Assembly (NCBI GenBank): GCA_008087055.1
Contig: VIEA01000002.1
Location: 334,764 to 398,763 of the forward strand
Source of the DNA: Gammaproteobacteria bacterium LSUCC0096
GTDB lineage: Bacteria > Pseudomonadota > Gammaproteobacteria > Pseudomonadales > Litorivicinaceae
Direction: 5' to 3'
DNA length: 64,000 nt
Positions within the stretch are counted from its first letter, which is position 1, and each line of letters opens with the position of its first letter. Shown here piece after piece: positions 1 to 64,000 of the stretch. Position numbers and translations under genes: made by a program. A model generated the notes under the pieces. It was not told the origin of the DNA. It did not search any database and saw only the letters and a program-made list of their open reading frames with translations.

Positions 1-62
1 TTTCCCCATTTCGAATGAATGACCTGTATCCTATGGTCTTTCGTAATCGGATGGAGATTTTC

Positions 63-434
63 ATGGCGAAGCCTGGCTATCAGGGTCTGACGCGTATCAT
101 CAAAGCAGCCGGCTATTCCGCGAAAGGATTTAGGGCGGCTTGGAAGTATGAGTCCGCATTTCGTCAGGAAGTTGTTCTAACCGCTGCGCTTATCCCTTTT
201 GCATTCTGGCTTGGCCGTGACCCGATTGAAATTGGGATGCTCATTTCATCCCTGTTACTTGTCGTTATTGTCGAGCTGCTCAACTCTGGAATTGAAGCCG
301 TAGTGGACCGTGTTGGCGATGAACCGCATAACCTGTCGGGACGCGCGAAAGATTTAGGGTCTGCTGCAGTATTTGTCGCTTTGATTCTGGCATCCGTGCT
401 ATGGCTCTCTGTCATCATCGATCATTTGGGATAG
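63..434 (+). CDS. dgkA: Diacylglycerol kinase, prokaryotic DgkA type
   Basis: Small integral inner-membrane kinase that phosphorylates diacylglycerol to phosphatidic acid, recycling lipid released during membrane-derived glycan synthesis. The 123-residue product matches the usual length of about 122. The family signature is intact in ELLNSGIEAVVDRV (residues about 70-83, with Glu, Asn and Glu catalytic/metal residues), and three hydrophobic helices are visible. An in-frame ATG exists 48 bases upstream, but the ATG at 63 follows a GGAGAT ribosome site and gives the family-like N-terminus MAKPG. No partner gene is visible on the left because the window begins there. Confidence 0.93.
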   Translation: MAKPGYQGLTRIIKAAGYSAKGFRAAWKYESAFRQEVVLTAALIPFAFWLGRDPIEIGMLISSLLLVVIVELLNSGIEAVVDRVGDEPHNLSGRAKDLGSAAVFVALILASVLWLSVIIDHLG

Positions 435-483
435 TTCGCGATAATGCTGTTGCGGATGCGAAACAGCCTTAGACCAAACTGGT

Positions 484-512
484 TTGAAAAAATAAGTCGG
501 CCCGCCTAAGGT
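484..512 (+). promoter_or_regulatory. Weak candidate sigma-70 promoter for the 548 gene
   Basis: TTGAAA at 484-489 and TAAGGT at 507-512 are separated by 17 bases. The -35 is good and the -10 poor. It lies 36 bases upstream of the small gene at 548 and no terminator separates them. This is sequence pattern only. Confidence 0.28.
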
Positions 513-547
513 TAGACGCATAAAAACGACACTAAGGAGACAACACC

Positions 548-772
548 ATGCTAACAATTAAGCGACTCGGGCGCCGCAGTTTTGAGGTGTTTCGGCTGGG
601 CACTCCAGTTGGTATCGTTCGCTTTTTGAAAGGCGCAAAAGTGTGGACTTTCCGCCCTTATCCAACGCCCGATGCTCCGAATGGTTTGATTGAAAAATCG
701 GATAAAGTTCTGCGTAATTTATTGTGTCCGGCAGGTGAGCGCTGCACTGTTGATCGATCAGTTCACGCATAG
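548..772 (+). CDS. Small basic protein of unknown function
   Basis: A 74-residue protein that I do not recognise. It is rich in Arg and Lys, has no membrane segment or signal peptide, and carries two Cys near the C-terminus (LLCPAGERC). The start is well supported: a strong AAGGAG ribosome site lies 9 bases before the ATG, and the gene has its own 113-base upstream gap. It stands alone between dgkA and the rimP leader. The CxxxxxC pair could bind metal or form a disulfide, but nothing more can be said. Coding status is likely because of the ribosome site; function is unknown. Confidence 0.6.
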   Translation: MLTIKRLGRRSFEVFRLGTPVGIVRFLKGAKVWTFRPYPTPDAPNGLIEKSDKVLRNLLCPAGERCTVDRSVHA

Positions 773-776
773 ACAT

Positions 777-804
777 TGATTTAGCAGGGCCTCTGCTTCA
801 TACT
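777..804 (+). promoter_or_regulatory. Candidate promoter of the rimP-nusA-infB leader
   Basis: TTGATT at 777-782 and CATACT at 799-804 are separated by 16 bases. Transcription would begin near 811, giving a leader of about 110 bases that passes through the hairpin at 883-903 before rimP. Each hexamer deviates from consensus, so the call is tentative. Confidence 0.35.
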
Positions 805-882
805 ACCGCGACTTTTTACGAGGGGGCCTTGGCTGAATTTGCGTTTCGCCAGGTGCTGTGAGAAGAGAATACGCAGGCCATG

Positions 883-903
883 AACCCCATTTTGGGGTTT
901 TTT
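883..903 (+). terminator. Terminator hairpin in the rimP leader (probable attenuator)
   Basis: AACCCC (883-888) pairs with GGGGTT (894-899) across a five-base loop and runs into six T. It lies 19 bases before the rimP start and about 110 bases after the small gene. Since a promoter-like element lies upstream at 777-804, it may act as a premature terminator controlling the operon. A rimP leader attenuator has been described in Pseudomonas; that this is the same element is my inference from position. Confidence 0.7.
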
Positions 904-921
904 CGTTTTTGGCGGTTGGAA

Positions 922-1413
922 ATGACACCGAAGCAGCAGCAATTAATTGAACTTCTCGGGCCCAGTGTAGCTGCACTTGAGCTTGAGTTGTGGGCGATTG
1001 AGATTATTGGTCGAGCCAATCGGTCGACGCTGCGGTTGGTGATTGATCATCCAGAGCGTCCGGTAACGGTTGATGACTGTGAAGCCGTCAGCCGTCAGGT
1101 ATCGCGTATTTTGGACGTTGAAGACCCGCTCCCCGAGCGATACACGCTTGAAGTGTCATCACCCGGGATTGAGCGTGCGTTGTATAAACTCGAACACTTC
1201 GAGCGGTTTGTAGGTTATCAGGCCAAGCTCAAATTGAAGGTCCCTTTTGAAGGAAGAAAAAATTACTCGGGCGTCATCGCAAGAGTCGAAAATCAAGCGG
1301 TGCTATTGCAACAGGGAGATACAGAATATGAATTCCCAGCAGAGCACATTGAACGAGGTCAATTGGTTGTGACTGATGTCACACAGGTAGGCGGAAGCAA
1401 AGATGATAGGTAA
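922..1413 (+). CDS. rimP: Ribosome maturation factor RimP
   Basis: RimP assists 30S subunit maturation in the cytoplasm. The start at 922 (MTPKQQQL) gives 163 residues, close to the family's 150-170, whereas the upstream ATG at 880 would translate through the terminator hairpin and is rejected. The N-terminal alpha/beta domain contains the typical RLVIDHP strand and the motif VSSPGIERALY around residue 90, followed by a C-terminal SH3-like domain. The gene overlaps nusA by 11 bases, as expected for translational coupling in the rimP-nusA-infB operon. The ribosome site is weak (TTGGA), which fits regulation by the leader. Confidence 0.95.
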   Translation: MTPKQQQLIELLGPSVAALELELWAIEIIGRANRSTLRLVIDHPERPVTVDDCEAVSRQVSRILDVEDPLPERYTLEVSSPGIERALYKLEHFERFVGYQAKLKLKVPFEGRKNYSGVIARVENQAVLLQQGDTEYEFPAEHIERGQLVVTDVTQVGGSKDDR

Positions 1414-2923
1414 GGAAATCCTTCAGGTCGTTGAACTCTTTTCAAATGAAAAGGGAATCCCGAAAGGTATTGTGTTTGAAGCAATCGAGCAGGCGTTGGC
1501 AACAGCAACGCGAAAGCGTTACGAAGAGGAAGAAGCTGATATTCGTGTTGCGATCGATCGTGCGACTGGTGAATACGACACATTCCGTCGTTGGGTTGTT
1601 GTGCCTGATGATCATCTCGCAATCTTGGGTTCAGAGTTGACCACCGAAGAGGCTGCTGAAATTGACGCAGGTCTTCAAGTTGGTGACGAATATGAGATTG
1701 AAGTTGAATCTGCCGAGTTTGGTCGAATTGAAGCGCAGACCGCAAAGCAGGTCATCGTTCAGAAAGTGCGTGAAGCCGAACGCGAAAAAGTCGTGGCCGA
1801 TTATGAAAATCGGTTGATGAGCCTGATTAACGGGACAGTTAAAAAAGTCACGCGTGATTCGGTGATTGTTGATCTTGGTGGAGCCGCTGAAGCGCTATTG
1901 CCTCGTGAGAATCTGATCGGTCGCGAAATTTTTCGTGTGAATGATCGCGTTCGCGCGATTCTGCAGGAGATTCGTACTGAGGGTCGGGGTCCACAATTAA
2001 TCCTGTCGCGGACATCGCCCGATTTTTTGATTGAGCTGTTCAAAATTGAGGTGCCGGAGATTGCTGAAGAAACCATCGAAATTCGTGGTGCTGCGCGTGA
2101 TCCCGGAATGAGAGCGAAAATTGCTGTTAAAACCAATGACGGACGGATCGACCCAGTGGGTGCCTGCGTTGGTATGCGCGGTGCTCGTGTGCAAGCCGTT
2201 TCTAATGAGCTGAATGGCGAGCGCGTTGATATTGTGTTGTGGGATGACAATCCAGCGCAACTTGTTATTAATGCGATGTCGCCAGCAGAGGTGTCGTCTA
2301 TCGTAATGGACGAAGACAATCGCTCAATGGATGTCGCTGTGACTGGTGACAACCTTGCTCAGGCAATTGGCCGCGGTGGTCAGAACGTACGATTAGCATC
2401 TGAGCTGACAGGATGGAAGCTCAATGTGATGAGCGAAGAGCAGGCTGTTGAGCGTCAGGAAGCTGAGTCAGAGAAGCTTGTTAACATGTTTATGGTTCGA
2501 CTGGATGCTGATGCTGAACTTGCCCGCATCTTGGTGGAAGAAGGCTTTACTTCGATTGATGAAGTTGCCTACGTTCCTGTCGAAGAAATGTTGTCAATTG
2601 ATGGATTCGATGAAGATCTCGTTGAGACTCTTAGAGCACGAGCGCGTGATGTGTTGTTGACGGCCGCACTTGCTGGAGACGAATCACGTGAGCCTCAAGA
2701 TGATCTTCTAACAATGGAAGGGATGACCCCAGGGCTTGCATATCAGCTCGCAGACCGCGGTGTCTGCGCGATGGAAGACTTGGCAGAACTATCGGTTGAT
2801 GAATTGACTGAAATAGAGGGTGTGGATGAAGCCGCTGCGGCAGCCCTCATCATGAAAGCGCGTGAACCATGGTTCGCAGATGACGCTGATGAATCAGCCG
2901 AAGACAGTAGCGAACAGGAGTAA
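1403..2923 (+). CDS. nusA: Transcription termination/antitermination factor NusA
   Basis: NusA binds RNA polymerase and modulates pausing, termination and antitermination. The 506-residue protein shows the expected order: an N-terminal polymerase-binding domain (about 1-130), an S1 domain starting near NGTVKKVTRDSVIVDLGG, two KH domains (around GACVGMRGARVQAV and AIGRGGQNVRLA), and two C-terminal acidic helix-hairpin repeats (around EEGFTSIDEVA and DRGVCAMEDLA). The double C-terminal repeat is typical of gammaproteobacterial NusA. The start overlaps the end of rimP and the stop is followed 3 bases later by infB. Confidence 0.98.
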   Translation: MIGKEILQVVELFSNEKGIPKGIVFEAIEQALATATRKRYEEEEADIRVAIDRATGEYDTFRRWVVVPDDHLAILGSELTTEEAAEIDAGLQVGDEYEIEVESAEFGRIEAQTAKQVIVQKVREAEREKVVADYENRLMSLINGTVKKVTRDSVIVDLGGAAEALLPRENLIGREIFRVNDRVRAILQEIRTEGRGPQLILSRTSPDFLIELFKIEVPEIAEETIEIRGAARDPGMRAKIAVKTNDGRIDPVGACVGMRGARVQAVSNELNGERVDIVLWDDNPAQLVINAMSPAEVSSIVMDEDNRSMDVAVTGDNLAQAIGRGGQNVRLASELTGWKLNVMSEEQAVERQEAESEKLVNMFMVRLDADAELARILVEEGFTSIDEVAYVPVEEMLSIDGFDEDLVETLRARARDVLLTAALAGDESREPQDDLLTMEGMTPGLAYQLADRGVCAMEDLAELSVDELTEIEGVDEAAAAALIMKAREPWFADDADESAEDSSEQE

Positions 2924-2926
2924 GTT

Positions 2927-5419
2927 TTGTCTGACACAACAGTAAAACAGCTGGCCACACTCGTTGGTATTCCGGCTGAACAATTACTCTCTCAGATGAC
3001 AGGAGCAGGGATCGATAAGTCGTCACCTGAAGACGTCGTTACTGATGATGAGAAACAGAAACTCCTTGCACATATTCGTTCAGGACAAGCGAAAGTCTCT
3101 GCAGAACCCGCCAAAGTGACGTTGCGTCGTAAATCGACGTCAACAATTAAGGCTGGTGCTGGTGCAGTGAATGTGGAAGTTCGTAAGAAACGTACTTATG
3201 TTCATAGGGACTTAACTGCTGAGGCAGAAAAGCAGCGCGAAATTGAGGAAGCGAAACTACGCGAAGAGCAGGAAGCTGAAGAGCTTGCTCGCCGTGAGGC
3301 TGAGCAAGCAGCGCTTGATGCTGAGGTGGGATCTGCTACTCCGGAAGAAGCGCCAGTTGTCGAAGAGGTCGTAACTATTGTTGAAGAAGTGGTCGTTGAT
3401 CCAGTGGTCGTGGAGCCACCTCCGCCACCCAAAGAGGATGATGGTCGTCGACACAAGAAGGACCCGCATGTGCGTCGCGACCGGCCTATCGACGATGATG
3501 GACCGCGTCGTCATGGTAAGCCTGCTGGGAAGCGTGATGACAAGCGTGGAAAACTCGTACCAGCTGACGATGAGCGTGGACCTAAAATGCGTGGTAAGCG
3601 CAAGCCGGGTAAGGCCGCTGAAGAGCTGTCTTCACACAAATTTGAGAAGCCAGCGGCACCAATCATCCGTGAAGTTAAGATTTCAGGGCCTGTGACTGTT
3701 GCCGAACTGGCAAGTCAAATGGCTGTGAAATCAGGTGAGCTCATCAAGATTTTGATGAAGATGGGCGTTATGGCAACGATCAACCAGGTGCTTGATGAAG
3801 ATACCGCAGTTCTTGTGGTTGAAGAGATGGGTCACAAAATTGAAGTTGTTGCGGATGATGCGCTCGAGCAATCCGTGCTTGATGACTATCAAGAGCTGAA
3901 AGGCGAGCGTACGGCGCGTGCACCAGTCGTTACAGTCATGGGTCATGTTGACCATGGTAAAACGTCGCTCCTTGATCGGATACGTAAATCCCGTGTTGCA
4001 GCTGGGGAAGCTGGTGGGATCACGCAACACATCGGTGCGTATCACGTCGACACTGATAACGGCATGATCACCTTCATTGACACTCCAGGCCACGCAGCGT
4101 TTACAAGTATGCGTGCACGTGGTGCTCAGGTAACTGACGTAGTCATTCTTGTGGTCGCAGCTGACGACGGTGTGATGCCTCAGACAGAAGAAGCTGTTCA
4201 GCATGCGCGCGCAGCTGGCGTCCCAATTGTTGTGGCGGTCAATAAAATTGATAAAGAAGAAGCAGATCCCGATCGCGTGAAGACTGAGTTGGCTAGTCGC
4301 GAAGTTATTCCAGAGGATTGGGGTGGTGATGTGCAGTTCATACCTGTGAGTGCACATACAGGCGAAGGTATTGAAGCCCTTCTTGAGGCGGTATTGCTGC
4401 AATCTGAACTATTGGAGTTAACAGCTGTTCATGAGGGTCCTGCCCGAGGAACAGTTGTGGAATCGCGTCTTGATCGCGGCCGAGGTCCGGTTGCGACTGT
4501 GCTCGTACAAAATGGTCTTTTGAAAGTTGGTGATGCCATTCTTGCGGGTGAGCAGGTTGGTAAAGTCCGTGCATTGGTGGATGAAAACGGCAAACAGATC
4601 AAGCAAGCCGGGCCATCAATTCCAGTTGAGATTCTCGGTCTCTCAGGCACGCCTGATGCCGGTGATGAACTCATGGTTCTCGAGAATGAGCGTAAAGCGC
4701 GTGAAGTCGCTGAATTCCGTTCAGAACGAACTCGAGATGCTGAACACAAGCGTCAGCAAGCACAAAAGCTCGATCAAATGTTTGCCAATATGGAAGCCGG
4801 TGAAGTATCTAACCTCAACATCGTTTTGAAAACTGATGTGCGAGGCACACTTGAAGCGTTGTCTGCGGCGCTCCTAAAGCTGGCGACTGACGAAGTTCGT
4901 GTGAACCTAATCGCTCAGGGTGTTGGCGGAATTACCGAGTCAGATGCAACGCTTGCTTCATCGGCTGGGGCAATCGTCTTAGGCTTTAATGTGCGAGCGG
5001 ATGCGGGTGCCCGTCAGGTTATCGAGCGCGATGGTATTGAGCTACGTTACTACAGTGTTATTTATGACATTGTTGATGACGTCAAAGCCGCAATGTCGGG
5101 TCTTCTTGCGCCTGAGCTTCGTGAAGAAATTGTGGGTGTGGCAGAGGTTCGCGATGTCTTTAATTCACCAAAATTCGGTCAAATTGCTGGCTGTATGGTG
5201 GTTGAGGGAATTGTTTACCGGAATAAGAAAATCCGCGTACTGCGCGATAACGTTGTGATTTACGAGGGCGAGCTTGAGTCTCTCCGTCGATTCAAAGACG
5301 ATGTTAACGAAGTTCGTAACGGTACCGAGTGCGGTATTGGCGTTAAGAATTACACGGATGTGAAACCGGGCGACAAAATCGAAGTATTCGATGTTCGTGA
5401 GGTCGCACGGAAGATCTAA
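2927..5419 (+). CDS. infB: Translation initiation factor IF-2
   Basis: IF-2 is the GTPase that delivers initiator fMet-tRNA to the 30S subunit. The 830-residue protein has an N-terminal IF2_N domain, a long charged low-complexity linker (Glu/Val-rich then Pro and Arg/Lys-rich, about 90-240), a second IF2_N-like segment, the G domain with GHVDHGKT near residue 341, DTPGH and NKID, and the C-terminal tRNA-binding domains. The start is TTG, placed 6 bases after a strong GGAG that overlaps the nusA stop; no ATG gives a family-like N-terminus. It abuts nusA and overlaps rbfA by one base. Confidence 0.97.
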
Positions 5420-5790
5420 TGCCAGCGGAATATAGTCGCACACAGCGTCTGGGTGAGCAGATAAAGCGAGATCTTGCTCTGCTCATTCAGCGCGAATTGA
5501 AAGACCCTCGTGTTGGCATGGTGACGGTCAATTTTGTTGACCTCTCGAAGGATCTTTCGTACGCCGATGTGAATGTCACGGTATTGGTGCCTGAGGATTC
5601 TGATGAAAAGATTGTCGAGAGTCTGACGATCCTCAATGAAGCAGCGACATTTCTGCGCACGGAGCTCGGTCGCGGACTCAAAGTTCGCAAAGTTCCGCAT
5701 TTGCGATTCCACTACGATGATTCATTAAAACGCGGGGCGCGGATTAATGAGCTGATTCATCAAGCACTGAAGAGTGACCAACACGACTGA
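5419..5790 (+). CDS. rbfA: Ribosome-binding factor A
   Basis: RbfA binds the 30S subunit near the 5' end of 16S rRNA and helps late maturation and cold adaptation. The 123-residue protein has the single KH-like fold, with the typical RTQRLGEQIKRDLALLIQ helix near the start and the strand KVRKVPHLRFHYDDS near residue 95. It starts in a TAATG overlap with infB and ends in a TGATG overlap with truB, so translation of the three genes is probably coupled. Confidence 0.97.
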   Translation: MPAEYSRTQRLGEQIKRDLALLIQRELKDPRVGMVTVNFVDLSKDLSYADVNVTVLVPEDSDEKIVESLTILNEAATFLRTELGRGLKVRKVPHLRFHYDDSLKRGARINELIHQALKSDQHD

Positions 5791-6746
5791 TGGGTAAAGG
5801 CAACAAGGGTCGCAATCTTAATGGGATCCTCATTGTGGATAAGCCTCAAGGTCTCACATCTAATGGTGTGGTCAGCCGTCTAAAGCGGTGGTCTAAAGCC
5901 AAAAAAGTTGGTCATACCGGGGCGCTCGATCCGATGGCCACTGGTGTCTTGCCGATTGTTTTTGGAGAGGCGGCGAAGTTCAGTCAATACGGCCTTGATG
6001 CCAATAAAGGGTATCTTGCTCGTGTCCAATTGGGTACGGCCACTGATACGCTTGATGCAGATGGCAATGTCGTTCTCGTCAGACCCATTCCAGAGTTGTC
6101 TGAGACGAGGATTTTGGGCGTGTTGGCTGGTTTGACTGGACCGCTGATGCAGGTACCTCCGATGGTATCGGCTCTAAAATATCAGGGCCAACCGCTTTAT
6201 AAGTTGGCTCGTCAAGGACAGGAAATCGATCGACCGCCGCGTGCGATTCATATCTTTAATAATGATCTTTTACAGTTTGATGCGGACCATGGATGGATCG
6301 ATATCCGCGTCCGCTGTTCCAAAGGGACCTATATCCGGAGCCTTGCTGAATCGATTGGTGAAGCGCTAGGAACTGCTGCGCATCTGAGTCGTTTGCGGCG
6401 TGATCTGTCGGGCGGATTTTCTCTAGAACTCGCACACACATGGAGCGCGCTGGAAATACTTCAAGAGAGTGACCCAGAGACGATTGATTCATCACTGTTA
6501 CCTGTCGATGCAATTTTGAGCCATTTTCCCTCGGTCGATCTGACCGAAAATGAGTGCATGACATTGATTCAAGGGAAAAAAGTTTCTGGAAAAGGTCTTG
6601 ATGTATGCGATACTGTGCGCGCTTATTTTGCAGGAGGTCCATTCATTGGACTGGTGTCCGTCGATTCTGATGGTGTAATCGCTGCAAAACGGATGTTATC
6701 TCCGGCTGCTGCTGGCATGCGCGGCAGTTCGGATTCTGGCCATTAA
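5790..6746 (+). CDS. truB: tRNA pseudouridine-55 synthase TruB
   Basis: TruB converts U55 in the T loop of tRNAs to pseudouridine. The 318-residue protein carries the catalytic motif [12 protein letters not shown] with Asp47, the strand motif KGTYIRSL and a C-terminal PUA-like RNA-binding region after about residue 250. It begins one base inside the rbfA stop codon and is followed by rpsO after 31 bases, the canonical order. No missing residue was seen. Confidence 0.98.
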
Positions 6747-6777
6747 GGTCGGGCATGCCATTGTAGGAGTAAAGAAA

Positions 6778-7047
6778 ATGGCTTTATCAGTAGAGAAAAA
6801 AGCTGAAATCGTTGAGAAGTTTGGCCGTGGCGGAAACGACACGGGTTCACCGGAAGTCCAGGTCGCCCTGTTGACTGCCAACATTGAAGCCCTTCAGGGT
6901 CACTTCAAGAAGAACATTCATGACCACCACAGCCGTCGTGGTCTGATCCGAATGGTCAACCAACGTCGTAAGTTACTCGATTATCTGAAGTCAAAGGATC
7001 TGGGCCGTTATTCAGCATTGATCAAGGAACTTGGTCTCCGCCGTTAA
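6778..7047 (+). CDS. rpsO: 30S ribosomal protein S15
   Basis: S15 is a primary 16S rRNA-binding protein of the small-subunit platform. The 89-residue length is exact for the family, and the conserved segments [19 protein letters not shown] and [21 protein letters not shown] are present. The start ATG has a strong AGGAG site 8 bases upstream. A terminator follows at 7063, so rpsO and pnp are probably partly uncoupled, as in other gammaproteobacteria. The 30-base upstream gap leaves little room for a long autoregulatory leader. Confidence 0.98.
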
Positions 7048-7062
7048 TCGGTTCAAAACGAA

Positions 7063-7085
7063 AACGGCCCTTCGGGGCCGTTTTT
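7063..7085 (+). terminator. Rho-independent terminator between rpsO and pnp
   Basis: AACGGCCC pairs perfectly with GGGCCGTT across a TTCG tetraloop, followed by five T. It starts 15 bases after the rpsO stop and lies 45 bases before pnp. Confidence 0.92.
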
Positions 7086-7129
7086 GCATTTTAGCCGGAT
7101 GGGATCCGGCACGTTGGAAGTAGGAAATA

Positions 7130-9205
7130 ATGGAAAAGCAAGTAGTACAATTTCAGTTTGGCGGGCAGGATGTCACGCTGGAAACAGGCGCAATCGCGCG
7201 TCAGGCAACAGGTGCCGTTTTAATCTCAATGGGCGAGACCCAAATTCTCGCAACCGTCGTCGGGGCGAAAAATGTAAAACCCGGCCAGAATTTCTTCCCA
7301 CTCTCAGTTCATTATCAAGAAAAGACATACGCTGCAGGCAAGATTCCTGGTGGCTACTTCAAGCGCGAAGGTCGTCCGACTGAGAAAGAAACACTGACGT
7401 CACGATTGATCGACCGCCCAATTCGTCCACTGTTTCCAAATGGATTCATGAATGAAGTGCAGGTTGTTTTGACAGTTATGTCAGCATCGAAAACACATGA
7501 TTCAGATATCGCAGCGATGCTCGGCGCATCTGCTGCATTGGCAATCTCTGGGATTCCGTTCAATGGACCACTGGGTGCGGCGCGTGTTGGCTTCTCAGAA
7601 GATGGCCAATATATGTTGAATCCATCGTTCGATGAGCTCTCTGACTCGCGCCTCGACATGGTTGTTGCCGGTACAAAAGACGCGGTCTTGATGGTTGAAT
7701 CTGAAGCCGATGAGTTGACAGAAGAGCAAATGTTGGGCGCTGTGATGTTTGCCCACAAAGAGTTCCAGGTTGCAATCGATGCCATTGGAGACTTCGGTAA
7801 GAAGTTTGGTAAAGATGCTTGGGAATGGGAAGCTCCATCAATTGATGAAGCTCTTCTTTCTCAAATTAAAGACCAGTATCAGCCGCGCATCGTTGAGGCG
7901 TATCAGATCTCTGAGAAGATGGTTCGTTATAACGCGTTGGGCGAGATTCGTTCAGAAGCGATTGCTGCACTTGGTGGAGCAGAAGGTGAGAACGCTGAAG
8001 CGGTTGGCGAACTGTTCAGCAAGGTCGAAAAGAATGTTGTTCGTAGCCGTGTGATCCAAGGATTGCCGCGGATTGACGGACGTGATCAGAAAACTGTTCG
8101 TCCAATTAACTGTGAAGTTGGTATGTTGAAGCGTGCACACGGTTCAGCTGTATTCACACGCGGTGAGACACAGGCAATCGTCGTAACGACTCTTGGTGCT
8201 CTGCGTGATGCGCAAATCGTCGACGGTTTGATGGGTGATGACAAAGATACCTTCATGTTGCACTACAACTTCCCTCCATACTGTGTTGGTGAAGCTGGCA
8301 TGATGTCAGGTCCTAAGCGTCGCGAAATTGGTCATGGTCGTTTGGCGCGTCGTGGTGTTTACGCCATGCTCCCTGATGAAGAAACATTCCCATATACAAT
8401 TCGTGTCGTGAGTGAGATCACGGAATCAAATGGTTCATCATCGATGGCGTCGGTATGCGGTGCGTCATTGGCGCTCATGGATGCAGGTGTTCCATTGCGT
8501 GCTCCAGTCGCTGGTATTGCGATGGGTCTCATTAAAGAAGACGAAGGCTATGCTGTTTTGACAGATATCTTGGGCGATGAAGATCACCTGGGTGACATGG
8601 ACTTTAAAGTTGCTGGTTCATCTGATGGTGTGACTGCGTTGCAAATGGATATCAAGATTCAAGGTATCACTGAAGAAATCATGCGAGTCGCTTTGACTCA
8701 AGCACAAGAAGCGCGTTTGCACATTCTTGGCGAGATGAACAAAGTGATCGATAGCGCACGTGATGAAGTTGCTGATACAGCACCGCGGACATACAGCTTC
8801 CGCATTGATCCTGACAAGATTCGTGAAGTGATCGGTAAAGGTGGTGCGACAATCCGCAGTATTTGCGAGACTTCTGGTGCGACAGTCGATCTTGATGATG
8901 ATGGTTTAGTGCGTGTTTATGCTGAAACGAAAGAAAAAGCTCAAAAGGCAATTTCGATGATCGAAGCAATCACAGCTGAAGCAGAAATTGGCGGCGTGTA
9001 TAAAGGCAAGGTCGAGCGAATCGTTGATTTCGGTGCGTTCGTTAACATTCTTCCTGGGAAGGATGGCTTGGTCCACATCAGTCAGATTTCAGAAGAGCGC
9101 GTTGAGAACGTTGAAGATCATATGAAGGTCGGTGACGTTGTTAAAGTCAAAGTGCTTGATGTTGATGCGCGTGGCCGTATCAAATTGACGATGAAAGATA
9201 TCTAA
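7130..9205 (+). CDS. pnp: Polyribonucleotide nucleotidyltransferase (PNPase)
   Basis: PNPase degrades RNA 3' to 5' by phosphorolysis as a trimer and is a core part of the degradosome. The 691-residue protein has two RNase PH domains ([11 protein letters not shown] and [20 protein letters not shown] regions), the central helical linker, a KH domain ([13 protein letters not shown], about residue 565) and an S1 domain ending the protein ([20 protein letters not shown]). A GTAGGA ribosome site precedes the ATG. The gene ends the (+) operon and is followed by a bidirectional terminator. Confidence 0.98.
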
Positions 9206-9210
9206 GATGA

Positions 9211-9230
9211 GAAGGGTGTTGTCACCCTTC
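9211..9230 (+). other. Perfect hairpin just after pnp
   Basis: GAAGGGTG (9211-9218) pairs with CACCCTTC (9223-9230) across TTGT. There is no T-run, so it may serve as a 3'-end stabiliser or pause ahead of the true terminator at 9242. Confidence 0.55.
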
Positions 9231-9241
9231 GATTAGAGTCG

Positions 9242-9271
9242 AAAAAGCCTCGCAAGTTGCGGGGCTTTTTT
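9242..9271. terminator. Bidirectional terminator between pnp and panC
   Basis: AAAAAGCCTCGC pairs with GCGGGGCTTTTTT (one G-T pair) and has a T-run on both strands, so it can end both pnp (+) and panC (-) transcripts, which converge here. Confidence 0.9.
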
Positions 9272-9274
9272 ATG

Positions 9275-10138
9275 TCAGTGTGTTAACTCAACGACGAGGT
9301 TATCGATCAGTCGTGCTTTACCAAGTTTGGCTGCAACCAAGATAACGGCTGAGTCAGCTTCAACATAGGACTTGGATAAGTCTTGTGCGTCCTTGATCTC
9401 CAAATAGTCCAGCACAAACCCCGCTGCGGCCAGTCGCTGTTTTTCATTTTTCATTGTGGTACTTACCTGTGTGTCTTTCTGTAATGCTGCCCCGATCGTT
9501 CGTAACGTTGCATAGAGCATTGACGCAGTATCTTTTTCTTCCTTCGAGAGATACGCGTTTCGGCTACTCATTGCGAGCCCACTTGGTTCCCGAGTCGTAT
9601 CCGCTCCGACGATGCTGACGGGAATTAACAAGTCAGCAACCATGGTCCTGATCACCTGCAGCTGTTGGTAATCTTTATTTCCGAAAACTGCGACATCTGG
9701 CTGCACAATATTTAAGAGTTTCGTAACGACTGTAGCAACACCTTTGAAATGTCCTGGTCGATGATGTCCACATAAAATTGTCGATAAGCTCGGCACATCA
9801 ATTTCTGTATTCACCCCTTTGGGATACATCTCCCGAACAGTGGGTGAAAAAACGGCATCGCAGGGGTGATTGGCGAGAGCCTTACAGTCTGACTCTAATG
9901 TCCTTGGGTAGGCATCAAAATCTTCATGAGGGCCGAACTGCATTGGATTCACGAAGATGCTGACGATGACCACATCAGCCATTTCAGCGGCTTTGTTGAC
10001 TAAATCGAGATGTCCTTGGTGTAAGTTGCCCATCGTCGGAACAAAGCCGATGGTCTTTCCGCGGCTCCGAGTAGAGGCTAAGAAATCCCGAAGATCGCTG
10101 ACAGTGCTAAATACCACTGGCCCTTGATCACTCTTCAA
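9275..10138 (-). CDS. panC: Pantothenate synthetase
   Basis: PanC joins pantoate and beta-alanine with ATP to make pantothenate, the last step of vitamin B5 synthesis. The 287-residue protein shows PTMGNLHQGH, GHHRPGHFKGVATVV, FGNKDYQQ and MSSRNAYLS, the conserved active-site blocks. The chosen start is TTG at 10138, which has a GGAG site 7 bases upstream inside panB; a GTG at 10117 would give an N-terminus closer to the E. coli protein and cannot be excluded. It overlaps the end of panB by 11 bases, indicating coupling. Confidence 0.95.
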   Translation of the reverse strand: MKSDQGPVVFSTVSDLRDFLASTRSRGKTIGFVPTMGNLHQGHLDLVNKAAEMADVVIVSIFVNPMQFGPHEDFDAYPRTLESDCKALANHPCDAVFSPTVREMYPKGVNTEIDVPSLSTILCGHHRPGHFKGVATVVTKLLNIVQPDVAVFGNKDYQQLQVIRTMVADLLIPVSIVGADTTREPSGLAMSSRNAYLSKEEKDTASMLYATLRTIGAALQKDTQVSTTMKNEKQRLAAAGFVLDYLEIKDAQDLSKSYVEADSAVILVAAKLGKARLIDNLVVELTH

Positions 10139-10925
10139 AGCAATGCTCCGGAGCAGGGAATGAGCCGTCCTTGACGGCCTGGTCGTATGCGCGAAATGCG
10201 TCTTGAATCGAATTTGCGGAAGCCATGAAATTTCTTACAAAGCGCGCGGGCTTCCCTGGTGTGATTCCAAGTAAGTCATGCATTACGAGTACTTGCCCAG
10301 TGGTTGACGGGCCGGCACCGATCCCGATGACAGGTACGGTGGTGACCTTCATGATTGCCTCGGTCACGTGATTCGGTACACATTCAAGAAGAATGATGTC
10401 TGTACCAACTGCATCGAGAGCTGCTGCAGCATCGATAAGTCGTTTTGCAGTTTCATCTGTTCTGCCTTGAACTCGATATCCGCCAAACTGGTTCACAAAC
10501 TGTGGTGTTAGCCCGAGGTGGCAACAGGTGGCAGCACCTTGATCCTGATAGAGTTTAACTAGGTCGACTAGATTGCTCCCTCCCTCGACTTTGACGACAT
10601 GTGCGCCCGCCTGCATTAATTCACGGGCGGTATTCACGGCATCTTGCGTGGTTGCCGATGCCATGAAAGGGATGTCGGCGACAATCAGGCAGTGTGGAGA
10701 GGCCGCTGCCACACATTGCGTGTGATAAGCAATGTCAGCAACTTTGACCGGGAGTGTACTTTGGTTTCCTTGGAGAACCATGCCGAGAGAGTCGCCAACT
10801 AAGATGGTGTCGATGCCAACTTCAGAGGCGAGATTTGCAAAACAGGCGTCGTACGCAGTGACCATACTGAATTTTGTGTTTTCAGCTCGATGCTTCTTCA
10901 GCGTATTGAGGGTGATTTGTGCCAC
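10128..10925 (-). CDS. panB: 3-methyl-2-oxobutanoate hydroxymethyltransferase
   Basis: PanB transfers a hydroxymethyl group from methylene-tetrahydrofolate to ketoisovalerate, producing ketopantoate. The 265-residue protein has the TIM-barrel blocks MVTAYDACFA, VGDSLGMVLQG, KVEGG and IGIGAGPSTTGQVLVMHDLLG. The start is GTG at 10925 with AGGA upstream. It lies in a folK-panB-panC operon downstream of pcnB, the order found in Pseudomonas. Confidence 0.97.
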   Translation of the reverse strand: MAQITLNTLKKHRAENTKFSMVTAYDACFANLASEVGIDTILVGDSLGMVLQGNQSTLPVKVADIAYHTQCVAAASPHCLIVADIPFMASATTQDAVNTARELMQAGAHVVKVEGGSNLVDLVKLYQDQGAATCCHLGLTPQFVNQFGGYRVQGRTDETAKRLIDAAAALDAVGTDIILLECVPNHVTEAIMKVTTVPVIGIGAGPSTTGQVLVMHDLLGITPGKPARFVRNFMASANSIQDAFRAYDQAVKDGSFPAPEHCFEE

Positions 10926-10935
10926 TGCATACTTC

Positions 10936-11409
10936 CTATGTATCTATTCGAACCAGTGTGGATGAATCGTAGCGGTTTCGGTCGAGCTGGTCACCTATTG
11001 GCGTGATTCCACTGGGTATTAGGTCAAAAAGCGGGATTGCCACAAATGTGCGATTAAACAACTCCTTGTGTGGAATGGTGAGTTCGGGAGTGTTTATTCG
11101 GAGGTTTCCGTAGAACAGAATATCGATGTCGATTGTCCTCGGTCCCCAATGTTGAGTTTTCACTCGCTGTTGTTGCTGTTCAATGTCTTGGATCGTTATC
11201 AGTAATTCTTCGGGAGTTAGTGACGTGTACCCCGAAATGACTGTATTCACAAAATCAGGCTGATCCTGAGGTCCGAGAGGTTTGGATTGGTAAAGTTGCG
11301 CACATTCAATCGTGTTGACCGTTTGAGCTAAGGATCGAATAGCTTGTTTGATTTGAGCGACAGGGTCGTTGAGGTTTGAACCCAGTGCCAAGAACACCTG
11401 ACTAGTCAC
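10936..11409 (-). CDS. folK: 2-amino-4-hydroxy-6-hydroxymethyldihydropteridine pyrophosphokinase
   Basis: FolK transfers pyrophosphate from ATP to the pterin precursor of folate. The 157-residue reading starts with GTG at 11409, giving MTSQVFLALGSN, the family N-terminus; the longer open frame to 11643 runs inside pcnB and is rejected. Signature blocks WGPRTIDIDILFYG and PHKELFNRTFVAIPL are intact. The start overlaps the pcnB stop by 8 bases. Folate-dependent panB follows directly, giving a metabolic link. Confidence 0.95.
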   Translation of the reverse strand: MTSQVFLALGSNLNDPVAQIKQAIRSLAQTVNTIECAQLYQSKPLGPQDQPDFVNTVISGYTSLTPEELLITIQDIEQQQQRVKTQHWGPRTIDIDILFYGNLRINTPELTIPHKELFNRTFVAIPLFDLIPSGITPIGDQLDRNRYDSSTLVRIDT

Positions 11410-12733
11410 GGCGCTTGGATTTTCTGCGTGGCCGACGTTTTGGTGGCTCGTCTTGGTCGTCTTTGACTGAGGCGATAAGATCACGTCGCTGTGCTTCATC
11501 CGCAATTTGATATTGCGTCCACCATTCACCGAGTCCGCCAGGGATCTCGCCGGAGCGCTCGCGTAGCAGCAAGAAGTCATAGCCAGCTCGAAATCTGGGG
11601 TGTTCAAGGGTTGAGTCTGGACGACGACCGTGTCGCTTCTCAAGCTTCACCTGGAGCTCCCATATTTCTCGGATGGTGATACTGAATCGCTTTGGTATCG
11701 CGATAAATTGCTGATTGAAGTCGAGCGTTTCGGAGCACGCGATTGCGAGCGCCTGTGTTCGTCCATGCCCTTCAGCCTCGAGTTCCTCCCAGCGATTCTG
11801 AACCTGAGGCCAGTGCAGGGCTGCATATAAGAATGCGGGAGTGACTGATTTGCCTTCGTTCAGCCGCGTGTCTGTATTCAATAGGGCGAGTTCGATCAAT
11901 CGTTGGTAGTGTGGATCGTCGGCTTCGCTCAACAGGGCTTCTGTTTGCGGAAAAAGTGGCCGTAATAGCTCATACTTTACGAGCTCCGGAAATGTTGCCT
12001 GACCATGACCTGCCTGAAGCAATTTCAAAATTTCATCAAACAGCCGAGATGCTGACACATCTCTCAAAAGTGGTGCGAGACGCCGAATCGGCTCCGCTGT
12101 TTCTTCTTCGAGCTCGAGGCCAAGTTTGCCAATAAATCGAATAGCTCGGAGCATGCGAACGGGATCTTCTCGGTAGCGCGTTTCGGGATCACCGATTATG
12201 CGGATAACGCCATCTTCTAGATCATCGTAGCCGCCAACAAAATCCAATACCTCATGGTTTGAAGGATCGTAGTAAAGGGCATTCATCGTAAAGTCACGAC
12301 GAACCGCATCGTCTTCGACAGTACCAAACACGTTATCGCGGACGAGCATACCTGAAGCGTTTGCTTGTCTTAGATGGCTATTTTCCGCTGAGCCTCTGAA
12401 CGTTGTGACCTCGATAATTTCTGGTCCCATACGGACATGGACAATCTGAAAGCGTCTCCCGATGATGCGGGATTTACGAAAGAGCTTTTGCACTTCCGCA
12501 GGCTTGGCACTTGTTGCAACATCGAAGTCTTTAGGATGCTTGCCGAGTAATAAATCTCTAATTCCACCACCAACAAGATAGGCCTCATAGCCCGCCTGCT
12601 GCAGGATTTCGATGACGCGAAGACTGCCGTGGGAAAGGTCTCGGTGATTAATTCCGTGATATTCCTGAGAGATGACGTCTTTAAATACGTCAATACTCGG
12701 CGAAGATTTCTTTTTAAACACCGAAAACAACAC
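11402..12733 (-). CDS. pcnB: Poly(A) polymerase I
   Basis: PcnB adds 3' poly(A) tails that promote RNA decay. Key motifs are YLVGGGIRDLLLG, the metal-binding Asp pair in KDFDV, and IGRRFQIVHV, which distinguishes poly(A) polymerases from CCA-adding enzymes; the C-terminus is a basic Arg/Lys tail. The open frame extends to 12814, but that part crosses the terminator at 12782-12803 and is unlikely to be translated. I place the start at GTG 12733 (443 residues); TTG at 12730 is equally possible. An N-terminal MLFSVFKKK-like sequence resembles Pseudomonas PcnB. Confidence 0.92.
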   Translation of the reverse strand: MLFSVFKKKSSPSIDVFKDVISQEYHGINHRDLSHGSLRVIEILQQAGYEAYLVGGGIRDLLLGKHPKDFDVATSAKPAEVQKLFRKSRIIGRRFQIVHVRMGPEIIEVTTFRGSAENSHLRQANASGMLVRDNVFGTVEDDAVRRDFTMNALYYDPSNHEVLDFVGGYDDLEDGVIRIIGDPETRYREDPVRMLRAIRFIGKLGLELEEETAEPIRRLAPLLRDVSASRLFDEILKLLQAGHGQATFPELVKYELLRPLFPQTEALLSEADDPHYQRLIELALLNTDTRLNEGKSVTPAFLYAALHWPQVQNRWEELEAEGHGRTQALAIACSETLDFNQQFIAIPKRFSITIREIWELQVKLEKRHGRRPDSTLEHPRFRAGYDFLLLRERSGEIPGGLGEWWTQYQIADEAQRRDLIASVKDDQDEPPKRRPRRKSKRRD

Positions 12734-12779
12734 AAGACCCCATTGGCATAAAGAGGGAATGATACCAGAGCCAGGCAAT

Positions 12780-12804
12780 AAAAAAGGGGCTTTCGCCCCT
12801 TTTG
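12780..12804 (-). terminator. Strong terminator ending the CrcZ-like RNA, just before pcnB
   Basis: Read leftward, AAAAGGGGC pairs with GCCCCTTTT (12803-12795 with 12790-12782) around GAAA, and the descending arm runs into six T (12785-12780). On the other strand the T-run is only four. It lies 46 bases before the probable pcnB start, so pcnB expression by read-through from upstream must pass this hairpin. Confidence 0.9.
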
Positions 12805-13054
12805 ATAATCGCACGCTAGTGATTATTTTTATTGTTCGTACGTCTTAAAATTACCTTTCAGTGTGCAATCTCAGTTCCAAGTTGCATTCCATACAACCAA
12901 GGCCTCAGCTTACGCTTTGTTATAATTATCGGCCCGAGGAAGCAATCCTGCTTCCCTGAAACCCAGTTCTCACAGTGAACCGTAATCTCATTCAGCTATG
13001 TTGTTATTGTTGTCGCTGTTTTTGTTCTTTTTTATTGGTCTTATCACGAACACC
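12780..13054 (-). ncRNA. crcZ: CrcZ-like small RNA (Hfq/Crc decoy), about 275 nt
   Basis: Seen directly: a sigma-54 promoter at 13080-13064 predicts a start near 13054, no reading frame follows, and a strong terminator lies at 12804-12780. The RNA would carry A-rich motifs of the AAnAAnAA type at 13036-13018 (AATAAAAAAGAACAAAAAC), 13013-12999 (ACAACAATAACAACA) and 12836-12823 (AACAATAAAAATAA), plus a hairpin at 12956-12939 (GGAAGCA/TGCTTCC). Known: in Pseudomonas the CbrB-activated sRNA CrcZ lies exactly between cbrB and pcnB, and its A-rich motifs sequester Hfq/Crc and relieve catabolite repression. Inference: this is the ortholog or functional equivalent. It is shorter than the roughly 400-nt P. 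aeruginosa RNA. Confidence 0.85.
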
Positions 13055-13063
13055 TCTAAGGAC

Positions 13064-13080
13064 TGCACATGCTGTGCCAA
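13064..13080 (-). promoter_or_regulatory. Sigma-54 promoter of the CrcZ-like RNA
   Basis: TTGGCACAGCATGTGCA contains the -24 GG and -12 GC dinucleotides with exactly the required 10 bases between them, and TGGCAC matches the consensus fully. It points leftward, away from cbrB, into a region with no gene before pcnB. Confidence 0.9.
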
Positions 13081-13176
13081 CTTGTTCCAGGTGCAATAAA
13101 TGCTTGATTTAAGTCACTTTCTGAGGGGCCTACTTAGGATCTTTAGACCTAGGGCTTAGGTCGTGGAGAGAAAAAC

Positions 13177-13215
13177 TGTTACCTACAGTTACTTTTGGTA
13201 ACGCTTTGGTGTTAC
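13177..13215. promoter_or_regulatory. Upstream activating sequence with TGTTAC/GTAAC half-sites (CbrB binding)
   Basis: Half-sites TGTTAC (13177-13182), AGTTAC (13187-13192), GTAACG (13198-13203) and TGTTAC (13210-13215) are spaced 10-12 bases apart, about one helical turn each. TGTTAC-N15-GTAACG is close to the inverted repeat reported for Pseudomonas CbrB. The array is 124-160 bases upstream of the predicted start of the small RNA, a normal enhancer distance for sigma-54 activators, and overlaps the cbrB stop codon. Confidence 0.75.
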
Positions 13216-14540
13216 AAATCTGAAGGCTCATCTTTGCGGCGCGGAATTCCAAGTCGATTTCTTCGTTCCCAAAGACTCTTTCGGCTGATACCTAAACGTT
13301 TAGCCAACTCGGTCTCACTCATGTGTTCTTCATGGGATAATACAAAGTGCTGAAAGTAGTCCTCAAGCGACATCATCGGTTGCGCTCGGCTGGGAGCTCG
13401 CTGCTCTCCAGCAGAAAAATCATGCTCTGGGCTTTGCGTGCTTTGTAGACCGAGGTCTGCATGATCGATCATTGGACCTTCGCAGAGAACAACCGCTCGT
13501 TCAATGACATTTCCAAGTTCTCGAACGTTCCCTGGCCATGCATGACTTTGTATCGCAGACCGTGCGCCACCACTAAATTTGAGTTCTGTGCGGTTCATCC
13601 GATGTTTGACGCGATCGAGGAAGGCTTCTGCGAGTAGCAGAATATCGTTCTCACGCTCTCTGAGCGGTGGACATCTCAACTCGATGACGTTTAATCGGTA
13701 ATATAAATCCTCTCGAAACAGTCCCTTGGCGACCATGTCTAACAAATTACGGTGAGTCGCAGCAACGAGTCGAACGCTGACGTAAGTTCGATCTGTACTT
13801 CCAACTCTCCGAATCTCGCCTTCCTGAAGCACTCTCAATAGCCTTGACTGCGCCTCTAGTGGAAGTTCACCGATCTCATCGAGGAATAACGTAGAGCCAT
13901 CAGCTGATTCGATTAATCCCGCCCTGTCTTGAGTTGCACCAGTAAAAGCCCCTTTGACGTGACCGAATAATTCAGCTTCGATCAAAGATTCTGGAATCGC
14001 AGCACAGTTCACGGAAATCATTTCTTTGTCGGCGCGTGATGACAGTTGATGAATCGACTGCGCCACGAGCTCTTTCCCGGTCCCCGACTCACCGCCGATC
14101 AAAATCGTTGTATCCAGTGGTGCGACACGCAATATTTGTTTTTTCAGTTTGAGCATGACATCGCATTGTCCAATCATGGTGTCAGCTGTACTGTTAGGCC
14201 CCGACGATGACGCTTTCTCAATTACTCGGAGAAGATCTTGGTGATCGACTGGCTTTGTGAGGCAGTCAAAGGCGCCTTTCCGCATGGCAACAATACCTGC
14301 CTGAAGGGACACTTGTCCGACCAAAAGAATGAGAGGAACTGGCTTAAAGTGGGATATCAGATCAATACCAGACCCATCAGAGAGTCGATGCTCGCTGATA
14401 ACGCAATCGATTACAGAATCCTGTGACATCGCTTCTTTACGCGATTCAGCAACCAGAACCTTATGCCCGTGCTGCTCAAGGGCCATTTGAATCGATTTGC
14501 GAATAATAGCTTCGTCTGTAACGAGAAGTAGCGTTGCCAT
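13212..14540 (-). CDS. cbrB: CbrB-like sigma-54 response regulator with a degenerate receiver
   Basis: NtrC-class activator of 442 residues. Receiver domain 1-115: the acidic pocket Asp9-Glu10 and the Lys of TKP are present, but the phospho-acceptor position holds Glu50 (VISEHRLSDG) and the switch Thr/Ser is replaced (ILLVGQV). The AAA+ domain is complete: Walker A GESGTGKE, GAFTGA loop, Walker B LFLDEIGE. A C-terminal Fis-like helix-turn-helix (ETELAKRLGISRKSLWERR) ends the protein. Position between gluQ and pcnB identifies it as CbrB, the C/N-balance regulator of Pseudomonas. The kinase gene cbrA, normally between gluQ and cbrB, is absent: only 33 bases separate them. Glu may mimic the phosphorylated state. 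Confidence 0.9.
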   Translation of the reverse strand: MATLLLVTDEAIIRKSIQMALEQHGHKVLVAESRKEAMSQDSVIDCVISEHRLSDGSGIDLISHFKPVPLILLVGQVSLQAGIVAMRKGAFDCLTKPVDHQDLLRVIEKASSSGPNSTADTMIGQCDVMLKLKKQILRVAPLDTTILIGGESGTGKELVAQSIHQLSSRADKEMISVNCAAIPESLIEAELFGHVKGAFTGATQDRAGLIESADGSTLFLDEIGELPLEAQSRLLRVLQEGEIRRVGSTDRTYVSVRLVAATHRNLLDMVAKGLFREDLYYRLNVIELRCPPLRERENDILLLAEAFLDRVKHRMNRTELKFSGGARSAIQSHAWPGNVRELGNVIERAVVLCEGPMIDHADLGLQSTQSPEHDFSAGEQRAPSRAQPMMSLEDYFQHFVLSHEEHMSETELAKRLGISRKSLWERRNRLGIPRRKDEPSDL

Positions 14541-14573
14541 GAATATCCCTATTTCAGGATAGTTTACGAGTTT

Positions 14574-15443
14574 CTATATCGAAAGGGTATTCGCTTCTGA
14601 AGCCTTTACAATGATTGAAAGGAAATTGTCCAACGAAAGAAAATAATCGAGCCAAATCTCTGCGCTATCTATTTCGCTAGGCGTATCGTTTAGTAACAAT
14701 AAACGCGCAATGGTGGCAAAACTGTGTCCTGGTTGATCCCAATCGACGGGGGTCGCAAAGGTTTGCTTTGATAGCTTCGCCCCATCGGCGCCTACTAAAA
14801 CGGGGAAGTGTCCGTATGATGGGCTCTGATACCCCAAAAGCTTCGATATGAAACATTGCATGGGGGTTGACTCGAGAAGATCGATCCCTCGAATCACGTG
14901 GGTGATCTGATCAATGTGTTCATCGATAGCGCAGGCCAGCTGATAGGCAAAAAGGCCATCCCGTCTTTTTATAATGAAGTCACCAGGTGGACTCATTCTC
15001 CTAACTGGTGTGAATAGATCTTGTATGTCGAGGTCGATACCATTTGTGTCAATCCTTACTGCGTTGCCCTCGATCAAAGCTTGCCCGATCCGATGACGAC
15101 ACATGCCGGGATATGGTCCACGCGGCAATGATTTACGGGTGCAGTCACAGGAATACAGAAGACTCTTACTCTCTAAGCTTTTAAGAGCTAAAGCATAATC
15201 TGAGATCCTTTCAGTCTGAAATCGAACGGCTTCAGAGGGTTTGAATCCAAACGCATCAAGGCATTTGAGAATTGAATCGGAATAGATGGCTTTACACCGT
15301 TTCTCATCCAGATCATCAATACGGATCAACCATTCACCATTATGGTGTTTTGCGTGGATGTAGCTGACGAGTGCAGCAAAGATGGACCCTAGATGCAACG
15401 GGCCGGTCGCAGAGGGTGCAAACCGACCACGGTACGGAGCCAA
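14574..15443 (-). CDS. gluQ: Glutamyl-queuosine tRNA(Asp) synthetase
   Basis: GluQRS is a shortened GluRS paralogue that attaches glutamate to queuosine at position 34 of tRNA-Asp. The protein has the HIGH-like motif FAPSATGPLHLGS, a zinc site built from CDC with a downstream Tyr and Cys (YPGMC), and the KMSKS-like KLSKQ. The open frame reaches 15497, but that part lies inside dksA; I choose TTG at 15443 (289 residues), 5 bases after the dksA stop, because the family starts just before YRGRFAPS. dksA-gluQ is a widespread pair. Confidence 0.92.
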   Translation of the reverse strand: MAPYRGRFAPSATGPLHLGSIFAALVSYIHAKHHNGEWLIRIDDLDEKRCKAIYSDSILKCLDAFGFKPSEAVRFQTERISDYALALKSLESKSLLYSCDCTRKSLPRGPYPGMCRHRIGQALIEGNAVRIDTNGIDLDIQDLFTPVRRMSPPGDFIIKRRDGLFAYQLACAIDEHIDQITHVIRGIDLLESTPMQCFISKLLGYQSPSYGHFPVLVGADGAKLSKQTFATPVDWDQPGHSFATIARLLLLNDTPSEIDSAEIWLDYFLSLDNFLSIIVKASEANTLSI

Positions 15444-15447
15444 GTGT

Positions 15448-15882
15448 TTAGGCGCCTGTTTGTTTTTCGCGAAGCTCGTCGAGCGTCTTACAGTCAACGC
15501 ACTGCGTAGCGGTTGGACGTGCTTCTAGACGACGCAAACCGATTTCGATTCCACAGGTTTCACAAAAACCGTAATCGTCGTTCTCAATCGCTTCGAGTGT
15601 CTTATCGATTTTCTTAATCAACTTACGTTCACGATCCCTGGTGCGAAGCTCGAGGCTAAACTCTTCTTCTTGGGTGGCACGATCGGCGGGGTCAGCAAAA
15701 TTCGCAGCCTCTTCTTTCATGTGCGAAACGGTGCGGTCGACTTCTTCCATAAGATTCCGCTTCCATTGCTCGAGAATCTTCACGAAGTGTTCACGCATCG
15801 CATCACTCATGTACTCTTCATCTTTCGATGCTTGGTACGGATCAACGTAGCCTAAGAGTGATTCTTGTTTATTCGTTGCCAT
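15448..15882 (-). CDS. dksA: RNA polymerase-binding transcription factor DksA
   Basis: DksA binds the polymerase secondary channel and, with ppGpp, controls stable RNA and amino-acid promoters. The 144-residue protein has a coiled-coil with the tip motif DPADRA (Asp64 and Asp67, both functionally essential in E. coli) and a C-terminal C4 zinc finger (CETC and CVDC). All four Cys are present, so this is the zinc-containing form. It is divergent from the aminotransferase gene, with an 89-base gap holding both promoters. Confidence 0.97.
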   Translation of the reverse strand: MATNKQESLLGYVDPYQASKDEEYMSDAMREHFVKILEQWKRNLMEEVDRTVSHMKEEAANFADPADRATQEEEFSLELRTRDRERKLIKKIDKTLEAIENDDYGFCETCGIEIGLRRLEARPTATQCVDCKTLDELREKQTGA

Positions 15883-15971
15883 TGTTGGCGAAACTCCACA
15901 CTATAAAATTAGACGCGAGAAAGTATCAGAACATTGTCGACTGTACCACCCTCTTTCAACGGGAGAACATA

Positions 15972-17144
15972 TTGAGACCAATTGACCCACGCCCTCTGGC
16001 TGACAGACTTCAATCAATCCCTCCTTTTCATGTGATGGAGGTGGTGCGGATAGCGGAGGAGCTTGAGTCTCAGGGTGTCGATGTCATCCACCTCGAGGTG
16101 GGAGAGCCTGATTTCCCAACATCGCAGTCTGTGATCGAGCGCGCATGCAATGCCTTGCAGGCTGGTAAAACGCGATACACCGATGCGCGCGGAATTCAGA
16201 CGCTTCGCGATGCACTATCGACTTGGTATCGATCTCAAGGACTTGACGTGCCGGCGCGAAGAATTCAAATCACTGTTGGGGCCTCAGCCGGGCTATTGTT
16301 AGCGTCTGCGGCCACCACGAATCCGGGTGATGGAGTGTTGATGGCGGATCCCGCGTATCCATGTAATCCAAGATTTGTAGAAGCAGTTGGTGGCAAGGTT
16401 CATTGGATTAAAACGGACATTGCATCGCGGTTTCAACCAACATGTGAGGCACTTGAGATCGAGGCGACCATACGTGATCGCACCTTGATGCTGGCACATC
16501 CGGCAAATCCCACCGGGCAGGCTGTACCAGGTGTTGAGCTCGAACGGATGATTCAATGGTGTTTAACAACCAATCGTCACTTAATTGTCGACGAGATTTA
16601 TCAGAGCCTTTCATTTCATAATTCTTTGGGTAGTAGTCTTGCGATTTCAGACCAACACTTTGTCGTCGGGAGCTTCTCGAAGTATTTCAATATGACAGGT
16701 TGGCGGCTTGGTTGGCTCGTAATTCCAGAATACGCACTTGAGGCAACACAGCGATTAGCGCAGCACTTATTTATTTGCGCACCATCATTTGCACAAGAAG
16801 CTGCCTTGTCCTGTTTCGAGCCTGATGCATTGCGAGAAGCAGAGATGCATCGGCTAGAGTTAAAAGAGCGGCGTGACCTCTTAATTCCTCGCCTTGAAGA
16901 CATGGGTTTTAAAATTGCAGCAGAGCCTGATGGTGCTTTTTATGTGTTTGTTGATGCGTCCGATATCACCTCGGATAGTCAGCAATTTTGTGCTGAGCTC
17001 ATTCGTGAAACCGGAGTAGCAATCACTCCAGGTATCGATTTTTCAGACAGTCTCCCTCCAACATGGATTCGGATTGCTTATACGCAACCTGCCGATCGAT
17101 TGGTTGAGGCGCTCGAGAGAATGGCCCGCTTTATTCATGATTGA
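15972..17144 (+). CDS. PLP-dependent class I/II aminotransferase
   Basis: Cytoplasmic fold-type I aminotransferase of the aspartate/aromatic family; its exact substrate cannot be read from sequence. The PLP-binding Lys is in SFSKYFNMTGWRLGW, and NPTGQ and the GEPDFPT substrate-loop motif are conserved. I place the start at TTG 15972 because a GGGAG site lies 6 bases upstream and the protein (390 residues) then begins like its relatives; the upstream open frame to 15828 overlaps dksA. It overlaps sfsA by 8 bases, a Pseudomonas-like arrangement next to dksA. Confidence 0.9.
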   Translation: MRPIDPRPLADRLQSIPPFHVMEVVRIAEELESQGVDVIHLEVGEPDFPTSQSVIERACNALQAGKTRYTDARGIQTLRDALSTWYRSQGLDVPARRIQITVGASAGLLLASAATTNPGDGVLMADPAYPCNPRFVEAVGGKVHWIKTDIASRFQPTCEALEIEATIRDRTLMLAHPANPTGQAVPGVELERMIQWCLTTNRHLIVDEIYQSLSFHNSLGSSLAISDQHFVVGSFSKYFNMTGWRLGWLVIPEYALEATQRLAQHLFICAPSFAQEAALSCFEPDALREAEMHRLELKERRDLLIPRLEDMGFKIAAEPDGAFYVFVDASDITSDSQQFCAELIRETGVAITPGIDFSDSLPPTWIRIAYTQPADRLVEALERMARFIHD

Positions 17145-17823
17145 TTATCAGGGCTCTCTTATCGAAGGACGTTTAATCAGTCGTTACAAACGATTTTTTG
17201 CTGACATCGATACAGGTGATGCCGTTATTACTGCGCATTGTGCGAATACAGGTCGTATGACTGGATTGCTCGAAGAAGGTTCACGTGTCTGGTTTCGTAA
17301 GCAACCGCCGGGCCGAAAACTGGGCTTCGCTTGGGAATTAATCGAAGTGGGTCCGGGTATGGCATGTGTCAACACGGCGCGCGCAAATGAATTGCTGTCG
17401 TCGACCGATCTGTCACTTTGGATATCTGGGGTCACCTTGGTTCGCCGTGAACCGAGAGTGGGTTCGCACCGTTTTGATCTTGAATTATCGCGTGATGGCA
17501 AGCCAGTGTATGTCGAGATTAAATCAGTCACGCTCTGTGACGATCAGGGTGTGGGGTTATTTCCTGATGCACCATCTGAGCGTGCGACGCAGCACTTGAA
17601 TCTATTAGCGGAAATGGCAGCTGATGGACTCGAGACCCACTTGGTGTTTGTAGCGATGCATTCTGGGATTAAGTCGATTGCTCCGCATCGAATCCTTGAC
17701 CCTGCATTTGCTAATGCGTGCACGAGGGCTCTCGATGCGGGTGTAACCCTTCATGCGCTACAAACAAAAATCACTCCGCATTACATCCAGCTCGCTGGAG
17801 CGATTCCTCTTCACCTTGATTAA
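17137..17823 (+). CDS. sfsA: Sugar fermentation stimulation protein SfsA
   Basis: SfsA is a nucleic-acid-binding protein with a PD-(D/E)XK nuclease-like fold whose physiological role is still uncertain; in E. coli its overproduction stimulates maltose gene expression. The 228-residue protein contains RYKRFFADI, HCANTGRMTG, the core strand VYVEIKSVTL and FPDAPSERATQHL. The start ATG 17137 lies inside the aminotransferase end. Its stop overlaps the convergent purD stop by four bases. Confidence 0.94.
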   Translation: MIDYQGSLIEGRLISRYKRFFADIDTGDAVITAHCANTGRMTGLLEEGSRVWFRKQPPGRKLGFAWELIEVGPGMACVNTARANELLSSTDLSLWISGVTLVRREPRVGSHRFDLELSRDGKPVYVEIKSVTLCDDQGVGLFPDAPSERATQHLNLLAEMAADGLETHLVFVAMHSGIKSIAPHRILDPAFANACTRALDAGVTLHALQTKITPHYIQLAGAIPLHLD

Positions 17824-19100
17824 GCGTTTTCGCGTTCGACCGCTCGGTAACCGATATCAGTACGATACTCAGCGCCTTCAAATTGCACTGTTTTCAAACG
17901 CTCATATGCTTTGCCTTGAGCTTCAGTAACGCCAGATCCCAGCGCTGTGACACAAAGCACTCGACCGCCTGATGTGACTGGTTGGTCGCCATTCATTGAA
18001 GTTCCGGCATGGAAGACCTTGGTGTCTGCAATATCCTGACCCAGATTGATTGCCGCTCCTTTGGGATAGTCGCTAGGGTAGCCGGGTGCTGCCATGACAA
18101 TGCCTAATGCAGCACGCGAATCCCAGAGTGCGATTTGATCGCCCAAGCTTCCATGGCAGGCCGCTTCGATCAGATCGAGCAAATCGCTTTTTAAGCGGAA
18201 CAGAATCGGTTGTGTTTCAGGATCCCCAAAGCGGCAGTTGTATTCGAGTACTTTGGGCGTGCCGTCAGCAGTGACCATAATCCCGGCATACAGGAATCCC
18301 CTATATCGCAGTCCATCTGCCGCTAGGCCGTGGATTGTCGGTTGGATCACTTCTGTCATAATGCGGTTATGGCACAGTTGGTCGACGACTGGGGCTGGGG
18401 AATACGCACCCATGCCACCTGTGTTTGGGCCGGTGTCCCCATCATAGGCTGCTTTATGATCTTGTGATGATGCCAGTGGCAACACGTCTGTCCCATCAAC
18501 CATCACAATGAAGCTTGCTTCTTCACCAGTTAAGAACTCTTCAATAACGACTCGACTTCCTGCTTCACCGAACTGGTTACCTTGAAGCATGTCTTTGACA
18601 GCTGATTTCGCCTCATCCAGCGTTTCTGCGAGGATCACGCCTTTACCGGCAGCCAAACCATCGGCTTTAACCACAATTGGGGCGCCGACTTTTTCGAGAT
18701 AGGCCAGTGCTTGGTCGACATCAGTAAAGGTGCCGTAGGCCGCCGTCGGAATATTGTGACGTTTTAAAAATTCTTTGGTAAACGCCTTAGATCCCTCGAG
18801 TTGCGCGCAATCAGCGCGAGGACCGAAACAACGAAGACCCTTTGCCTCAAAGCGGTCGACAATGCCATCTACAAGCGGGGCTTCTGGACCGACTACGGTG
18901 TAGTCGATAGCATTGTTTTCTGCGAACGCAACCAGACCATCTAGATCGGAGACAGCTAGATCAATGTTGGTCACATTGTCTTCAAGAGCTGTACCGGCAT
19001 TTCCTGGCGCGACAAATACTTCTGTCACTCGAGTAGATTGCGCGAGTTTCCAAGCAATAGCATGTTCGCGGCCACCGCCGCCAATAACAAGAACTTTCAT
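17820..19100 (-). CDS. purD: Phosphoribosylamine-glycine ligase
   Basis: PurD is the ATP-grasp enzyme making glycinamide ribonucleotide in purine synthesis. The 426-residue protein begins MKVLVIGGGGREHA and contains the ATP-grasp segments IVVKADGLAAGKGV and EEFLTGEEASFIV and the catalytic FGDPETQ. The ATG at 19100 has AAGGA upstream; a TTG two codons earlier is less likely. It lies 9 bases after purH, the usual purHD operon, and meets sfsA tail to tail with overlapping stops. Confidence 0.97.
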   Translation of the reverse strand: MKVLVIGGGGREHAIAWKLAQSTRVTEVFVAPGNAGTALEDNVTNIDLAVSDLDGLVAFAENNAIDYTVVGPEAPLVDGIVDRFEAKGLRCFGPRADCAQLEGSKAFTKEFLKRHNIPTAAYGTFTDVDQALAYLEKVGAPIVVKADGLAAGKGVILAETLDEAKSAVKDMLQGNQFGEAGSRVVIEEFLTGEEASFIVMVDGTDVLPLASSQDHKAAYDGDTGPNTGGMGAYSPAPVVDQLCHNRIMTEVIQPTIHGLAADGLRYRGFLYAGIMVTADGTPKVLEYNCRFGDPETQPILFRLKSDLLDLIEAACHGSLGDQIALWDSRAALGIVMAAPGYPSDYPKGAAINLGQDIADTKVFHAGTSMNGDQPVTSGGRVLCVTALGSGVTEAQGKAYERLKTVQFEGAEYRTDIGYRAVERENA

Positions 19101-19109
19101 TATCAATCC

Positions 19110-20672
19110 TTAATGTCGGAAGTGACGCATTCCGGTGAAGACCATTGCGATACCATGTTCGTTGGCAGCTCCGATGACCTCGTCATCACGAATTGATCCG
19201 CCAGGCTGAATGACCGCCGCAATTCCAGCTTCAGCTGCCGCATCAATACCATCTCTGAAAGGAAAGAAGGCATCAGAGGCCATGACGCTACCGGCGACTT
19301 CTAGATTCGCATCTTGAGCCTTGATCGCAGCGATTCGAGCTGAATACACGCGACTCATTTGGCCAGCACCCACACCAATCGTTTGATTATTTTTGGCATA
19401 AATAATCGCATTGGATTTCACGAATTTTGCGACCTTCCATGCAAATAAAAGATCCGCCATTTGTACTGATGTTGGTTTGGTGTCTGTGACGCATGTGAGT
19501 TCAGATTCTGTTCTCGATCCTGTGTCGGTGTCTTGAATAAGCAGTCCACCCTGAACACGACGATAATCTGGCTGCGATGGGATTTGATCGAGCGAACCAA
19601 CGGTCAACAAGCGAACAGATGGCTTTTTCTCAAACAGTTCAACCACGCCTTGCTCGACGCCTGGAGCGATGATGACCTCGACGAATTGGCGTTCCAAAAT
19701 TCGATCTGCTGTTTTTGAATCGAGTGAGCGGTTAAAAGCAATAATTCCGCCAAATGCACTGGTTGGATCTGTTTCAAATGCTTTTTCATAAGCATCAAGA
19801 ATTGAACCTTCGACTGCAACACCACATGGGTTCGCGTGTTTTACGATAACGCATGCGGGGGCCTCGAACTGGCGAACACATTCGAGAGCTGCATCGGTAT
19901 CTGCGATGTTGTTAAAGGAGAGAGCTTTCCCTGCAAGCTGCTGCGATGTTCCGACAGATGATCCAATAACGCTTGGGTCGCGATAAAATGCTGCGGACTG
20001 GTGTGGGTTTTCTCCATAACGCAAGACTGAGTCGCGTTCGAAGTGCATAAATAATTTTTCTGGATATTGAGCCGATTCGTTATCGCGTCCCAGATAATTG
20101 GCAATTGCTCCGTCATATTCAGCCGTATGCTGGAAGGCAGCTTTAGCAAGTTGCTTCCTCGTCTCAAGCGATAGTCCTCCCGCTTGAAGCTCAGACAAGA
20201 CTGTTTGGTATTGCAGCGGTGAAGTCACAATCCCGACAAATTGATGATTCTTGGCAGCTGAACGAACCATCGCCGGGCCGCCGATATCAATATTTTCGAT
20301 CGCGTCTTCGTGAGTTTTAGCAGGGTCCGCAATCGTTTCTCGGAACGGGTAAAGATTCACACAAACGAGATCGATTGCTTCGATTCCGTGTTCCGCCATG
20401 ATCCCTTGGTCTTGGTCACGACGACCGAGTATTCCGCCATGAATTTTTGGATGAAGTGTTTTGACACGGCCATCCATCATTTCAGGAAATTCAGTGACAG
20501 AGGACACTTCAATTGCTGGTAGGCCTGCGTCCTGAAGTGTGCGGAATGTACCGCCGGTGGATACCAACTGAACACCAAGATCGTTAAGACCTCGAGCAAA
20601 GTCCAATAAGTCTGTTTTGTCTGAGACACTGAGAAGTGCTCGACGCACCTGAATCGAATCGGTGGCTGGCAT
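19110..20672 (-). CDS. purH: Bifunctional AICAR transformylase / IMP cyclohydrolase
   Basis: PurH performs the last two steps of IMP synthesis. The 520-residue protein has the N-terminal methylglyoxal-synthase-like cyclohydrolase domain ([37 protein letters not shown]) and the C-terminal transformylase domain with KHANPCG and the FKSNAI-like [14 protein letters not shown] site lies 10 bases before the ATG. It is transcribed with purD and sits downstream of dusB-fis. Confidence 0.98.
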
Positions 20673-20703
20673 CCTTTTAAGACCTCCCTGAAAAAAGGCG
20701 GCA

Positions 20704-20712
20704 AGTATACCA
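20704..20712 (-). promoter_or_regulatory. Extended -10 promoter candidate for purHD
   Basis: Read leftward, TGGTATACT has TATACT (20709-20704) preceded by TGG, the extended -10 pattern. There is no good -35. It lies in the 54-base gap between fis and purH, so purHD could be expressed separately from dusB-fis. Confidence 0.4.
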
Positions 20713-20726
20713 GTGTCTTGAGCAGT

Positions 20727-20954
20727 CTAGGAGAGTAAACCGAACAGTTTCATGCGGGTACGTAAAGTTCCCCGACTGATGCCAAGCATCTCAGCTGCTT
20801 TCGATTGGTTGTTGTTGCTTTGTTGAAGAGCTGCTTCGAGTAACGCATGTTCCACTTGGCCGACAACGAGTTCGTATAGGCCTTGTGGAATCTCCCCATC
20901 AAGCTCTTCGAAATACTGGTCGATATGCTTTCTAACCAGTTCTTTCAATCCCAT
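20727..20954 (-). CDS. fis: DNA-binding protein Fis
   Basis: Fis is a nucleoid-associated factor that bends DNA and activates stable RNA promoters. This is a 75-residue form with a C-terminal helix-turn-helix NQSKAAEMLGISRGTLRTRM; the N-terminal arm is shorter than the 98-residue E. coli protein, which is normal for Pseudomonas-type Fis. The gene overlaps the end of dusB by 23 bases, so translation is probably coupled, as in the classical dusB-fis operon. Confidence 0.95.
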   Translation of the reverse strand: MGLKELVRKHIDQYFEELDGEIPQGLYELVVGQVEHALLEAALQQSNNNQSKAAEMLGISRGTLRTRMKLFGLLS

Positions 20955-21921
20955 CGCGGAGTCCTCCTCCGTCTATTAATTCTTTAAATTGTTGGTACTG
21001 AACATCAGGATCAACAATAGAATGTAATTGTGACCATGCTTCGGCCCCATTTGCAAATCGTTTTAAAAACCATTGCATATGTTTTCGAGCCATTTTGACA
21101 CCAGTTCTTTCACCGTAAAACAGTTGGATCTCTCGAATCAGTTCGGCCATGGTTGCAATCTGAATATCGATAGTGGGCCGAGTTAATGAGCCACCATTCA
21201 GTTCGGTCGCAATAATTCCGGGCAGCCATGGATCACCTTGGGTTCCGCGACCGATCATGACGGCATCTGCGCCAGTGATTGATAGCACTTCACGTGCTTT
21301 CTCAGTCGATGTGATATCGCCATTTGCGATCAAAGGGATTTTGATCGCCTCGCGTGTCCTTTGAATGGTGTCGTATTCGGCATCGCCTTTGTACATATCG
21401 CAACGAGTTCTGCCGTGCATGGTGACTGCTTGAAGACCAAGGTCTTCGGCCATTTTTGCGATCACTGGACCATTTTTTGATAAATGGTCCCAGCCCGTTC
21501 TCATTTTGACGGTGACAGGGATTTGTACAGCGTTCACCACCTGGCGAAAAATCTCTGCACAAAGTGCTTCGTCGCGCATCAATGCCGAGCCAGCCGCTTT
21601 TTTTAAGACTTTTTTTGCCGGGCAGCCGAGGTTGATATCTATGATATCCGCTCCACGTTCTTCGTTAGCACGAGCGGCCTTGGCCATCATCTGGGGATCG
21701 TAGCCTGCAATTTGTACGCTAATTGGACCGGGCTCATTTTGAATATCGAGTCGTCGGTCACTCTTTTTTGTGTCCCAAAGGCTCGTATCTGAATGAATCA
21801 TTTCGGAAATCGCCATACCTGCGCCGAGCGTTCGGCATAGCACGCGAACAGGGCGATCAGTCACGCCGGCCATGGGTGCGAGCCAAACAGGGTTATCAAA
21901 CTGATGTGACCCGATAAGCAA
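20932..21921 (-). CDS. dusB: tRNA dihydrouridine synthase DusB
   Basis: DusB is a flavin enzyme that reduces uridines of the tRNA D-loop. The 329-residue protein has APMAGVTDRPVR, the catalytic Cys in NLGCPAKK, VTMHGRTR and GRGTQGDPW. The apparent start is TTG at 21921, five bases after the prmA stop, with no strong ribosome site; the N-terminus IGSHQFDNPVWLAPMAG aligns with the family, so the start is unlikely to be far off. It is followed by fis. Confidence 0.95.
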   Translation of the reverse strand: MLIGSHQFDNPVWLAPMAGVTDRPVRVLCRTLGAGMAISEMIHSDTSLWDTKKSDRRLDIQNEPGPISVQIAGYDPQMMAKAARANEERGADIIDINLGCPAKKVLKKAAGSALMRDEALCAEIFRQVVNAVQIPVTVKMRTGWDHLSKNGPVIAKMAEDLGLQAVTMHGRTRCDMYKGDAEYDTIQRTREAIKIPLIANGDITSTEKAREVLSITGADAVMIGRGTQGDPWLPGIIATELNGGSLTRPTIDIQIATMAELIREIQLFYGERTGVKMARKHMQWFLKRFANGAEAWSQLHSIVDPDVQYQQFKELIDGGGLRDGIERTG

Positions 21922-21926
21922 AGCGA

Positions 21927-22811
21927 TTACTCTGCTTTGGTTCCGGAAAGACGGGTCCAGCCTTCTTTTGATACGTCAGTATCAAATTCGATCGCTGGAT
22001 AGGCAGCTTTCACTTGGTCAGCCTGTTCATCAAGCAGGCCAGCCATCACAATTTTTCCGCCCGCTCGAGTGAGGTTAGTGAGTGTGCTCGCAAGCTCAAT
22101 CAATGGATTCGCAAGAATATTGGCGACCACAACATCATAAGTACAGTTCGGAATCTGAGCAGGCAGTAGTGTCTCCATAACCAAATCATTCAGACTTGCA
22201 TTATGTTCGGTGGCGATGAGCGCTTGTGGATCGATATCAAGCCCGCTTACTTTGCTTGCACCCAGGCAACCTGCTGCAACGCCCAGGATTCCTGATCCGC
22301 AACCAAAATCCATGACTGTTTGGTTTGAGAGATCGTGAGTACTGAGCCATTCGAGGCACAACTGGGTTGTCGGATGCATACCGGTACCAAAGGCGAGGCC
22401 GGGATCCAAATTCAGTACAGTGAGATTTGGTGGGGGTGGGTCGTTGTTCCAAGATGGTTTAACCCAGAATCCGCCAATTTGGAGTGGTTTAAACTGATCA
22501 AGTGATGCTTTGACCCAGTCTTGATCTAGAAGTGGCGTCAGTTCTTGCGGTAGTTCGATCAGGACGTTGGCGCGTTGAAAATAGGTTGCAAGATCTTCGA
22601 GAATTTCAGAGTCAGGTCTTTCATCATAGAACAATGCTTGAACCTGGGTCTGAGGCCATACTGGATGGCTTCCCACTGGCGGTTCGAATATCGGTGTATC
22701 ACCGTCGTCGACAAGAGTGACTGCTTGGGCATCTGCTAAAAACAAGAGCTCCTCTAGGAGCTCGACTTGGTTACCGGCGGCTAGAACCGTCAGCTGCCGA
22801 AATGCGGTCAT
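21927..22811 (-). CDS. prmA: Ribosomal protein L11 methyltransferase
   Basis: PrmA trimethylates L11 at several lysine residues. The 294-residue protein has an N-terminal L11-recognition domain, then the SAM-binding motif [22 protein letters not shown] and the catalytic-site block [14 protein letters not shown]. Its ATG overlaps the accC stop by four bases (ATGA), and dusB follows after 5 bases, the standard accC-prmA-dusB-fis order. Confidence 0.96.
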
Positions 22812-24151
22812 GACAGCCCTAATTTTTTCTCAAGGTAGTGAATGCTTACCGGGCCATTCAAAAATGTCGCGTCAGTGACAATGTCGCGTTGCAGTGGAAT
22901 ATTGGTTTGGATGCCATCAATCAGCGATTCCGACAACGCAATTTCCATGCGTTTCAACGCTTCCTCTCGTGTTGCTCCATGCGTGATAAATTTGGCAATC
23001 ATTGAGTCGTAATGTGGCGGGACGGCGTAACCTGAGTATATATGCGAGTCGACACGAACGCCGGGTCCACCAGGTGGATGATAACGAGAAATTAACCCGG
23101 GGCTTGGTAGAAACGTAGTTGGGTTTTCTGCGTTGATACGGCATTCAATCGCGTGTCCGTTCAGTTTGATTTGGTCTTGTGTGACTGATAATGGATTGCC
23201 GGCAGCGACTGAAATTTGTTCACGGATGATGTCGATCCCAGTCACCATTTCGCTTACAGGATGTTCGACCTGTACACGCGTATTCATCTCGATGAAGTAG
23301 AAACTACCGTCTTCATACAAGAATTCAAATGTGCCGGCGCCGACATATCCCATGTTCTTACATGCCGTTACACAGGCTTCAAGAACCTGAGCGCGCGCTT
23401 CAGGGTCAACTCCTGGTGCTGGAGCTTCTTCCAATACCTTTTGATGTCGGCGTTGAAGTGAGCAATCACGATCGTAAAGATGGATCGCATTACCATGCTT
23501 ATCAGCTAATACTTGAACTTCAACATGGCGCGGTTTTTCGAGAAATTTTTCGAGATAGACAGTTGCGTCTCCGAAGGCTGCTTTTGCCTCGGACTGCGTG
23601 ATTTGGATCGAACTCAATAGGTTGGATTCGGTATGAACGACTCGCATACCGCGGCCACCACCGCCTGCGGCTGCTTTTACAATGACTGGGAATCCAATTT
23701 CATTTGCGATTTTGAGATTTTTCGCATCATCATCACCGAGCGGTCCGTTTGAACCAGGCACTGTGGGCACATTCGCTGCTTGCATCGCTTCAATCGCTGC
23801 AACTTTATTTCCCATCAATCGGATGGTTGCCGCGGATGGACCGATGAAGGTGAAGCCTGACTGTTCAACGCGTTCCGCAAAATCGGCATTTTCAGCCAAA
23901 AATCCATAACCGGGGTGGATTGCTTGTGCGTCAGTGACCTCGGCAGCCGCGATGATTGCGGGGACGTTTAGGTAGCTTTGATTTGATGGATTTGGGCCGA
24001 TGCATACGGTTTCGTCTGCGAGCTTGACGTGCTTTAAGTCTCTATCGCATACCGAGTGCACAGCGACTGTGCGAATACCGAGCTGGCGGCACGCCCTTAA
24101 AATGCGGAGTGCAATTTCTCCGCGGTTAGCGATGACGATTTTTTCAAACAT
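22808..24151 (-). CDS. accC: Acetyl-CoA carboxylase, biotin carboxylase subunit
   Basis: AccC carboxylates the biotin of AccB with bicarbonate and ATP, the first half-reaction of fatty acid synthesis. The 447-residue protein starts [17 protein letters not shown] and contains the Gly-rich ATP-grasp loop [24 protein letters not shown] and the lysine/glutamate active-site blocks. The ATG at 24151 is preferred over a TTG four codons upstream that would overlap accB. It lies 4 bases after accB. Confidence 0.98.
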
Positions 24152-24155
24152 GGAA

Positions 24156-24611
24156 TTATCCAATCACGACCAGTGGCTGGTCGAACTCGACGGCATCACC
24201 GTCATCAACAAGAATCGCTAAGACCTTCCCAGATGCATCGGCTTCGATTTGATTCATCATCTTCATCGCTTCAACAATGCACAGTGTATCGCCTTGTTTG
24301 ACTTCGCTGCCGACTTCGATAAAAGCGGCTGCATCCGGTGATGGTGAGCGATAGAAGGTGCCAACCATCGGCGATTTGACCTGGTGCCCGGCCGGAGCCT
24401 TGACTCCAGATGACTCATCAGCAATTGGCTGAGGAGCGGCTTGTGGCGCAGCGATCGCCTGAGGAGCAGCCATCTGCGGCGTTTGAACCACGACTTGATT
24501 GGTGCTGCCGCGGGTGATGCGGACGCTTTCTTCACCTTCTGAAATTTCAATCTCAGCGACGTCTGTGTCGTGTAGGAGTTCGATCAGTTTCTTGATCTTA
24601 CGAATATCCAT
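24156..24611 (-). CDS. accB: Biotin carboxyl carrier protein of acetyl-CoA carboxylase
   Basis: AccB carries biotin on the Lys of EAMKMMN (residue about 117) in its C-terminal biotinyl domain; the N-terminal part has the usual helical start [13 protein letters not shown] and an Ala/Pro/Gln-rich linker between about 45 and 70. The 151-residue length is normal. It is the first subunit gene of accBC, downstream of aroQ by 9 bases. Confidence 0.97.
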
Positions 24612-24620
24612 AATCCAATT

Positions 24621-25058
24621 TTAGCCTTTTAAATGTTGATTCAGTGTTTCTAGGGCAAACGTGTACCCCTGCATTCCGCAGCCCGCAATGACTGCGAGCG
24701 CGATATCAGAAAAATACGAATGGTGACGAAAAGCCTCGCGTGCATGGACGTTCGAAATATGCACTTCAATGAAGGGGGCGGTTACGGCACTAAGTGCATC
24801 ACGAATAGCGACACTTGTATGCGTCCATGCGCCAGGATTGATGACAATCCCGTCGACCGGCTGGTCCATTAATTGGTGGATGCGATCAATCATCGCGCCT
24901 TCATGATTACTCTGGTAGAACTCGAGGTGCATGCCTGTTGGCGCGCTCGCTATGAGTTCATTTTCGAGGTCTTGCAGGGTGGTCGAGCCGTAGACATCGG
25001 GCTCTCGTTGTCCGAGCAAATTCAGATTTGGACCGTTGAGCACCAGTATCTTGGTCAT
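24621..25058 (-). CDS. aroQ: 3-dehydroquinate dehydratase, type II
   Basis: AroQ dehydrates 3-dehydroquinate to 3-dehydroshikimate in aromatic amino acid synthesis. The 145-residue protein has [17 protein letters not shown], which carries the catalytic Arg and Tyr, the QSNHEG substrate loop and the His of [10 protein letters not shown]. It precedes accBC, as in Pseudomonas. The start ATG has a weak ribosome site. Confidence 0.97.
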
Positions 25059-25102
25059 AAAATCACCGCAAATTCGTGAAACTTGCGGCTATTTTGCGCG
25101 AT

Positions 25103-25519
25103 TTAACGTGAAAATGACAGTTCTGTTTGTTGTGGCGGGTAGCAAAACCCAATATCCGCACAGCCTTGATAGGTTAAAACCATGACATCGGGTGCGTTAG
25201 AGACCGTCATGCGCAGACGCTTTTTGTGAATCGGCGTTGGTCCAAGAAGCGGATCGTCATACATTTCAGATGCAGATCGCGTTGTTTCTAAGATATCGCC
25301 TGCATCGTTTTGAACGATTGTACGTTCATCGTATAGGTATGTGCCTTCTGCAATTGTGATTTCGATAATGTCAGCTTGTGGTTGCGAGACAACAAATGCT
25401 TGTTCTGGTGGCAAAAGGTCTGGAGCGCCAAAACTTGAACCAAACGATCCTTGCGCTTCAGCAAGCACAGATCCGAAAAAACAGGTTGCTACAATAAAAC
25501 TTGAGATAACGCGTTGCAC
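25103..25519 (-). CDS. Stand-alone DsbD N-terminal (alpha) domain protein
   Basis: Predicted periplasmic protein of 138 residues: a signal peptide (MQRVISSFIVATCFFGSVLAEAQ) followed by one domain matching the N-terminal domain of DsbD, including QGCADIGFCYPP with the two redox Cys spaced six apart. In full-length DsbD this domain receives electrons from the membrane domain and passes them to DsbC/DsbG and cytochrome maturation proteins. Here the eight-helix and thioredoxin domains are absent: the frame simply stops after the domain, and aroQ follows. GTG 25519 is the start, with GGGAGG 6 bases upstream. Full dsbD lies at this site in Pseudomonas. Confidence 0.8.
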   Translation of the reverse strand: MQRVISSFIVATCFFGSVLAEAQGSFGSSFGAPDLLPPEQAFVVSQPQADIIEITIAEGTYLYDERTIVQNDAGDILETTRSASEMYDDPLLGPTPIHKKRLRMTVSNAPDVMVLTYQGCADIGFCYPPQQTELSFSR

Positions 25520-25587
25520 TGGTTTCCTCCCGTTGTCATATTGCACGATGATACTCCTTGTTCATTTGTTAGAGAAACGGATTAAGC

Positions 25588-26607
25588 ATGCTCGGATCTT
25601 TGAAACACCGCCTGGCCAATCTTGGTGGCCAATCGACATGGATCGCTGCTGGGGCGGGTGCCTTTGTATTGTATTTGCTCGGGGCGGTTTTGTTAGGGAT
25701 TCACTGGAGTCAGCCACCAGAGCAGCGTGGTGTTGAGGCTATCTTGACGACGACTGCGCCTGCTGATCAGAAACTGACGATAGGGAACGCAACGGTTGGT
25801 TCGTTGATTTTTATTACTGAGACCTTGCTTGATAAGCCCGGTGGATATTTATCCAATGACGTCACGCCACCCGGACTCTGGTTAGACAATATGCCGAATT
25901 GGGAGTTTGGAGCCCTGGTGCAAGCCCGTGATTTAGCGCGAGCTTTACGAAAAGACTTGTCACGCAGTCAGTCCCAGTCGACTGAGGATTCAGACTTGGT
26001 GGTGGCCGAACCTGCGTTGAACTACGACAGTAATAAATGGTTTCCGTCCGCTGAGTCGAGTTACCGTAAGGCGACAAAGTCCCTCAAGTCATATCAGATT
26101 CGTCTGGCCACGCCAGGTGAAAACGCTCAGCTTTATGCTCGCGCTGATAACTTGCGGAATTATTTGGCTGATGTTGAGACGCGCCTTGGCTCTCTGAGCC
26201 AAAGGCTCTCTGCAAGTGTCGGGCAGGCTCGATTTAATACTGATTTAGCGGGTGATCCGGCCGCAAATCAGTCGACGCTTGATGTGTCAGAGCGTGTCGT
26301 TAAAACGCCATGGCTAGAAATTGACGATGTTTTTTTTGAAGCGCGTGGGTCGGCTTGGGCACTTCTGCATATTTTGCGCGCGATTGAAAAAGATTTCGGT
26401 TCGGTTCTTGAGAACAAGAATGCGCGTGTATCGTTAAAGCAAGTGATTCGGGAACTTGAGGCTACTCAACAAACCGTCTGGTCGCCAATGATTTTGAACG
26501 GGTCTGGATTTGGTATTTTTGCCAACCATTCCTTGGTCATGGCAAGTTACATCTCAAGAGCGCACGCAGCCATCTCTGATCTGCGTGCACTATTGGCACA
26601 AGGCTAA
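25588..26607 (+). CDS. DUF2333 family membrane-anchored protein
   Basis: A 339-residue protein of unknown function, typical of DUF2333 proteins of gammaproteobacteria. An N-terminal transmembrane helix (about 19-41, WIAAGAGAFVLYLLGAVLLG) anchors a periplasmic, mostly helical domain; the conserved block GGYLSNDVTPPGLWLDNMPNW is visible near residue 84, and a long helical C-terminal part follows. No catalytic motif was recognised. The stop codon directly abuts the convergent ppa stop with no bases between. Confidence 0.85.
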   Translation: MLGSLKHRLANLGGQSTWIAAGAGAFVLYLLGAVLLGIHWSQPPEQRGVEAILTTTAPADQKLTIGNATVGSLIFITETLLDKPGGYLSNDVTPPGLWLDNMPNWEFGALVQARDLARALRKDLSRSQSQSTEDSDLVVAEPALNYDSNKWFPSAESSYRKATKSLKSYQIRLATPGENAQLYARADNLRNYLADVETRLGSLSQRLSASVGQARFNTDLAGDPAANQSTLDVSERVVKTPWLEIDDVFFEARGSAWALLHILRAIEKDFGSVLENKNARVSLKQVIRELEATQQTVWSPMILNGSGFGIFANHSLVMASYISRAHAAISDLRALLAQG

Positions 26608-27135
26608 TTATTTCTTTGCCGCTTCAACTGATGCAATTACTGCATCACGAGCTGCATCGGATCCGCGCCAGCCATCGACCTTGACCCACTTGCCTGCTTC
26701 AAGGTCTTTGTAGTTCTCAAAGAAATGTGCGATCTGGTCAAGAAGTAACGAGCCCAAGTCTTGTGGCTCTTTTACATCCTTATAGAGCGTGGTCAATTTA
26801 TCGTGTGGTACTGCCAGAACTTTTGAGTCGCGACCTGCTTCATCACTCATATCCAAGATGCCGATTGGACGCGCACGAATGATTGAACCTGGTTGAACTG
26901 GGTATGGAGTAACCACTAAGACATCGAGAGGATCGCCGTCATCCGCTAGAGTATTTGGCACATAGCCGTAGTTCGCTGGATAGAACATTGGAGTCGCCAT
27001 GAAACGGTCTACGAATACGGCATCGTATTCTTTTTCGATTTCATACTTAATTGGCGTTGAGTTCGCCGGGATTTCAATTGCGACATAAATGTCGTTTGGA
27101 ATGTCCTTTCCCGCAGGAATGTCATTGAAGCTCAT
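26608..27135 (-). CDS. ppa: Inorganic pyrophosphatase
   Basis: Soluble family I pyrophosphatase that hydrolyses PPi and drives biosynthetic reactions. The 175-residue protein has the metal-binding signature DGDPLDVLV, the Lys/Glu block [10 protein letters not shown] and the GWRG region near the C-terminus. A GAGGA ribosome site precedes the ATG. It is single-gene and convergent with the DUF2333 gene. Confidence 0.97.
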
Positions 27136-27316
27136 AAGGTCCTCAGATGGTTAGTAGATAAATAAGTGCACTTTCAAACGGCAAGTGTCCGGTGCTTTAG
27201 CCTCTATTTCAACCGATACGCGCATCGATCGCTATCGTGAAATGGTACAAGGTCGCTAATTGCTGTTTGCAGCGCGCAATGACACTATGAATTATCCGAG
27301 TAAGAGAGAGCGAACT

Positions 27317-28645
27317 TTGAAAATCCATATTCTTGGGATCTGCGGCACCTTTATGGGTGGGCTTGCCCAACTGTGTCGTCAAAAAGGTTGGGATGTCACG
27401 GGGTCGGATCAGCACGTGTATCCACCGATGTCAGATCAACTTCGTCAAGCTGGCATTACTTTGCATGAAGGCTTCGATTCGGCGGTCCTCACCGATGATC
27501 TCGACTTAGTCGTAATCGGTAACGCGATGTCTCGTGGTAATCCTGTCGTAGAGGCTGTTTTAGATCGGAAAATTCCATTTGTTTCGGGCCCTGAGCTCTT
27601 GGGACGCTTGACTGCCGATATGACGGTGCTCGCAGTTTCTGGAACTCACGGCAAGACAACAACGACCAGCATGCTTGCTTGGATTTTGGAGTCTCAGGGT
27701 ATGAACCCTGGATTCTTAGTCGGCGGTGTTCCACAAAACTTCGGCGTATCGGCGCGTTTGGGTGGAGGTCAGTTTTTTGTCGTTGAGGCAGACGAATACG
27801 ACACTGCATTCTTCGATAAGCGGTCAAAATTTGTTCATTATCATCCCGATGTGTTTGGAATTAACAATTTAGAGTTCGACCATGCGGATATCTTTTCTGA
27901 CTTGGCTGCGATTGAAACTCAATTTCATCATGCGATCCGCCGAGTGCCTTCGTCGGGTTTTGTAGTCAGCCGAATTGGTGTCGAAGCGATCGAGCGTGTT
28001 TTAGCCCGGGGTTGTTGGTCTCAAAAGATAGCCATTGGGCAAGGCTCAGCTTTGGAGTTTCGTGCAAATAATGATGCGTTGATCAGTGATGCGCTGAGCC
28101 AGAGTATTCACTGGACGATGCGCGGAGCTCACAATGCGCAGAATGCCGAGCTTGCCGTGGCGATGGCTCATGCTGTTAATGTGCCAACGGATCGAGCTTT
28201 CAGTTCTCTCGCATCTTTTGAAGGGGTTGCTCGTCGACTGAATTTGTTATTCGAAACCGACAATCTAAAGATTTGGGATGACTTCGCGCACCATCCAACT
28301 GCGATCGAATCAACGCTCGATGCGCTTAGCGAAACTGTTCCCACTCAAGGGCCATTGATTGCCGTGATCGAATTACGCTCGAATACGATGAAGGCTGGAG
28401 TTCACGGAGCGGCACTGGCCAATTCAACAACCAGTGCAGACCAAGTGATTTGGGTGTTACCGCCTGATGTAGCGTGGGATTTTTCTGTCCTTGATCGTGG
28501 CGATGAATCGTCGCGTGTCGTGCGAGACGTCTTGAGCGTTGAAGATGAATTAGCAGAACAGCAATCAGGACAGATTGTCTTTATGTCCAATGGTGGATTT
28601 TCAGGCATACAAGATCGGATTGTTGAGCGCTTACGGGCGCGTTGA
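27317..28645 (+). CDS. mpl: UDP-MurNAc:L-Ala-gamma-D-Glu-meso-DAP ligase
   Basis: Mpl recycles cell-wall tripeptide by ligating it to UDP-N-acetylmuramate. The protein has the Mur ligase blocks HILGICGTFMGGLA, the ATP loop GTHGKTTTTSML and DDFAHHPTAI. I prefer TTG at 27317 (442 residues), because relatives start directly at the HILGICGTFM strand; ATG at 27287 would add ten residues. It lies divergent from ppa and upstream of a Lon-N-domain gene. Confidence 0.94.
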   Translation: MKIHILGICGTFMGGLAQLCRQKGWDVTGSDQHVYPPMSDQLRQAGITLHEGFDSAVLTDDLDLVVIGNAMSRGNPVVEAVLDRKIPFVSGPELLGRLTADMTVLAVSGTHGKTTTTSMLAWILESQGMNPGFLVGGVPQNFGVSARLGGGQFFVVEADEYDTAFFDKRSKFVHYHPDVFGINNLEFDHADIFSDLAAIETQFHHAIRRVPSSGFVVSRIGVEAIERVLARGCWSQKIAIGQGSALEFRANNDALISDALSQSIHWTMRGAHNAQNAELAVAMAHAVNVPTDRAFSSLASFEGVARRLNLLFETDNLKIWDDFAHHPTAIESTLDALSETVPTQGPLIAVIELRSNTMKAGVHGAALANSTTSADQVIWVLPPDVAWDFSVLDRGDESSRVVRDVLSVEDELAEQQSGQIVFMSNGGFSGIQDRIVERLRAR

Positions 28646-28709
28646 AAAATTCTCAATCAACCTCACTGTACACATCATGATATTCGAATCCATTCGGCCA
28701 GAGGTTGCT

Positions 28710-29279
28710 GTGACCAAACCGCTATTCCCACTACCCCTGGTGTTATTTCCGGGCGGTCGTTTACCGCTTCAAATTTTTGAGGCGCGTTACTTGGATATGG
28801 TCGGTGCGTGCATGCGCGAAGGTGGTAATTTTGTCGTTACCATGTCCCGTGCTGAAGGATTTGCTGATTTGGGATGCGAAGTATCAATCCGTGATTTTGA
28901 TCAATTGAGCAACGGATTGCTTGGTATTTTGGCCGTTGGGGAACGTAAGCAGCAATTATTTAATCCTCGTCAGCGCGAAGACGGTTTGTGGCTTGCTGAT
29001 GCGGCAGACCTCCCGATGGAGTCATCGGTTGAGATTCCGGTTGATCATTTAGGTTTGGTTGAGTTGTTGAAGAGCTTGCAAGTTCATCCAGCAGTGCGGG
29101 GTCTTTACAGCGAAATTGACTACACTGATGCAACTGAGGTCGGCGCTCGACTCACGGAGCTGTTGCCACTCGATAACGAAGTTAAACAGTCTTTCTTTGA
29201 AATTAGTGACCCGCTAGTTCGGCTTGTTGAATTAGAAGCTGAAGTAACAAAACTCCAAATTCGAGGTCGTGACGCCTGA
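28710..29279 (+). CDS. LON peptidase substrate-binding-domain protein
   Basis: A 189-residue protein consisting only of the N-terminal substrate-binding domain of Lon (PLFPLPLVLFPGGRLPLQIFE at the start), without ATPase or protease domains. Small stand-alone proteins of this kind are common in proteobacteria and their function is unsettled; a role in recognising protein substrates is only inference. I place the start at GTG 28710 (AGAGG 5 bases upstream), not at the ATG 28677. It follows mpl and is followed by proA. Confidence 0.85.
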   Translation: MTKPLFPLPLVLFPGGRLPLQIFEARYLDMVGACMREGGNFVVTMSRAEGFADLGCEVSIRDFDQLSNGLLGILAVGERKQQLFNPRQREDGLWLADAADLPMESSVEIPVDHLGLVELLKSLQVHPAVRGLYSEIDYTDATEVGARLTELLPLDNEVKQSFFEISDPLVRLVELEAEVTKLQIRGRDA

Positions 29280-29292
29280 TTTCTCATGGCAT

Positions 29293-29322
29293 CCCACTGT
29301 ATAATCTGCTGGACACAGTGGG
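29293..29322 (+). promoter_or_regulatory. proA promoter within an 8-bp inverted repeat
   Basis: A perfect TATAAT (29300-29305) is bracketed by CCCACTGT (29293-29300) and ACAGTGGG (29315-29322), an exact inverted repeat with 14 bases between. The predicted transcription start falls inside the repeat, so it would act on DNA as an operator, not as an RNA hairpin. The right arm also touches the ribosome site of proA. The -35 region is weak. Confidence 0.55.
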
Positions 29323-29328
29323 GTAAGC

Positions 29329-30576
29329 ATGAATTATCAAACGATGGCTGAGAATGCCAAAGCAGTGCGAACAACAATAGCGACTGCATCAACGAATACC
29401 AAAAATGCCGCGCTTTTGGCGATACGCGACGCGATGGCAGCGTCTCGCCGGGAAATCCTTAAGGCAAATCAAAAAGATGTGAATGCGGGTCGTGCGAACG
29501 GGCTTGATAGTGCGTTGCTCGACCGATTGGAACTGAATGATGCGCGGATCGATGCGATGATCGAGGGCGTTGAACAAATAGTCGCCTTGCCCGATCCGGT
29601 TGGTGAGGTCTCTCGGATGACACGTCGTCCATCTGGAATTGAAGTTGGATTCATGCGCCAGCCACTGGGTGTTATTGGAATCATCTATGAATCCCGGCCA
29701 AATGTGACGATCGATGCGGCAGCACTATGCCTGAAATCAGGTAATGCCTGTGTGCTACGTGGCGGTAGTGAAGCATTCCATTCGAATCAGGCAATTGCGG
29801 AGTGTATCTCGGCAGGTCTCAAGGCGGTCGGACTGCCTGAAGCCTGCGTTCAAGTTGCACCAACTGCAGATCGTGACTTTGTTGGGGCGATGATTGGTGG
29901 CGACCAGCCGATGTGTGATGTGATCATTCCGCGCGGCGGCAAGGGGTTAATTGAGCGGATCTCAAAAGATGCGCGAGTGCCGGTGATCAAACATTTGGAC
30001 GGCAATTGCCATGTGTATGTTGACTCTGAGTGCGCGCAAGAGGAAGCACTTCGAATTTTAGAAAATGCGAAGACGCATCGGTATGGCGTCTGTAACGCGG
30101 CCGAATCGTTTCTAATTCATGAGGCTGTTGCTGACAGTTTGCTTCCGGCACTTGAGAAGGTACTAAAGCCTTATGATGTTGAGATCCGTGGTTGCGAGCG
30201 TGTACGTCGCATCGTGCCATCAGCGAAAGCTGCAACTGAAGAAGATTGGTTTGAGGAATACCTCGGGCCGATAGTCGCGATTAAAGTTGTTTCCTCAGTC
30301 GATGAGGCGATTGAACATATCAATACTTTCGGTTCACATCATACCGATGCCATCGTGTCGACGAATTACAAGACTGTCCGTCATTTTATGCGGGCGGTTG
30401 ATTCATCGTCAGTGATTGCGAATGCATCAACTCGGTTTGCCGATGGCTTTGAGTACGGACTTGGTGCTGAAATTGGTATCTCGACCGATCGTATCCATGC
30501 GCGAGGCCCAGTCGGTCTTGAAGGCCTAACGAACCAAAAGTGGATCGTATTTGGAGAAGGGCAGGTGCGCGCTTAG
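29329..30576 (+). CDS. proA: Gamma-glutamyl phosphate reductase
   Basis: ProA reduces glutamyl-5-phosphate with NADPH to the semialdehyde in proline synthesis. The 415-residue protein has [15 protein letters not shown] and the active-site Cys in YGVCNAAES. It opens the operon that continues with nadD, rsfS, rlmH and cell-wall genes, an order conserved in Pseudomonas. It overlaps nadD by one base (TAGTG). proB is not in the window. Confidence 0.97.
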
Positions 30577-31199
30577 TGCAGGTTCTATTTGGCGGAACCT
30601 TTGATCCAGTCCATAACGGTCATGTTGTTATGGCAGAAAGCTTGGCTCGAGCGTTTCCTGGTGCAACCGTTCATGTAATTCCTAACCGCCAGCCGCCGCA
30701 TCGCGTGAGCCAAGTATCTGCTGAACATCGCTTGTCGATGCTCAGTATGGCGATGGAAGGCATCTCTCAAATCACTGTCAATGCGATCGAACTGGATCGC
30801 GATGGACCAAGCTACACCGTCGATACCTTAGGGGCGCTAAGGGAGCGGTTTGGAGCAGAAGAGTCGCTTGTGCTGTGTTTGGGGGCAGATGCCGTTCAGG
30901 TCGTGGATCAGTGGCATCAGCCAGAGATGCTTGTGGAGCTAGGTCACCTGTGCATTCTCAATCGCGCGAATCAGTTCATCGAAATTCCTCGCATCTTGGA
31001 CGCGTATCAGTTGACTGAGAACTTGTCGGATTTTTCAAATAAAGCGTGTGGTTTACTTGCTCGATTAGCTACACCGAATGTTCCTGTTTCATCGACCGAG
31101 GTGCGTGGTCTGATTGCGAAACAGGAGCCAGCACTTCCCGTACCACCAAAAATTGCCGACTATATCTGTCGACATCACTTATATCAGGACACTGAATGA
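30576..31199 (+). CDS. nadD: Nicotinate-nucleotide adenylyltransferase
   Basis: NadD adenylates nicotinate mononucleotide, the penultimate step to NAD. The 207-residue protein has the nucleotidyltransferase motif GGTFDPVHNGH and the ISSTxxR-like VSSTEVR at the C-terminal end. The start is GTG at 30576, overlapping the proA stop; the open frame further upstream lies inside proA. Its stop overlaps rsfS (ATGA). Confidence 0.95.
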   Translation: MQVLFGGTFDPVHNGHVVMAESLARAFPGATVHVIPNRQPPHRVSQVSAEHRLSMLSMAMEGISQITVNAIELDRDGPSYTVDTLGALRERFGAEESLVLCLGADAVQVVDQWHQPEMLVELGHLCILNRANQFIEIPRILDAYQLTENLSDFSNKACGLLARLATPNVPVSSTEVRGLIAKQEPALPVPPKIADYICRHHLYQDTE

Positions 31200-31555
31200 C
31201 TGAAGAAACTGATTTAACGCGACTCATTGTTGATGCGTTAGAAGATTTAAAAGCACTCGATATTCGAATCGTCGATGTCAGAGGTCAGACCTCGGTAACC
31301 GACTGGCTGGTGATTGCTAGCGGAACATCGAGTCGGCACGTAAAGTCACTGGCAGATCATGTGGCGCAAGAAATGAAAGTGAAGCACGGTATTCCCACAC
31401 TTGGCAGTGAAGGAGCCGACGCAGCTGAGTGGGTGTTGGTTGACTTTGATTCGGTCGTTCTTCATGTGATGCAGCCTCCGATTCGCGAATTTTACGATTT
31501 AGAACGACTGTGGGATCGTCGCAGCCGTGGTGTGGCTGAGGACAGTGAGCATTAA
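31196..31555 (+). CDS. rsfS: Ribosome silencing factor RsfS
   Basis: RsfS (Iojap family) binds L14 and prevents subunit joining in slow growth. The 119-residue length fits, with the conserved block ALDIRIVDVRGQTSVTDWLV and the C-terminal WVLVDFDSVVLHVM. It overlaps nadD by four bases and rlmH by one, consistent with coupled translation. Confidence 0.95.
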   Translation: MTEETDLTRLIVDALEDLKALDIRIVDVRGQTSVTDWLVIASGTSSRHVKSLADHVAQEMKVKHGIPTLGSEGADAAEWVLVDFDSVVLHVMQPPIREFYDLERLWDRRSRGVAEDSEH

Positions 31556-32016
31556 TGGCTGAAGTGCGGCTTTTGGCGGTTGGTCAAAAAATGCCATCGT
31601 GGGTTTCCGATGCCTGTGCTGATTACCTGCCTCGGTTTCGTCACCAGTTTAAGCTTCACATAGAAGAAATCCCTGCATCAAAGAAAGAGGGTGCTGAAGC
31701 TCAGGCGGAACATAAAAAGAAGCTGCTGGATCGCCTAAAGCAAAATGACTTGTTAGTACTGTTGGATGAGCGTGGACGGTCATATTCTACGCTTGAGCTC
31801 GCTGATCAATTAACACAATGGGAACTCTCAGGCCGTTCATTGGTCTTTGCTATAGGGGGTGCTGATGGATGGAGCGAAGACGTGAGGCGGCGAGCAGAAT
31901 GCCAATGGAGTTTATCAAAGCTCGTATTCCCGCATCCTTTGGCTCGGGTCATTGTTGTAGAACAGTTGTATCGTGCTGATAGTGTCCGACAAGGACATCC
32001 ATACCACAGGAGTTAG
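31555..32016 (+). CDS. rlmH: 23S rRNA pseudouridine-1915 N3-methyltransferase
   Basis: RlmH is a SPOUT methyltransferase acting on pseudouridine 1915 of 23S rRNA. The 153-residue protein ends in the characteristic knot segment FAIGGADGW and LVFPHPLARVIVVEQLYRA. It begins in a TAATG overlap with rsfS and is followed after two bases by mrdA. Confidence 0.97.
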   Translation: MAEVRLLAVGQKMPSWVSDACADYLPRFRHQFKLHIEEIPASKKEGAEAQAEHKKKLLDRLKQNDLLVLLDERGRSYSTLELADQLTQWELSGRSLVFAIGGADGWSEDVRRRAECQWSLSKLVFPHPLARVIVVEQLYRADSVRQGHPYHRS

Positions 32017-32018
32017 GG

Positions 32019-33905
32019 TTGGAACTTTCAACCGGTGTTCGTGAAAAGAATCTGATTCAGTCCCGAGTTGCTGTTGCCGCTCTCGGTGGCGGATTTCTTT
32101 TATTACTTCTTTTGACGCGGCTCTTTTGGCTTCAGTTGATAGAGACTGAACGATTTCAGACTGCATCTGAAGCTAATCGGCTGCAAACGCTTCCGGTTGG
32201 GCCTGCACGCGGGCTTATTGTTGATCGTAACGGAGTCGTATTAGCCGAAAATCGGCCCAACCTTCAGCTCCTATTAGTTCCTGAAGAGGTGCCCGATTTA
32301 GACCAGATGATCGCTGAAGTTCGGCAGCGTATTGAATTCACAGACAGTGATGCAGAACGTTTTGCAAAGAACTTAAAAACGCGTCGTAGGCCTCGAGATC
32401 CAGTTGTTGTCAAAGACGAATTATCAGAATCGGATGCAGCTCGTATTGCCGTTGATTTATTTCGGTTTCCAGGGCTTCAAATTGAAGCGCGTCCGACACG
32501 CTTTTACCCCTACGGTGGTTTGACCGCTCACAGTCTTGGATATGTTGGACGATTATCTTTAGACGAGTTGAAAAGTATCGAAGAAAGTCGTTATGCAGGT
32601 ACAGAAACTATTGGAAAACTTGGTGTTGAGAAAGCGTATGAAGATGCGCTTCTGGGTCAGGTTGGAGTAGAACGGGTTGAGACCAGTGCCCGAGGCCAGA
32701 TCATGCGATCGGTTGATCGCAAGGATCCGATACCTGGTGCGGATATTCCGTTACACATTGATATAGGCCTAACGGCCAAGCTCTACGATGTTTTGGGTGA
32801 TAACCGCGGTGCAATTGTCGCGATTGATCCAAAAAATGGTGGGATTTTAGGGCTTGCGAGTGCACCGACTTATGATGCGAATTCATTTATCGGTGGAATC
32901 GGTCAGGCTGAATACAAGGCACTCCAGGTCGATCGCGACACGCCGCTATTCAATCGCGCGTTACGCGGACAATATCCACCTGGATCAACGATCAAACCAA
33001 TGCTTGGGTTGGTTGGATTGCATTACGGTGCAGTCAGCTGGAAAACAGAAATCTCTGACCGCGGTTTTTTTCAACTGTCAGGGAATGATCACAAATATCG
33101 CGATTGGAAGAAGTGGGGTCACGGTCGCGTCAACATGGATAAGGCTGTCATTGAATCCTGTGATACCTACTTTTACGAAATGGCTGTTCGGCTTGGTATC
33201 GATCAGATGTCAGAAGGTATGCAACATTTCGGCTTTGGGCGCCGGCAAGGCCGTGATATCCAAGGAGATCTCCCTGGTATTCTTCCCAGTAGAGAATGGA
33301 AGCGTGCTGCAAGAAATCAGCCTTGGTACTTGGGTGAGACTGTCATTTCTGGGATTGGCCAGGGTTTTTGGGTAACAACTCCGCTGCAATTAGCAGCAGC
33401 AACCACCGCGATGGCTCGTCGAGGTAATTTTATCGAGCCTCATTTTTCAGTACTTGAAGATGTTGATGCGGGTGCTCCCGTGCCGCTAGGCGAATCGATG
33501 GATTGGGAACGCATGATTGATGCGATGGAAGATGTGCTTCATGGCGAGCGAGGGACGGCGCGTGGTGCCGCCCGTGGTCTGAATTATCGGATCGCAGGCA
33601 AAACCGGGACAGCGCAGGTCGTGAGTATTGGACAGGAAGATGAATATGATGCGAATGAACTTGAGGAGCGGTTGCGGGACCATGCGTTGTTTGTCGGCTT
33701 TGCCCCCGCCGACTCTCCAAGTATTGTCGTCGCTCTGATTATCGAAAACGGTGGATCGGGGGGCTCAACTGCCGGCCCCGTCGCGCGGAAGATATTCGAT
33801 TATTGGTTACTTGACCGCAATGAGGGCTCGAGGCCCCCAGATACGAACTATGTAACTAAAATAAACCAACGCGTTCTCGAGCCAAAGCATGCTGACAGCA
33901 ACTGA
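32019..33905 (+). CDS. mrdA: Penicillin-binding protein 2
   Basis: PBP2 is the transpeptidase of the elongation complex with RodA. The 628-residue protein has one N-terminal membrane anchor (about 17-37), a dimerisation domain and the transpeptidase domain with the SxxK motif in PGSTIKPM, SxD in ESCDTYF and KTG in KTGTAQ. The start is TTG with AGGAG 7 bases upstream. It overlaps rodA by 17 bases. Confidence 0.97.
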   Translation: MELSTGVREKNLIQSRVAVAALGGGFLLLLLLTRLFWLQLIETERFQTASEANRLQTLPVGPARGLIVDRNGVVLAENRPNLQLLLVPEEVPDLDQMIAEVRQRIEFTDSDAERFAKNLKTRRRPRDPVVVKDELSESDAARIAVDLFRFPGLQIEARPTRFYPYGGLTAHSLGYVGRLSLDELKSIEESRYAGTETIGKLGVEKAYEDALLGQVGVERVETSARGQIMRSVDRKDPIPGADIPLHIDIGLTAKLYDVLGDNRGAIVAIDPKNGGILGLASAPTYDANSFIGGIGQAEYKALQVDRDTPLFNRALRGQYPPGSTIKPMLGLVGLHYGAVSWKTEISDRGFFQLSGNDHKYRDWKKWGHGRVNMDKAVIESCDTYFYEMAVRLGIDQMSEGMQHFGFGRRQGRDIQGDLPGILPSREWKRAARNQPWYLGETVISGIGQGFWVTTPLQLAAATTAMARRGNFIEPHFSVLEDVDAGAPVPLGESMDWERMIDAMEDVLHGERGTARGAARGLNYRIAGKTGTAQVVSIGQEDEYDANELEERLRDHALFVGFAPADSPSIVVALIIENGGSGGSTAGPVARKIFDYWLLDRNEGSRPPDTNYVTKINQRVLEPKHADSN

Positions 33906-35025
33906 AACAGGTCATATTGAATCGTTCAGACCCAAGCGTTTTGCACAACGTTATGGTGTTGATCCATTACTCACGCTGTTTGTTTTAGTGACGGCGCTTT
34001 ATGGTCTGATCATATTGTATTCTGCATCAGGACAGAGCTTATCGATGGTGATTCGTCAGGGTGCGCATGTCGTTGTCGGGCTTGGGGTGATGGCGCTTTT
34101 ATCGCAGATACGGCGTGATGTCATCATCCATATCACACCATTTGTGTTTATGTTTGCAGCGCTTCTGTTAATTGCAGTTTTATTGTTTGGAGTCGGTGCG
34201 AAAGGTGCGCAGCGTTGGCTCGCCCTGCCGGGACTTCCTCGCTTTCAGCCATCAGAACTGATGAAGTTAGCACTTCCTGCGATGGTCGCGTGGTGGCTAA
34301 CGCGACATAAGCTCCCTCCATCGATGTCGCAGTTAGCGATCGCGGCGGTCTTGATCGTTGTTCCTGTTGCTTTAATTGCGAAACAACCTGATTTGGGAAC
34401 CAGTATTATCATTGCGGGCTCAGGGTTTTTCGTCATATTTTTGGCTGGGATTTCTTGGCGTTTGTTGGCTGTGCTTGGCGGGCTCGGAGTCGCCGCTCTA
34501 CCTGTACTGTGGATGGTCATGCATGACTATCAACGGACTCGCGTGATGACCTTATTAGATCCTCAGAGTGATCCGTTAGGCGCTGGATGGAATACGATTC
34601 AAGCCATGACAGCACTTGGATCAGGCGGGATGTTTGGCAAAGGGTATGCTGAAGGAACGCAGGCACAATTGAAGTTTCTCCCTGAATCTCATACAGACTT
34701 TATCGTTGCCGTCCTGGGTGAGGAGATGGGATTTTTCGGCATCAGTGTCTTGCTCATTCTATATGCACTGATACTTGGTCGCTGTTTGGTACTAACCATG
34801 CGCGCACAAGGTAATTTTGGCAGACTGTTATCAGGTTCAATTACGCTGACTTTTTTCGTCTACGTATTCGTGAATGTGGGAATGGTTAGTGGAGTTTTAC
34901 CTGTGGTGGGTGTGCCTTTGCCATTAATTAGTTATGGTGGGACATCGATTGTTTCGTTGTTGATTGGATTTGGTTTGATTATGTCCATGCAGCGGACTAA
35001 ACGGGTACTTTCAGGGGAGTCATAA
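33889..35025 (+). CDS. rodA: Rod-shape SEDS glycosyltransferase RodA
   Basis: RodA polymerises glycan strands for lateral wall growth together with PBP2. The 378-residue protein has about ten transmembrane helices and the SEDS blocks GAQRWL, FQPSELMKLA, KQPDLGTS and the C-terminal GVPLPLISYGGTS. It overlaps mrdA and is followed in TAATG overlap by mltB, forming an elongasome operon. Confidence 0.97.
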   Translation: MLTATETGHIESFRPKRFAQRYGVDPLLTLFVLVTALYGLIILYSASGQSLSMVIRQGAHVVVGLGVMALLSQIRRDVIIHITPFVFMFAALLLIAVLLFGVGAKGAQRWLALPGLPRFQPSELMKLALPAMVAWWLTRHKLPPSMSQLAIAAVLIVVPVALIAKQPDLGTSIIIAGSGFFVIFLAGISWRLLAVLGGLGVAALPVLWMVMHDYQRTRVMTLLDPQSDPLGAGWNTIQAMTALGSGGMFGKGYAEGTQAQLKFLPESHTDFIVAVLGEEMGFFGISVLLILYALILGRCLVLTMRAQGNFGRLLSGSITLTFFVYVFVNVGMVSGVLPVVGVPLPLISYGGTSIVSLLIGFGLIMSMQRTKRVLSGES

Positions 35026-36002
35026 TGCGCATATTTCCAGCAATTGCGGTGGTTGTTAGTCTGTGTGGGATGCATATTCCGATAGCCTTGGCGAACTATT
35101 CTGAACGGCCAGAAGTTCAAGCGATGGCTGATCGTTTGGCAGCCAAAGGACTTGATCGAAATGAAGTTTTGAAAGTGATGTCAGAAGCCAAGCGTTTGGA
35201 TTCTGTGATTAACGCGATGAACCGCCCTGCTGAGAAGAAAGAATGGAAGGATTATCGACCAATCTTTATGAAAAGTGCGCGAGTCAAAGCGGCTGCGAGT
35301 TTTTATCAAACACATCAGAATACGTTAGAGCGCGCTGAAGCGGAGCTTGGTGTCCCAGTTGAAGTGATTTTGGCCATTATTGGAGTCGAGACCTACTATG
35401 GGAAGAATAAGGGGAGTTTCAGAGCCCTGGATGCGTTGGCGACCCTCGGTCTTGATTACCCGAAGCGCGCTAAATTTTTCTTAGGAGAGCTTGAGTCTCT
35501 CTTCCTGCTCGGCAAAGAAGAAAATTTGCGAGCGACTGAATTGAAAGGCTCCTATGCAGGCGCTATGGGTTATGGTCAGTTTATTCCGTCAAGCTATCTC
35601 GCCTACGCGGTCGACTTCGACAACGATGGACATCGTGACTTAATTAATAATCCCGTTGATGCGATTGGTTCGGTAGCGAACTATCTTGCAAAGCATGGAT
35701 GGGACATGAGTTATGGAATCGCAAGTCCGGTATCCAATGCCAAAGCACAGGTTGAACGGATGGAGTCGCGTATTGACGTGAAAGACACCGGGGCGGAATT
35801 GGCATCAAAAGGTGTCAATGGAATACCAGACGCATGGTCGTCTTTGCCACTTGATGTGCTTGGATTGTATGGGGCGAAGGGAGAAGAATACTGGGTGGTG
35901 ACCAAAAACTTTTACGTCATTACCCGCTACAACCGCTCCCCTCTGTATGCGATGGCAGTTACGCAGTTGTCTGAAGAAATTGCGAAGGAACTTGGCTTGT
36001 GA
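35025..36002 (+). CDS. mltB: Lytic murein transglycosylase B
   Basis: MltB cleaves peptidoglycan between MurNAc and GlcNAc with formation of anhydromuropeptides. The 325-residue protein has an N-terminal signal (MRIFPAIAVVVSLCGMHIP, ending near ALA) without a lipobox Cys, so it may be soluble in the periplasm, and the catalytic Glu in IIGVETYYG. MGYGQFIPSSY is also present. Pseudomonas has the equivalent sltB1 at this site. Confidence 0.93.
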   Translation: MRIFPAIAVVVSLCGMHIPIALANYSERPEVQAMADRLAAKGLDRNEVLKVMSEAKRLDSVINAMNRPAEKKEWKDYRPIFMKSARVKAAASFYQTHQNTLERAEAELGVPVEVILAIIGVETYYGKNKGSFRALDALATLGLDYPKRAKFFLGELESLFLLGKEENLRATELKGSYAGAMGYGQFIPSSYLAYAVDFDNDGHRDLINNPVDAIGSVANYLAKHGWDMSYGIASPVSNAKAQVERMESRIDVKDTGAELASKGVNGIPDAWSSLPLDVLGLYGAKGEEYWVVTKNFYVITRYNRSPLYAMAVTQLSEEIAKELGL

Positions 36003-36829
36003 TTCGAAGCGCGCTCGTCTTGGCTTTGCTCTGTCTCGGAGGGTGTTCATCTGTCCAACAATGGATAGGTGTTGCAGAGCCTGATAACGAAGCATCAGTT
36101 GTTGACGAAGTTCCCGATGGTCCGCCGTTGATTGCTTCTGTTGATGTGGATTCATTACCAGAGCCCGAAGCCAAGCCGGAACCACTGTCACAATATGGAA
36201 ACCCTGAAACCTATGAAGTTGATGGTGTGACTTACACAATCGCACCGGTTGGTCCTGGTTTCTCTGAGATCGGAACAGCCAGCTGGTATGGTCGCAAATT
36301 TCATGGGCAACTGACCTCGTCGGGTGAGCCTTTTGACATGTTCCAGTTCACGGCGGCTCACAAGACCATGCCGATTCCAGCATGGATTCGCGTGACTAAT
36401 TTAGAAAATAACCAGTCCTTGGTTGTGCGTGTAAATGACCGGGGTCCATTCAAAGAGAATCGCGTACTGGATTTATCTTGGGCAGCTGCCAAGCGACTTG
36501 GCTTCTCTGACAAAGGGACTGCGCAAGTGAGCTATGAAGTGCTGACTGTGCCGACCTCTGATGCGGCCTTAATTGCCAATCCTTTAGCGAAGCCTGCGCA
36601 AGCCATTTTTCAGGTCACAGCCGTCTCGACAGAAATCCAGGCGCAGAAAGTTGCCGATCAAATTCGGGAAGCAATATCGAAAGATCTCGCGACTGTTCGA
36701 ATCGAATCAAATGGTGCCGGTCTATTTCGGGTACAGGTTCTGCCACAAACAGATTTAAGTGTTGAACGCGAAATTTATGAGCAGTTGGTGGCCCTTGGAT
36801 GGTCCCCGCAGCGATTAATCGCAAAATAA
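35999..36829 (+). CDS. rlpA: Septal ring lytic transglycosylase RlpA, lipoprotein
   Basis: RlpA cleaves denuded glycan strands during daughter-cell separation. The start is GTG, overlapping the mltB stop; the lipobox LGGC places the lipidated Cys near residue 16. The double-psi-beta-barrel domain (GTASWYGRKFHGQLTSSGE, RVNDRGPF) is followed by a C-terminal SPOR domain (about 195-276), which binds denuded glycan at the septum. Total 276 residues. Confidence 0.95.
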   Translation: MIRSALVLALLCLGGCSSVQQWIGVAEPDNEASVVDEVPDGPPLIASVDVDSLPEPEAKPEPLSQYGNPETYEVDGVTYTIAPVGPGFSEIGTASWYGRKFHGQLTSSGEPFDMFQFTAAHKTMPIPAWIRVTNLENNQSLVVRVNDRGPFKENRVLDLSWAAAKRLGFSDKGTAQVSYEVLTVPTSDAALIANPLAKPAQAIFQVTAVSTEIQAQKVADQIREAISKDLATVRIESNGAGLFRVQVLPQTDLSVEREIYEQLVALGWSPQRLIAK

Positions 36830-36852
36830 TTGAGTGAAGCAAGGAGAGTAGA

Positions 36853-38016
36853 GTGCGTCTATTTTGGATCGCCCTGACATGTATGTTCAGTTTGACCGCT
36901 GGAGCCAATGTGCCGCTGACAGAGGCGCTTGGTAATGGACCACCTATTCCTGCAGCGCCGAAGTTGCAAGCATCTGGATATTTGTTGATCGATGCCACAA
37001 ACGGAGAAGTCTTAGTTGAACACAATGCCGACCAACCGTTACCTCCTGCATCCCTGACAAAGATGATGACTGCGTATATCGCTGAGCGAGAAATTGCTGA
37101 AGGGCGCGCGAGTTTCGACGATAAAGTCCCTGTCAGCGTGAAAGCATGGAAAACCGGCGGTTCAAGGATGTTCATTCGTGAAGGAACGGAAGTGCGCCTT
37201 GAGGATTTGTTACGTGGGATCATTATTCAGTCAGGCAATGACGCAAGCGTTGCTGTTGCTGAATATATCGCCGGCTCTGAAGATGTGTTTGCCGATGTCA
37301 TGAATCAAACAGCGGCAAGTCTTGGTATGACGAATACCCAATTCAAAAACTCCACAGGACTCCCCCAAGAAGGGCACTACACCACGGCCAAAGATCTTGG
37401 AATATTAGCGACCAGAACAATCAGAGATTTCCCAGATACCTATTCGATTTATAGCGAGAAAAACTTCACTTATAACGGAATTAAACAGGCCAACCGGAAT
37501 AGCCTATTGTTCCGTGACCCAAGTGTTGACGGACTAAAGACCGGGCACACTGAAGAAGCTGGATATTGTTTGGTTGCAAGTGCAGAGCGCGATGGTTTCC
37601 GTCTCATTTCTGTTGTGATGGGTACGGCTAGCGAAAAAGCACGTGAGCAGGAAACAACTAAACTCATGCAATACGGTTTCCGTTACTTCAGTGGCCAGAC
37701 CGTGTTTGAAGCCGGTCAGGCGTTGCCTGAGAGTTCGCGGAAAGTGTGGTTTGGTGAAGCGGAGGCTGTGGAGCTTGCCCCGACGGAGTCGCTTTACGTC
37801 ACATTGCCACTTGGTCGTGAGTCAGCGATCCAGGCAACGCTTGATGCTCCAGAGACATTGGATGCACCACTTGAAGCAGGCACTGTTGTTGGCACCGTTA
37901 AAATCATGCTTGGTGAACGAGTACTTGCTGAGTCCCCAGTCGCTGTCGCTCAAGCTGTTCCTGAGGGAGGCTTATTCAAGCGTTTAATGGACTTTGTGTT
38001 GAGATTATTTGCGTGA
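36853..38016 (+). CDS. dacA: D-alanyl-D-alanine carboxypeptidase (PBP5/6 type)
   Basis: Low-molecular-mass PBP that trims the terminal D-Ala of the wall pentapeptide. The 387-residue protein has a signal peptide, SxxK in SLTKMM, SxN in SGNDA and KTG in KTGHTEE, then a C-terminal beta domain and an amphipathic anchor (GLFKRLMDFVLRLF). Start is GTG with AAGGAG upstream. It overlaps dat by 4 bases. The Pseudomonas gene at this site is called dacC, so the symbol is a family label. Confidence 0.95.
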   Translation: MRLFWIALTCMFSLTAGANVPLTEALGNGPPIPAAPKLQASGYLLIDATNGEVLVEHNADQPLPPASLTKMMTAYIAEREIAEGRASFDDKVPVSVKAWKTGGSRMFIREGTEVRLEDLLRGIIIQSGNDASVAVAEYIAGSEDVFADVMNQTAASLGMTNTQFKNSTGLPQEGHYTTAKDLGILATRTIRDFPDTYSIYSEKNFTYNGIKQANRNSLLFRDPSVDGLKTGHTEEAGYCLVASAERDGFRLISVVMGTASEKAREQETTKLMQYGFRYFSGQTVFEAGQALPESSRKVWFGEAEAVELAPTESLYVTLPLGRESAIQATLDAPETLDAPLEAGTVVGTVKIMLGERVLAESPVAVAQAVPEGGLFKRLMDFVLRLFA

Positions 38017-38846
38017 CTTGGTGTTGCCTGAATGGCGAGATGATGCCAATCGATAAGGCAGCGATTTCTCCGATGGACCGCGGTTTCTTGTTCGGTGATG
38101 GCGTATATGAAGTGATGGCGCGAGTCGACGGTCGTATTCGTGCAAAATCACTTCATGAAGCACGGCTACGCTCGAGCCTTGGCGCCATTGGAGTAGATAT
38201 CTCCGTAACCGATGTATTTTCTGATGTGGATCGGTTGATCGACAAAGCTGGGCTTTTAGATGCCAAAATTTATGTGCAGGTAACGCGCGGGGCAGCACCA
38301 GTTCGCGATCATGCATTTCCAGAGCAAACCTCACCGACTGTTTTTCTAACGGTCAGTGAATTTAAGGCTGTGTCACAAAAGCCGGCGAAAGCCATTGTGC
38401 GGCCCGATATTCGCTGGCGTAGAAATTCTATTAAATCGGTTTCGCTGCTCGGCAACGTGTTGTTGCTGCAAGAGGCTCGAGAGAATGGCGCGCAAGAGGC
38501 TGTTTTGTATCGCGATGACTTCGTCACCGAGGCGTCGACCTCGAATGTATTTGTGATTCGAGGGCAGTCACTCATTACCCCGCCCCTGACTGATTTAATT
38601 CTCCCCGGAATTACGCGCCATTTGGTGATTGAAATGGCCTCAAGTGTCGGCTTGAAGGTTATTGAAGAAGCGGTTCGGGTCGACTCGTTGCCTAGTTCTG
38701 ATGGGGTATTCGTTTCTAGCTCTACGCGTGGTTTGATGCCGATTGTTGAACTTGATCCGGGTGGGCAAATCGGTGATGGACAATTGCCGGATGCTTTTTT
38801 GGCACTTCAAGCCGCCTACGATGAGAGGCTTCATCACCATGAGTAA
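38013..38846 (+). CDS. dat: D-alanine aminotransferase-like class IV transaminase
   Basis: A 277-residue fold-type IV PLP enzyme resembling D-amino acid transaminase; the PLP Lys is in RNSIKSVSLLGNVLL and the family blocks DRGFLFGDGVYE and TEASTSNVF are intact. Such enzymes make D-Glu or D-Ala, fitting a cell-wall operon, though a branched-chain or other specificity cannot be excluded. Start GTG overlaps dacA; its end overlaps ybeD by 8 bases. Confidence 0.88.
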   Translation: MTWCCLNGEMMPIDKAAISPMDRGFLFGDGVYEVMARVDGRIRAKSLHEARLRSSLGAIGVDISVTDVFSDVDRLIDKAGLLDAKIYVQVTRGAAPVRDHAFPEQTSPTVFLTVSEFKAVSQKPAKAIVRPDIRWRRNSIKSVSLLGNVLLLQEARENGAQEAVLYRDDFVTEASTSNVFVIRGQSLITPPLTDLILPGITRHLVIEMASSVGLKVIEEAVRVDSLPSSDGVFVSSSTRGLMPIVELDPGGQIGDGQLPDAFLALQAAYDERLHHHE

Positions 38847-39120
38847 CGAGGCGCAACCCGAAAAACCAACAATTGAGTTCCCCTGTTATGGGTACCACGT
38901 CTCCGTGGTTGCTGATACACACGACGGATTTGTGACGATTTTGGAAGAAATCGTGACGCGGCATTGTGATGGCTATGATGCAGAAGAGTTGCGAGTGATC
39001 GCGAGCAAAAATGGTAAATACCAAAGCTTCCGATTTTCGATTACCGCCGAAAGTGAAGAGCAACTGAAGAGCCTTCACGACGATCTTAAGGCGACCGGTC
39101 GCGTTCACATGGTTTTGTGA
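38839..39120 (+). CDS. ybeD: YbeD family protein (DUF493)
   Basis: A 93-residue alpha/beta protein with an ACT-like fold and no established reaction. The start ATG 38839 (MSNEAQPEKPTIEFPCYGYH) lies inside the end of dat; the longer open frame is a shadow of dat. The YbeD-lipB neighbourhood is conserved from E. coli to Pseudomonas. It overlaps lipB by one base. Confidence 0.92.
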   Translation: MSNEAQPEKPTIEFPCYGYHVSVVADTHDGFVTILEEIVTRHCDGYDAEELRVIASKNGKYQSFRFSITAESEEQLKSLHDDLKATGRVHMVL

Positions 39121-39764
39121 TGACTGATGTCATCATTATTGATCGAGGGCTCGAGCCCTACCAGCACACTCATCGAGCGATGCAAGAACAGGTTGCTCTT
39201 TTGAAAGGTGGGGCACGGGCCGAATTGTGGTGTGTGCAACATCCCCAGGTCTTTACGCAAGGCCAGGCTGGCAAGGCCGAACATGTTCTAAATCCGGGAG
39301 ATATACCAATTGTCCAATCTGATCGTGGTGGGCAGGTGACTTATCACGGTCCAGGGCAAGTCATTCTCTACACCCTCATACCAATGAAACATTTTGCACT
39401 TAACGTCAGGGAGCTTGTCAGTCTTCTTGAGAACACGGTGATTGCTTTGTTGGGGTCCTATGGTTTGTCCTCTCAGGCGCGTGCCGATGCGCCGGGTGTT
39501 TATGTTGAAGGACGGAAGATTGCGAGTTTAGGACTGAGGATTCGGCACGGTGTGTCCTACCACGGTGTTGCACTGAATGTATCCATGGATCTTGAGCCGT
39601 TCTCAAGAATTAATCCCTGTGGCTATGAGGGGCTCCAGGTCACACAACTATCCGACCTCGCGTCAAATGTTGGTGTGACTGACGTCGCCGACCAGCTCAG
39701 TCAGAGTTTTCAGATTGAGTTGCTAGATTTAGCGGGACATCGAGTGGCCGGCAAGTCCCAATAA
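39120..39764 (+). CDS. lipB: Octanoyl-[ACP]-protein N-octanoyltransferase
   Basis: LipB moves octanoyl groups from ACP to lipoyl domains. The 214-residue protein has DRGGQVTYHGPGQ, the catalytic Lys in GRKIASLG and the catalytic Cys in NPCGYEG. It starts in a TGATG overlap with ybeD. lipA, which commonly follows, is missing here; instead the convergent holA overlaps its last 36 bases. Confidence 0.95.
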   Translation: MTDVIIIDRGLEPYQHTHRAMQEQVALLKGGARAELWCVQHPQVFTQGQAGKAEHVLNPGDIPIVQSDRGGQVTYHGPGQVILYTLIPMKHFALNVRELVSLLENTVIALLGSYGLSSQARADAPGVYVEGRKIASLGLRIRHGVSYHGVALNVSMDLEPFSRINPCGYEGLQVTQLSDLASNVGVTDVADQLSQSFQIELLDLAGHRVAGKSQ

Positions 39765-40760
39765 AATGTCTTTAATCATCGACCAAGCAGGTTCTTGAGT
39801 CGCACCTTTGATCGTCCTGTCGGCATCATGGCAGAGCGTTAACAGCTTCCTGAGTTGGGTAAGATTTAAGCGATTCACTGCTCCGCGAACCAATCCTTCG
39901 CGTGATCGCCAGACCCGTAATGAACCAATGGCTTGATTTGCTGATTCACCCTGATCCATTCGATATCGAATTTGAAGCAGAATATCGAGTTCACGAGAAA
40001 TCGCCCAAAGCGCGGTCATTGCCTCAACACCCTCGGCTTTCAATAGGTCTGTAATTCGATTCAATCCAGACAAGTCTGATTTCATCGCAAGGTCAACCAA
40101 ATCATAAACAGTGTGACGTGCACTTTGAGTCAATACATCAAGCACTTGGTCAAGGGATAACGTTGGTCCCTCGATGAGATCAGGCTGAATGAGTTTCAAC
40201 CTCTCGATGACTTGGCCAGCAGCTAATAAGTTACCTTCGGTATGCATTTGAACGGCGGATTTCGCTTCTGGCTCCATCACAATCTGGTGTGATTGAAGTT
40301 CTGCATCGAGCCATTGAGAAAACTGATATGAAGGAACTGCATTGGCTTCAATGATCGTGTTCGACTTCTCAAGTGTCTGATGCCATGTGGTGGACGACTC
40401 ACCCTTTCCTAGCTTCGGACCACTCACGAGAAGGCGCTTATCCTCGGGTGGATTCTGAATCCATTGATCGATCGCTTCGCGTAACGATTTATCAAGCGTG
40501 GTCTTACTGAGTCGGAGCTCAACAAGCGTTCGATCTGCGAATAGGGATAAGGCGTCGAGTTCGCTTAAAAGTCGACTGGCAAGATCAGGTTCTGTCTGGT
40601 CAAGGACCAATCGTTCTGTGAAGCCTTGGTCTTTGCCCGTTCTTCTCCATAAGTCCCCAACACGGGTGATGAAAAATGCTTCGTCACCCAACAAAGCAGC
40701 AACAGGAGGTAAACCTGTAGTCCATTGGCGGCCATCAAATTCTGAGGCTTTGATGGCCAT
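39729..40760 (-). CDS. holA: DNA polymerase III subunit delta
   Basis: HolA opens the beta clamp ring within the clamp loader. The 343-residue protein follows the family layout of three AAA+-like domains; the clamp-binding N-terminal region contains SLFADRTLVELRL. It lies 3 bases after lptE, as in the leuS-lptE-holA operon. Its 3' end overlaps lipB by 36 bases on the opposite strand. Confidence 0.95.
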   Translation of the reverse strand: MAIKASEFDGRQWTTGLPPVAALLGDEAFFITRVGDLWRRTGKDQGFTERLVLDQTEPDLASRLLSELDALSLFADRTLVELRLSKTTLDKSLREAIDQWIQNPPEDKRLLVSGPKLGKGESSTTWHQTLEKSNTIIEANAVPSYQFSQWLDAELQSHQIVMEPEAKSAVQMHTEGNLLAAGQVIERLKLIQPDLIEGPTLSLDQVLDVLTQSARHTVYDLVDLAMKSDLSGLNRITDLLKAEGVEAMTALWAISRELDILLQIRYRMDQGESANQAIGSLRVWRSREGLVRGAVNRLNLTQLRKLLTLCHDADRTIKGATQEPAWSMIKDILLGLAGHSMSR

Positions 40761-40763
40761 CGA

Positions 40764-41285
40764 TCAGTTGGCCTTTGATGCGTCTGTTTGCTTGAGCGCT
40801 TGCTCGTAGCGAACACGGATGGAAGGTACGATCTGGCGCAGTAAGTCACTTTCAAGACTGCGTTTTAATTGTGCGACTCGCTGGTCCTCTGCGGATGTAT
40901 CTGCTCCCCCATCCACATAAATCAGTGTTGCACGGACTTTTGTTTCGGGGATCAAAAGAACGAGATCACTCCCAACCAGACTGTAAGTCATTTCAAGTGC
41001 GAGCTCAGTTTGATCTCCACCCGATACAGGGCCAAGTACACGGTCAGTAAGAGTTGGAAGGGTCAGTTTCAAAACAGGAACAGAGCCCGACGAGACGACA
41101 GTAGCGCCCTGATCTTTGAGCTGGCGCGTGATGTTTTGCACGATCGGAGAGTAGGGGTCTGCTGTTTCAATCCGTAATGATTCTGGAAGCTGTCCCATAG
41201 GTGTGCCAGTACCGCGCAGTCTAAAACCGCAGCCGGCGAGAAGCCCTGCCGCAGCAAGTGTTAAAAATGCACGTCGATTCATCAT
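40764..41285 (-). CDS. lptE: LPS-assembly lipoprotein LptE
   Basis: LptE plugs the LptD barrel that inserts lipopolysaccharide into the outer membrane. The 173-residue product has a lipoprotein signal with LLAGC (lipidated Cys about 19) followed by GFRLRG, the usual mature N-terminus. Two adjacent ATG codons (41285 and 41282) overlap the leuS stop. leuS-lptE-holA is a standard operon. Confidence 0.94.
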
Positions 41286-43750
41286 GCTGGTGCCACCACT
41301 AAATTAACGAGTTTTTGAGGAACGACGATCGCTTTCTTTTCGACCATCCCTTCAAGGAATTTTGCGACAGCTGGTTCTTCGCGAGCCATCGTCAAAACGG
41401 TTTCTTTATCTGCATCGTGGGCCACTTCAATTCGTCCCCTGAGCTTACCATTGACCTGGACCACCAATGTCAGTGTGTTCCGCGTCAACGCATCATCTCT
41501 TACTTCGGGCCAACTCACACCGATTAGCGAGTCATCGTGACCGAGGTTCGACCAAAGATATTCAGCGATGTGTGGGGTAATTGGGGATAACAAAACAACA
41601 AGCGACTCAATCGCTTCAGAGCGCACACGCCAGTCAGATTCTGTCTGTGGCTCAAATTTCATCACGCTGTTCGTTAGCTCCATAATGGACGCGATTGCTG
41701 TGTTGAAATGATAACGACGTCCAATGTCATCAGAGACCTTTGCAATTGTTTCATGCAGTTTGCGGTATACATCGCGCGCGTCATCTGAGAGTGCTTCGAG
41801 ATCAACGTCGCCAGACGTTGAGTGTTTGCCTTGTTCGATGTGCTCAGTCACGAGTGTATGCACTCGTTTCAAAAAGCGATGGGCTCCAGCGACTCCATCA
41901 TCAGACCACTCAAGAGATAACTCGGGCGGCGCAGCAAACATCATGAACAATCGAACCGTATCGGCACCGTATTGATCGATGAGCTCTTGTGGATCGACAG
42001 TGTTGCCTTTTGACTTGGACATCTTCGATCCATCTTTCAAGACCATGCCCTGAGTGAGGAGCTTCTTAAATGGCTCATCGCTGTCAACAAGGTCTAGATC
42101 GCGTAGCACTTTGTGGAAGAAGCGCGCATACAGCAAGTGCAGTATGGCGTGTTCAATACCACCAATATAAAGATCGACGGGAAGCCAATAGTTCGCGTTG
42201 TCGTCGAGCATCGCGTCATTTGAAAAAGCACTCGCGAATCGTGCGTAGTACCAGCTCGACTCCATGAACGTATCGAAGGTGTCTGTCTCACGTTTTGCAG
42301 GCCGTCCGGTATCAGGGTCGACGGTATCAACAAAATCTGGTCTGCTAGCCAATGGGCTTCCTGAGCCATCCACAACTACATCTTCTGGTAATGTCACAGG
42401 AAGATTTTCATCACGGACAGTTTTTAACCCTTCATCGGTATGAATCACGGGGATCGGGCATCCCCAATACCGCTGGCGTCCAACGCCCCAATCGCGGAGG
42501 CGATAGTTGGTTGTCACGCGACCGATACCCATGTCGTCGAGTGCGTTGGCCACTGCTTTAAATGCATCCGCAAAGTTCAGGCCATCAAACTGTCCAGAAT
42601 TGATCGTGACACCCGTTTTTTCACACCATGCTTGCTTGCCAAGATCATATTCAGGATCTTCAGTTACAGGTTTAATGACTGGTTTGATCGGTAAGCCGTA
42701 TTGCGTCGCAAATTCCCAATCACGTTGATCATGACCAGGGACAGCCATCACGGCACCTGAGCCGTAATCCATCAAGACGAAGTTGGCGATCCAGATTGGA
42801 ACCTCTTCACCTGTGAATGGATGAATCACATATTCGCCCGTCGCCATGCCTTTTTTCGGTGCTTGAGCAAGATCTGCTTCCGCCACTGACATGTGGGTGC
42901 ATTCGTCAATGAAAGCAGCGACGTCAGGATTCGCTTCGGCGGCTTTTTTGGCAATTGGATGCTGTGCAGCGACAGCCACATAGGTGATACCCATGATGGT
43001 ATCTGGACGTGTTGTGTATACCTCAAGGCGCTCATCAGAATTTTTACGTTCAAAACTGAACTCAACACCTTGGCTTCGTCCGATCCAGTTTTTCTGCATC
43101 GTTTTGACCTGCTCAGGCCAATCAACTGAATCCAAATCGTCGAGGAGTTCATCGGCATAATCCGTGATACGGATAAACCACTGATCTATTTCGCGCTGCT
43201 CTACAAGTGCACCAGACCGCCAGCCGCGACCATCGATCACCTGCTCATTTGCGAGTACGGTTTGATCGACCGGGTCCCAATTGACGCGCGCTTTTTTGCG
43301 ATATGCGAGCCCTTTCTCAACCATGCGGGTAAAGAGCCATTGCTCCCATCGATAGTAGTCTGGGGTACAGGTTGCCAGTTCACGATCCCAATCGTAACCA
43401 AATCCAAGGCGCTTTAATTGCCCACGCATATGGTCGATATTGTCGTAAGTCCAGGCGGCGGGAGGGAGCTGGTTTTTGATTGCCGCATTTTCAGCAGGCA
43501 TACCGAATGCATCCCAGCCCATTGGCTGTAACACGTTATAACCTTTCATTGTCATAAAGCGGCTGATCACGTCTCCGATGGTGTAGTTTCTGACGTGGCC
43601 CATATGCAGTTTGCCCGATGGATACGGAAACATGCAGAGGCAATAGAACTTGGGCTTGGTGGGATCTTCCGTTGTTTTAAACGTTTGCTCTGATTCCCAG
43701 TACTGCTGGATTTCCGGTTCAATAACCTGAGGTTGGTAATCGCGCTCCAT
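41282..43750 (-). CDS. leuS: Leucyl-tRNA synthetase
   Basis: LeuS charges tRNA-Leu. The 822-residue class I enzyme has the HIGH motif HMGH in [12 protein letters not shown], the CP1 editing domain, and KMSKS in [11 protein letters not shown]. An 85-base gap separates it from lnt and may hold its promoter, but I see only weak hexamers there. It overlaps lptE by four bases. Confidence 0.98.
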
Positions 43751-43835
43751 GAGCTCTAGATAGTCCTTCGGGTGAAAAGGCTAAAGGATAGCGTTTCAGT
43801 CACCTGACTGTAAGGCGTTTCGTGAAAAAACTGTC

Positions 43836-45302
43836 CTATTGGGGTATGAAGGCTTCGTTTCGCCGAGTTAGCGTCAATATCACGATCAATAGAATAATGA
43901 GAGGTGCCTCACCAGCCAGTGAATAGGGTGTCACTGTCGTCGCTGGAATCACAGTATGTGACAGGATGCCTCGCTCAAATCTTGGAAGGATGGTTTCAAC
44001 GTCACCCCGTGCATTGATGAACGCTGTCAAACCATCATTCGTTGCTCGAACCACAGGCTTTCCGAGTTCGCGCGCACGAATCTGAGCGATTTGGAGATGT
44101 TGATCGGGTCCGATTGAATCACCAAACCAAGTGTCGTTTGATACGGTCAGTATGACATTTGCGTCATCTGCGATCTCCCGTGCTTGACCTGAATAAGCGA
44201 TTTCATAACAGATCAAAGGACCAAACTTCAGATGCCCGTGTGTTAGCAGACTCTGTTGTGTCCCTGGGATGATGGCTGACATGGGTAAATCAAAAAACGC
44301 AATTAGCCCTCTTAGCAAAGATTCAAGTGGTACGTATTCGCCAAAAGGAACCAGTCGCGTTTTGTCGTATGTCCCTTGGCCTGAACCAAGCGTAATTAAT
44401 CTGTTGGTATATCGACCTTGGCTTTGACCGAGCACACCCGTAATCAACGTTTGTCCATTAGAGAGAAGCATCAGGTCAAGGTCTGGCAGGGCTGAGTTGA
44501 CGCGCGATTCGGTCATGGGAAGAGCGGTCTCGGGCCAGATGATGACATTTGCATCCGTTGGAAGTCCGTTTGTGACATGTTGCTCAATGATTCGATCACG
44601 AAACTCAGGCTTCCATTTTTCCGATTGGGCGATCACCGGTTGCCAGAGCGCAACACGGGTCGCTTGTGTTGGGTCTTCATGGGGGTGAAATTGCCCGTTC
44701 AAGATCGGACCTGTAATCAGGAAAACGCTCGGGATAATCAAAGGAATAAGCCGACGATCCATGAGGCTTACCAAGAACCCTCCCGCGGTTAGCGCAATGA
44801 CAGCAGAAACACCGAAGACGCCAATCCAAGATAAATAGCCCTCAAATGGCGTTTCGAGCGCACTGTAACCGAATAAAAGCCATGGAAATCCGGTTAGGAA
44901 CCAACTCCGGAAAGCCTCCATCGTGACCCAGCATGCGGTCAATAAACATACCTTGCCCAGAGTTGTAGACCATCGTTGATGCCAACTTGCATATCCCCAA
45001 GACGCAAGACCTGGAAAAATAGCGAGACCTGCTGCAAACACAGTGGTCATTGTGAACGCAAGCGGGATCGAAGCGCCTCCGTGTTCGGTCATACTGACTG
45101 AGACCCATGAGACACCAGAGCCGAAGAGTCCGAGTCCGTAAACAAAACCAATTGAAAAGCTAGGGTGCTTGATTGAAAGCCACATCCAGAGGCCTAAGCT
45201 TACTAACCCAAGCCACCAAAAATTGAAGGGTGCAAACGCAAGTGTGCCGAGAACTCCAGCACCAAGCGCGATGATGTATTTAGATAGACGCGTCAGACCC
45301 AT
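43836..45302 (-). CDS. lnt: Apolipoprotein N-acyltransferase
   Basis: Lnt adds the third acyl chain to outer-membrane lipoproteins. The 488-residue protein has several N-terminal transmembrane helices and a periplasmic nitrilase domain with the catalytic triad: Glu in WPETALP, Lys in YDKTRLVPFGEY, Cys in LICYEIAY. The start ATG 45302 lies 23 bases inside corC; the longer frame is rejected. corC-lnt is the usual pair. Confidence 0.95.
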   Translation of the reverse strand: MGLTRLSKYIIALGAGVLGTLAFAPFNFWWLGLVSLGLWMWLSIKHPSFSIGFVYGLGLFGSGVSWVSVSMTEHGGASIPLAFTMTTVFAAGLAIFPGLASWGYASWHQRWSTTLGKVCLLTACWVTMEAFRSWFLTGFPWLLFGYSALETPFEGYLSWIGVFGVSAVIALTAGGFLVSLMDRRLIPLIIPSVFLITGPILNGQFHPHEDPTQATRVALWQPVIAQSEKWKPEFRDRIIEQHVTNGLPTDANVIIWPETALPMTESRVNSALPDLDLMLLSNGQTLITGVLGQSQGRYTNRLITLGSGQGTYDKTRLVPFGEYVPLESLLRGLIAFFDLPMSAIIPGTQQSLLTHGHLKFGPLICYEIAYSGQAREIADDANVILTVSNDTWFGDSIGPDQHLQIAQIRARELGKPVVRATNDGLTAFINARGDVETILPRFERGILSHTVIPATTVTPYSLAGEAPLIILLIVILTLTRRNEAFIPQ

Positions 45303-46137
45303 GTGGTCGGACTTCGAGTAAACGGATCCGTCGACTGTCTGCGTTGAGTACAACAAAATCGAGATGGCCAAGCGTTGTGGTCTCGCCGCGTGCGGGCAAA
45401 TGACCAAAAGCATGTGTCACAAGGCCGCCAATGGTATCGAACTCTTCGTCTGGGAAGGTGGTTCCAAATTCTTCGTTGAAGTCATCGATCTCGGTCATGG
45501 CTTTAACCAGACTTGCACCATTCGCCTGATGGCGAATGTTGAGGTCTTCATCGTGGTCGTGCTCGTCTTCGATCTCACCAACAATTTGCTCAAGGACATC
45601 CTCAATGGTGACGAGGCCTGCGACGTCTCCATATTCATCGATAACGACAGCCATGTGCGCACGGTTATCTCGAAACTCTTTCAATAATTGGTCCAGCCGT
45701 TTACTTTCTGGTACACGTCGAACCGGGCGGGCAACTTCTTTGATCTCAAAGCGTTCGAGATCTTGGCTGATTAGAAATGAAAGAAGATCCTTTGCGAGAA
45801 GAATGCCGATCACTTCGCTTGGTTGTTCGCCAAGGACAGGGAAACGCGAGTGCGCTGATTCAATGATTCTGGGCAAAAACTCTTCAGGACGCTCATTAGC
45901 TCGGATGGCGATCATTTGCGTTCGGGGAATCATAACCTCTCGAACTTGCATGTCGCTGACAGCGAGAGCGCCTTCGAGAATCGCGAGGGTTTCCTGATTA
46001 AATAGCCCGCGCTCTTTTGCATCGCGCAGTTCATCAATCAACTCGGGTTTATTTTCAGCTTCACCAGAGATGACGCTGGCCAAACGATCGAACCAGGATC
46101 GTGAATCCTGGTTCTCGGGACTTCGTCCGTCGTTCAT
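45280..46137 (-). CDS. corC: CorC/HlyC family CBS-domain protein
   Basis: A 285-residue cytoplasmic protein with two CBS domains (about 65-190) and a C-terminal transporter-associated HlyC/CorC domain. In Salmonella CorC affects cobalt/magnesium efflux; its direct activity is unsettled. Conserved blocks include VREVMIPRTQM and DEYGDVAGLVTIEDVLEQIVGEI. It overlaps ybeY by four bases and lnt by 23. Confidence 0.93.
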   Translation of the reverse strand: MNDGRSPENQDSRSWFDRLASVISGEAENKPELIDELRDAKERGLFNQETLAILEGALAVSDMQVREVMIPRTQMIAIRANERPEEFLPRIIESAHSRFPVLGEQPSEVIGILLAKDLLSFLISQDLERFEIKEVARPVRRVPESKRLDQLLKEFRDNRAHMAVVIDEYGDVAGLVTIEDVLEQIVGEIEDEHDHDEDLNIRHQANGASLVKAMTEIDDFNEEFGTTFPDEEFDTIGGLVTHAFGHLPARGETTTLGHLDFVVLNADSRRIRLLEVRPHGSDASI

Positions 46138-46598
46138 GTATCTTTCTGTTCCTGACTCAGATAAGGGTTAGAATAGCCGAGATTCGCAAGAATGCCGATT
46201 TCTTTAGCTTCCATTTCGTCAGCATCTTGATCATTTTCATGATCATAGCCCATCAGATGTAGGCACCCATGGATCACCATATGTGCAAAATGGTGTTCGA
46301 AGTACTTGGTTTGCTCTTGTGCTTCTTGCTCGACCACGGGAAGACAAATTGCAATATCGCCTAATATGGTTGGGCCGTCGGGAATCTGAATGTCTGCTGG
46401 GAATGACAGCACATTGGTTGGGTAATCCTTACCGCGGAAGGTTCTGTTGAGTTCCCGACTCTCGTCTGCATCGACTACTCGAATCGCGAGCTCAGTCGTA
46501 TCATCCGTTTCAGACGCAAGCACTGTATGGACCCAATTGATGACCTGTTCTGAAGCGATAGGACAATTTCCAGTCGCATCGTCAAACTCAATGATCAT
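46134..46598 (-). CDS. ybeY: rRNA maturation RNase YbeY
   Basis: YbeY is a zinc endoribonuclease needed for 16S rRNA 3'-end maturation and ribosome quality control. The metal site is intact: HGCLHLMGYDH. The start at ATG 46598 (154 residues, MIIEFDDATG) follows an AAGG site inside phoH; an upstream ATG at 46619 is less likely. phoH-ybeY-corC-lnt is a conserved cluster. Confidence 0.94.
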   Translation of the reverse strand: MIIEFDDATGNCPIASEQVINWVHTVLASETDDTTELAIRVVDADESRELNRTFRGKDYPTNVLSFPADIQIPDGPTILGDIAICLPVVEQEAQEQTKYFEHHFAHMVIHGCLHLMGYDHENDQDADEMEAKEIGILANLGYSNPYLSQEQKDT

Positions 46599-47532
46599 CT
46601 TGTGCCTTGTCGTAGGCATCAACGATGCGTCCCACCAATGGGTGTCGAACAACATCTTTATAGTTAAAGCGGGTCATTGATATGCCTCGAACAGATTGTA
46701 GAACATGGCATGCGTGAGTAAGGCCTGAATCCGACTTTCGAGGCAGGTCGATCTGGCTTGGATCGCCAGTGATGACAGCCGTTGAGCCAAAACCAAGTCG
46801 TGTTAGGAACATTTTCATTTGTTCCCGCGTAGTGTTTTGACTTTCATCGAGAATAATAAAACTATGGTTGAGCGTGCGGCCTCGCATATATGCAAGCGGT
46901 GCAATCTCAATGACCTGGCGCTCGAGTAGTTTGGTCACTTTGTCAAAACCAAGCATCTCATAAAGCGCATCGTAGAGAGGGCGCAAGTAGGGGTCGATTT
47001 TTTGTGCGAGATCTCCCGGCAAGAAACCGAGTCGCTCACCGGCTTCGACCGCAGGTCGAACTAAAATGATCCGTTCAACTTGGTCGCGTCTGAGCGCATC
47101 AACAGCGCACGCGACAGCAAGCCATGTTTTACCTGTGCCCGCTGGACCGATACCAAAGTTCACGTCATGAGAACGTATTGCGTCAATGTAGCCGAGCTGA
47201 TTTTTCCCGCGGGGCTTTATTTTAAGTTTTGGTGTGTCGATGACGATCGAGGCTTGGGCATCTTCTTGATACGTTGATGCTTCCTGTAGGTGCAAATGCA
47301 CGGTGTCGTCTGTCAGTTCAGAGTCTCTAGTTTCTCGATAGAGCTGATCGAGTAGTCGTGCACATGCTTTGGTGGCATCCACTTCACCTTCAATCTCAAA
47401 TTGATTACCGCGATTTCGAATGGTGACAGGAAGTCGTGATTCGATCAGTCTCAGATGGGTGTCTTGGCGACCACATAATGAGGCAAGCCGGCGGGCGTCA
47501 TTGGGCTCGAGTACGAACTGGCGAACGTCCAC
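46588..47532 (-). CDS. ybeZ: PhoH-like ATPase YbeZ
   Basis: A P-loop ATPase with the Walker A GPAGTGKT near residue 133 and ILDESQN as Walker B; its role is thought to link to YbeY and RNA metabolism. GTG at 47532 gives 314 residues and a one-base overlap with miaB; a TTG at 47538 is also possible. It overlaps ybeY by 11 bases. Confidence 0.93.
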   Translation of the reverse strand: MDVRQFVLEPNDARRLASLCGRQDTHLRLIESRLPVTIRNRGNQFEIEGEVDATKACARLLDQLYRETRDSELTDDTVHLHLQEASTYQEDAQASIVIDTPKLKIKPRGKNQLGYIDAIRSHDVNFGIGPAGTGKTWLAVACAVDALRRDQVERIILVRPAVEAGERLGFLPGDLAQKIDPYLRPLYDALYEMLGFDKVTKLLERQVIEIAPLAYMRGRTLNHSFIILDESQNTTREQMKMFLTRLGFGSTAVITGDPSQIDLPRKSDSGLTHACHVLQSVRGISMTRFNYKDVVRHPLVGRIVDAYDKAQDDH

Positions 47533-48872
47533 TACCAAGGAACCTTAGAGGTCATTTGGCCTCGCAGCGAATTGGGGTATGCATCCACAATTTCACATTC
47601 GACGAAACGTCCGATGAGATCCCCTTGGACGGAGCGGAAATTCACGACGCGATTGTTTTCAGTGCGGCCAGACAATTCACCAGGATCTTTTTTTGAAGGG
47701 CCGGTGACTAAAACAGATTGTCTGGTACCGACCATATCCCGACTGATTTTTTGCGCGTTTTGCGAGATTCTTGCCTGCAATGCTGCTAATCGTGCTTTTT
47801 TGGTTCCTTGATCAGTTTCATCATTGAGGTCTGAGGCTGGAGTTCCAGGACGCGCTGAATAGATGAAGCTAAAACTAACGTCAAAACCAACGGTCTCAAT
47901 CAACTCCATTGTCTTCTCAAAGTCTTTATCAGTTTCACCAGGAAATCCGATAATGAAATCTGAGGACAGACTAATACCTGGTCGAGCCTCCTGGATCTTT
48001 CGGATTTTTGCTTTGTACTCAAGTGCAGTATGACCACGTTTCATTGCGGCGAGGATCCTATCCGATCCAGACTGCACCGGTAAATGCAGGTGACTGACGA
48101 GTTTTGGAACGTCTCTGAAGCACTCGATCAATGCATCAGAAAATTCAACAGGATGGCTTGTGGTGAAGCGGATTCGCTCGACCTCAGGGATTTCTGAAAC
48201 GATGCGAATCAAATCTGCGAGATCAGCAGTGTCGCCATCATCGGTTTCACCGCGATATGCATTCACGTTTTGACCCAGAAGATGGATTTCTCGGGCCCCT
48301 TGCTCCACGTTAGCGAGCACTTCCTGAAGTACATTATCAAGAGGTCTGCTGATTTCCTCACCGCGGGTATATGGGACGACGCAGAATGTGCAGTATTTGC
48401 TGCATCCTTCCATGATGCTGACGAACGCACTTGGACCTTCGAGTTTTGGCTCGGGTAGGCGGTCGAATTTTTCAATTTCGGGAAAACTGATGTCGACCTG
48501 TGCTTTTCCGCCGTTACGTCGTGCTTCAAGCATGTCAGGCAGTCGATGTAACGTCTGTGGTCCGAAGACTAGGTCGACAAATGGAGCGCGCTGGCGGATG
48601 GCTTCGCCTTCTTGTGAGGCAACGCAACCACCAACCCCAATGATTAAATTTGGATTGGCTTCTTTGAGTGCTTTGTAGCGTCCCAGCTCTGAGAAAACTT
48701 TTTCCTGTGCTTTCTCGCGGATAGAGCAAGTATTAATGAGAATGACTTCAGCATCATCGGGAACGTTAGTCACGGTCAATGCGTGACTATCTTTCAGCAG
48801 GTCAGCCATGCGGTCCGAATCATATTCGTTCATCTGACACCCATGGGTCTTGATGAAGAGTTTTGCTGTCAT
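47532..48872 (-). CDS. miaB: tRNA-2-methylthio-N6-isopentenyladenosine synthase MiaB
   Basis: Radical-SAM methylthiotransferase acting on i6A37 of tRNA. The 446-residue protein has the N-terminal UPF0004 cluster Cys residues ([28 protein letters not shown]), the radical SAM motif CSKYCTFC and a C-terminal TRAM domain. AGGAG precedes the ATG. It heads the miaB-ybeZ-ybeY-corC-lnt run. Confidence 0.97.
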
Positions 48873-48986
48873 CCCATCTCCTTGTTCGTGGGCGCGCGAG
48901 TATAGTCCGAAGTGCTTGAAATTGCACGAGTGTTCTTGACGGAACCGGGAAAGATCGACAGACTACGCGCCCCTAAATCGAGGATC

Positions 48987-49331
48987 ATGATGGCTAAAAC
49001 ACCCGACCCCACTTTCCGCGTTCAGTTTGTCAGTCAAGACAAAGTGTTCGAAGTGTTTGCAAAGCAAATCTACTCGAGTGATCTCTACGGTTTCATCGAA
49101 GTGGAAGAGTTTGTGTTTGGTGAGCGCAGTGGTCTGTTGGTTGACCCTTCGGAGGAGAAACTCAAAGCTGAATTCCAAGGTGTCAAGCGCAGCTATATTC
49201 CGATGCATGCAGTGATTCGCATTGATGAAGTGGAAGATTCAGGACCTGCTCGCATCCGCGATAGCAAAGCAGGTACTGTCACTCCGCTCTCGATGGTACC
49301 GCCACCTAGAGCCCCGCGAGACGCGGATTAA
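48987..49331 (+). CDS. DUF1820 family protein
   Basis: A 114-residue soluble protein of a gammaproteobacterial family with no known function, found beside miaB in related genomes. Conserved-looking blocks are FRVQFVSQDKVFEVFAKQIY and LYGFIEVEEFVFGE. The start is one of two adjacent ATG codons (48987/48990) behind GAGGA; the longer frame upstream lacks a site. The final 26 bases overlap the 3' end of prc on the other strand. Confidence 0.85.
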   Translation: MMAKTPDPTFRVQFVSQDKVFEVFAKQIYSSDLYGFIEVEEFVFGERSGLLVDPSEEKLKAEFQGVKRSYIPMHAVIRIDEVEDSGPARIRDSKAGTVTPLSMVPPPRAPRDAD

Positions 49332-51342
49332 TCTGTATCTCATCCAATAGAATTCGAGCCGACTCCATCAAACTTGCGTCGTCTTTGGGATCGGTCTCCT
49401 TAGCGTCACGTTCTAACTCACTGACACTGGCGATCGTTGGTAATCCAAGACCAGTACGCCTAGCGTTCTCGATATCAAGTAACGCTTGATTATTGTCCTC
49501 ACGCTCTTTGATCCGCGTTTCGAGATGCAGCGAAATCCCTGTTTCACTACTTAACTCAAGTGCACGCTCTGTTCGCTTTAATAGCGCTTTGAAATTTGGA
49601 TCAGACGCGATACGCGCTTGGTGTCGGTCGATCAGTTGAGCAACCCGCGCTTGCGGAGTGTCGAGAGGGCGATATCTCAGCGAGCGGATCTGGTCCCACG
49701 GCAATGCAGTATCGAGCGCGCTCTCTCCGATTTCTTTTGGATCAAAAGCTGATGGGAATTGAATGTCTGGTATCACTCCCTGGTGCTGGGTTGATTGGCC
49801 GGAAATCCGATAAAACTTTGCGATTGTCAGTTTAAGCTGGCCCTCATTGACAGGGAGTAGGGCCTGAACGGTCCCTTTGCCGAATGTTTGCGAGCCAATC
49901 ACCAGCCCTCGGCCGTAGTCTTGAACCGCGCCTGCAAATATTTCACTTGCTGATGCACTAAGGCGATTCACCAAGACGGCCATGGGTCCTTCCCATGACA
50001 CGTCTGGGTCACGATCACCACGGACATCTGTTCTACCACCAGCACTTCGGATTTGAACCACGGGACCGCGGGGTATAAATAGGCCGAAAAGCTCGTAGGC
50101 CTCTTGTAATGAGCCACCGCCATTATTTCTTAAGTCAACAACGATGCCTTGTACGTCTTGGGTGCGTAGTTCATCGAGTAGTTTTTTAACGTCGCGTGTT
50201 GTGCTTCGGTAGTTGGGGTCACCCGCTTGTTTTGCAGTGAAGTCCGAATAAAACGTTGGAATGGTAATGATTCCAACTTTTTCACCATTCGTACCTGCTT
50301 CGATGACTTGGCTTTTTGCCGATTGTTCTTCGAGTTGAACTCGGTCACGAATCAGGACAATTTCGCGATGCGGGGCATCATCACTAGCCTGCACCTCAAG
50401 GCGTACCTGCGACCCTTTGGGTCCTCGAATTTTTTGAACGACTTCATCAAGACGCCATCCGACAACATCTTCAAAGGGCTCAGTCCCTTGTGCAATACTC
50501 AAAATCCGATCAGCAGGTTTGAGTCGACCATCCATCTCAGCAGGGCCACCCGGAATTAAGCTCACGACTTTTGTGAACTCGTCTTCAGATTGAAGGACGG
50601 CTCCAATTCCTTGGAGTGAAAGAGACATGTTGATATTGAAAGTCTCACTATCTGCTGGTGGCAGATAGGATGTGTGTGGGTCATATGCACTGGCATATGC
50701 ATTGATGACGCCTGCAAAAATATCATCAGGGCGCGTTTGTTCGATACGGTTTTTTTGGCTGTTATAGCGTCGAATAAGCGCTTTATAGGTTTCGTCTTCA
50801 GTACGGTCAGCGAGCAATAAACCGATTGCTTGGTTTTCTAATTGCTTGCGCCATAAGTCTTTTAATGAGGTGAGGTCGGTAACCCAAGGGGTCTCTTCAT
50901 CTCGGATGCGAAGTTCTTCTTGATCTGATAAATCGATCGAACCAACCCCTTGATTCAGGATGTCGAGCCAATAGTCGAGACGCGCTTCAGATCGAGTCAA
51001 TGAGAGGCCATAGAGCTGATAGACGGTGCTCAGACTGCCGCGCTCAATTTGGTCAGGTAGTCGATCAATATCGGCTTGCCGGATATCGTCTTGCGTGAGC
51101 AAAGAACGCGACGGATCGATAGCTTTCAAAATCAACTGTCCCACCATGGGCTTCCGTTCTGCAAACAAAACGTCTGACGCCAGGTGTCTCCGTTCGAGTT
51201 CACGGGTAATAACTTGCGCGAGGATACTGTCTTCTTGAGTTGGCTCTATCGATAGTGCATAGGTGCTTCCGATCCACACGAATGTGGACGATAACAAGAG
51301 CACTCTAATCGCTATTTTGCGCAACAAACTTCTTACTGACAC
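49306..51342 (-). CDS. prc: Tail-specific C-terminal processing protease Prc
   Basis: Periplasmic S41 protease that degrades proteins with non-polar C-termini and regulates wall hydrolases. The 678-residue protein has a signal segment (about 9-30), a PDZ domain near residue 250, and the Ser/Lys catalytic dyad in NRLSASASE and FGKGTVQ. A start GTG at 51342 is assumed; TTG codons at residues 6-7 are possible alternatives. It overlaps the DUF1820 gene at its end. Confidence 0.95.
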   Translation of the reverse strand: MSVRSLLRKIAIRVLLLSSTFVWIGSTYALSIEPTQEDSILAQVITRELERRHLASDVLFAERKPMVGQLILKAIDPSRSLLTQDDIRQADIDRLPDQIERGSLSTVYQLYGLSLTRSEARLDYWLDILNQGVGSIDLSDQEELRIRDEETPWVTDLTSLKDLWRKQLENQAIGLLLADRTEDETYKALIRRYNSQKNRIEQTRPDDIFAGVINAYASAYDPHTSYLPPADSETFNINMSLSLQGIGAVLQSEDEFTKVVSLIPGGPAEMDGRLKPADRILSIAQGTEPFEDVVGWRLDEVVQKIRGPKGSQVRLEVQASDDAPHREIVLIRDRVQLEEQSAKSQVIEAGTNGEKVGIITIPTFYSDFTAKQAGDPNYRSTTRDVKKLLDELRTQDVQGIVVDLRNNGGGSLQEAYELFGLFIPRGPVVQIRSAGGRTDVRGDRDPDVSWEGPMAVLVNRLSASASEIFAGAVQDYGRGLVIGSQTFGKGTVQALLPVNEGQLKLTIAKFYRISGQSTQHQGVIPDIQFPSAFDPKEIGESALDTALPWDQIRSLRYRPLDTPQARVAQLIDRHQARIASDPNFKALLKRTERALELSSETGISLHLETRIKEREDNNQALLDIENARRTGLGLPTIASVSELERDAKETDPKDDASLMESARILLDEIQINPRLAGL

Positions 51343-51421
51343 CTTGCGTCTAACCCTATTGAACCTTAATTATCCTGTTATGCTTCCACACACCTTAGAA
51401 CGCAACCCTCGGAGAGACAAC

Positions 51422-52696
51422 TTGGATTTACATATGGTGTCATCTTTTATCGGTCGATTGACCGATTTTCTTGATCAATCTCCGACACCTTGGCATGCCG
51501 TCGCCAATAGTTCTGAGCTCCTTGAGCGTGCAGGTTTTGTCCGACTTGATGAGCGCTCTGCTTGGGCGCTTGAGGCAGGAGCATCATATTTTGTTGTGCG
51601 ATCTGATGGTGCGCTCGTGGCTTGGCGTCAGCCAACTGATGTTGTGGGATGGACTATCTTTGGCGCACACACAGACAGCCCAAATTTGCGGGTACGCCCA
51701 GAGCCGATGATCAAAAAACAGGGCTATTTTCAGTTAGGGCTCGAGGTCTATGGTGGTGTTTTGTTATCGACTTGGTTCGATCGGGATCTCTCGCTCGCTG
51801 GTCGTGTGGCTATTGCGAATGAGGGGGCCGTACTTTCTGAATTGGTTGATTTCAAACGCGCGGTCGGAATGATCCCCAATCTCGCGATTCACCTCGATCG
51901 CGATGCGAATGGTGGTCGCAAGATCAATCCACACGATGAATTACCAATGATTTTATCTCGCGCCGAACAAGATGCCGATTTGAATTTCAGAGACTTATTA
52001 GCGAGAGAAATGGAACGATCGCCCGAAGAGATTTCTGCATTTGAGATGTGTGCTTACCCAGTCGAAGGCGCTCAAGTGATTGGTCTTGAGGGTGAGTTTT
52101 TAGCAAGTGCGCGTCTCGATAATTTGTTGAGTTGCTTTATTGTTACTGAAGCATTGATCCAAAATGAGGGCGCTGAGGGCACGATGATCGTTTTGAACGA
52201 TCATGAAGAGATTGGTAGCGTCTCAACGAGTGGCGCCGATGGTCCATTTTTGGAGTCGATTTTACGTCGAGCGACGATCGATGCAGATTTCGAACGAGTT
52301 CGCGTAAATAGCCTCATGATCTCGATTGATAATGCGCATGGTGTGCATCCAAATTATGCGTCAAAGCATGATGAGGGGCATCGCCCGCTTCTGAATGAGG
52401 GTCCTGTTGTAAAGGTCAATGCCAACCACCGATACGCGACCACAGCGATTACGCAAGGAATTATTGAGCAGGCGGCTGAGCGAGCCGATGTTCCGTTACA
52501 ATACTTTTCAAGTAGAGCCGATCTCGGTTGTGGAAGCACAATCGGACCACTGACAGCTGGACGTCTGGGTATCGATACGATTGATCTAGGATGTGCTCAA
52601 TTTGCTATGCATTCAGCGAGGGAAACTTGTGGAACTAAGGATCCCGAACTGATGTTGAAGCTTCTGACACAGTTAACACAGCGAGATCTAATCTAA
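51422..52696 (+). CDS. apeB: M18 family aminopeptidase
   Basis: Cytoplasmic zinc aminopeptidase of the M18 family (ApeB type), which prefers acidic N-terminal residues. The metal and catalytic sites are present: HTDSPNLRV and DHEEIGS, with the final ligand in a C-terminal His. The TTG at 51422 has GGAGAG 5 bases upstream and gives 424 residues; the ATG at 51434 is too far from that site. It overlaps hemH (TAATG). Confidence 0.93.
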   Translation: MDLHMVSSFIGRLTDFLDQSPTPWHAVANSSELLERAGFVRLDERSAWALEAGASYFVVRSDGALVAWRQPTDVVGWTIFGAHTDSPNLRVRPEPMIKKQGYFQLGLEVYGGVLLSTWFDRDLSLAGRVAIANEGAVLSELVDFKRAVGMIPNLAIHLDRDANGGRKINPHDELPMILSRAEQDADLNFRDLLAREMERSPEEISAFEMCAYPVEGAQVIGLEGEFLASARLDNLLSCFIVTEALIQNEGAEGTMIVLNDHEEIGSVSTSGADGPFLESILRRATIDADFERVRVNSLMISIDNAHGVHPNYASKHDEGHRPLLNEGPVVKVNANHRYATTAITQGIIEQAAERADVPLQYFSSRADLGCGSTIGPLTAGRLGIDTIDLGCAQFAMHSARETCGTKDPELMLKLLTQLTQRDLI

Positions 52697-53715
52697 TGTC
52701 ATTGATGCCATCCGATCACCCTAAGGTCCCCAGCCCAAAAATTGGTGTACTTTTAATCAATCTAGGAACACCAGATGCTCTCGATTATTGGTCAATGCGT
52801 CGATACCTGGGTGAGTTTTTAAGTGACAAACGAGTGGTCGAGTTGCCGCAGATTTTATGGCAGTTGATTCTACAGGGCCCGATCTTAACCTTTCGACCTA
52901 AGAAATCGGCAGCGGCATATCGGGAGATTTGGAATAACGAGTTAGATGAGTCTCCGCTCCGAACAATCACTCGGGAGCAGACTGAGAAATTACAAGACCG
53001 ATTTGGTAATGCGGTGCGCGTTGAGTTTGCGATGCGCTATGGGAATCCATCGATTCCTTCATTAATGAATCAGATGTTTGATGATGGATGTTGGAAAATT
53101 TTGTGCGTTCCTTTGTATCCGCAATATGCATCGAGTACGACTGGATCTGTTGTCGACAAGATTGGCGATACATTGAAAGCGATGCGATGGCAGCCGACCA
53201 TCAGGGTTGCACCGCCTTTTTATGATGACCCTGAATATATTCGGATTCTTGCCAAATCGGTGCAGAAGCAAATTGATGCACTTGATGAGAAACCAGAGAT
53301 GCTGGTCGCGAGCTTTCATGGAGTTCCAAAAGAGTACTTGTTAAAAGGGGACCCGTATCACTGCCAATGTCAGAAGACTGGGCGTCTTTTGAGAGAAGCG
53401 CTTGGTTGGCCAGAAGAACAATTCAAAGTCGCGTTCCAATCGCGGTTTGGACCGAAGGAATGGTTAAAACCTTACGCCGACGAATTAATCGAAGAGCTTG
53501 GTCAACAGGGCGTCAAACGGGTTGCCGTTGTGAGTCCGGCGTTCATTTCAGATTGCGTTGAAACTCTTGAGGAAATCGCAATTGGTTTGAATGAAACGTT
53601 TCAAGAAGCCGGTGGCGATCAATTGATTGCTCTTGATTGTTTAAACGCTTCTGAAGAAGGGATGGAAGTTATTGAGTATTTAGCGCGTCGAGAACTCAAG
53701 GGATGGCTTGATTGA
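52696..53715 (+). CDS. hemH: Ferrochelatase
   Basis: HemH inserts ferrous iron into protoporphyrin IX, the last step of heme synthesis. The 339-residue protein has VLLINLGTPD at the start, the catalytic His in VASFHGVPKEY and GDPYHCQCQKTGRLL. It is translationally coupled with apeB and followed by azlC. Confidence 0.97.
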   Translation: MSLMPSDHPKVPSPKIGVLLINLGTPDALDYWSMRRYLGEFLSDKRVVELPQILWQLILQGPILTFRPKKSAAAYREIWNNELDESPLRTITREQTEKLQDRFGNAVRVEFAMRYGNPSIPSLMNQMFDDGCWKILCVPLYPQYASSTTGSVVDKIGDTLKAMRWQPTIRVAPPFYDDPEYIRILAKSVQKQIDALDEKPEMLVASFHGVPKEYLLKGDPYHCQCQKTGRLLREALGWPEEQFKVAFQSRFGPKEWLKPYADELIEELGQQGVKRVAVVSPAFISDCVETLEEIAIGLNETFQEAGGDQLIALDCLNASEEGMEVIEYLARRELKGWLD

Positions 53716-54401
53716 CCCATCCTACTGCTTCTGATTTCTGGGAGGCTTTGAGAGATTCAGCACCTGTTATGTTTGGCTATATCCCTCTTGGGATGGCCTT
53801 CGGAGTACTGTTTCAAAGTCTTGGATATCACTGGCTATTCGCACCCTTGGCGGGTGTGATTATTTATGCGGGCTCAGCACAATTTATGTCAGTGGGCTTG
53901 TTGGCGACTGGGGTGTCATACACTGAGGCCTTTATAGCGACACTTCTCCTAAATTCTCGCCATGTGTTCTACGGGCTCTCTGTATTGAATCGTTATCCAA
54001 AGCAAGGATTAGCGCGTTGGTACCTCATTTTTGGCCTGACTGATGAAACATATTCATTGATTACAGCAAAGCCACCTGAGTTTTCAAAAAACTCGAGATA
54101 CTTCGTTTACCTCACCGGACTCAATCATTCATATTGGGTTATTGGGTGTGGGCTAGGTGCGAGTCTGCAGTCATTTTTTGCGTTCGATTCTCGTGGTTTC
54201 GAGTTCGCTTTAGTTGCCCTGTTCCTCGTCCTGTTGATTGAGCAGGTCCGTACAATGAAAGAGCGTTGGGTCATCGTATTCGCAGTGTGTGCATCGATCC
54301 TCGCATACGTTCTTATACCCAACCAATTCCTTTTGGCGGCGATCGGTTTGTGTCTAATCGTTGTCATTGTCGGTGCGCGCCGAGGAGAAGTGGATGGATA
54401 A
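53712..54401 (+). CDS. azlC: AzlC family branched-chain amino acid exporter large subunit
   Basis: Integral membrane component of a two-part exporter; the family exports branched-chain amino acids and sometimes their analogues. The 229-residue protein has about seven hydrophobic segments and conserved IPLGMAFGVLF and YAGSAQFMSVGL. The start TTG 53712 overlaps the hemH stop. It overlaps azlD by 8 bases, the usual azlCD arrangement. Confidence 0.93.
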   Translation: MTHPTASDFWEALRDSAPVMFGYIPLGMAFGVLFQSLGYHWLFAPLAGVIIYAGSAQFMSVGLLATGVSYTEAFIATLLLNSRHVFYGLSVLNRYPKQGLARWYLIFGLTDETYSLITAKPPEFSKNSRYFVYLTGLNHSYWVIGCGLGASLQSFFAFDSRGFEFALVALFLVLLIEQVRTMKERWVIVFAVCASILAYVLIPNQFLLAAIGLCLIVVIVGARRGEVDG

Positions 54402-54720
54402 TGTTTACTTACTTGGGATCTTCGCTGCGATGTCGGCTGCCACTATGTTAACTCGATCGCTCCCATTCGTTGCGCTTGCCAAGGTGAAAAATCATTCCGC
54501 GTTGGATCAGTTTGGACGGCTGCTACCGCCGATGATCATGGTGGTTTTGGTGTGCTTTGGACTGGTGAGTCTGGAGATCGAGTCCATTGATCGAGGAGGA
54601 TTATCAGCGCTGTCTTTTGTTGTGGTGATTGTGCTGCATGCTTATTTCAGAAATCCCCTGCTCAGTATTCTAGTCGGAACAGGGGTATATGTGATTGGGA
54701 TCCAGGGCTTTGGGCTTTAG
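54394..54720 (+). CDS. azlD: AzlD family exporter small subunit
   Basis: Small partner of AzlC, 108 residues with four predicted membrane helices and a typical TRSLPF motif near residue 20. The start ATG 54394 has AGGAG 6 bases upstream within azlC. Its stop is one base from the stop of the (-) small gene at 54722. Confidence 0.92.
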   Translation: MDNVYLLGIFAAMSAATMLTRSLPFVALAKVKNHSALDQFGRLLPPMIMVVLVCFGLVSLEIESIDRGGLSALSFVVVIVLHAYFRNPLLSILVGTGVYVIGIQGFGL

Positions 54721-54721
54721 G

Positions 54722-54889
54722 TCAATCTGACTGCTTGGTGTCTTTTGCGTGTTCCTCGACTTCTTCCCACAATAGCAAGTCTTTGAGCAGTTGTTGACGA
54801 GAGACGTCATGATCGGCACATGCCTCTAGGATTGCTTTCCGAATGGCTTCGATTTGGTCGCTGTAGATATGATTCTTATGGTCAGTCAT
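54722..54889 (-). CDS. Small acidic helical protein, 55 residues
   Basis: An open frame below the usual size cut-off, read leftward: MTDHKNHIYSDQIEAIRKAI at the start, then an amphipathic, charge-rich helix with LLLWEEVEEHAKD near the end. A GGAA site lies 8 bases before the ATG. It exactly fills the gap after azlD, ends one base from the azlD stop and has no homologue I can recall. Its codon pattern and helical amphipathicity make it a likely real gene, but the function is unknown. Confidence 0.5.
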   Translation of the reverse strand: MTDHKNHIYSDQIEAIRKAILEACADHDVSRQQLLKDLLLWEEVEEHAKDTKQSD

Positions 54890-55042
54890 TACGGGAATTC
54901 CATGGTGGTGAAGTTATTCAACCGCGGATAATGCGCTTTAATTGTTACAAAATTGAGACACAATAACTTTTATCTGTCTGAGATTGCGTTGTCTGTTGTA
55001 GCGTGTATCAACGCGTTTTTAAAGGAATAGGAGCATGAAATC

Positions 55043-55687
55043 ATGTTTGATCCGGTGACCCCGACTTTTTTGCCAGGGCTCCAGGCAACGATTGAGGTCT
55101 TTGCTGTCGTTGCTTTTGCGCTATCGGGATTGGCCGCGGGTCTTCGTGTGGGAATGGATTTTGTCGGTGTGTGTTTTGTTGCCGGGGTCTCTGCTTTTGG
55201 TGGTGGAACGCTTCGGGATCTGTTGTTAGACCGTCGACCATTCTTTTGGATGGAGCAGGAACATTTATTGTGGCTTGTGATTGTTTTGTGTTTTTTGGCG
55301 TCTATTTTTATCAGACGATCGCACGCTGAATTAACAGAAAAATGGATCCAGATACCCGATGCGATAGGACTTGGTTTATTTGCCGCGCTTGGTGCTCAAA
55401 TCGCATTATTTGAGGGTGCTTCAGTCATTATTGCGATCCTGATGGGAGTGATATCGAGCACATTAGGTGGCGTCTTGCGAGATACGTTTTGTAACGTCGT
55501 CCCCAAAGCATTTTCTGATCATCAGCCCTACATCACTCTCGCCGTCTTGGGTTCTTTGATCGTGGTTTGTCTTGATTATCTTGCGTTCGCGCCCTGGATC
55601 GCACTTGTATCAGCGGTATTTGTAACAACGGTCGCAAGACTCGTTGTTTTGGCATTTAACGTTTCAATTCCTGCCTGGCGAGCATGA
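55043..55687 (+). CDS. TRIC-type cation channel family protein (YicG/UPF0126)
   Basis: A 214-residue membrane protein with two repeats of three helices; the signature GGGTLRDLLL of repeat one and GGVLRDTFC of repeat two are conserved. Bacterial relatives form potassium-permeable trimeric channels in structural work; an in vivo role is unclear. GGAG lies 10 bases before the ATG. It is monocistronic, with a 153-base upstream gap. Confidence 0.9.
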   Translation: MFDPVTPTFLPGLQATIEVFAVVAFALSGLAAGLRVGMDFVGVCFVAGVSAFGGGTLRDLLLDRRPFFWMEQEHLLWLVIVLCFLASIFIRRSHAELTEKWIQIPDAIGLGLFAALGAQIALFEGASVIIAILMGVISSTLGGVLRDTFCNVVPKAFSDHQPYITLAVLGSLIVVCLDYLAFAPWIALVSAVFVTTVARLVVLAFNVSIPAWRA

Positions 55688-55818
55688 CATCTCCAGGAGT
55701 CAAAAGCTTGGAGTGACTCCATTATCGGAGAACTGTCGCGCTATTTTTAAGTCGTTCTCGGGTGAACTTCAGTTTTGGTTCATCAGGCTCGTGTCGTTAA
55801 GCAGGTGTATGTGCTCGG

Positions 55819-56181
55819 TTAAAAGTTGATGAACTGGCTAAGTGTTTGAACGAAGGGGTGGGATTGAAATGTCGGAAGAGAAAAAATCACTAGGGTCAAT
55901 GACAAGATGATGAGGTGACTTAGGACTCGCTTCAAAGGCCCTGCCTCAGTTTGGTTGTCGTTGGTGAAAGTGTGTGTCGTGTCGGTTTTTATAATGGGCG
56001 AGTTTTCTTTTGCCGCTACAGACGTCAACCAAATTTCTGAGGACTCTTTTTGCGGTATCGCCAGAATGGCGAGCATCAAGCAGTAGCCTGCGATCACTAA
56101 TAACAGTGATGTGAGTGACAGATCGAATCGAGCGATTACGATTCCGGACAGAGCTGCTAGTAACCAGCTAATTTTGCGCAT
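55819..56181 (-). CDS. Hypothetical membrane protein
   Basis: A 120-residue frame with two N-terminal hydrophobic segments (about 5-20 and 24-44) and one near the C-terminus (about 88-103), separated by a polar segment rich in Thr, Asn and Lys. No family recognised. The ribosome site is poor. It lies downstream of hupB on the same strand. The terminator between them works on the opposite strand, so expression could come from read-through. Confidence 0.45.
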   Translation of the reverse strand: MRKISWLLAALSGIVIARFDLSLTSLLLVIAGYCLMLAILAIPQKESSEIWLTSVAAKENSPIIKTDTTHTFTNDNQTEAGPLKRVLSHLIILSLTLVIFSLPTFQSHPFVQTLSQFINF

Positions 56182-56203
56182 GGTTTAACGTCTTTAGTTA
56201 AGG

Positions 56204-56227
56204 AGAGACTCCGAAGAGTCTCTTTTT
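56204..56227 (+). terminator. Terminator for rightward transcription, downstream of hupB
   Basis: AGAGACTC (56204-56211) pairs perfectly with GAGTCTCT (56216-56223) around CGAA, followed by five T on the (+) strand. On the (-) strand the T-run is missing. The nearest rightward gene ends 517 bases upstream at 55687, whereas the adjacent hupB is leftward. Confidence 0.75.
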
Positions 56228-56235
56228 GTCTCAAT

Positions 56236-56508
56236 TTAATTGAGCGCCTCCTTCAATGCTTTGCCCGCTTTGAAACTGGGTACTTTTGCTGCTGGAATTT
56301 TGATTTCTGCCCCAGTCTGCGGGTTTCTACCAATGCGACTCGCTCGGTCTTTTGATTGGAACGTGCCAAATCCAACAAGTGCCACAGACTCCCCTCTTTT
56401 AAGGGTTGTGCCGATCACGTGAGTCAATGCGTCGAGCGCTCGACCGGCGTCGGCCTTACTTAAATTGGCTTCCTGAGAAATGGCTGTGATTAATTCTGAT
56501 TTGTTCAA
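56236..56508 (-). CDS. hupB: HU family DNA-binding protein
   Basis: HU is an abundant nucleoid protein that bends DNA as a dimer. The 90-residue length is exact, and the beta-arm block [21 protein letters not shown] is conserved with the intercalating Pro. The start is TTG with GAGGG 8 bases upstream. It diverges from the TetR gene; 165 bases of intergenic DNA hold a palindrome and repeats. The assignment as the beta subunit is only by general similarity. Confidence 0.93.
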
Positions 56509-56547
56509 TTGTAATGCCCTCTATGTATGGCGGTTGTCACGGTGTGA

Positions 56548-56563
56548 GATGTAACGTTACATC
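56548..56563. promoter_or_regulatory. 16-bp perfect palindrome between hupB and the TetR gene
   Basis: GATGTAACGTTACATC is a perfect palindrome 40 bases before the hupB start and 111 before the TetR gene. Such sites are typical operators for dimeric regulators; the adjacent TetR protein is the obvious candidate, but this is inference. Confidence 0.55.
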
Positions 56564-56565
56564 GC

Positions 56566-56605
56566 TTGGACAGCGTACAATAAATTAATTGGACAGCAAA
56601 CAATA
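56566..56605. repeat. Two 17-bp direct repeats, 23-bp period
   Basis: TTGGACAGCGTACAATA (56566-56582) and TTGGACAGCAAACAATA (56589-56605) match at 15 of 17 positions. They follow the palindrome by 2 bases in the hupB/TetR intergenic region. Their spacing of about two helical turns suggests a protein-binding site. Confidence 0.7.
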
Positions 56606-56673
56606 ACAGGAGAAATTTCGCAGATTGGTGTACAACTGTTTTTAAAGTTGAACGGTTAATAATAAGGAATGTC

Positions 56674-57327
56674 ATGGGCCGTAGAGTTGGTGTCGCTCTC
56701 GACAAAAAGCTTATTACTGAAGCTGCTGTAAAAATTATTGAAAAAGAGGGATGGAATGCTCTGTCACTCAGGCGGCTCGCATCTGATTTGGACGTCTATC
56801 CGAACACAATTACCTGGCACCTCAGTCAAGCGGGGGCAACACTAGAAGCTTGGGTCTCAGAATATGTGCTAACCCGGCGCTCTAGCACTGTCGATAAGCG
56901 TGATTCGTGGCAAGCGCAGTTAAAGCATATTTTTCTGGCTCGAAGAGCGGAAGTGTCTGAGCATCCCGAGCTACATCAGCGTTTGATTATGGGCGTTGAT
57001 GGCAATGGAGATCCGAATCTTCCTTGGGTCTCTCAACTCATCGAGCTTTTTAAACTTGCAGGGATTCCTGATGGAGAAGTCATCGATATAGCGAATGCAT
57101 TTATTGGTGCATTAGAAGGGTATCTCGCCATGGAGTTTAAGCCACGGTCGAACCCTGGGCATGAGTTCGCGCAATCTGCCTCGATCTATGAAATGGAACA
57201 AGGTCTTAAGATTGAGATGGATAAGGTGTTCATGCTGCGATCATCAACTAGTGGGGAGTCGCTTGAAGGTGGTTATTTGGCGACGTTAGATGCTCTGATC
57301 GCCATGGTTGAACATCGCGTTGGCTAG
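56674..57327 (+). CDS. TetR family transcriptional regulator
   Basis: A 217-residue regulator. The N-terminal domain fits TetR/AcrR (AAVKIIEKEGWNALSLRRLASDLDV followed by the recognition helix NTITWHLSQ); the C-terminal ligand domain is not assignable. AAGGA lies 6 bases before the ATG. It is divergent from hupB and has no obvious target gene beyond its own promoter region. The ligand is unknown. Confidence 0.85.
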   Translation: MGRRVGVALDKKLITEAAVKIIEKEGWNALSLRRLASDLDVYPNTITWHLSQAGATLEAWVSEYVLTRRSSTVDKRDSWQAQLKHIFLARRAEVSEHPELHQRLIMGVDGNGDPNLPWVSQLIELFKLAGIPDGEVIDIANAFIGALEGYLAMEFKPRSNPGHEFAQSASIYEMEQGLKIEMDKVFMLRSSTSGESLEGGYLATLDALIAMVEHRVG

Positions 57328-57359
57328 AGTCAGTGATGACTTGACCTGTTGCTGATTGA

Positions 57360-57436
<77 letters not shown>

Positions 57437-57456
57437 ACACCAGGCGCGAGATAGTA
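57437..57456 (-). promoter_or_regulatory. tRNA promoter element with GC-rich discriminator
   Basis: Read leftward, TACTAT (57456-57451) is followed by CTCGCGCC, a GC-rich discriminator typical of stringently controlled stable RNA genes. The -35 is unclear. Confidence 0.4.
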
Positions 57457-57513
57457 CACAAAACGAAACGCTCGTGCATCATGCATTGTTTTAAAATTAT
57501 TTTTTGTAACTCA

Positions 57514-57541
57514 TTGACGCGCGTTAGAAAAATCCTAATAT
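57514..57541 (+). promoter_or_regulatory. Promoter candidate for the putrescine transport operon
   Basis: TTGACG (57514-57519, five of six matches) and TAATAT (57536-57541, four of six) are separated by 16 bases. It predicts a start near 57548 and an untranslated leader of about 176 bases. Confidence 0.5.
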
Positions 57542-57603
57542 TTGCGCTTCCGAGCGTGAGCGGCGTCAATGACCACCGAACGCAACGGATTCTTAGGCGA
57601 AAA

Positions 57604-57694
57604 GTTGAGGATCTGTGGCGATTGCCCTCCGCGTACACTAGTTGTTCTTGGATAGATCTCAACCTCAGTCTAGGATGGTCTCAGGGTTTCTGAG
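57604..57694 (+). other. Structured leader ahead of the putrescine-binding protein gene
   Basis: Two elements: a long-range pairing GTTGAGGATC (57604-57613) with GATCTCAAC (57655-57663), one bulge, and a small hairpin CTCAG/CTGAG (57680-57684/57690-57694). They lie between the predicted transcription start and the ribosome site. This could be a cis-regulatory RNA. Confidence 0.4.
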
Positions 57695-57723
57695 TGGATT
57701 GATCTGACGAGGACATGTGCATC

Positions 57724-58800
57724 ATGAATCGTTTTTTAATGTTATTGCTTATGGTTGTTGCAGGCTCTGCTTCCGCCCAAGGCGTGGTTAATATTTACAA
57801 CTGGTCTGACTATATTGCCGAAGACACAATAGCGAAGTTCGAAGCGCAGACCGGAATCAAAGTTAATTATGATGTTTTCGATACGAATGAGCTGCTCGAG
57901 GCGAAGCTACTCGCTGGCTCTTCTGGATATGACGTTGTGGTTCCAACAGGTAATTTTTTGGAGCGTCAAATTCAGGCTGGTGTATTCCGACAGTTAGATA
58001 AATCAAAACTTCCAAATCTTGCCAATATGGATCCGGATATCATGCGCATCGTGGAGCAGCATGATCCAAGTAATGCACATTCTGTTGTTTACATGTGGGG
58101 CACCACTGGATTCGCATACAACACCAAAGCAATTCAAGAACGTATGCCTAATGCTCCAGTTTCGAGTTGGGCTATGGTTTTTGACCCTGATGTTGTTTCT
58201 CGATTTGCAGACTGCGGAGTCGCGATTCTCGAGTCTCCAACTGACATTCTTGCATCGGCTAAACATTATTTAGGCCTAGATCCAGCGAGTGAGTCTGCCG
58301 ATGATCTAAAACAGGCAGAAGATCTTCTTATGGGTGTCAGGCCGCATATTCGTTACTTCCATCCGTCACAGTACATCAATGATTTGGCGAACGGTGATAT
58401 CTGTCTCGCTGTTGGCTATTCAGGTGATCTATTGCAATCTCGTGATCGTGCTGCAGAGGCCAACAATGGTGTGGAGATTGAGTATGTGATTCCTGAAGAG
58501 GGTGGAGTCGTTTGGTTCGACTTAATGGCGATTCCAGCTGATGCCCCAAATGCCGAAGCAGCGCATGAATTCATTAACTTCATAATGGATGCGCAAATTT
58601 CGGCCGACATAACCAATTATGTGTTCTACGCCAACGCAAATGCTGCCTCGACAGAGTTGGTCGATTCTGAAGTGACATCGGATCCAGGTATTTATCCAAG
58701 TGATGATGTCAAAGCAGGACTATTTGCGATGAAAGCATTCAGTCCGCGCTACGATCGGATTATGAATCGAACTTGGACGCGAATTAAAACAGGTCAGTAA
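57724..58800 (+). CDS. potF: Putrescine-type ABC transporter periplasmic binding protein
   Basis: Solute-binding protein of a polyamine importer. The 358-residue protein has a signal peptide (MNRFLMLLLMVVAGSASA) and PotF-like blocks YNWSDYIAED, DTNELLEAKLLAGSSGYDVVV, FHPSQYINDLANGDIC and VFYANANAAS. The Trp and Tyr of YNWSDY and the Asp of GYSGD are kept, but the E. coli PotF segment GWAGD is GYSGD here. ATG 57724 is preferred; an ATG at 57715 is too close to the AGGA site. Ligand specificity is by family analogy. Confidence 0.93.
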   Translation: MNRFLMLLLMVVAGSASAQGVVNIYNWSDYIAEDTIAKFEAQTGIKVNYDVFDTNELLEAKLLAGSSGYDVVVPTGNFLERQIQAGVFRQLDKSKLPNLANMDPDIMRIVEQHDPSNAHSVVYMWGTTGFAYNTKAIQERMPNAPVSSWAMVFDPDVVSRFADCGVAILESPTDILASAKHYLGLDPASESADDLKQAEDLLMGVRPHIRYFHPSQYINDLANGDICLAVGYSGDLLQSRDRAAEANNGVEIEYVIPEEGGVVWFDLMAIPADAPNAEAAHEFINFIMDAQISADITNYVFYANANAASTELVDSEVTSDPGIYPSDDVKAGLFAMKAFSPRYDRIMNRTWTRIKTGQ

Positions 58801-58810
58801 GTCTATCATT

Positions 58811-58830
58811 CGGCCGGGCTTTCCCGGCCG
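58811..58830 (+). other. Strong GC hairpin between potF and potG
   Basis: CGGCCGGG pairs exactly with CCCGGCCG around CTTT, followed by a mixed T-rich tract (GTTTCTCT). It probably reduces read-through or protects the potF transcript, giving more binding protein than transporter. Confidence 0.7.
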
Positions 58831-58849
58831 GTTTCTCTAGGGGAACTCA

Positions 58850-59980
58850 ATGTCTTCCAGCCCATTACTTGTGAAAAACTGGCTTGATCCAGACGCCAAA
58901 CCATTCATTGAGTTTCGTGGAGTGACAAAGCTGTTTGATGGTGTGCCGGCAGTTCGTGATGTGAATTTGTCGATCTATCAAAAGGAGCTCTTTTGTCTGT
59001 TGGGCGGTTCAGGATCTGGGAAGACAACTTTATTAAGGATGTTGGCTGGTTTTGAGGCTCCAACAGAGGGCTCGGTTTGGATTGATGGCGTTGACATTAC
59101 CAAAGTTCCTGCATATGAACGTCCAGTGAATATGATGTTTCAGTCGTACGCGCTGTTTCCGCACATGACTGTATTCGATAACGTAGCCTATGGGCTGAAG
59201 CGAGATGGGCTGCCTAAAGCGCAGATCGCAGAGCGAGTTGCTGAACTACTTGATCTTGTCCGATTGTCAGCCTATGCCAAGCGAAAGCCAGATCAACTTT
59301 CAGGCGGGCAGCGGCAGCGTGTGGCGCTAGCCCGGGCTCTCGCCAAGCGACCAAAGGTATTGCTACTTGATGAACCTCTCGGGGCGCTCGATAAAAATCT
59401 CCGGGAAGATACGCAACTTGAGTTGATAAAGATCCAAGAATCCTTGGGTATGACCTTTATCGTCGTGACACATGATCAAGAAGAGGCTATGACTCTTGCG
59501 ACACGGATAGGGGTCATGGATGAGGGGTACCTGGTCCAAACTGACGAACCGCACACGATTTATGAATATCCAAACTCGACATATGTTGCGGATTTTATCG
59601 GTGACATCAATTTGTTGGAATGCGTAGTCACTGAAAATGACGCGGGTAATCTAGTGCTATCAGCGCCTCAGCTTGAGACCACGATTGATCTAGATGATCC
59701 AGTGACTGGCGCTGTGAATCAGACGCTCTGGTACGCCATTCGGCCAGAAAAAATGCGTCTGGCCAGAGATCCTTCAACAGCAGTGAATGCTTTAAAAGGC
59801 GTGGTTCATGAAATCGCTTATCTCGGTGACTTTTCGGTGTATTGGATTGATTTGGCGAATGGATTTCGTGTGCGAGTCAGTCGCCCGAACATCAGTCGAA
59901 TGGATGATTTTGCCGAAGCTTGGGGTGAAGAAGTTTGGATCACCTGGGACGGATCGGCTGGCGTGGTATTGAGTCAGTAA
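58850..59980 (+). CDS. potG: Polyamine ABC transporter ATP-binding protein
   Basis: ATPase of the putrescine importer. The 376-residue protein has Walker A GGSGSGKTTLLRML, the signature LSGGQRQRV, Walker B VLLLDEP and a C-terminal TOBE-like domain (about 290-370). AGGGGA precedes the ATG. The gene starts 49 bases after potF and overlaps potH by one base. Confidence 0.95.
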   Translation: MSSSPLLVKNWLDPDAKPFIEFRGVTKLFDGVPAVRDVNLSIYQKELFCLLGGSGSGKTTLLRMLAGFEAPTEGSVWIDGVDITKVPAYERPVNMMFQSYALFPHMTVFDNVAYGLKRDGLPKAQIAERVAELLDLVRLSAYAKRKPDQLSGGQRQRVALARALAKRPKVLLLDEPLGALDKNLREDTQLELIKIQESLGMTFIVVTHDQEEAMTLATRIGVMDEGYLVQTDEPHTIYEYPNSTYVADFIGDINLLECVVTENDAGNLVLSAPQLETTIDLDDPVTGAVNQTLWYAIRPEKMRLARDPSTAVNALKGVVHEIAYLGDFSVYWIDLANGFRVRVSRPNISRMDDFAEAWGEEVWITWDGSAGVVLSQ

Positions 59981-60882
59981 TGCGTCTCATCGCGAAATTC
60001 AAATCATTGCAACGCGATTGGGTCTCTTGGGTTCCTACTCTGTGGCTTGGTATTTTTTTCCTCATTCCGTTCGTGGTGGTTTTAAAGATCTCGCTGTCGC
60101 AGGCAACGATTGCAATGCCGCCCTATTTGCCTCTTTTTGAGTGGCTTGAAGGCATTCTCGAGATTCGTCTCGATTTTGGTAACTATCTGTTTCTTATTGA
60201 TGACCCTCTGTATGGGTCAGCCTATTTGGAATCAGTCAGAATTGCGCTCGTTTCGACGATCTTCACACTAGTCATTGGGTACCCTATGGCGTATGTGATT
60301 GCGACTGCTAAAGAACCTCGAAGAACTCTGCTGCTCTTACTGGTGATTTTGCCGTTTTGGACTTCTTTCTTACTTCGTGTGTATGCCTGGATAGCAATCT
60401 TGAAAACCAATGGATTGCTGAACGGATTACTGATGGCTCTAGGATTGATATCAGAGCCTCTGGTTGTGCTTCAAACCGATTTAGCTGTCTATATTGGTAT
60501 TGCCTATACCTATTTGCCTTTCATGGTATTGCCTTTGTACGCATCGCTTTCGAAACTTGATAGAACTCTACTTGAGGCATCTGAGGACTTGGGAGCCACA
60601 CCTTGGATTAGTTTCGTGACGGTGACACTTCCATTAACGATTCCAGGCGTGATTGCGGGATCTTTGTTGGTGTTTGTTCCAGCAATTGGTGAGTTTGTCA
60701 TTCCGGCACTGTTAGGTGGCAACGACACGCTGATGATTGGCAAAGTCCTGTGGAATGAGTTTTTTGCAAACCGTGATTGGCCAATTGCTTCGGCAGTTGC
60801 AATCATCATGTTGTTTGTCATTGTTGGACCACTGATGTGGTTGAACCGGATCAATTCGAAGATTGAGGAGGCTCAGTTATGA
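59980..60882 (+). CDS. potH: Polyamine ABC transporter permease (PotH type)
   Basis: First membrane subunit, 300 residues with six predicted helices and the coupling EAA-like loop EASEDLGATPWISFVTVTLP. The start ATG 59980 overlaps the potG stop; the longer open frame is within potG. It overlaps potI by four bases. Confidence 0.94.
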   Translation: MRLIAKFKSLQRDWVSWVPTLWLGIFFLIPFVVVLKISLSQATIAMPPYLPLFEWLEGILEIRLDFGNYLFLIDDPLYGSAYLESVRIALVSTIFTLVIGYPMAYVIATAKEPRRTLLLLLVILPFWTSFLLRVYAWIAILKTNGLLNGLLMALGLISEPLVVLQTDLAVYIGIAYTYLPFMVLPLYASLSKLDRTLLEASEDLGATPWISFVTVTLPLTIPGVIAGSLLVFVPAIGEFVIPALLGGNDTLMIGKVLWNEFFANRDWPIASAVAIIMLFVIVGPLMWLNRINSKIEEAQL

Positions 60883-61688
60883 GGCTTTCTCGGTATGTTT
60901 TTCCAGTCATGGCATCCCTTGGGTTTGGCTTTTTATACTTGCCGATCCTCATCCTCGTTATCTACAGCTTTAATGAGTCTAAGTTGGTGACGGTATGGGG
61001 TGGGTTTTCAACGCGTTGGTATGTCGAATTATTCCAAGATCCACAAATTTTGGATGCTGCTAAATTGAGCCTTCAAATTGCTGCATCGAGTGCGACGATT
61101 GCACTTGTTTTGGGTGTCGCGGCGGCAATGACGCTGGTTCGATTTCGGTGGTTTCGCGGGCGAACTTGGCTTGCTGGAATGGTTGCGGCACCCCTAGTCA
61201 TGCCAGAAGTGATTACTGGGCTGTCACTCTTGTTATTATTTGTTGCTCTCGATAATTGGCTTGGTTGGCCATCGGGTCGTGGTGTGACAACGATCGTACT
61301 TGCGCATGCTACTTTTGGTATGGCTTTTGTTGCTGTGATTGTTCAAGCGCGCCTGCGTGACATGGATCTTACCCTCGAAGAAGCGGCGATGGATTTGGGG
61401 GCGCGGCCACTCACGGTGTTTTTCACGGTCACTTTACCAACCATTGCTCCCGCTCTCGTTGCATCATGGCTTTTGGCTTTTACGCTATCGCTCGATGATT
61501 TGGTGATCGCAAGTTTTGTCTCTGGTCCGGGATCATCGACTTTGCCTATGGTTGTTTTCTCGAAAGTGCGGCTTGGCATCAGTCCAGACATTAATGCCTT
61601 AGCAACATTGATGATTCTAATCGTTGGGTTGGGTGGGGTATTCGGTTTCTGGCAAATGCGCCGGTCGACTCACCGGCGCTCTTCATAA
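60879..61688 (+). CDS. potI: Polyamine ABC transporter permease (PotI type)
   Basis: Second membrane subunit, 269 residues with six helices and the loop EEAAMDLGARPLTVFFTVTLP. It ends the pot operon. A perfect GC hairpin (61658-61679) lies in its last codons without a T-run. Its stop is 4 bases from the stop of the convergent decarboxylase gene. Confidence 0.94.
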   Translation: MRLSRYVFPVMASLGFGFLYLPILILVIYSFNESKLVTVWGGFSTRWYVELFQDPQILDAAKLSLQIAASSATIALVLGVAAAMTLVRFRWFRGRTWLAGMVAAPLVMPEVITGLSLLLLFVALDNWLGWPSGRGVTTIVLAHATFGMAFVAVIVQARLRDMDLTLEEAAMDLGARPLTVFFTVTLPTIAPALVASWLLAFTLSLDDLVIASFVSGPGSSTLPMVVFSKVRLGISPDINALATLMILIVGLGGVFGFWQMRRSTHRRSS

Positions 61689-61692
61689 AGTC

Positions 61693-62853
61693 CTATGCTT
61701 GACGACGCTGAACTTCTGATGTGTCTTCAAGGTCAATAATGACCGGCGGAGCAACTCCATTGAAGTGACAGGCAGTAGCGATGCTGTATGCGCCAATCTC
61801 ATGAATGATGATCACATCACCTAAAGAGAGTTCAGGCAAACTCTCTTGATCTCCAAATCGATCAACGCTGTCGCATGTCGGTCCGGCGAAGACAGCAGGT
61901 GTTGATTCACCGCCTTCAGTGAAGACAGTCATCGGATAATTGATGTGATCGAATATCCGTCCTGATTGCGCTCCATATACGCCGTCATCCAGGTAGTACC
62001 ACCACGTGTCATCTTTGCGCTTTGAGCGTCCGATGACTCGAGATATAAGCGTCATACTCGGTGCAGAGATGGCGCGACCAGGCTCTGCCATCAGATGGAT
62101 ATGATCAGGGACCTCTGCGATTGCTTCGCGAATTGGCGCGCAGAACGCCTCGAAATCAACTGGTCGATTTGAGTAATTTGCAGGAAATCCACCACCAATA
62201 TCGATACGTTCAATATCAGCGATGCCCTGGTTCTTCGCATCGAGAGCGATTTCGACACATTTGAGTAATGCAGTTCGATGGGTGTCAGCGCTTGCTGCTT
62301 GAGATCCAACATGGAAGCACAAGCCATCAACGGTAATACCCATTTGCTTTGCAACCGACATGATGTGAAGAGCATCTTCTGGTTGCGAACCAAACTTCCG
62401 TGATAAATCAATCGGAGCGTCAGGTGCAACAAAAGCGAGCCGTAACATCAAGGTAACGTCATGACGATAAGGGGCAACCTTCCAGAGTTCATCCAAGTTA
62501 TCGACGACAAATGAAGTCACACCAAGTTGAACTGAAGTTTCGAGATCGTTTTCTGTTTTGATCGGATGGGTATGAATCATGCGATTCGTCGGTACGCCGA
62601 AGGGCAACAACGCCTGGATTTCTGGCGCAGAAGCTACGTCAAATGAGGCACCCTCATCGACTAGCGTTGCTAATAACGAATGGTACGGGTTTGATTTCAC
62701 TGCGTAATACAGTGTGACCTGCGGCAGTGCACGCTGCAGTGCGCGCCAAGTCTCGCGAACTCGGTTCGGGTTAAACAGAAGTGCAGGCGAGATACCACCA
62801 GCCTGCGCCAGCCAGAAGTCGCCCTCTGATCGTGGTCGAATGGTTGTCAACAC
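61693..62853 (-). CDS. Ornithine/lysine-type PLP decarboxylase (class III fold)
   Basis: A 386-residue PLP enzyme of the eukaryotic-like ornithine decarboxylase family: PLP Lys in YAVKSNPY, HVGSQ, IGGGFP, and the catalytic Cys in GPTCDSVD. It most likely makes putrescine (or cadaverine), fitting its position facing the putrescine importer. I choose GTG 62853, with GGAG 8 bases upstream; the frame upstream reaches 62889. Three repeats lie upstream at 62881-62907. Confidence 0.9.
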   Translation of the reverse strand: MLTTIRPRSEGDFWLAQAGGISPALLFNPNRVRETWRALQRALPQVTLYYAVKSNPYHSLLATLVDEGASFDVASAPEIQALLPFGVPTNRMIHTHPIKTENDLETSVQLGVTSFVVDNLDELWKVAPYRHDVTLMLRLAFVAPDAPIDLSRKFGSQPEDALHIMSVAKQMGITVDGLCFHVGSQAASADTHRTALLKCVEIALDAKNQGIADIERIDIGGGFPANYSNRPVDFEAFCAPIREAIAEVPDHIHLMAEPGRAISAPSMTLISRVIGRSKRKDDTWWYYLDDGVYGAQSGRIFDHINYPMTVFTEGGESTPAVFAGPTCDSVDRFGDQESLPELSLGDVIIIHEIGAYSIATACHFNGVAPPVIIDLEDTSEVQRRQA

Positions 62854-62880
62854 GGATAGTCTCCAAATTTGTCTTCGTCG

Positions 62881-62907
62881 CTCAGACACGTCTAGACAAA
62901 CTCAGAC
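62881..62907. repeat. Three 7-bp direct repeats at 10-bp spacing upstream of the decarboxylase
   Basis: CTCAGAC (62881-62887), TCTAGAC (62891-62897) and CTCAGAC (62901-62907) start exactly 10 bases apart; the middle one contains GTCTAGAC, itself palindromic. They lie 28 bases before the start of the decarboxylase gene. A cooperatively bound regulator is one explanation. Confidence 0.6.
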
Positions 62908-63078
62908 GCCGGGTCACAAACGCATAAAAAGTTCCAAGTGGTTTTGTTTAAGTGCGCGCATTTTCGATCTTTTTTTTGGAAAAGCAATAGGGTGAGAAAA
63001 ATATTTTTTGGGCAGATTTTTTTGAGAAGTACGAACATACTCTGAGGTCATTTATGTGGCCAATCTACTGGTCTGTGG

Positions 63079-63096
63079 TAAATTGTTAACAATTTA
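63079..63096. promoter_or_regulatory. 18-bp perfect palindrome, probable GntR operator
   Basis: TAAATTGTTAACAATTTA is palindromic over all 18 bases and ends 8 bases before the GntR gene. The core TTGTTAACAA resembles operators of FCD-type GntR regulators. Autoregulation is inferred from position. Confidence 0.65.
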
Positions 63097-63104
63097 TTAG
63101 ATAG

Positions 63105-63806
63105 ATGAACGAAGGGATTTCGAGCACGATGTCTGACTTTCTTACTACAGGTCTTTCCACTGCTGTTCAGAAAAAAATTGAGGATCTTGTTCTTCAGGGC
63201 AAGCTTCAAGGTGGAGATAAGCTGAATGAAGTCGAATTGGCTGAAATGTTTGGAACGAGTCGAGGACCAATCCGTGAGGCATGCAAGGGCCTGGTTCAGG
63301 CTGGTCTACTTACTGCTGTTCCCAATCGAGGCGTGTTTGTTCGAAAAATGGATGTTCGCGAGGCTCTTGAGGTTTACGATATTCGCGCATTCCTCGATCA
63401 GTTAATAGGGCAGCTCGCAGCAACAAATGGGACTGAACAGCAGATTCAGGAGTTATGGGATATTCACGCGCGGCTAGATAAAGCTGTTCGGGCTGATGAC
63501 TTTGAGGCTTACTATCCCGAGAATTTGGCGTTTCATGAGAAGTTGTTGGCGATGACTGGTAGTGAACGCTTAACTCAGATGTATCTTGCCCTTGTCAAAG
63601 AGTTGCATTTGTTTCGACGCAAAGGTTTGATTCAGCAAGGATCAATGGATGTATCTAACGCAGAACACGCTTTGATATTGGAGGCGATTACACACCGCGA
63701 TCCAGTCAAAGCAGGTTTGGCGATGAGAAGTCATGTCATGACTGCAAAACAACGGCTGATGACAGCGATTGAATTGCAGTCAGTTAATGATCAGATTGCG
63801 TCTTAA
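63105..63806 (+). CDS. GntR family regulator, FCD (FadR) subfamily
   Basis: A 233-residue regulator with an N-terminal winged helix (NEVELAEMFGTSRGPIREACKGLVQAGLL split over residues about 41-70) and a C-terminal FCD all-helical domain with metal-binding-type Asp/His residues (DIRAFLD, FHEKLL, EHALILEA, RSHV). An ATG at 63129 (225 residues) is also possible. It may control the nearby decarboxylase/importer or the convergent crotonase gene; the ligand is unknown. Confidence 0.88.
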   Translation: MNEGISSTMSDFLTTGLSTAVQKKIEDLVLQGKLQGGDKLNEVELAEMFGTSRGPIREACKGLVQAGLLTAVPNRGVFVRKMDVREALEVYDIRAFLDQLIGQLAATNGTEQQIQELWDIHARLDKAVRADDFEAYYPENLAFHEKLLAMTGSERLTQMYLALVKELHLFRRKGLIQQGSMDVSNAEHALILEAITHRDPVKAGLAMRSHVMTAKQRLMTAIELQSVNDQIAS

Positions 63807-63812
63807 AGCCGA

Positions 63813-64000
63813 CTAACAGCCTTTAAATTGCGGAGCCCGCTTTTCCATGAATGCGGTGCGGCCCTCTTTGTAATCTTGGCTATCGAAACACGCATCAACG
63901 AGAGCATCGCATTGTGCGAGATCTCTGTTGTCTGGATCAGTTAACACTTGTGTTGCGATAAATTTCATCGCTTTGACGGTTAATGGGGCGTTTGATCCGA
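63813..64000 (-). CDS. Enoyl-CoA hydratase/isomerase (crotonase) family, C-terminal part
   Basis: The last 62 codons of a leftward gene cut by the window end. The C-terminus reads LTVKAMKFIATQV, then DLAQCDALVDACFDSQDYKEG and ends RTAFMEKRAPQFKGC. This is typical of crotonase-fold proteins (SxDxxEGxxAFxEKRxPxFxG). The active site lies outside the window, so hydratase, isomerase or other activity is open. It converges with the GntR gene, 6 bases apart. Confidence 0.85.
   Translation of the reverse strand, partial: GSNAPLTVKAMKFIATQVLTDPDNRDLAQCDALVDACFDSQDYKEGRTAFMEKRAPQFKGC

Follow-up and report, generated by a model that had tools for sequence, protein, structure and literature searches.

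The 64,000-nucleotide stretch of DNA analysed here (the window) carries, between cbrB and pcnB, a predicted small RNA that by position, promoter and composition is the CrcZ counterpart of Litorivicinus, and that by score is not a member of the Rfam family RF01675. In Pseudomonas, CrcZ is a ‘sponge’ RNA that frees genes from food-preference (catabolite) repression. The best explanation of the whole, to which we give a probability of roughly 85%, is a sigma-54-driven decoy for Hfq/Crc that is activated by a kinase-free CbrB. New here are the order-wide occurrence of the arrangement, the loss of the kinase together with an Asp-to-Glu change in the receiver, a four-way-junction module inside the RNA, and the survival of the RNA without its activator.

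The host genome measures 1.94 Mb, and its nearest named relatives are Litoricola/Litorivicinus. Genes are ordered dksA-gluQ-cbrB-RNA-pcnB, which matches the position and the neighbours of CrcZ, and location between cbrB and pcnB is itself a defining feature of RF01675. In Pseudomonas, cbrA sits between gluQRS and cbrB. The gap of about 480 bases between cbrB and pcnB that a preceding sequence-only reading had described agrees with the open reading frame ends, which put the cbrB stop at 13212 and the probable TTG start of pcnB at 12730. Just past the terminator, at window positions 12755-12775 on the minus strand, lies a conserved GGCTCTGGTATCAT / TGGTATCAT, a candidate extended -10-like box for pcnB. 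Elsewhere in the window, a ribosomal S15 leader (RF00114, 42.6 bits) was detected upstream of pnp at 6729-6834 on the plus strand. The features of the locus are collected in the table.

Table. Features of the cbrB-pcnB locus, in window coordinates.
Feature	Position	Strand	Basis
gluQRS, upstream neighbour	14574..15497	-	NF004314 above cut-off
cbrB, receiver + AAA+ (GAFTGA) + helix-turn-helix regulator, 442 aa	13212..14540	-	Pfam Response_reg, Sigma54_activat; aligned to 29 orthologues
CbrB-type R subsite GTAAC, overlapping the cbrB stop	13211..13215	-	compare published R subsite GTAACA (PMC6296734)
CbrB-type F subsite GTTAC	13198..13202	-	compare published F subsite TGTTAC (PMC6296734)
CbrB-type R1 subsite GTAAC	13188..13192	-	subsite scan
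CbrB-type R2 subsite GTAAC	13178..13182	-	subsite scan
IHF-type site AATCAAGCATTTA, 9/9 to WATCAANNNNTTR	13097..13109	-	shuffle p reported as 0.00 of 300
sigma-54 promoter TGGCACAGCATGTGCA	13064..13079	-	pattern match and conservation in relatives
predicted CrcZ-type non-coding RNA, about 274 nt	12780..13053	-	Rfam CrcZ 19.9 bits, E 0.0047 (below gathering threshold); conserved in relatives
hairpin 1 (GUUC/GAAC), A-rich loop	13024..13051	-	covariation not significant
hairpin 2 (CAGC/GCUG), A-rich loop	12993..13018	-	covariation; 0/1000 shuffles reach the observed pairing
four-way-junction module, 143 nt, genus-specific	12847..12989	-	covariation; model R1
module arm P3, A-rich internal segment	12901..12934	-	many relatives have AANAANAA here; the window copy is degenerate
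hairpin 5 (CGUACG/CGUGCG), loop AACAAUAAAAAUAA	12810..12842	-	covariation; 0/1000 shuffles
Rho-independent terminator AAAAGGGGCGAAAGCCCCTTTTTT	12780..12803	-	sequence; conserved across the genus
pcnB, poly(A) polymerase, downstream neighbour	11402..12730	-	TIGR01942 533 bits; longer open reading frame up to 12814

In the promoter region, TGGCACAGCATGTGCA (13079-13064) is the sole match to TGGCACN6TGCW in the 64 kb, where 0.27 would be expected. The perfect spacing previously claimed for this sigma-54 promoter is confirmed, the GG/GC distance being exact; the -12 element reads GTGC, where TTGC would be ideal. From the position of this promoter, the 5' end of the RNA is predicted at about 13053. 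Additionally, we found elements that had gone unmentioned, namely four CbrB-type subsites, a perfect IHF site and the folded module at 12989-12847. A sigma-54 promoter with upstream CbrB subsites, a feature of CrcZ (RF01675), is thus present. CbrB-type subsites were observed 92 times against 10.4 expected, and they agree with the published TGTTAC/GTAACA; at crcZ, crcY and PP2810, CbrB subsites are TGTTAC in forward and GTAACA/GTAACg in reverse orientation, and IHF assists (PMC6296734). The spacing of the subsites differs, with 10 bp here compared to 20-25 in Pseudomonas. The interval that separates the CbrB subsites from the IHF site contains CCTAGGTCTAA (window 13140-13165, minus strand), which is partly conserved genus-wide, even where the sigma-54 promoter has been lost.

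The RNA itself contains three A-rich blocks on the minus strand, AATAAAAAAGAACAAAAA (13036-13019), AACAATAACAA (13011-13001) and AACAATAAAAATAA (12836-12823). Over the 420 bases past cbrB, overlapping matches to AANAANAA number 9, as opposed to 1.1 in dinucleotide shuffles and 0 on the antisense strand, and the three A-rich clusters of the earlier description are present; several A-rich CA motifs are also a feature of RF01675. The blocks near both ends of the RNA form hairpin loops, and covariation was detected in two of the three stems, the stem of hairpin 1 being too invariant for it (422/1000 shuffles, not significant). In every genus member examined the A-rich loops are present, while stems and flanks vary, so that the conservation of these motifs in related strains, which had been proposed as a check, was found. 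The stable hairpin and the T-run terminator that had been described are both there, and apparently they are a single element. A terminator scanner did not list AAAAGGGGCGAAAGCCCCTTTTTT, probably because the T-run is consumed by A-T pairing within the stem. As for the MFE fold, in which the 5' end of the RNA pairs to the 3' hairpin, it is not preferred, because relatives such as G011 retain local pairing in its place.

The central part of the RNA folds into the four-way-junction module, with 44 pairs and 98.9% of cells paired; none of 500 shuffles was as good, and compensatory changes affect 18 pairs vs 7.2 in shuffles. A covariance model of the module (R1) matched 19 of 22 genus genomes, once each and always at this locus. 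It gave no second site in any genus genome and no match in 36 other genomes. Identification of the module as a known RNA failed, as no other Rfam match of note was obtained and R1 is silent outside the genus. The most conserved stretch of the whole RNA is formed by the P1 strands of the module, a long irregular helix that hardly varies and so may bind a partner.

Comparison to known RNAs was carried out with Rfam. CrcZ was the best match and its whole model was aligned, with 19.9 bits and an E value of 0.0047 (901 bases searched), a score that fails the RF01675 gathering threshold of 95 bits; the covariance search proposed earlier therefore returned CrcZ on top and stayed below 95. As a positive control, the RNA of the Pseudomonas-like G043 (locus L023) scored 306.8 bits. 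At the gathering threshold, Rfam found nothing in the window beyond tRNA and the S15 leader. In common with CrcZ of Pseudomonas and Azotobacter, the RNA occupies the cbrB-pcnB slot behind a sigma-54 promoter with CbrB subsites and IHF site, and it has several AANAANAA blocks, a terminator, and Hfq and Crc in the genome. Unlike those RNAs, which span about 400-426 nt, it has 274 nt, bears its A-rich loops on hairpins, includes the extra 143-nt junction and lacks CbrA. Control by the CbrA-CbrB pair, another feature of RF01675, is not found here, in that CbrB is encoded and CbrA is absent from the genome and the genus. CrcY and CrcX are sibling RNAs in Pseudomonas, CbrB/sigma-54-driven decoys of Hfq/Crc that are encoded elsewhere in those genomes; here, the module has no second copy in the genome. 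Overall, the RNA most likely works like CrcZ.

Regarding the activator, the window CbrB resembles CbrB and other NtrC-type enhancer-binding proteins in its receiver-AAA+(GAFTGA)-HTH architecture and CbrB-type C-terminus, it lies in the gluQ/pcnB neighbourhood, and its GAFTGA loop and Walker motifs are intact (they are changed in G011, G004 and G014). It differs from them in the receiver, where the phosphorylatable Asp is replaced by Glu50 and the switch Thr by Val, and in the missing gene for a cognate kinase. Glu occupies the phosphoacceptor position in 14/14 assessable CbrBs of the genus, and Asp in 13/13 assessable CbrBs outside it. No CbrA-like kinase was detected in any of 22 genus members: the host genome (G000) gave none at E<=1e-15, and the 21 others gave generic kinases at most. 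The kinase-less CbrB of the sequence-only reading is thus supported, and the accompanying Asp-to-Glu change is an addition to it. In most other families of the order, CbrA is encoded directly before cbrB. The kinase before cbrB in the sister genus G024 (L017 2-1111) has 364 aa, one membrane helix and PAS/HisKA/HATPase domains, and it lacks the SLC5 transporter region that CbrA has; the contig starts just before it, which makes a longer protein possible. This short kinase is possibly an intermediate in kinase loss.

CbrB of P. putida is reportedly barely phosphorylation-dependent (PMC6296734), and in an NtrC-like regulator D54E is used to mimic phosphorylation (PMC6211767). Because of these two precedents, the window CbrB is most likely locked on or phosphorylation-independent through its Asp-to-Glu receiver, and it would then be constitutively active. 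Since the switch Thr is lost as well, the receiver may instead be dead and Glu50 a remnant that mimics nothing.

Important insight came from genus members in which the system has come apart. The sigma-54 promoter is absent in six of them (G019, G014 and the clade G011/G004/G016/G007), in three separate losses according to a PcnB tree whose deep branches are weakly supported, and control by CbrB is consequently not universal in the genus. All six retain the RNA and the module. After two of the three losses CbrB decayed and the RNA stayed: GAFTGA became KKLTAA in G011 and EELTSV in G004, CbrB of G014 has GAFTNA and an altered Walker B, and cbrB is a pseudogene in G016 (L063) and a deletion remnant in G007 (L065), in both cases beside an intact RNA. 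An intact CbrB AAA+ domain was found in 12/12 assessable members with the promoter vs 1/6 without it (Fisher p = 0.0007, shared ancestry uncorrected). In the clade G011/G004/G016/G007, the RNA is preceded by TGGTTTACT or TGTTTTACT, a candidate extended -10-like promoter box. Promoter loss following loss of rpoN was rejected as an explanation, as rpoN is kept in G004, G011, G014 and G019. On the simplest reading, activating the RNA is the main job of CbrB, and the RNA is what selection keeps.

The arrangement extends far beyond the genus. Of the other families of the order, 30 could be assessed, and 24 of these, the Pseudomonas-like G043 among them, have a sigma-54 site downstream of cbrB with three or more A-rich clusters behind it, as do Halomonas ramblicola and Cobetia amphilecti. 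The arrangement is partial in G032, which has two weak clusters, and in G030, whose promoter is degenerate, and it is missing downstream of cbrB in G025, G031, G033 and G040. Summed over 30 cbrB downstream regions, AANAANAA occurs 235 times in sense and 16 times in antisense, with 35.6 in shuffles. Among 20 genomes with a CbrB-like C-terminus from a class-wide search (19 of them outside the order), none had the promoter plus three A-rich clusters. Thus the locus is not the exception outside a Pseudomonas-type setting for which it had been taken. A 2022 review describes the arrangement in Pseudomonas and Azotobacter only, as unique to Pseudomonadaceae (PMC8871633), and in the open-licence literature, covered mostly as titles and abstracts, we found no report outside that family. 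In three families, two sigma-54 promoters stand in tandem between cbrB and pcnB, with A-rich clusters after each (L029 of G029, about 3032 to 3560; L191 of G053, 389-945; L192 of G052, on the reverse strand), apparently duplicated CrcZ-type RNAs.

The partners that a decoy of this type would need, rpoN, hfq and a true crc, are all found in the host genome, as the search suggested earlier had anticipated for crc and hfq, and crc and hfq are retained across the genus. The earlier proposal of a CrcZ-type decoy thus survived those of its refuting checks that computation can run, and is supported. Crc resembles solved Crc structures (4jg3/4f1r, Catabolite repression control protein, E about 1e-56; the best PDB match, 2myi, carries the name Exodeoxyribonuclease III in its PDB file), and its gene has the crc neighbourhood, adjoining pyrE, rph and gmk. 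In a 381-gene sample, the A-rich motifs that had been anticipated at ribosome sites were seen near some starts, among them those of a TRAP solute receptor, a class-V aminotransferase, an ABC permease, a PhyH dioxygenase and others. One operon was followed across orthologues, and in most of them the TRAP solute-receptor gene has the motif just before the ribosome site. These motifs are compatible with Hfq/Crc control and serve as leads to candidate targets only. The order members G041 and G047 have neither a close CbrB orthologue nor a Crc match, possibly a co-loss of the whole pathway.

From these parts a mechanism can be proposed. CbrB would bind the GTTAC/GTAAC subsites where its own gene ends, IHF would bend the DNA, and CbrB would activate RNA polymerase-sigma-54 without a kinase. 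The resulting small RNA would show several stem-borne A-rich (ARN)n loops, with one more A-rich segment presented by the genus-specific four-way junction in its middle, and would sequester Hfq/Crc. This titration would lift translational repression of catabolic and uptake genes bearing the same motif at their ribosome sites.

Other explanations have to be weighed against this proposal. The RNA might no longer be mainly an Hfq/Crc decoy, with the four-way junction as its functional core, binding a protein or a small molecule, and the A-rich loops just recruiting Hfq. The exceptional conservation of the P1 strands and the persistence of the RNA with its module after loss of CbrB speak for this; however, the A-rich loops are kept in all genus members examined despite change in stems and flanks, and the genus retains crc and hfq, so we consider it unlikely. 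Doubtful to a similar degree is a further idea on the module, that with the kinase gone sensing shifted into the RNA, the module gating the A-rich loops in response to a ligand or a protein and the RNA itself being the sensor of carbon status. If this were true, such a sensor would work in some species without any CbrB.

Preservation of the two-component logic, with CbrB phosphorylated or controlled by an unlinked kinase, appears very improbable: genus members do encode other histidine kinases, seen as weak matches, but the search of G000 for a CbrA-like kinase at E<=1e-15 was empty, and the receiver has Glu in all 14 assessable cases and Val for the switch Thr. Less probable still is a reading in which the stretch serves pcnB as its 5' leader and no independent RNA exists. 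It does lie directly upstream of pcnB, yet a strong terminator and then the conserved TGGTATCAT box intervene, and in other families the RNA adjoins cbrB with pcnB hundreds of bases further off.

Because the arrangement is present in most sampled families, a large group of marine and soil bacteria may have inherited Hfq/Crc catabolite control by way of an RNA sponge from a common ancestor. In the lineage of Litorivicinus this system has undergone a natural dissection, in which the kinase was lost, Asp became Glu, the promoter was lost and the regulator decayed, and the RNA was kept. Selection thus seems to act on the RNA, and the lineage offers a new RNA fold for study.
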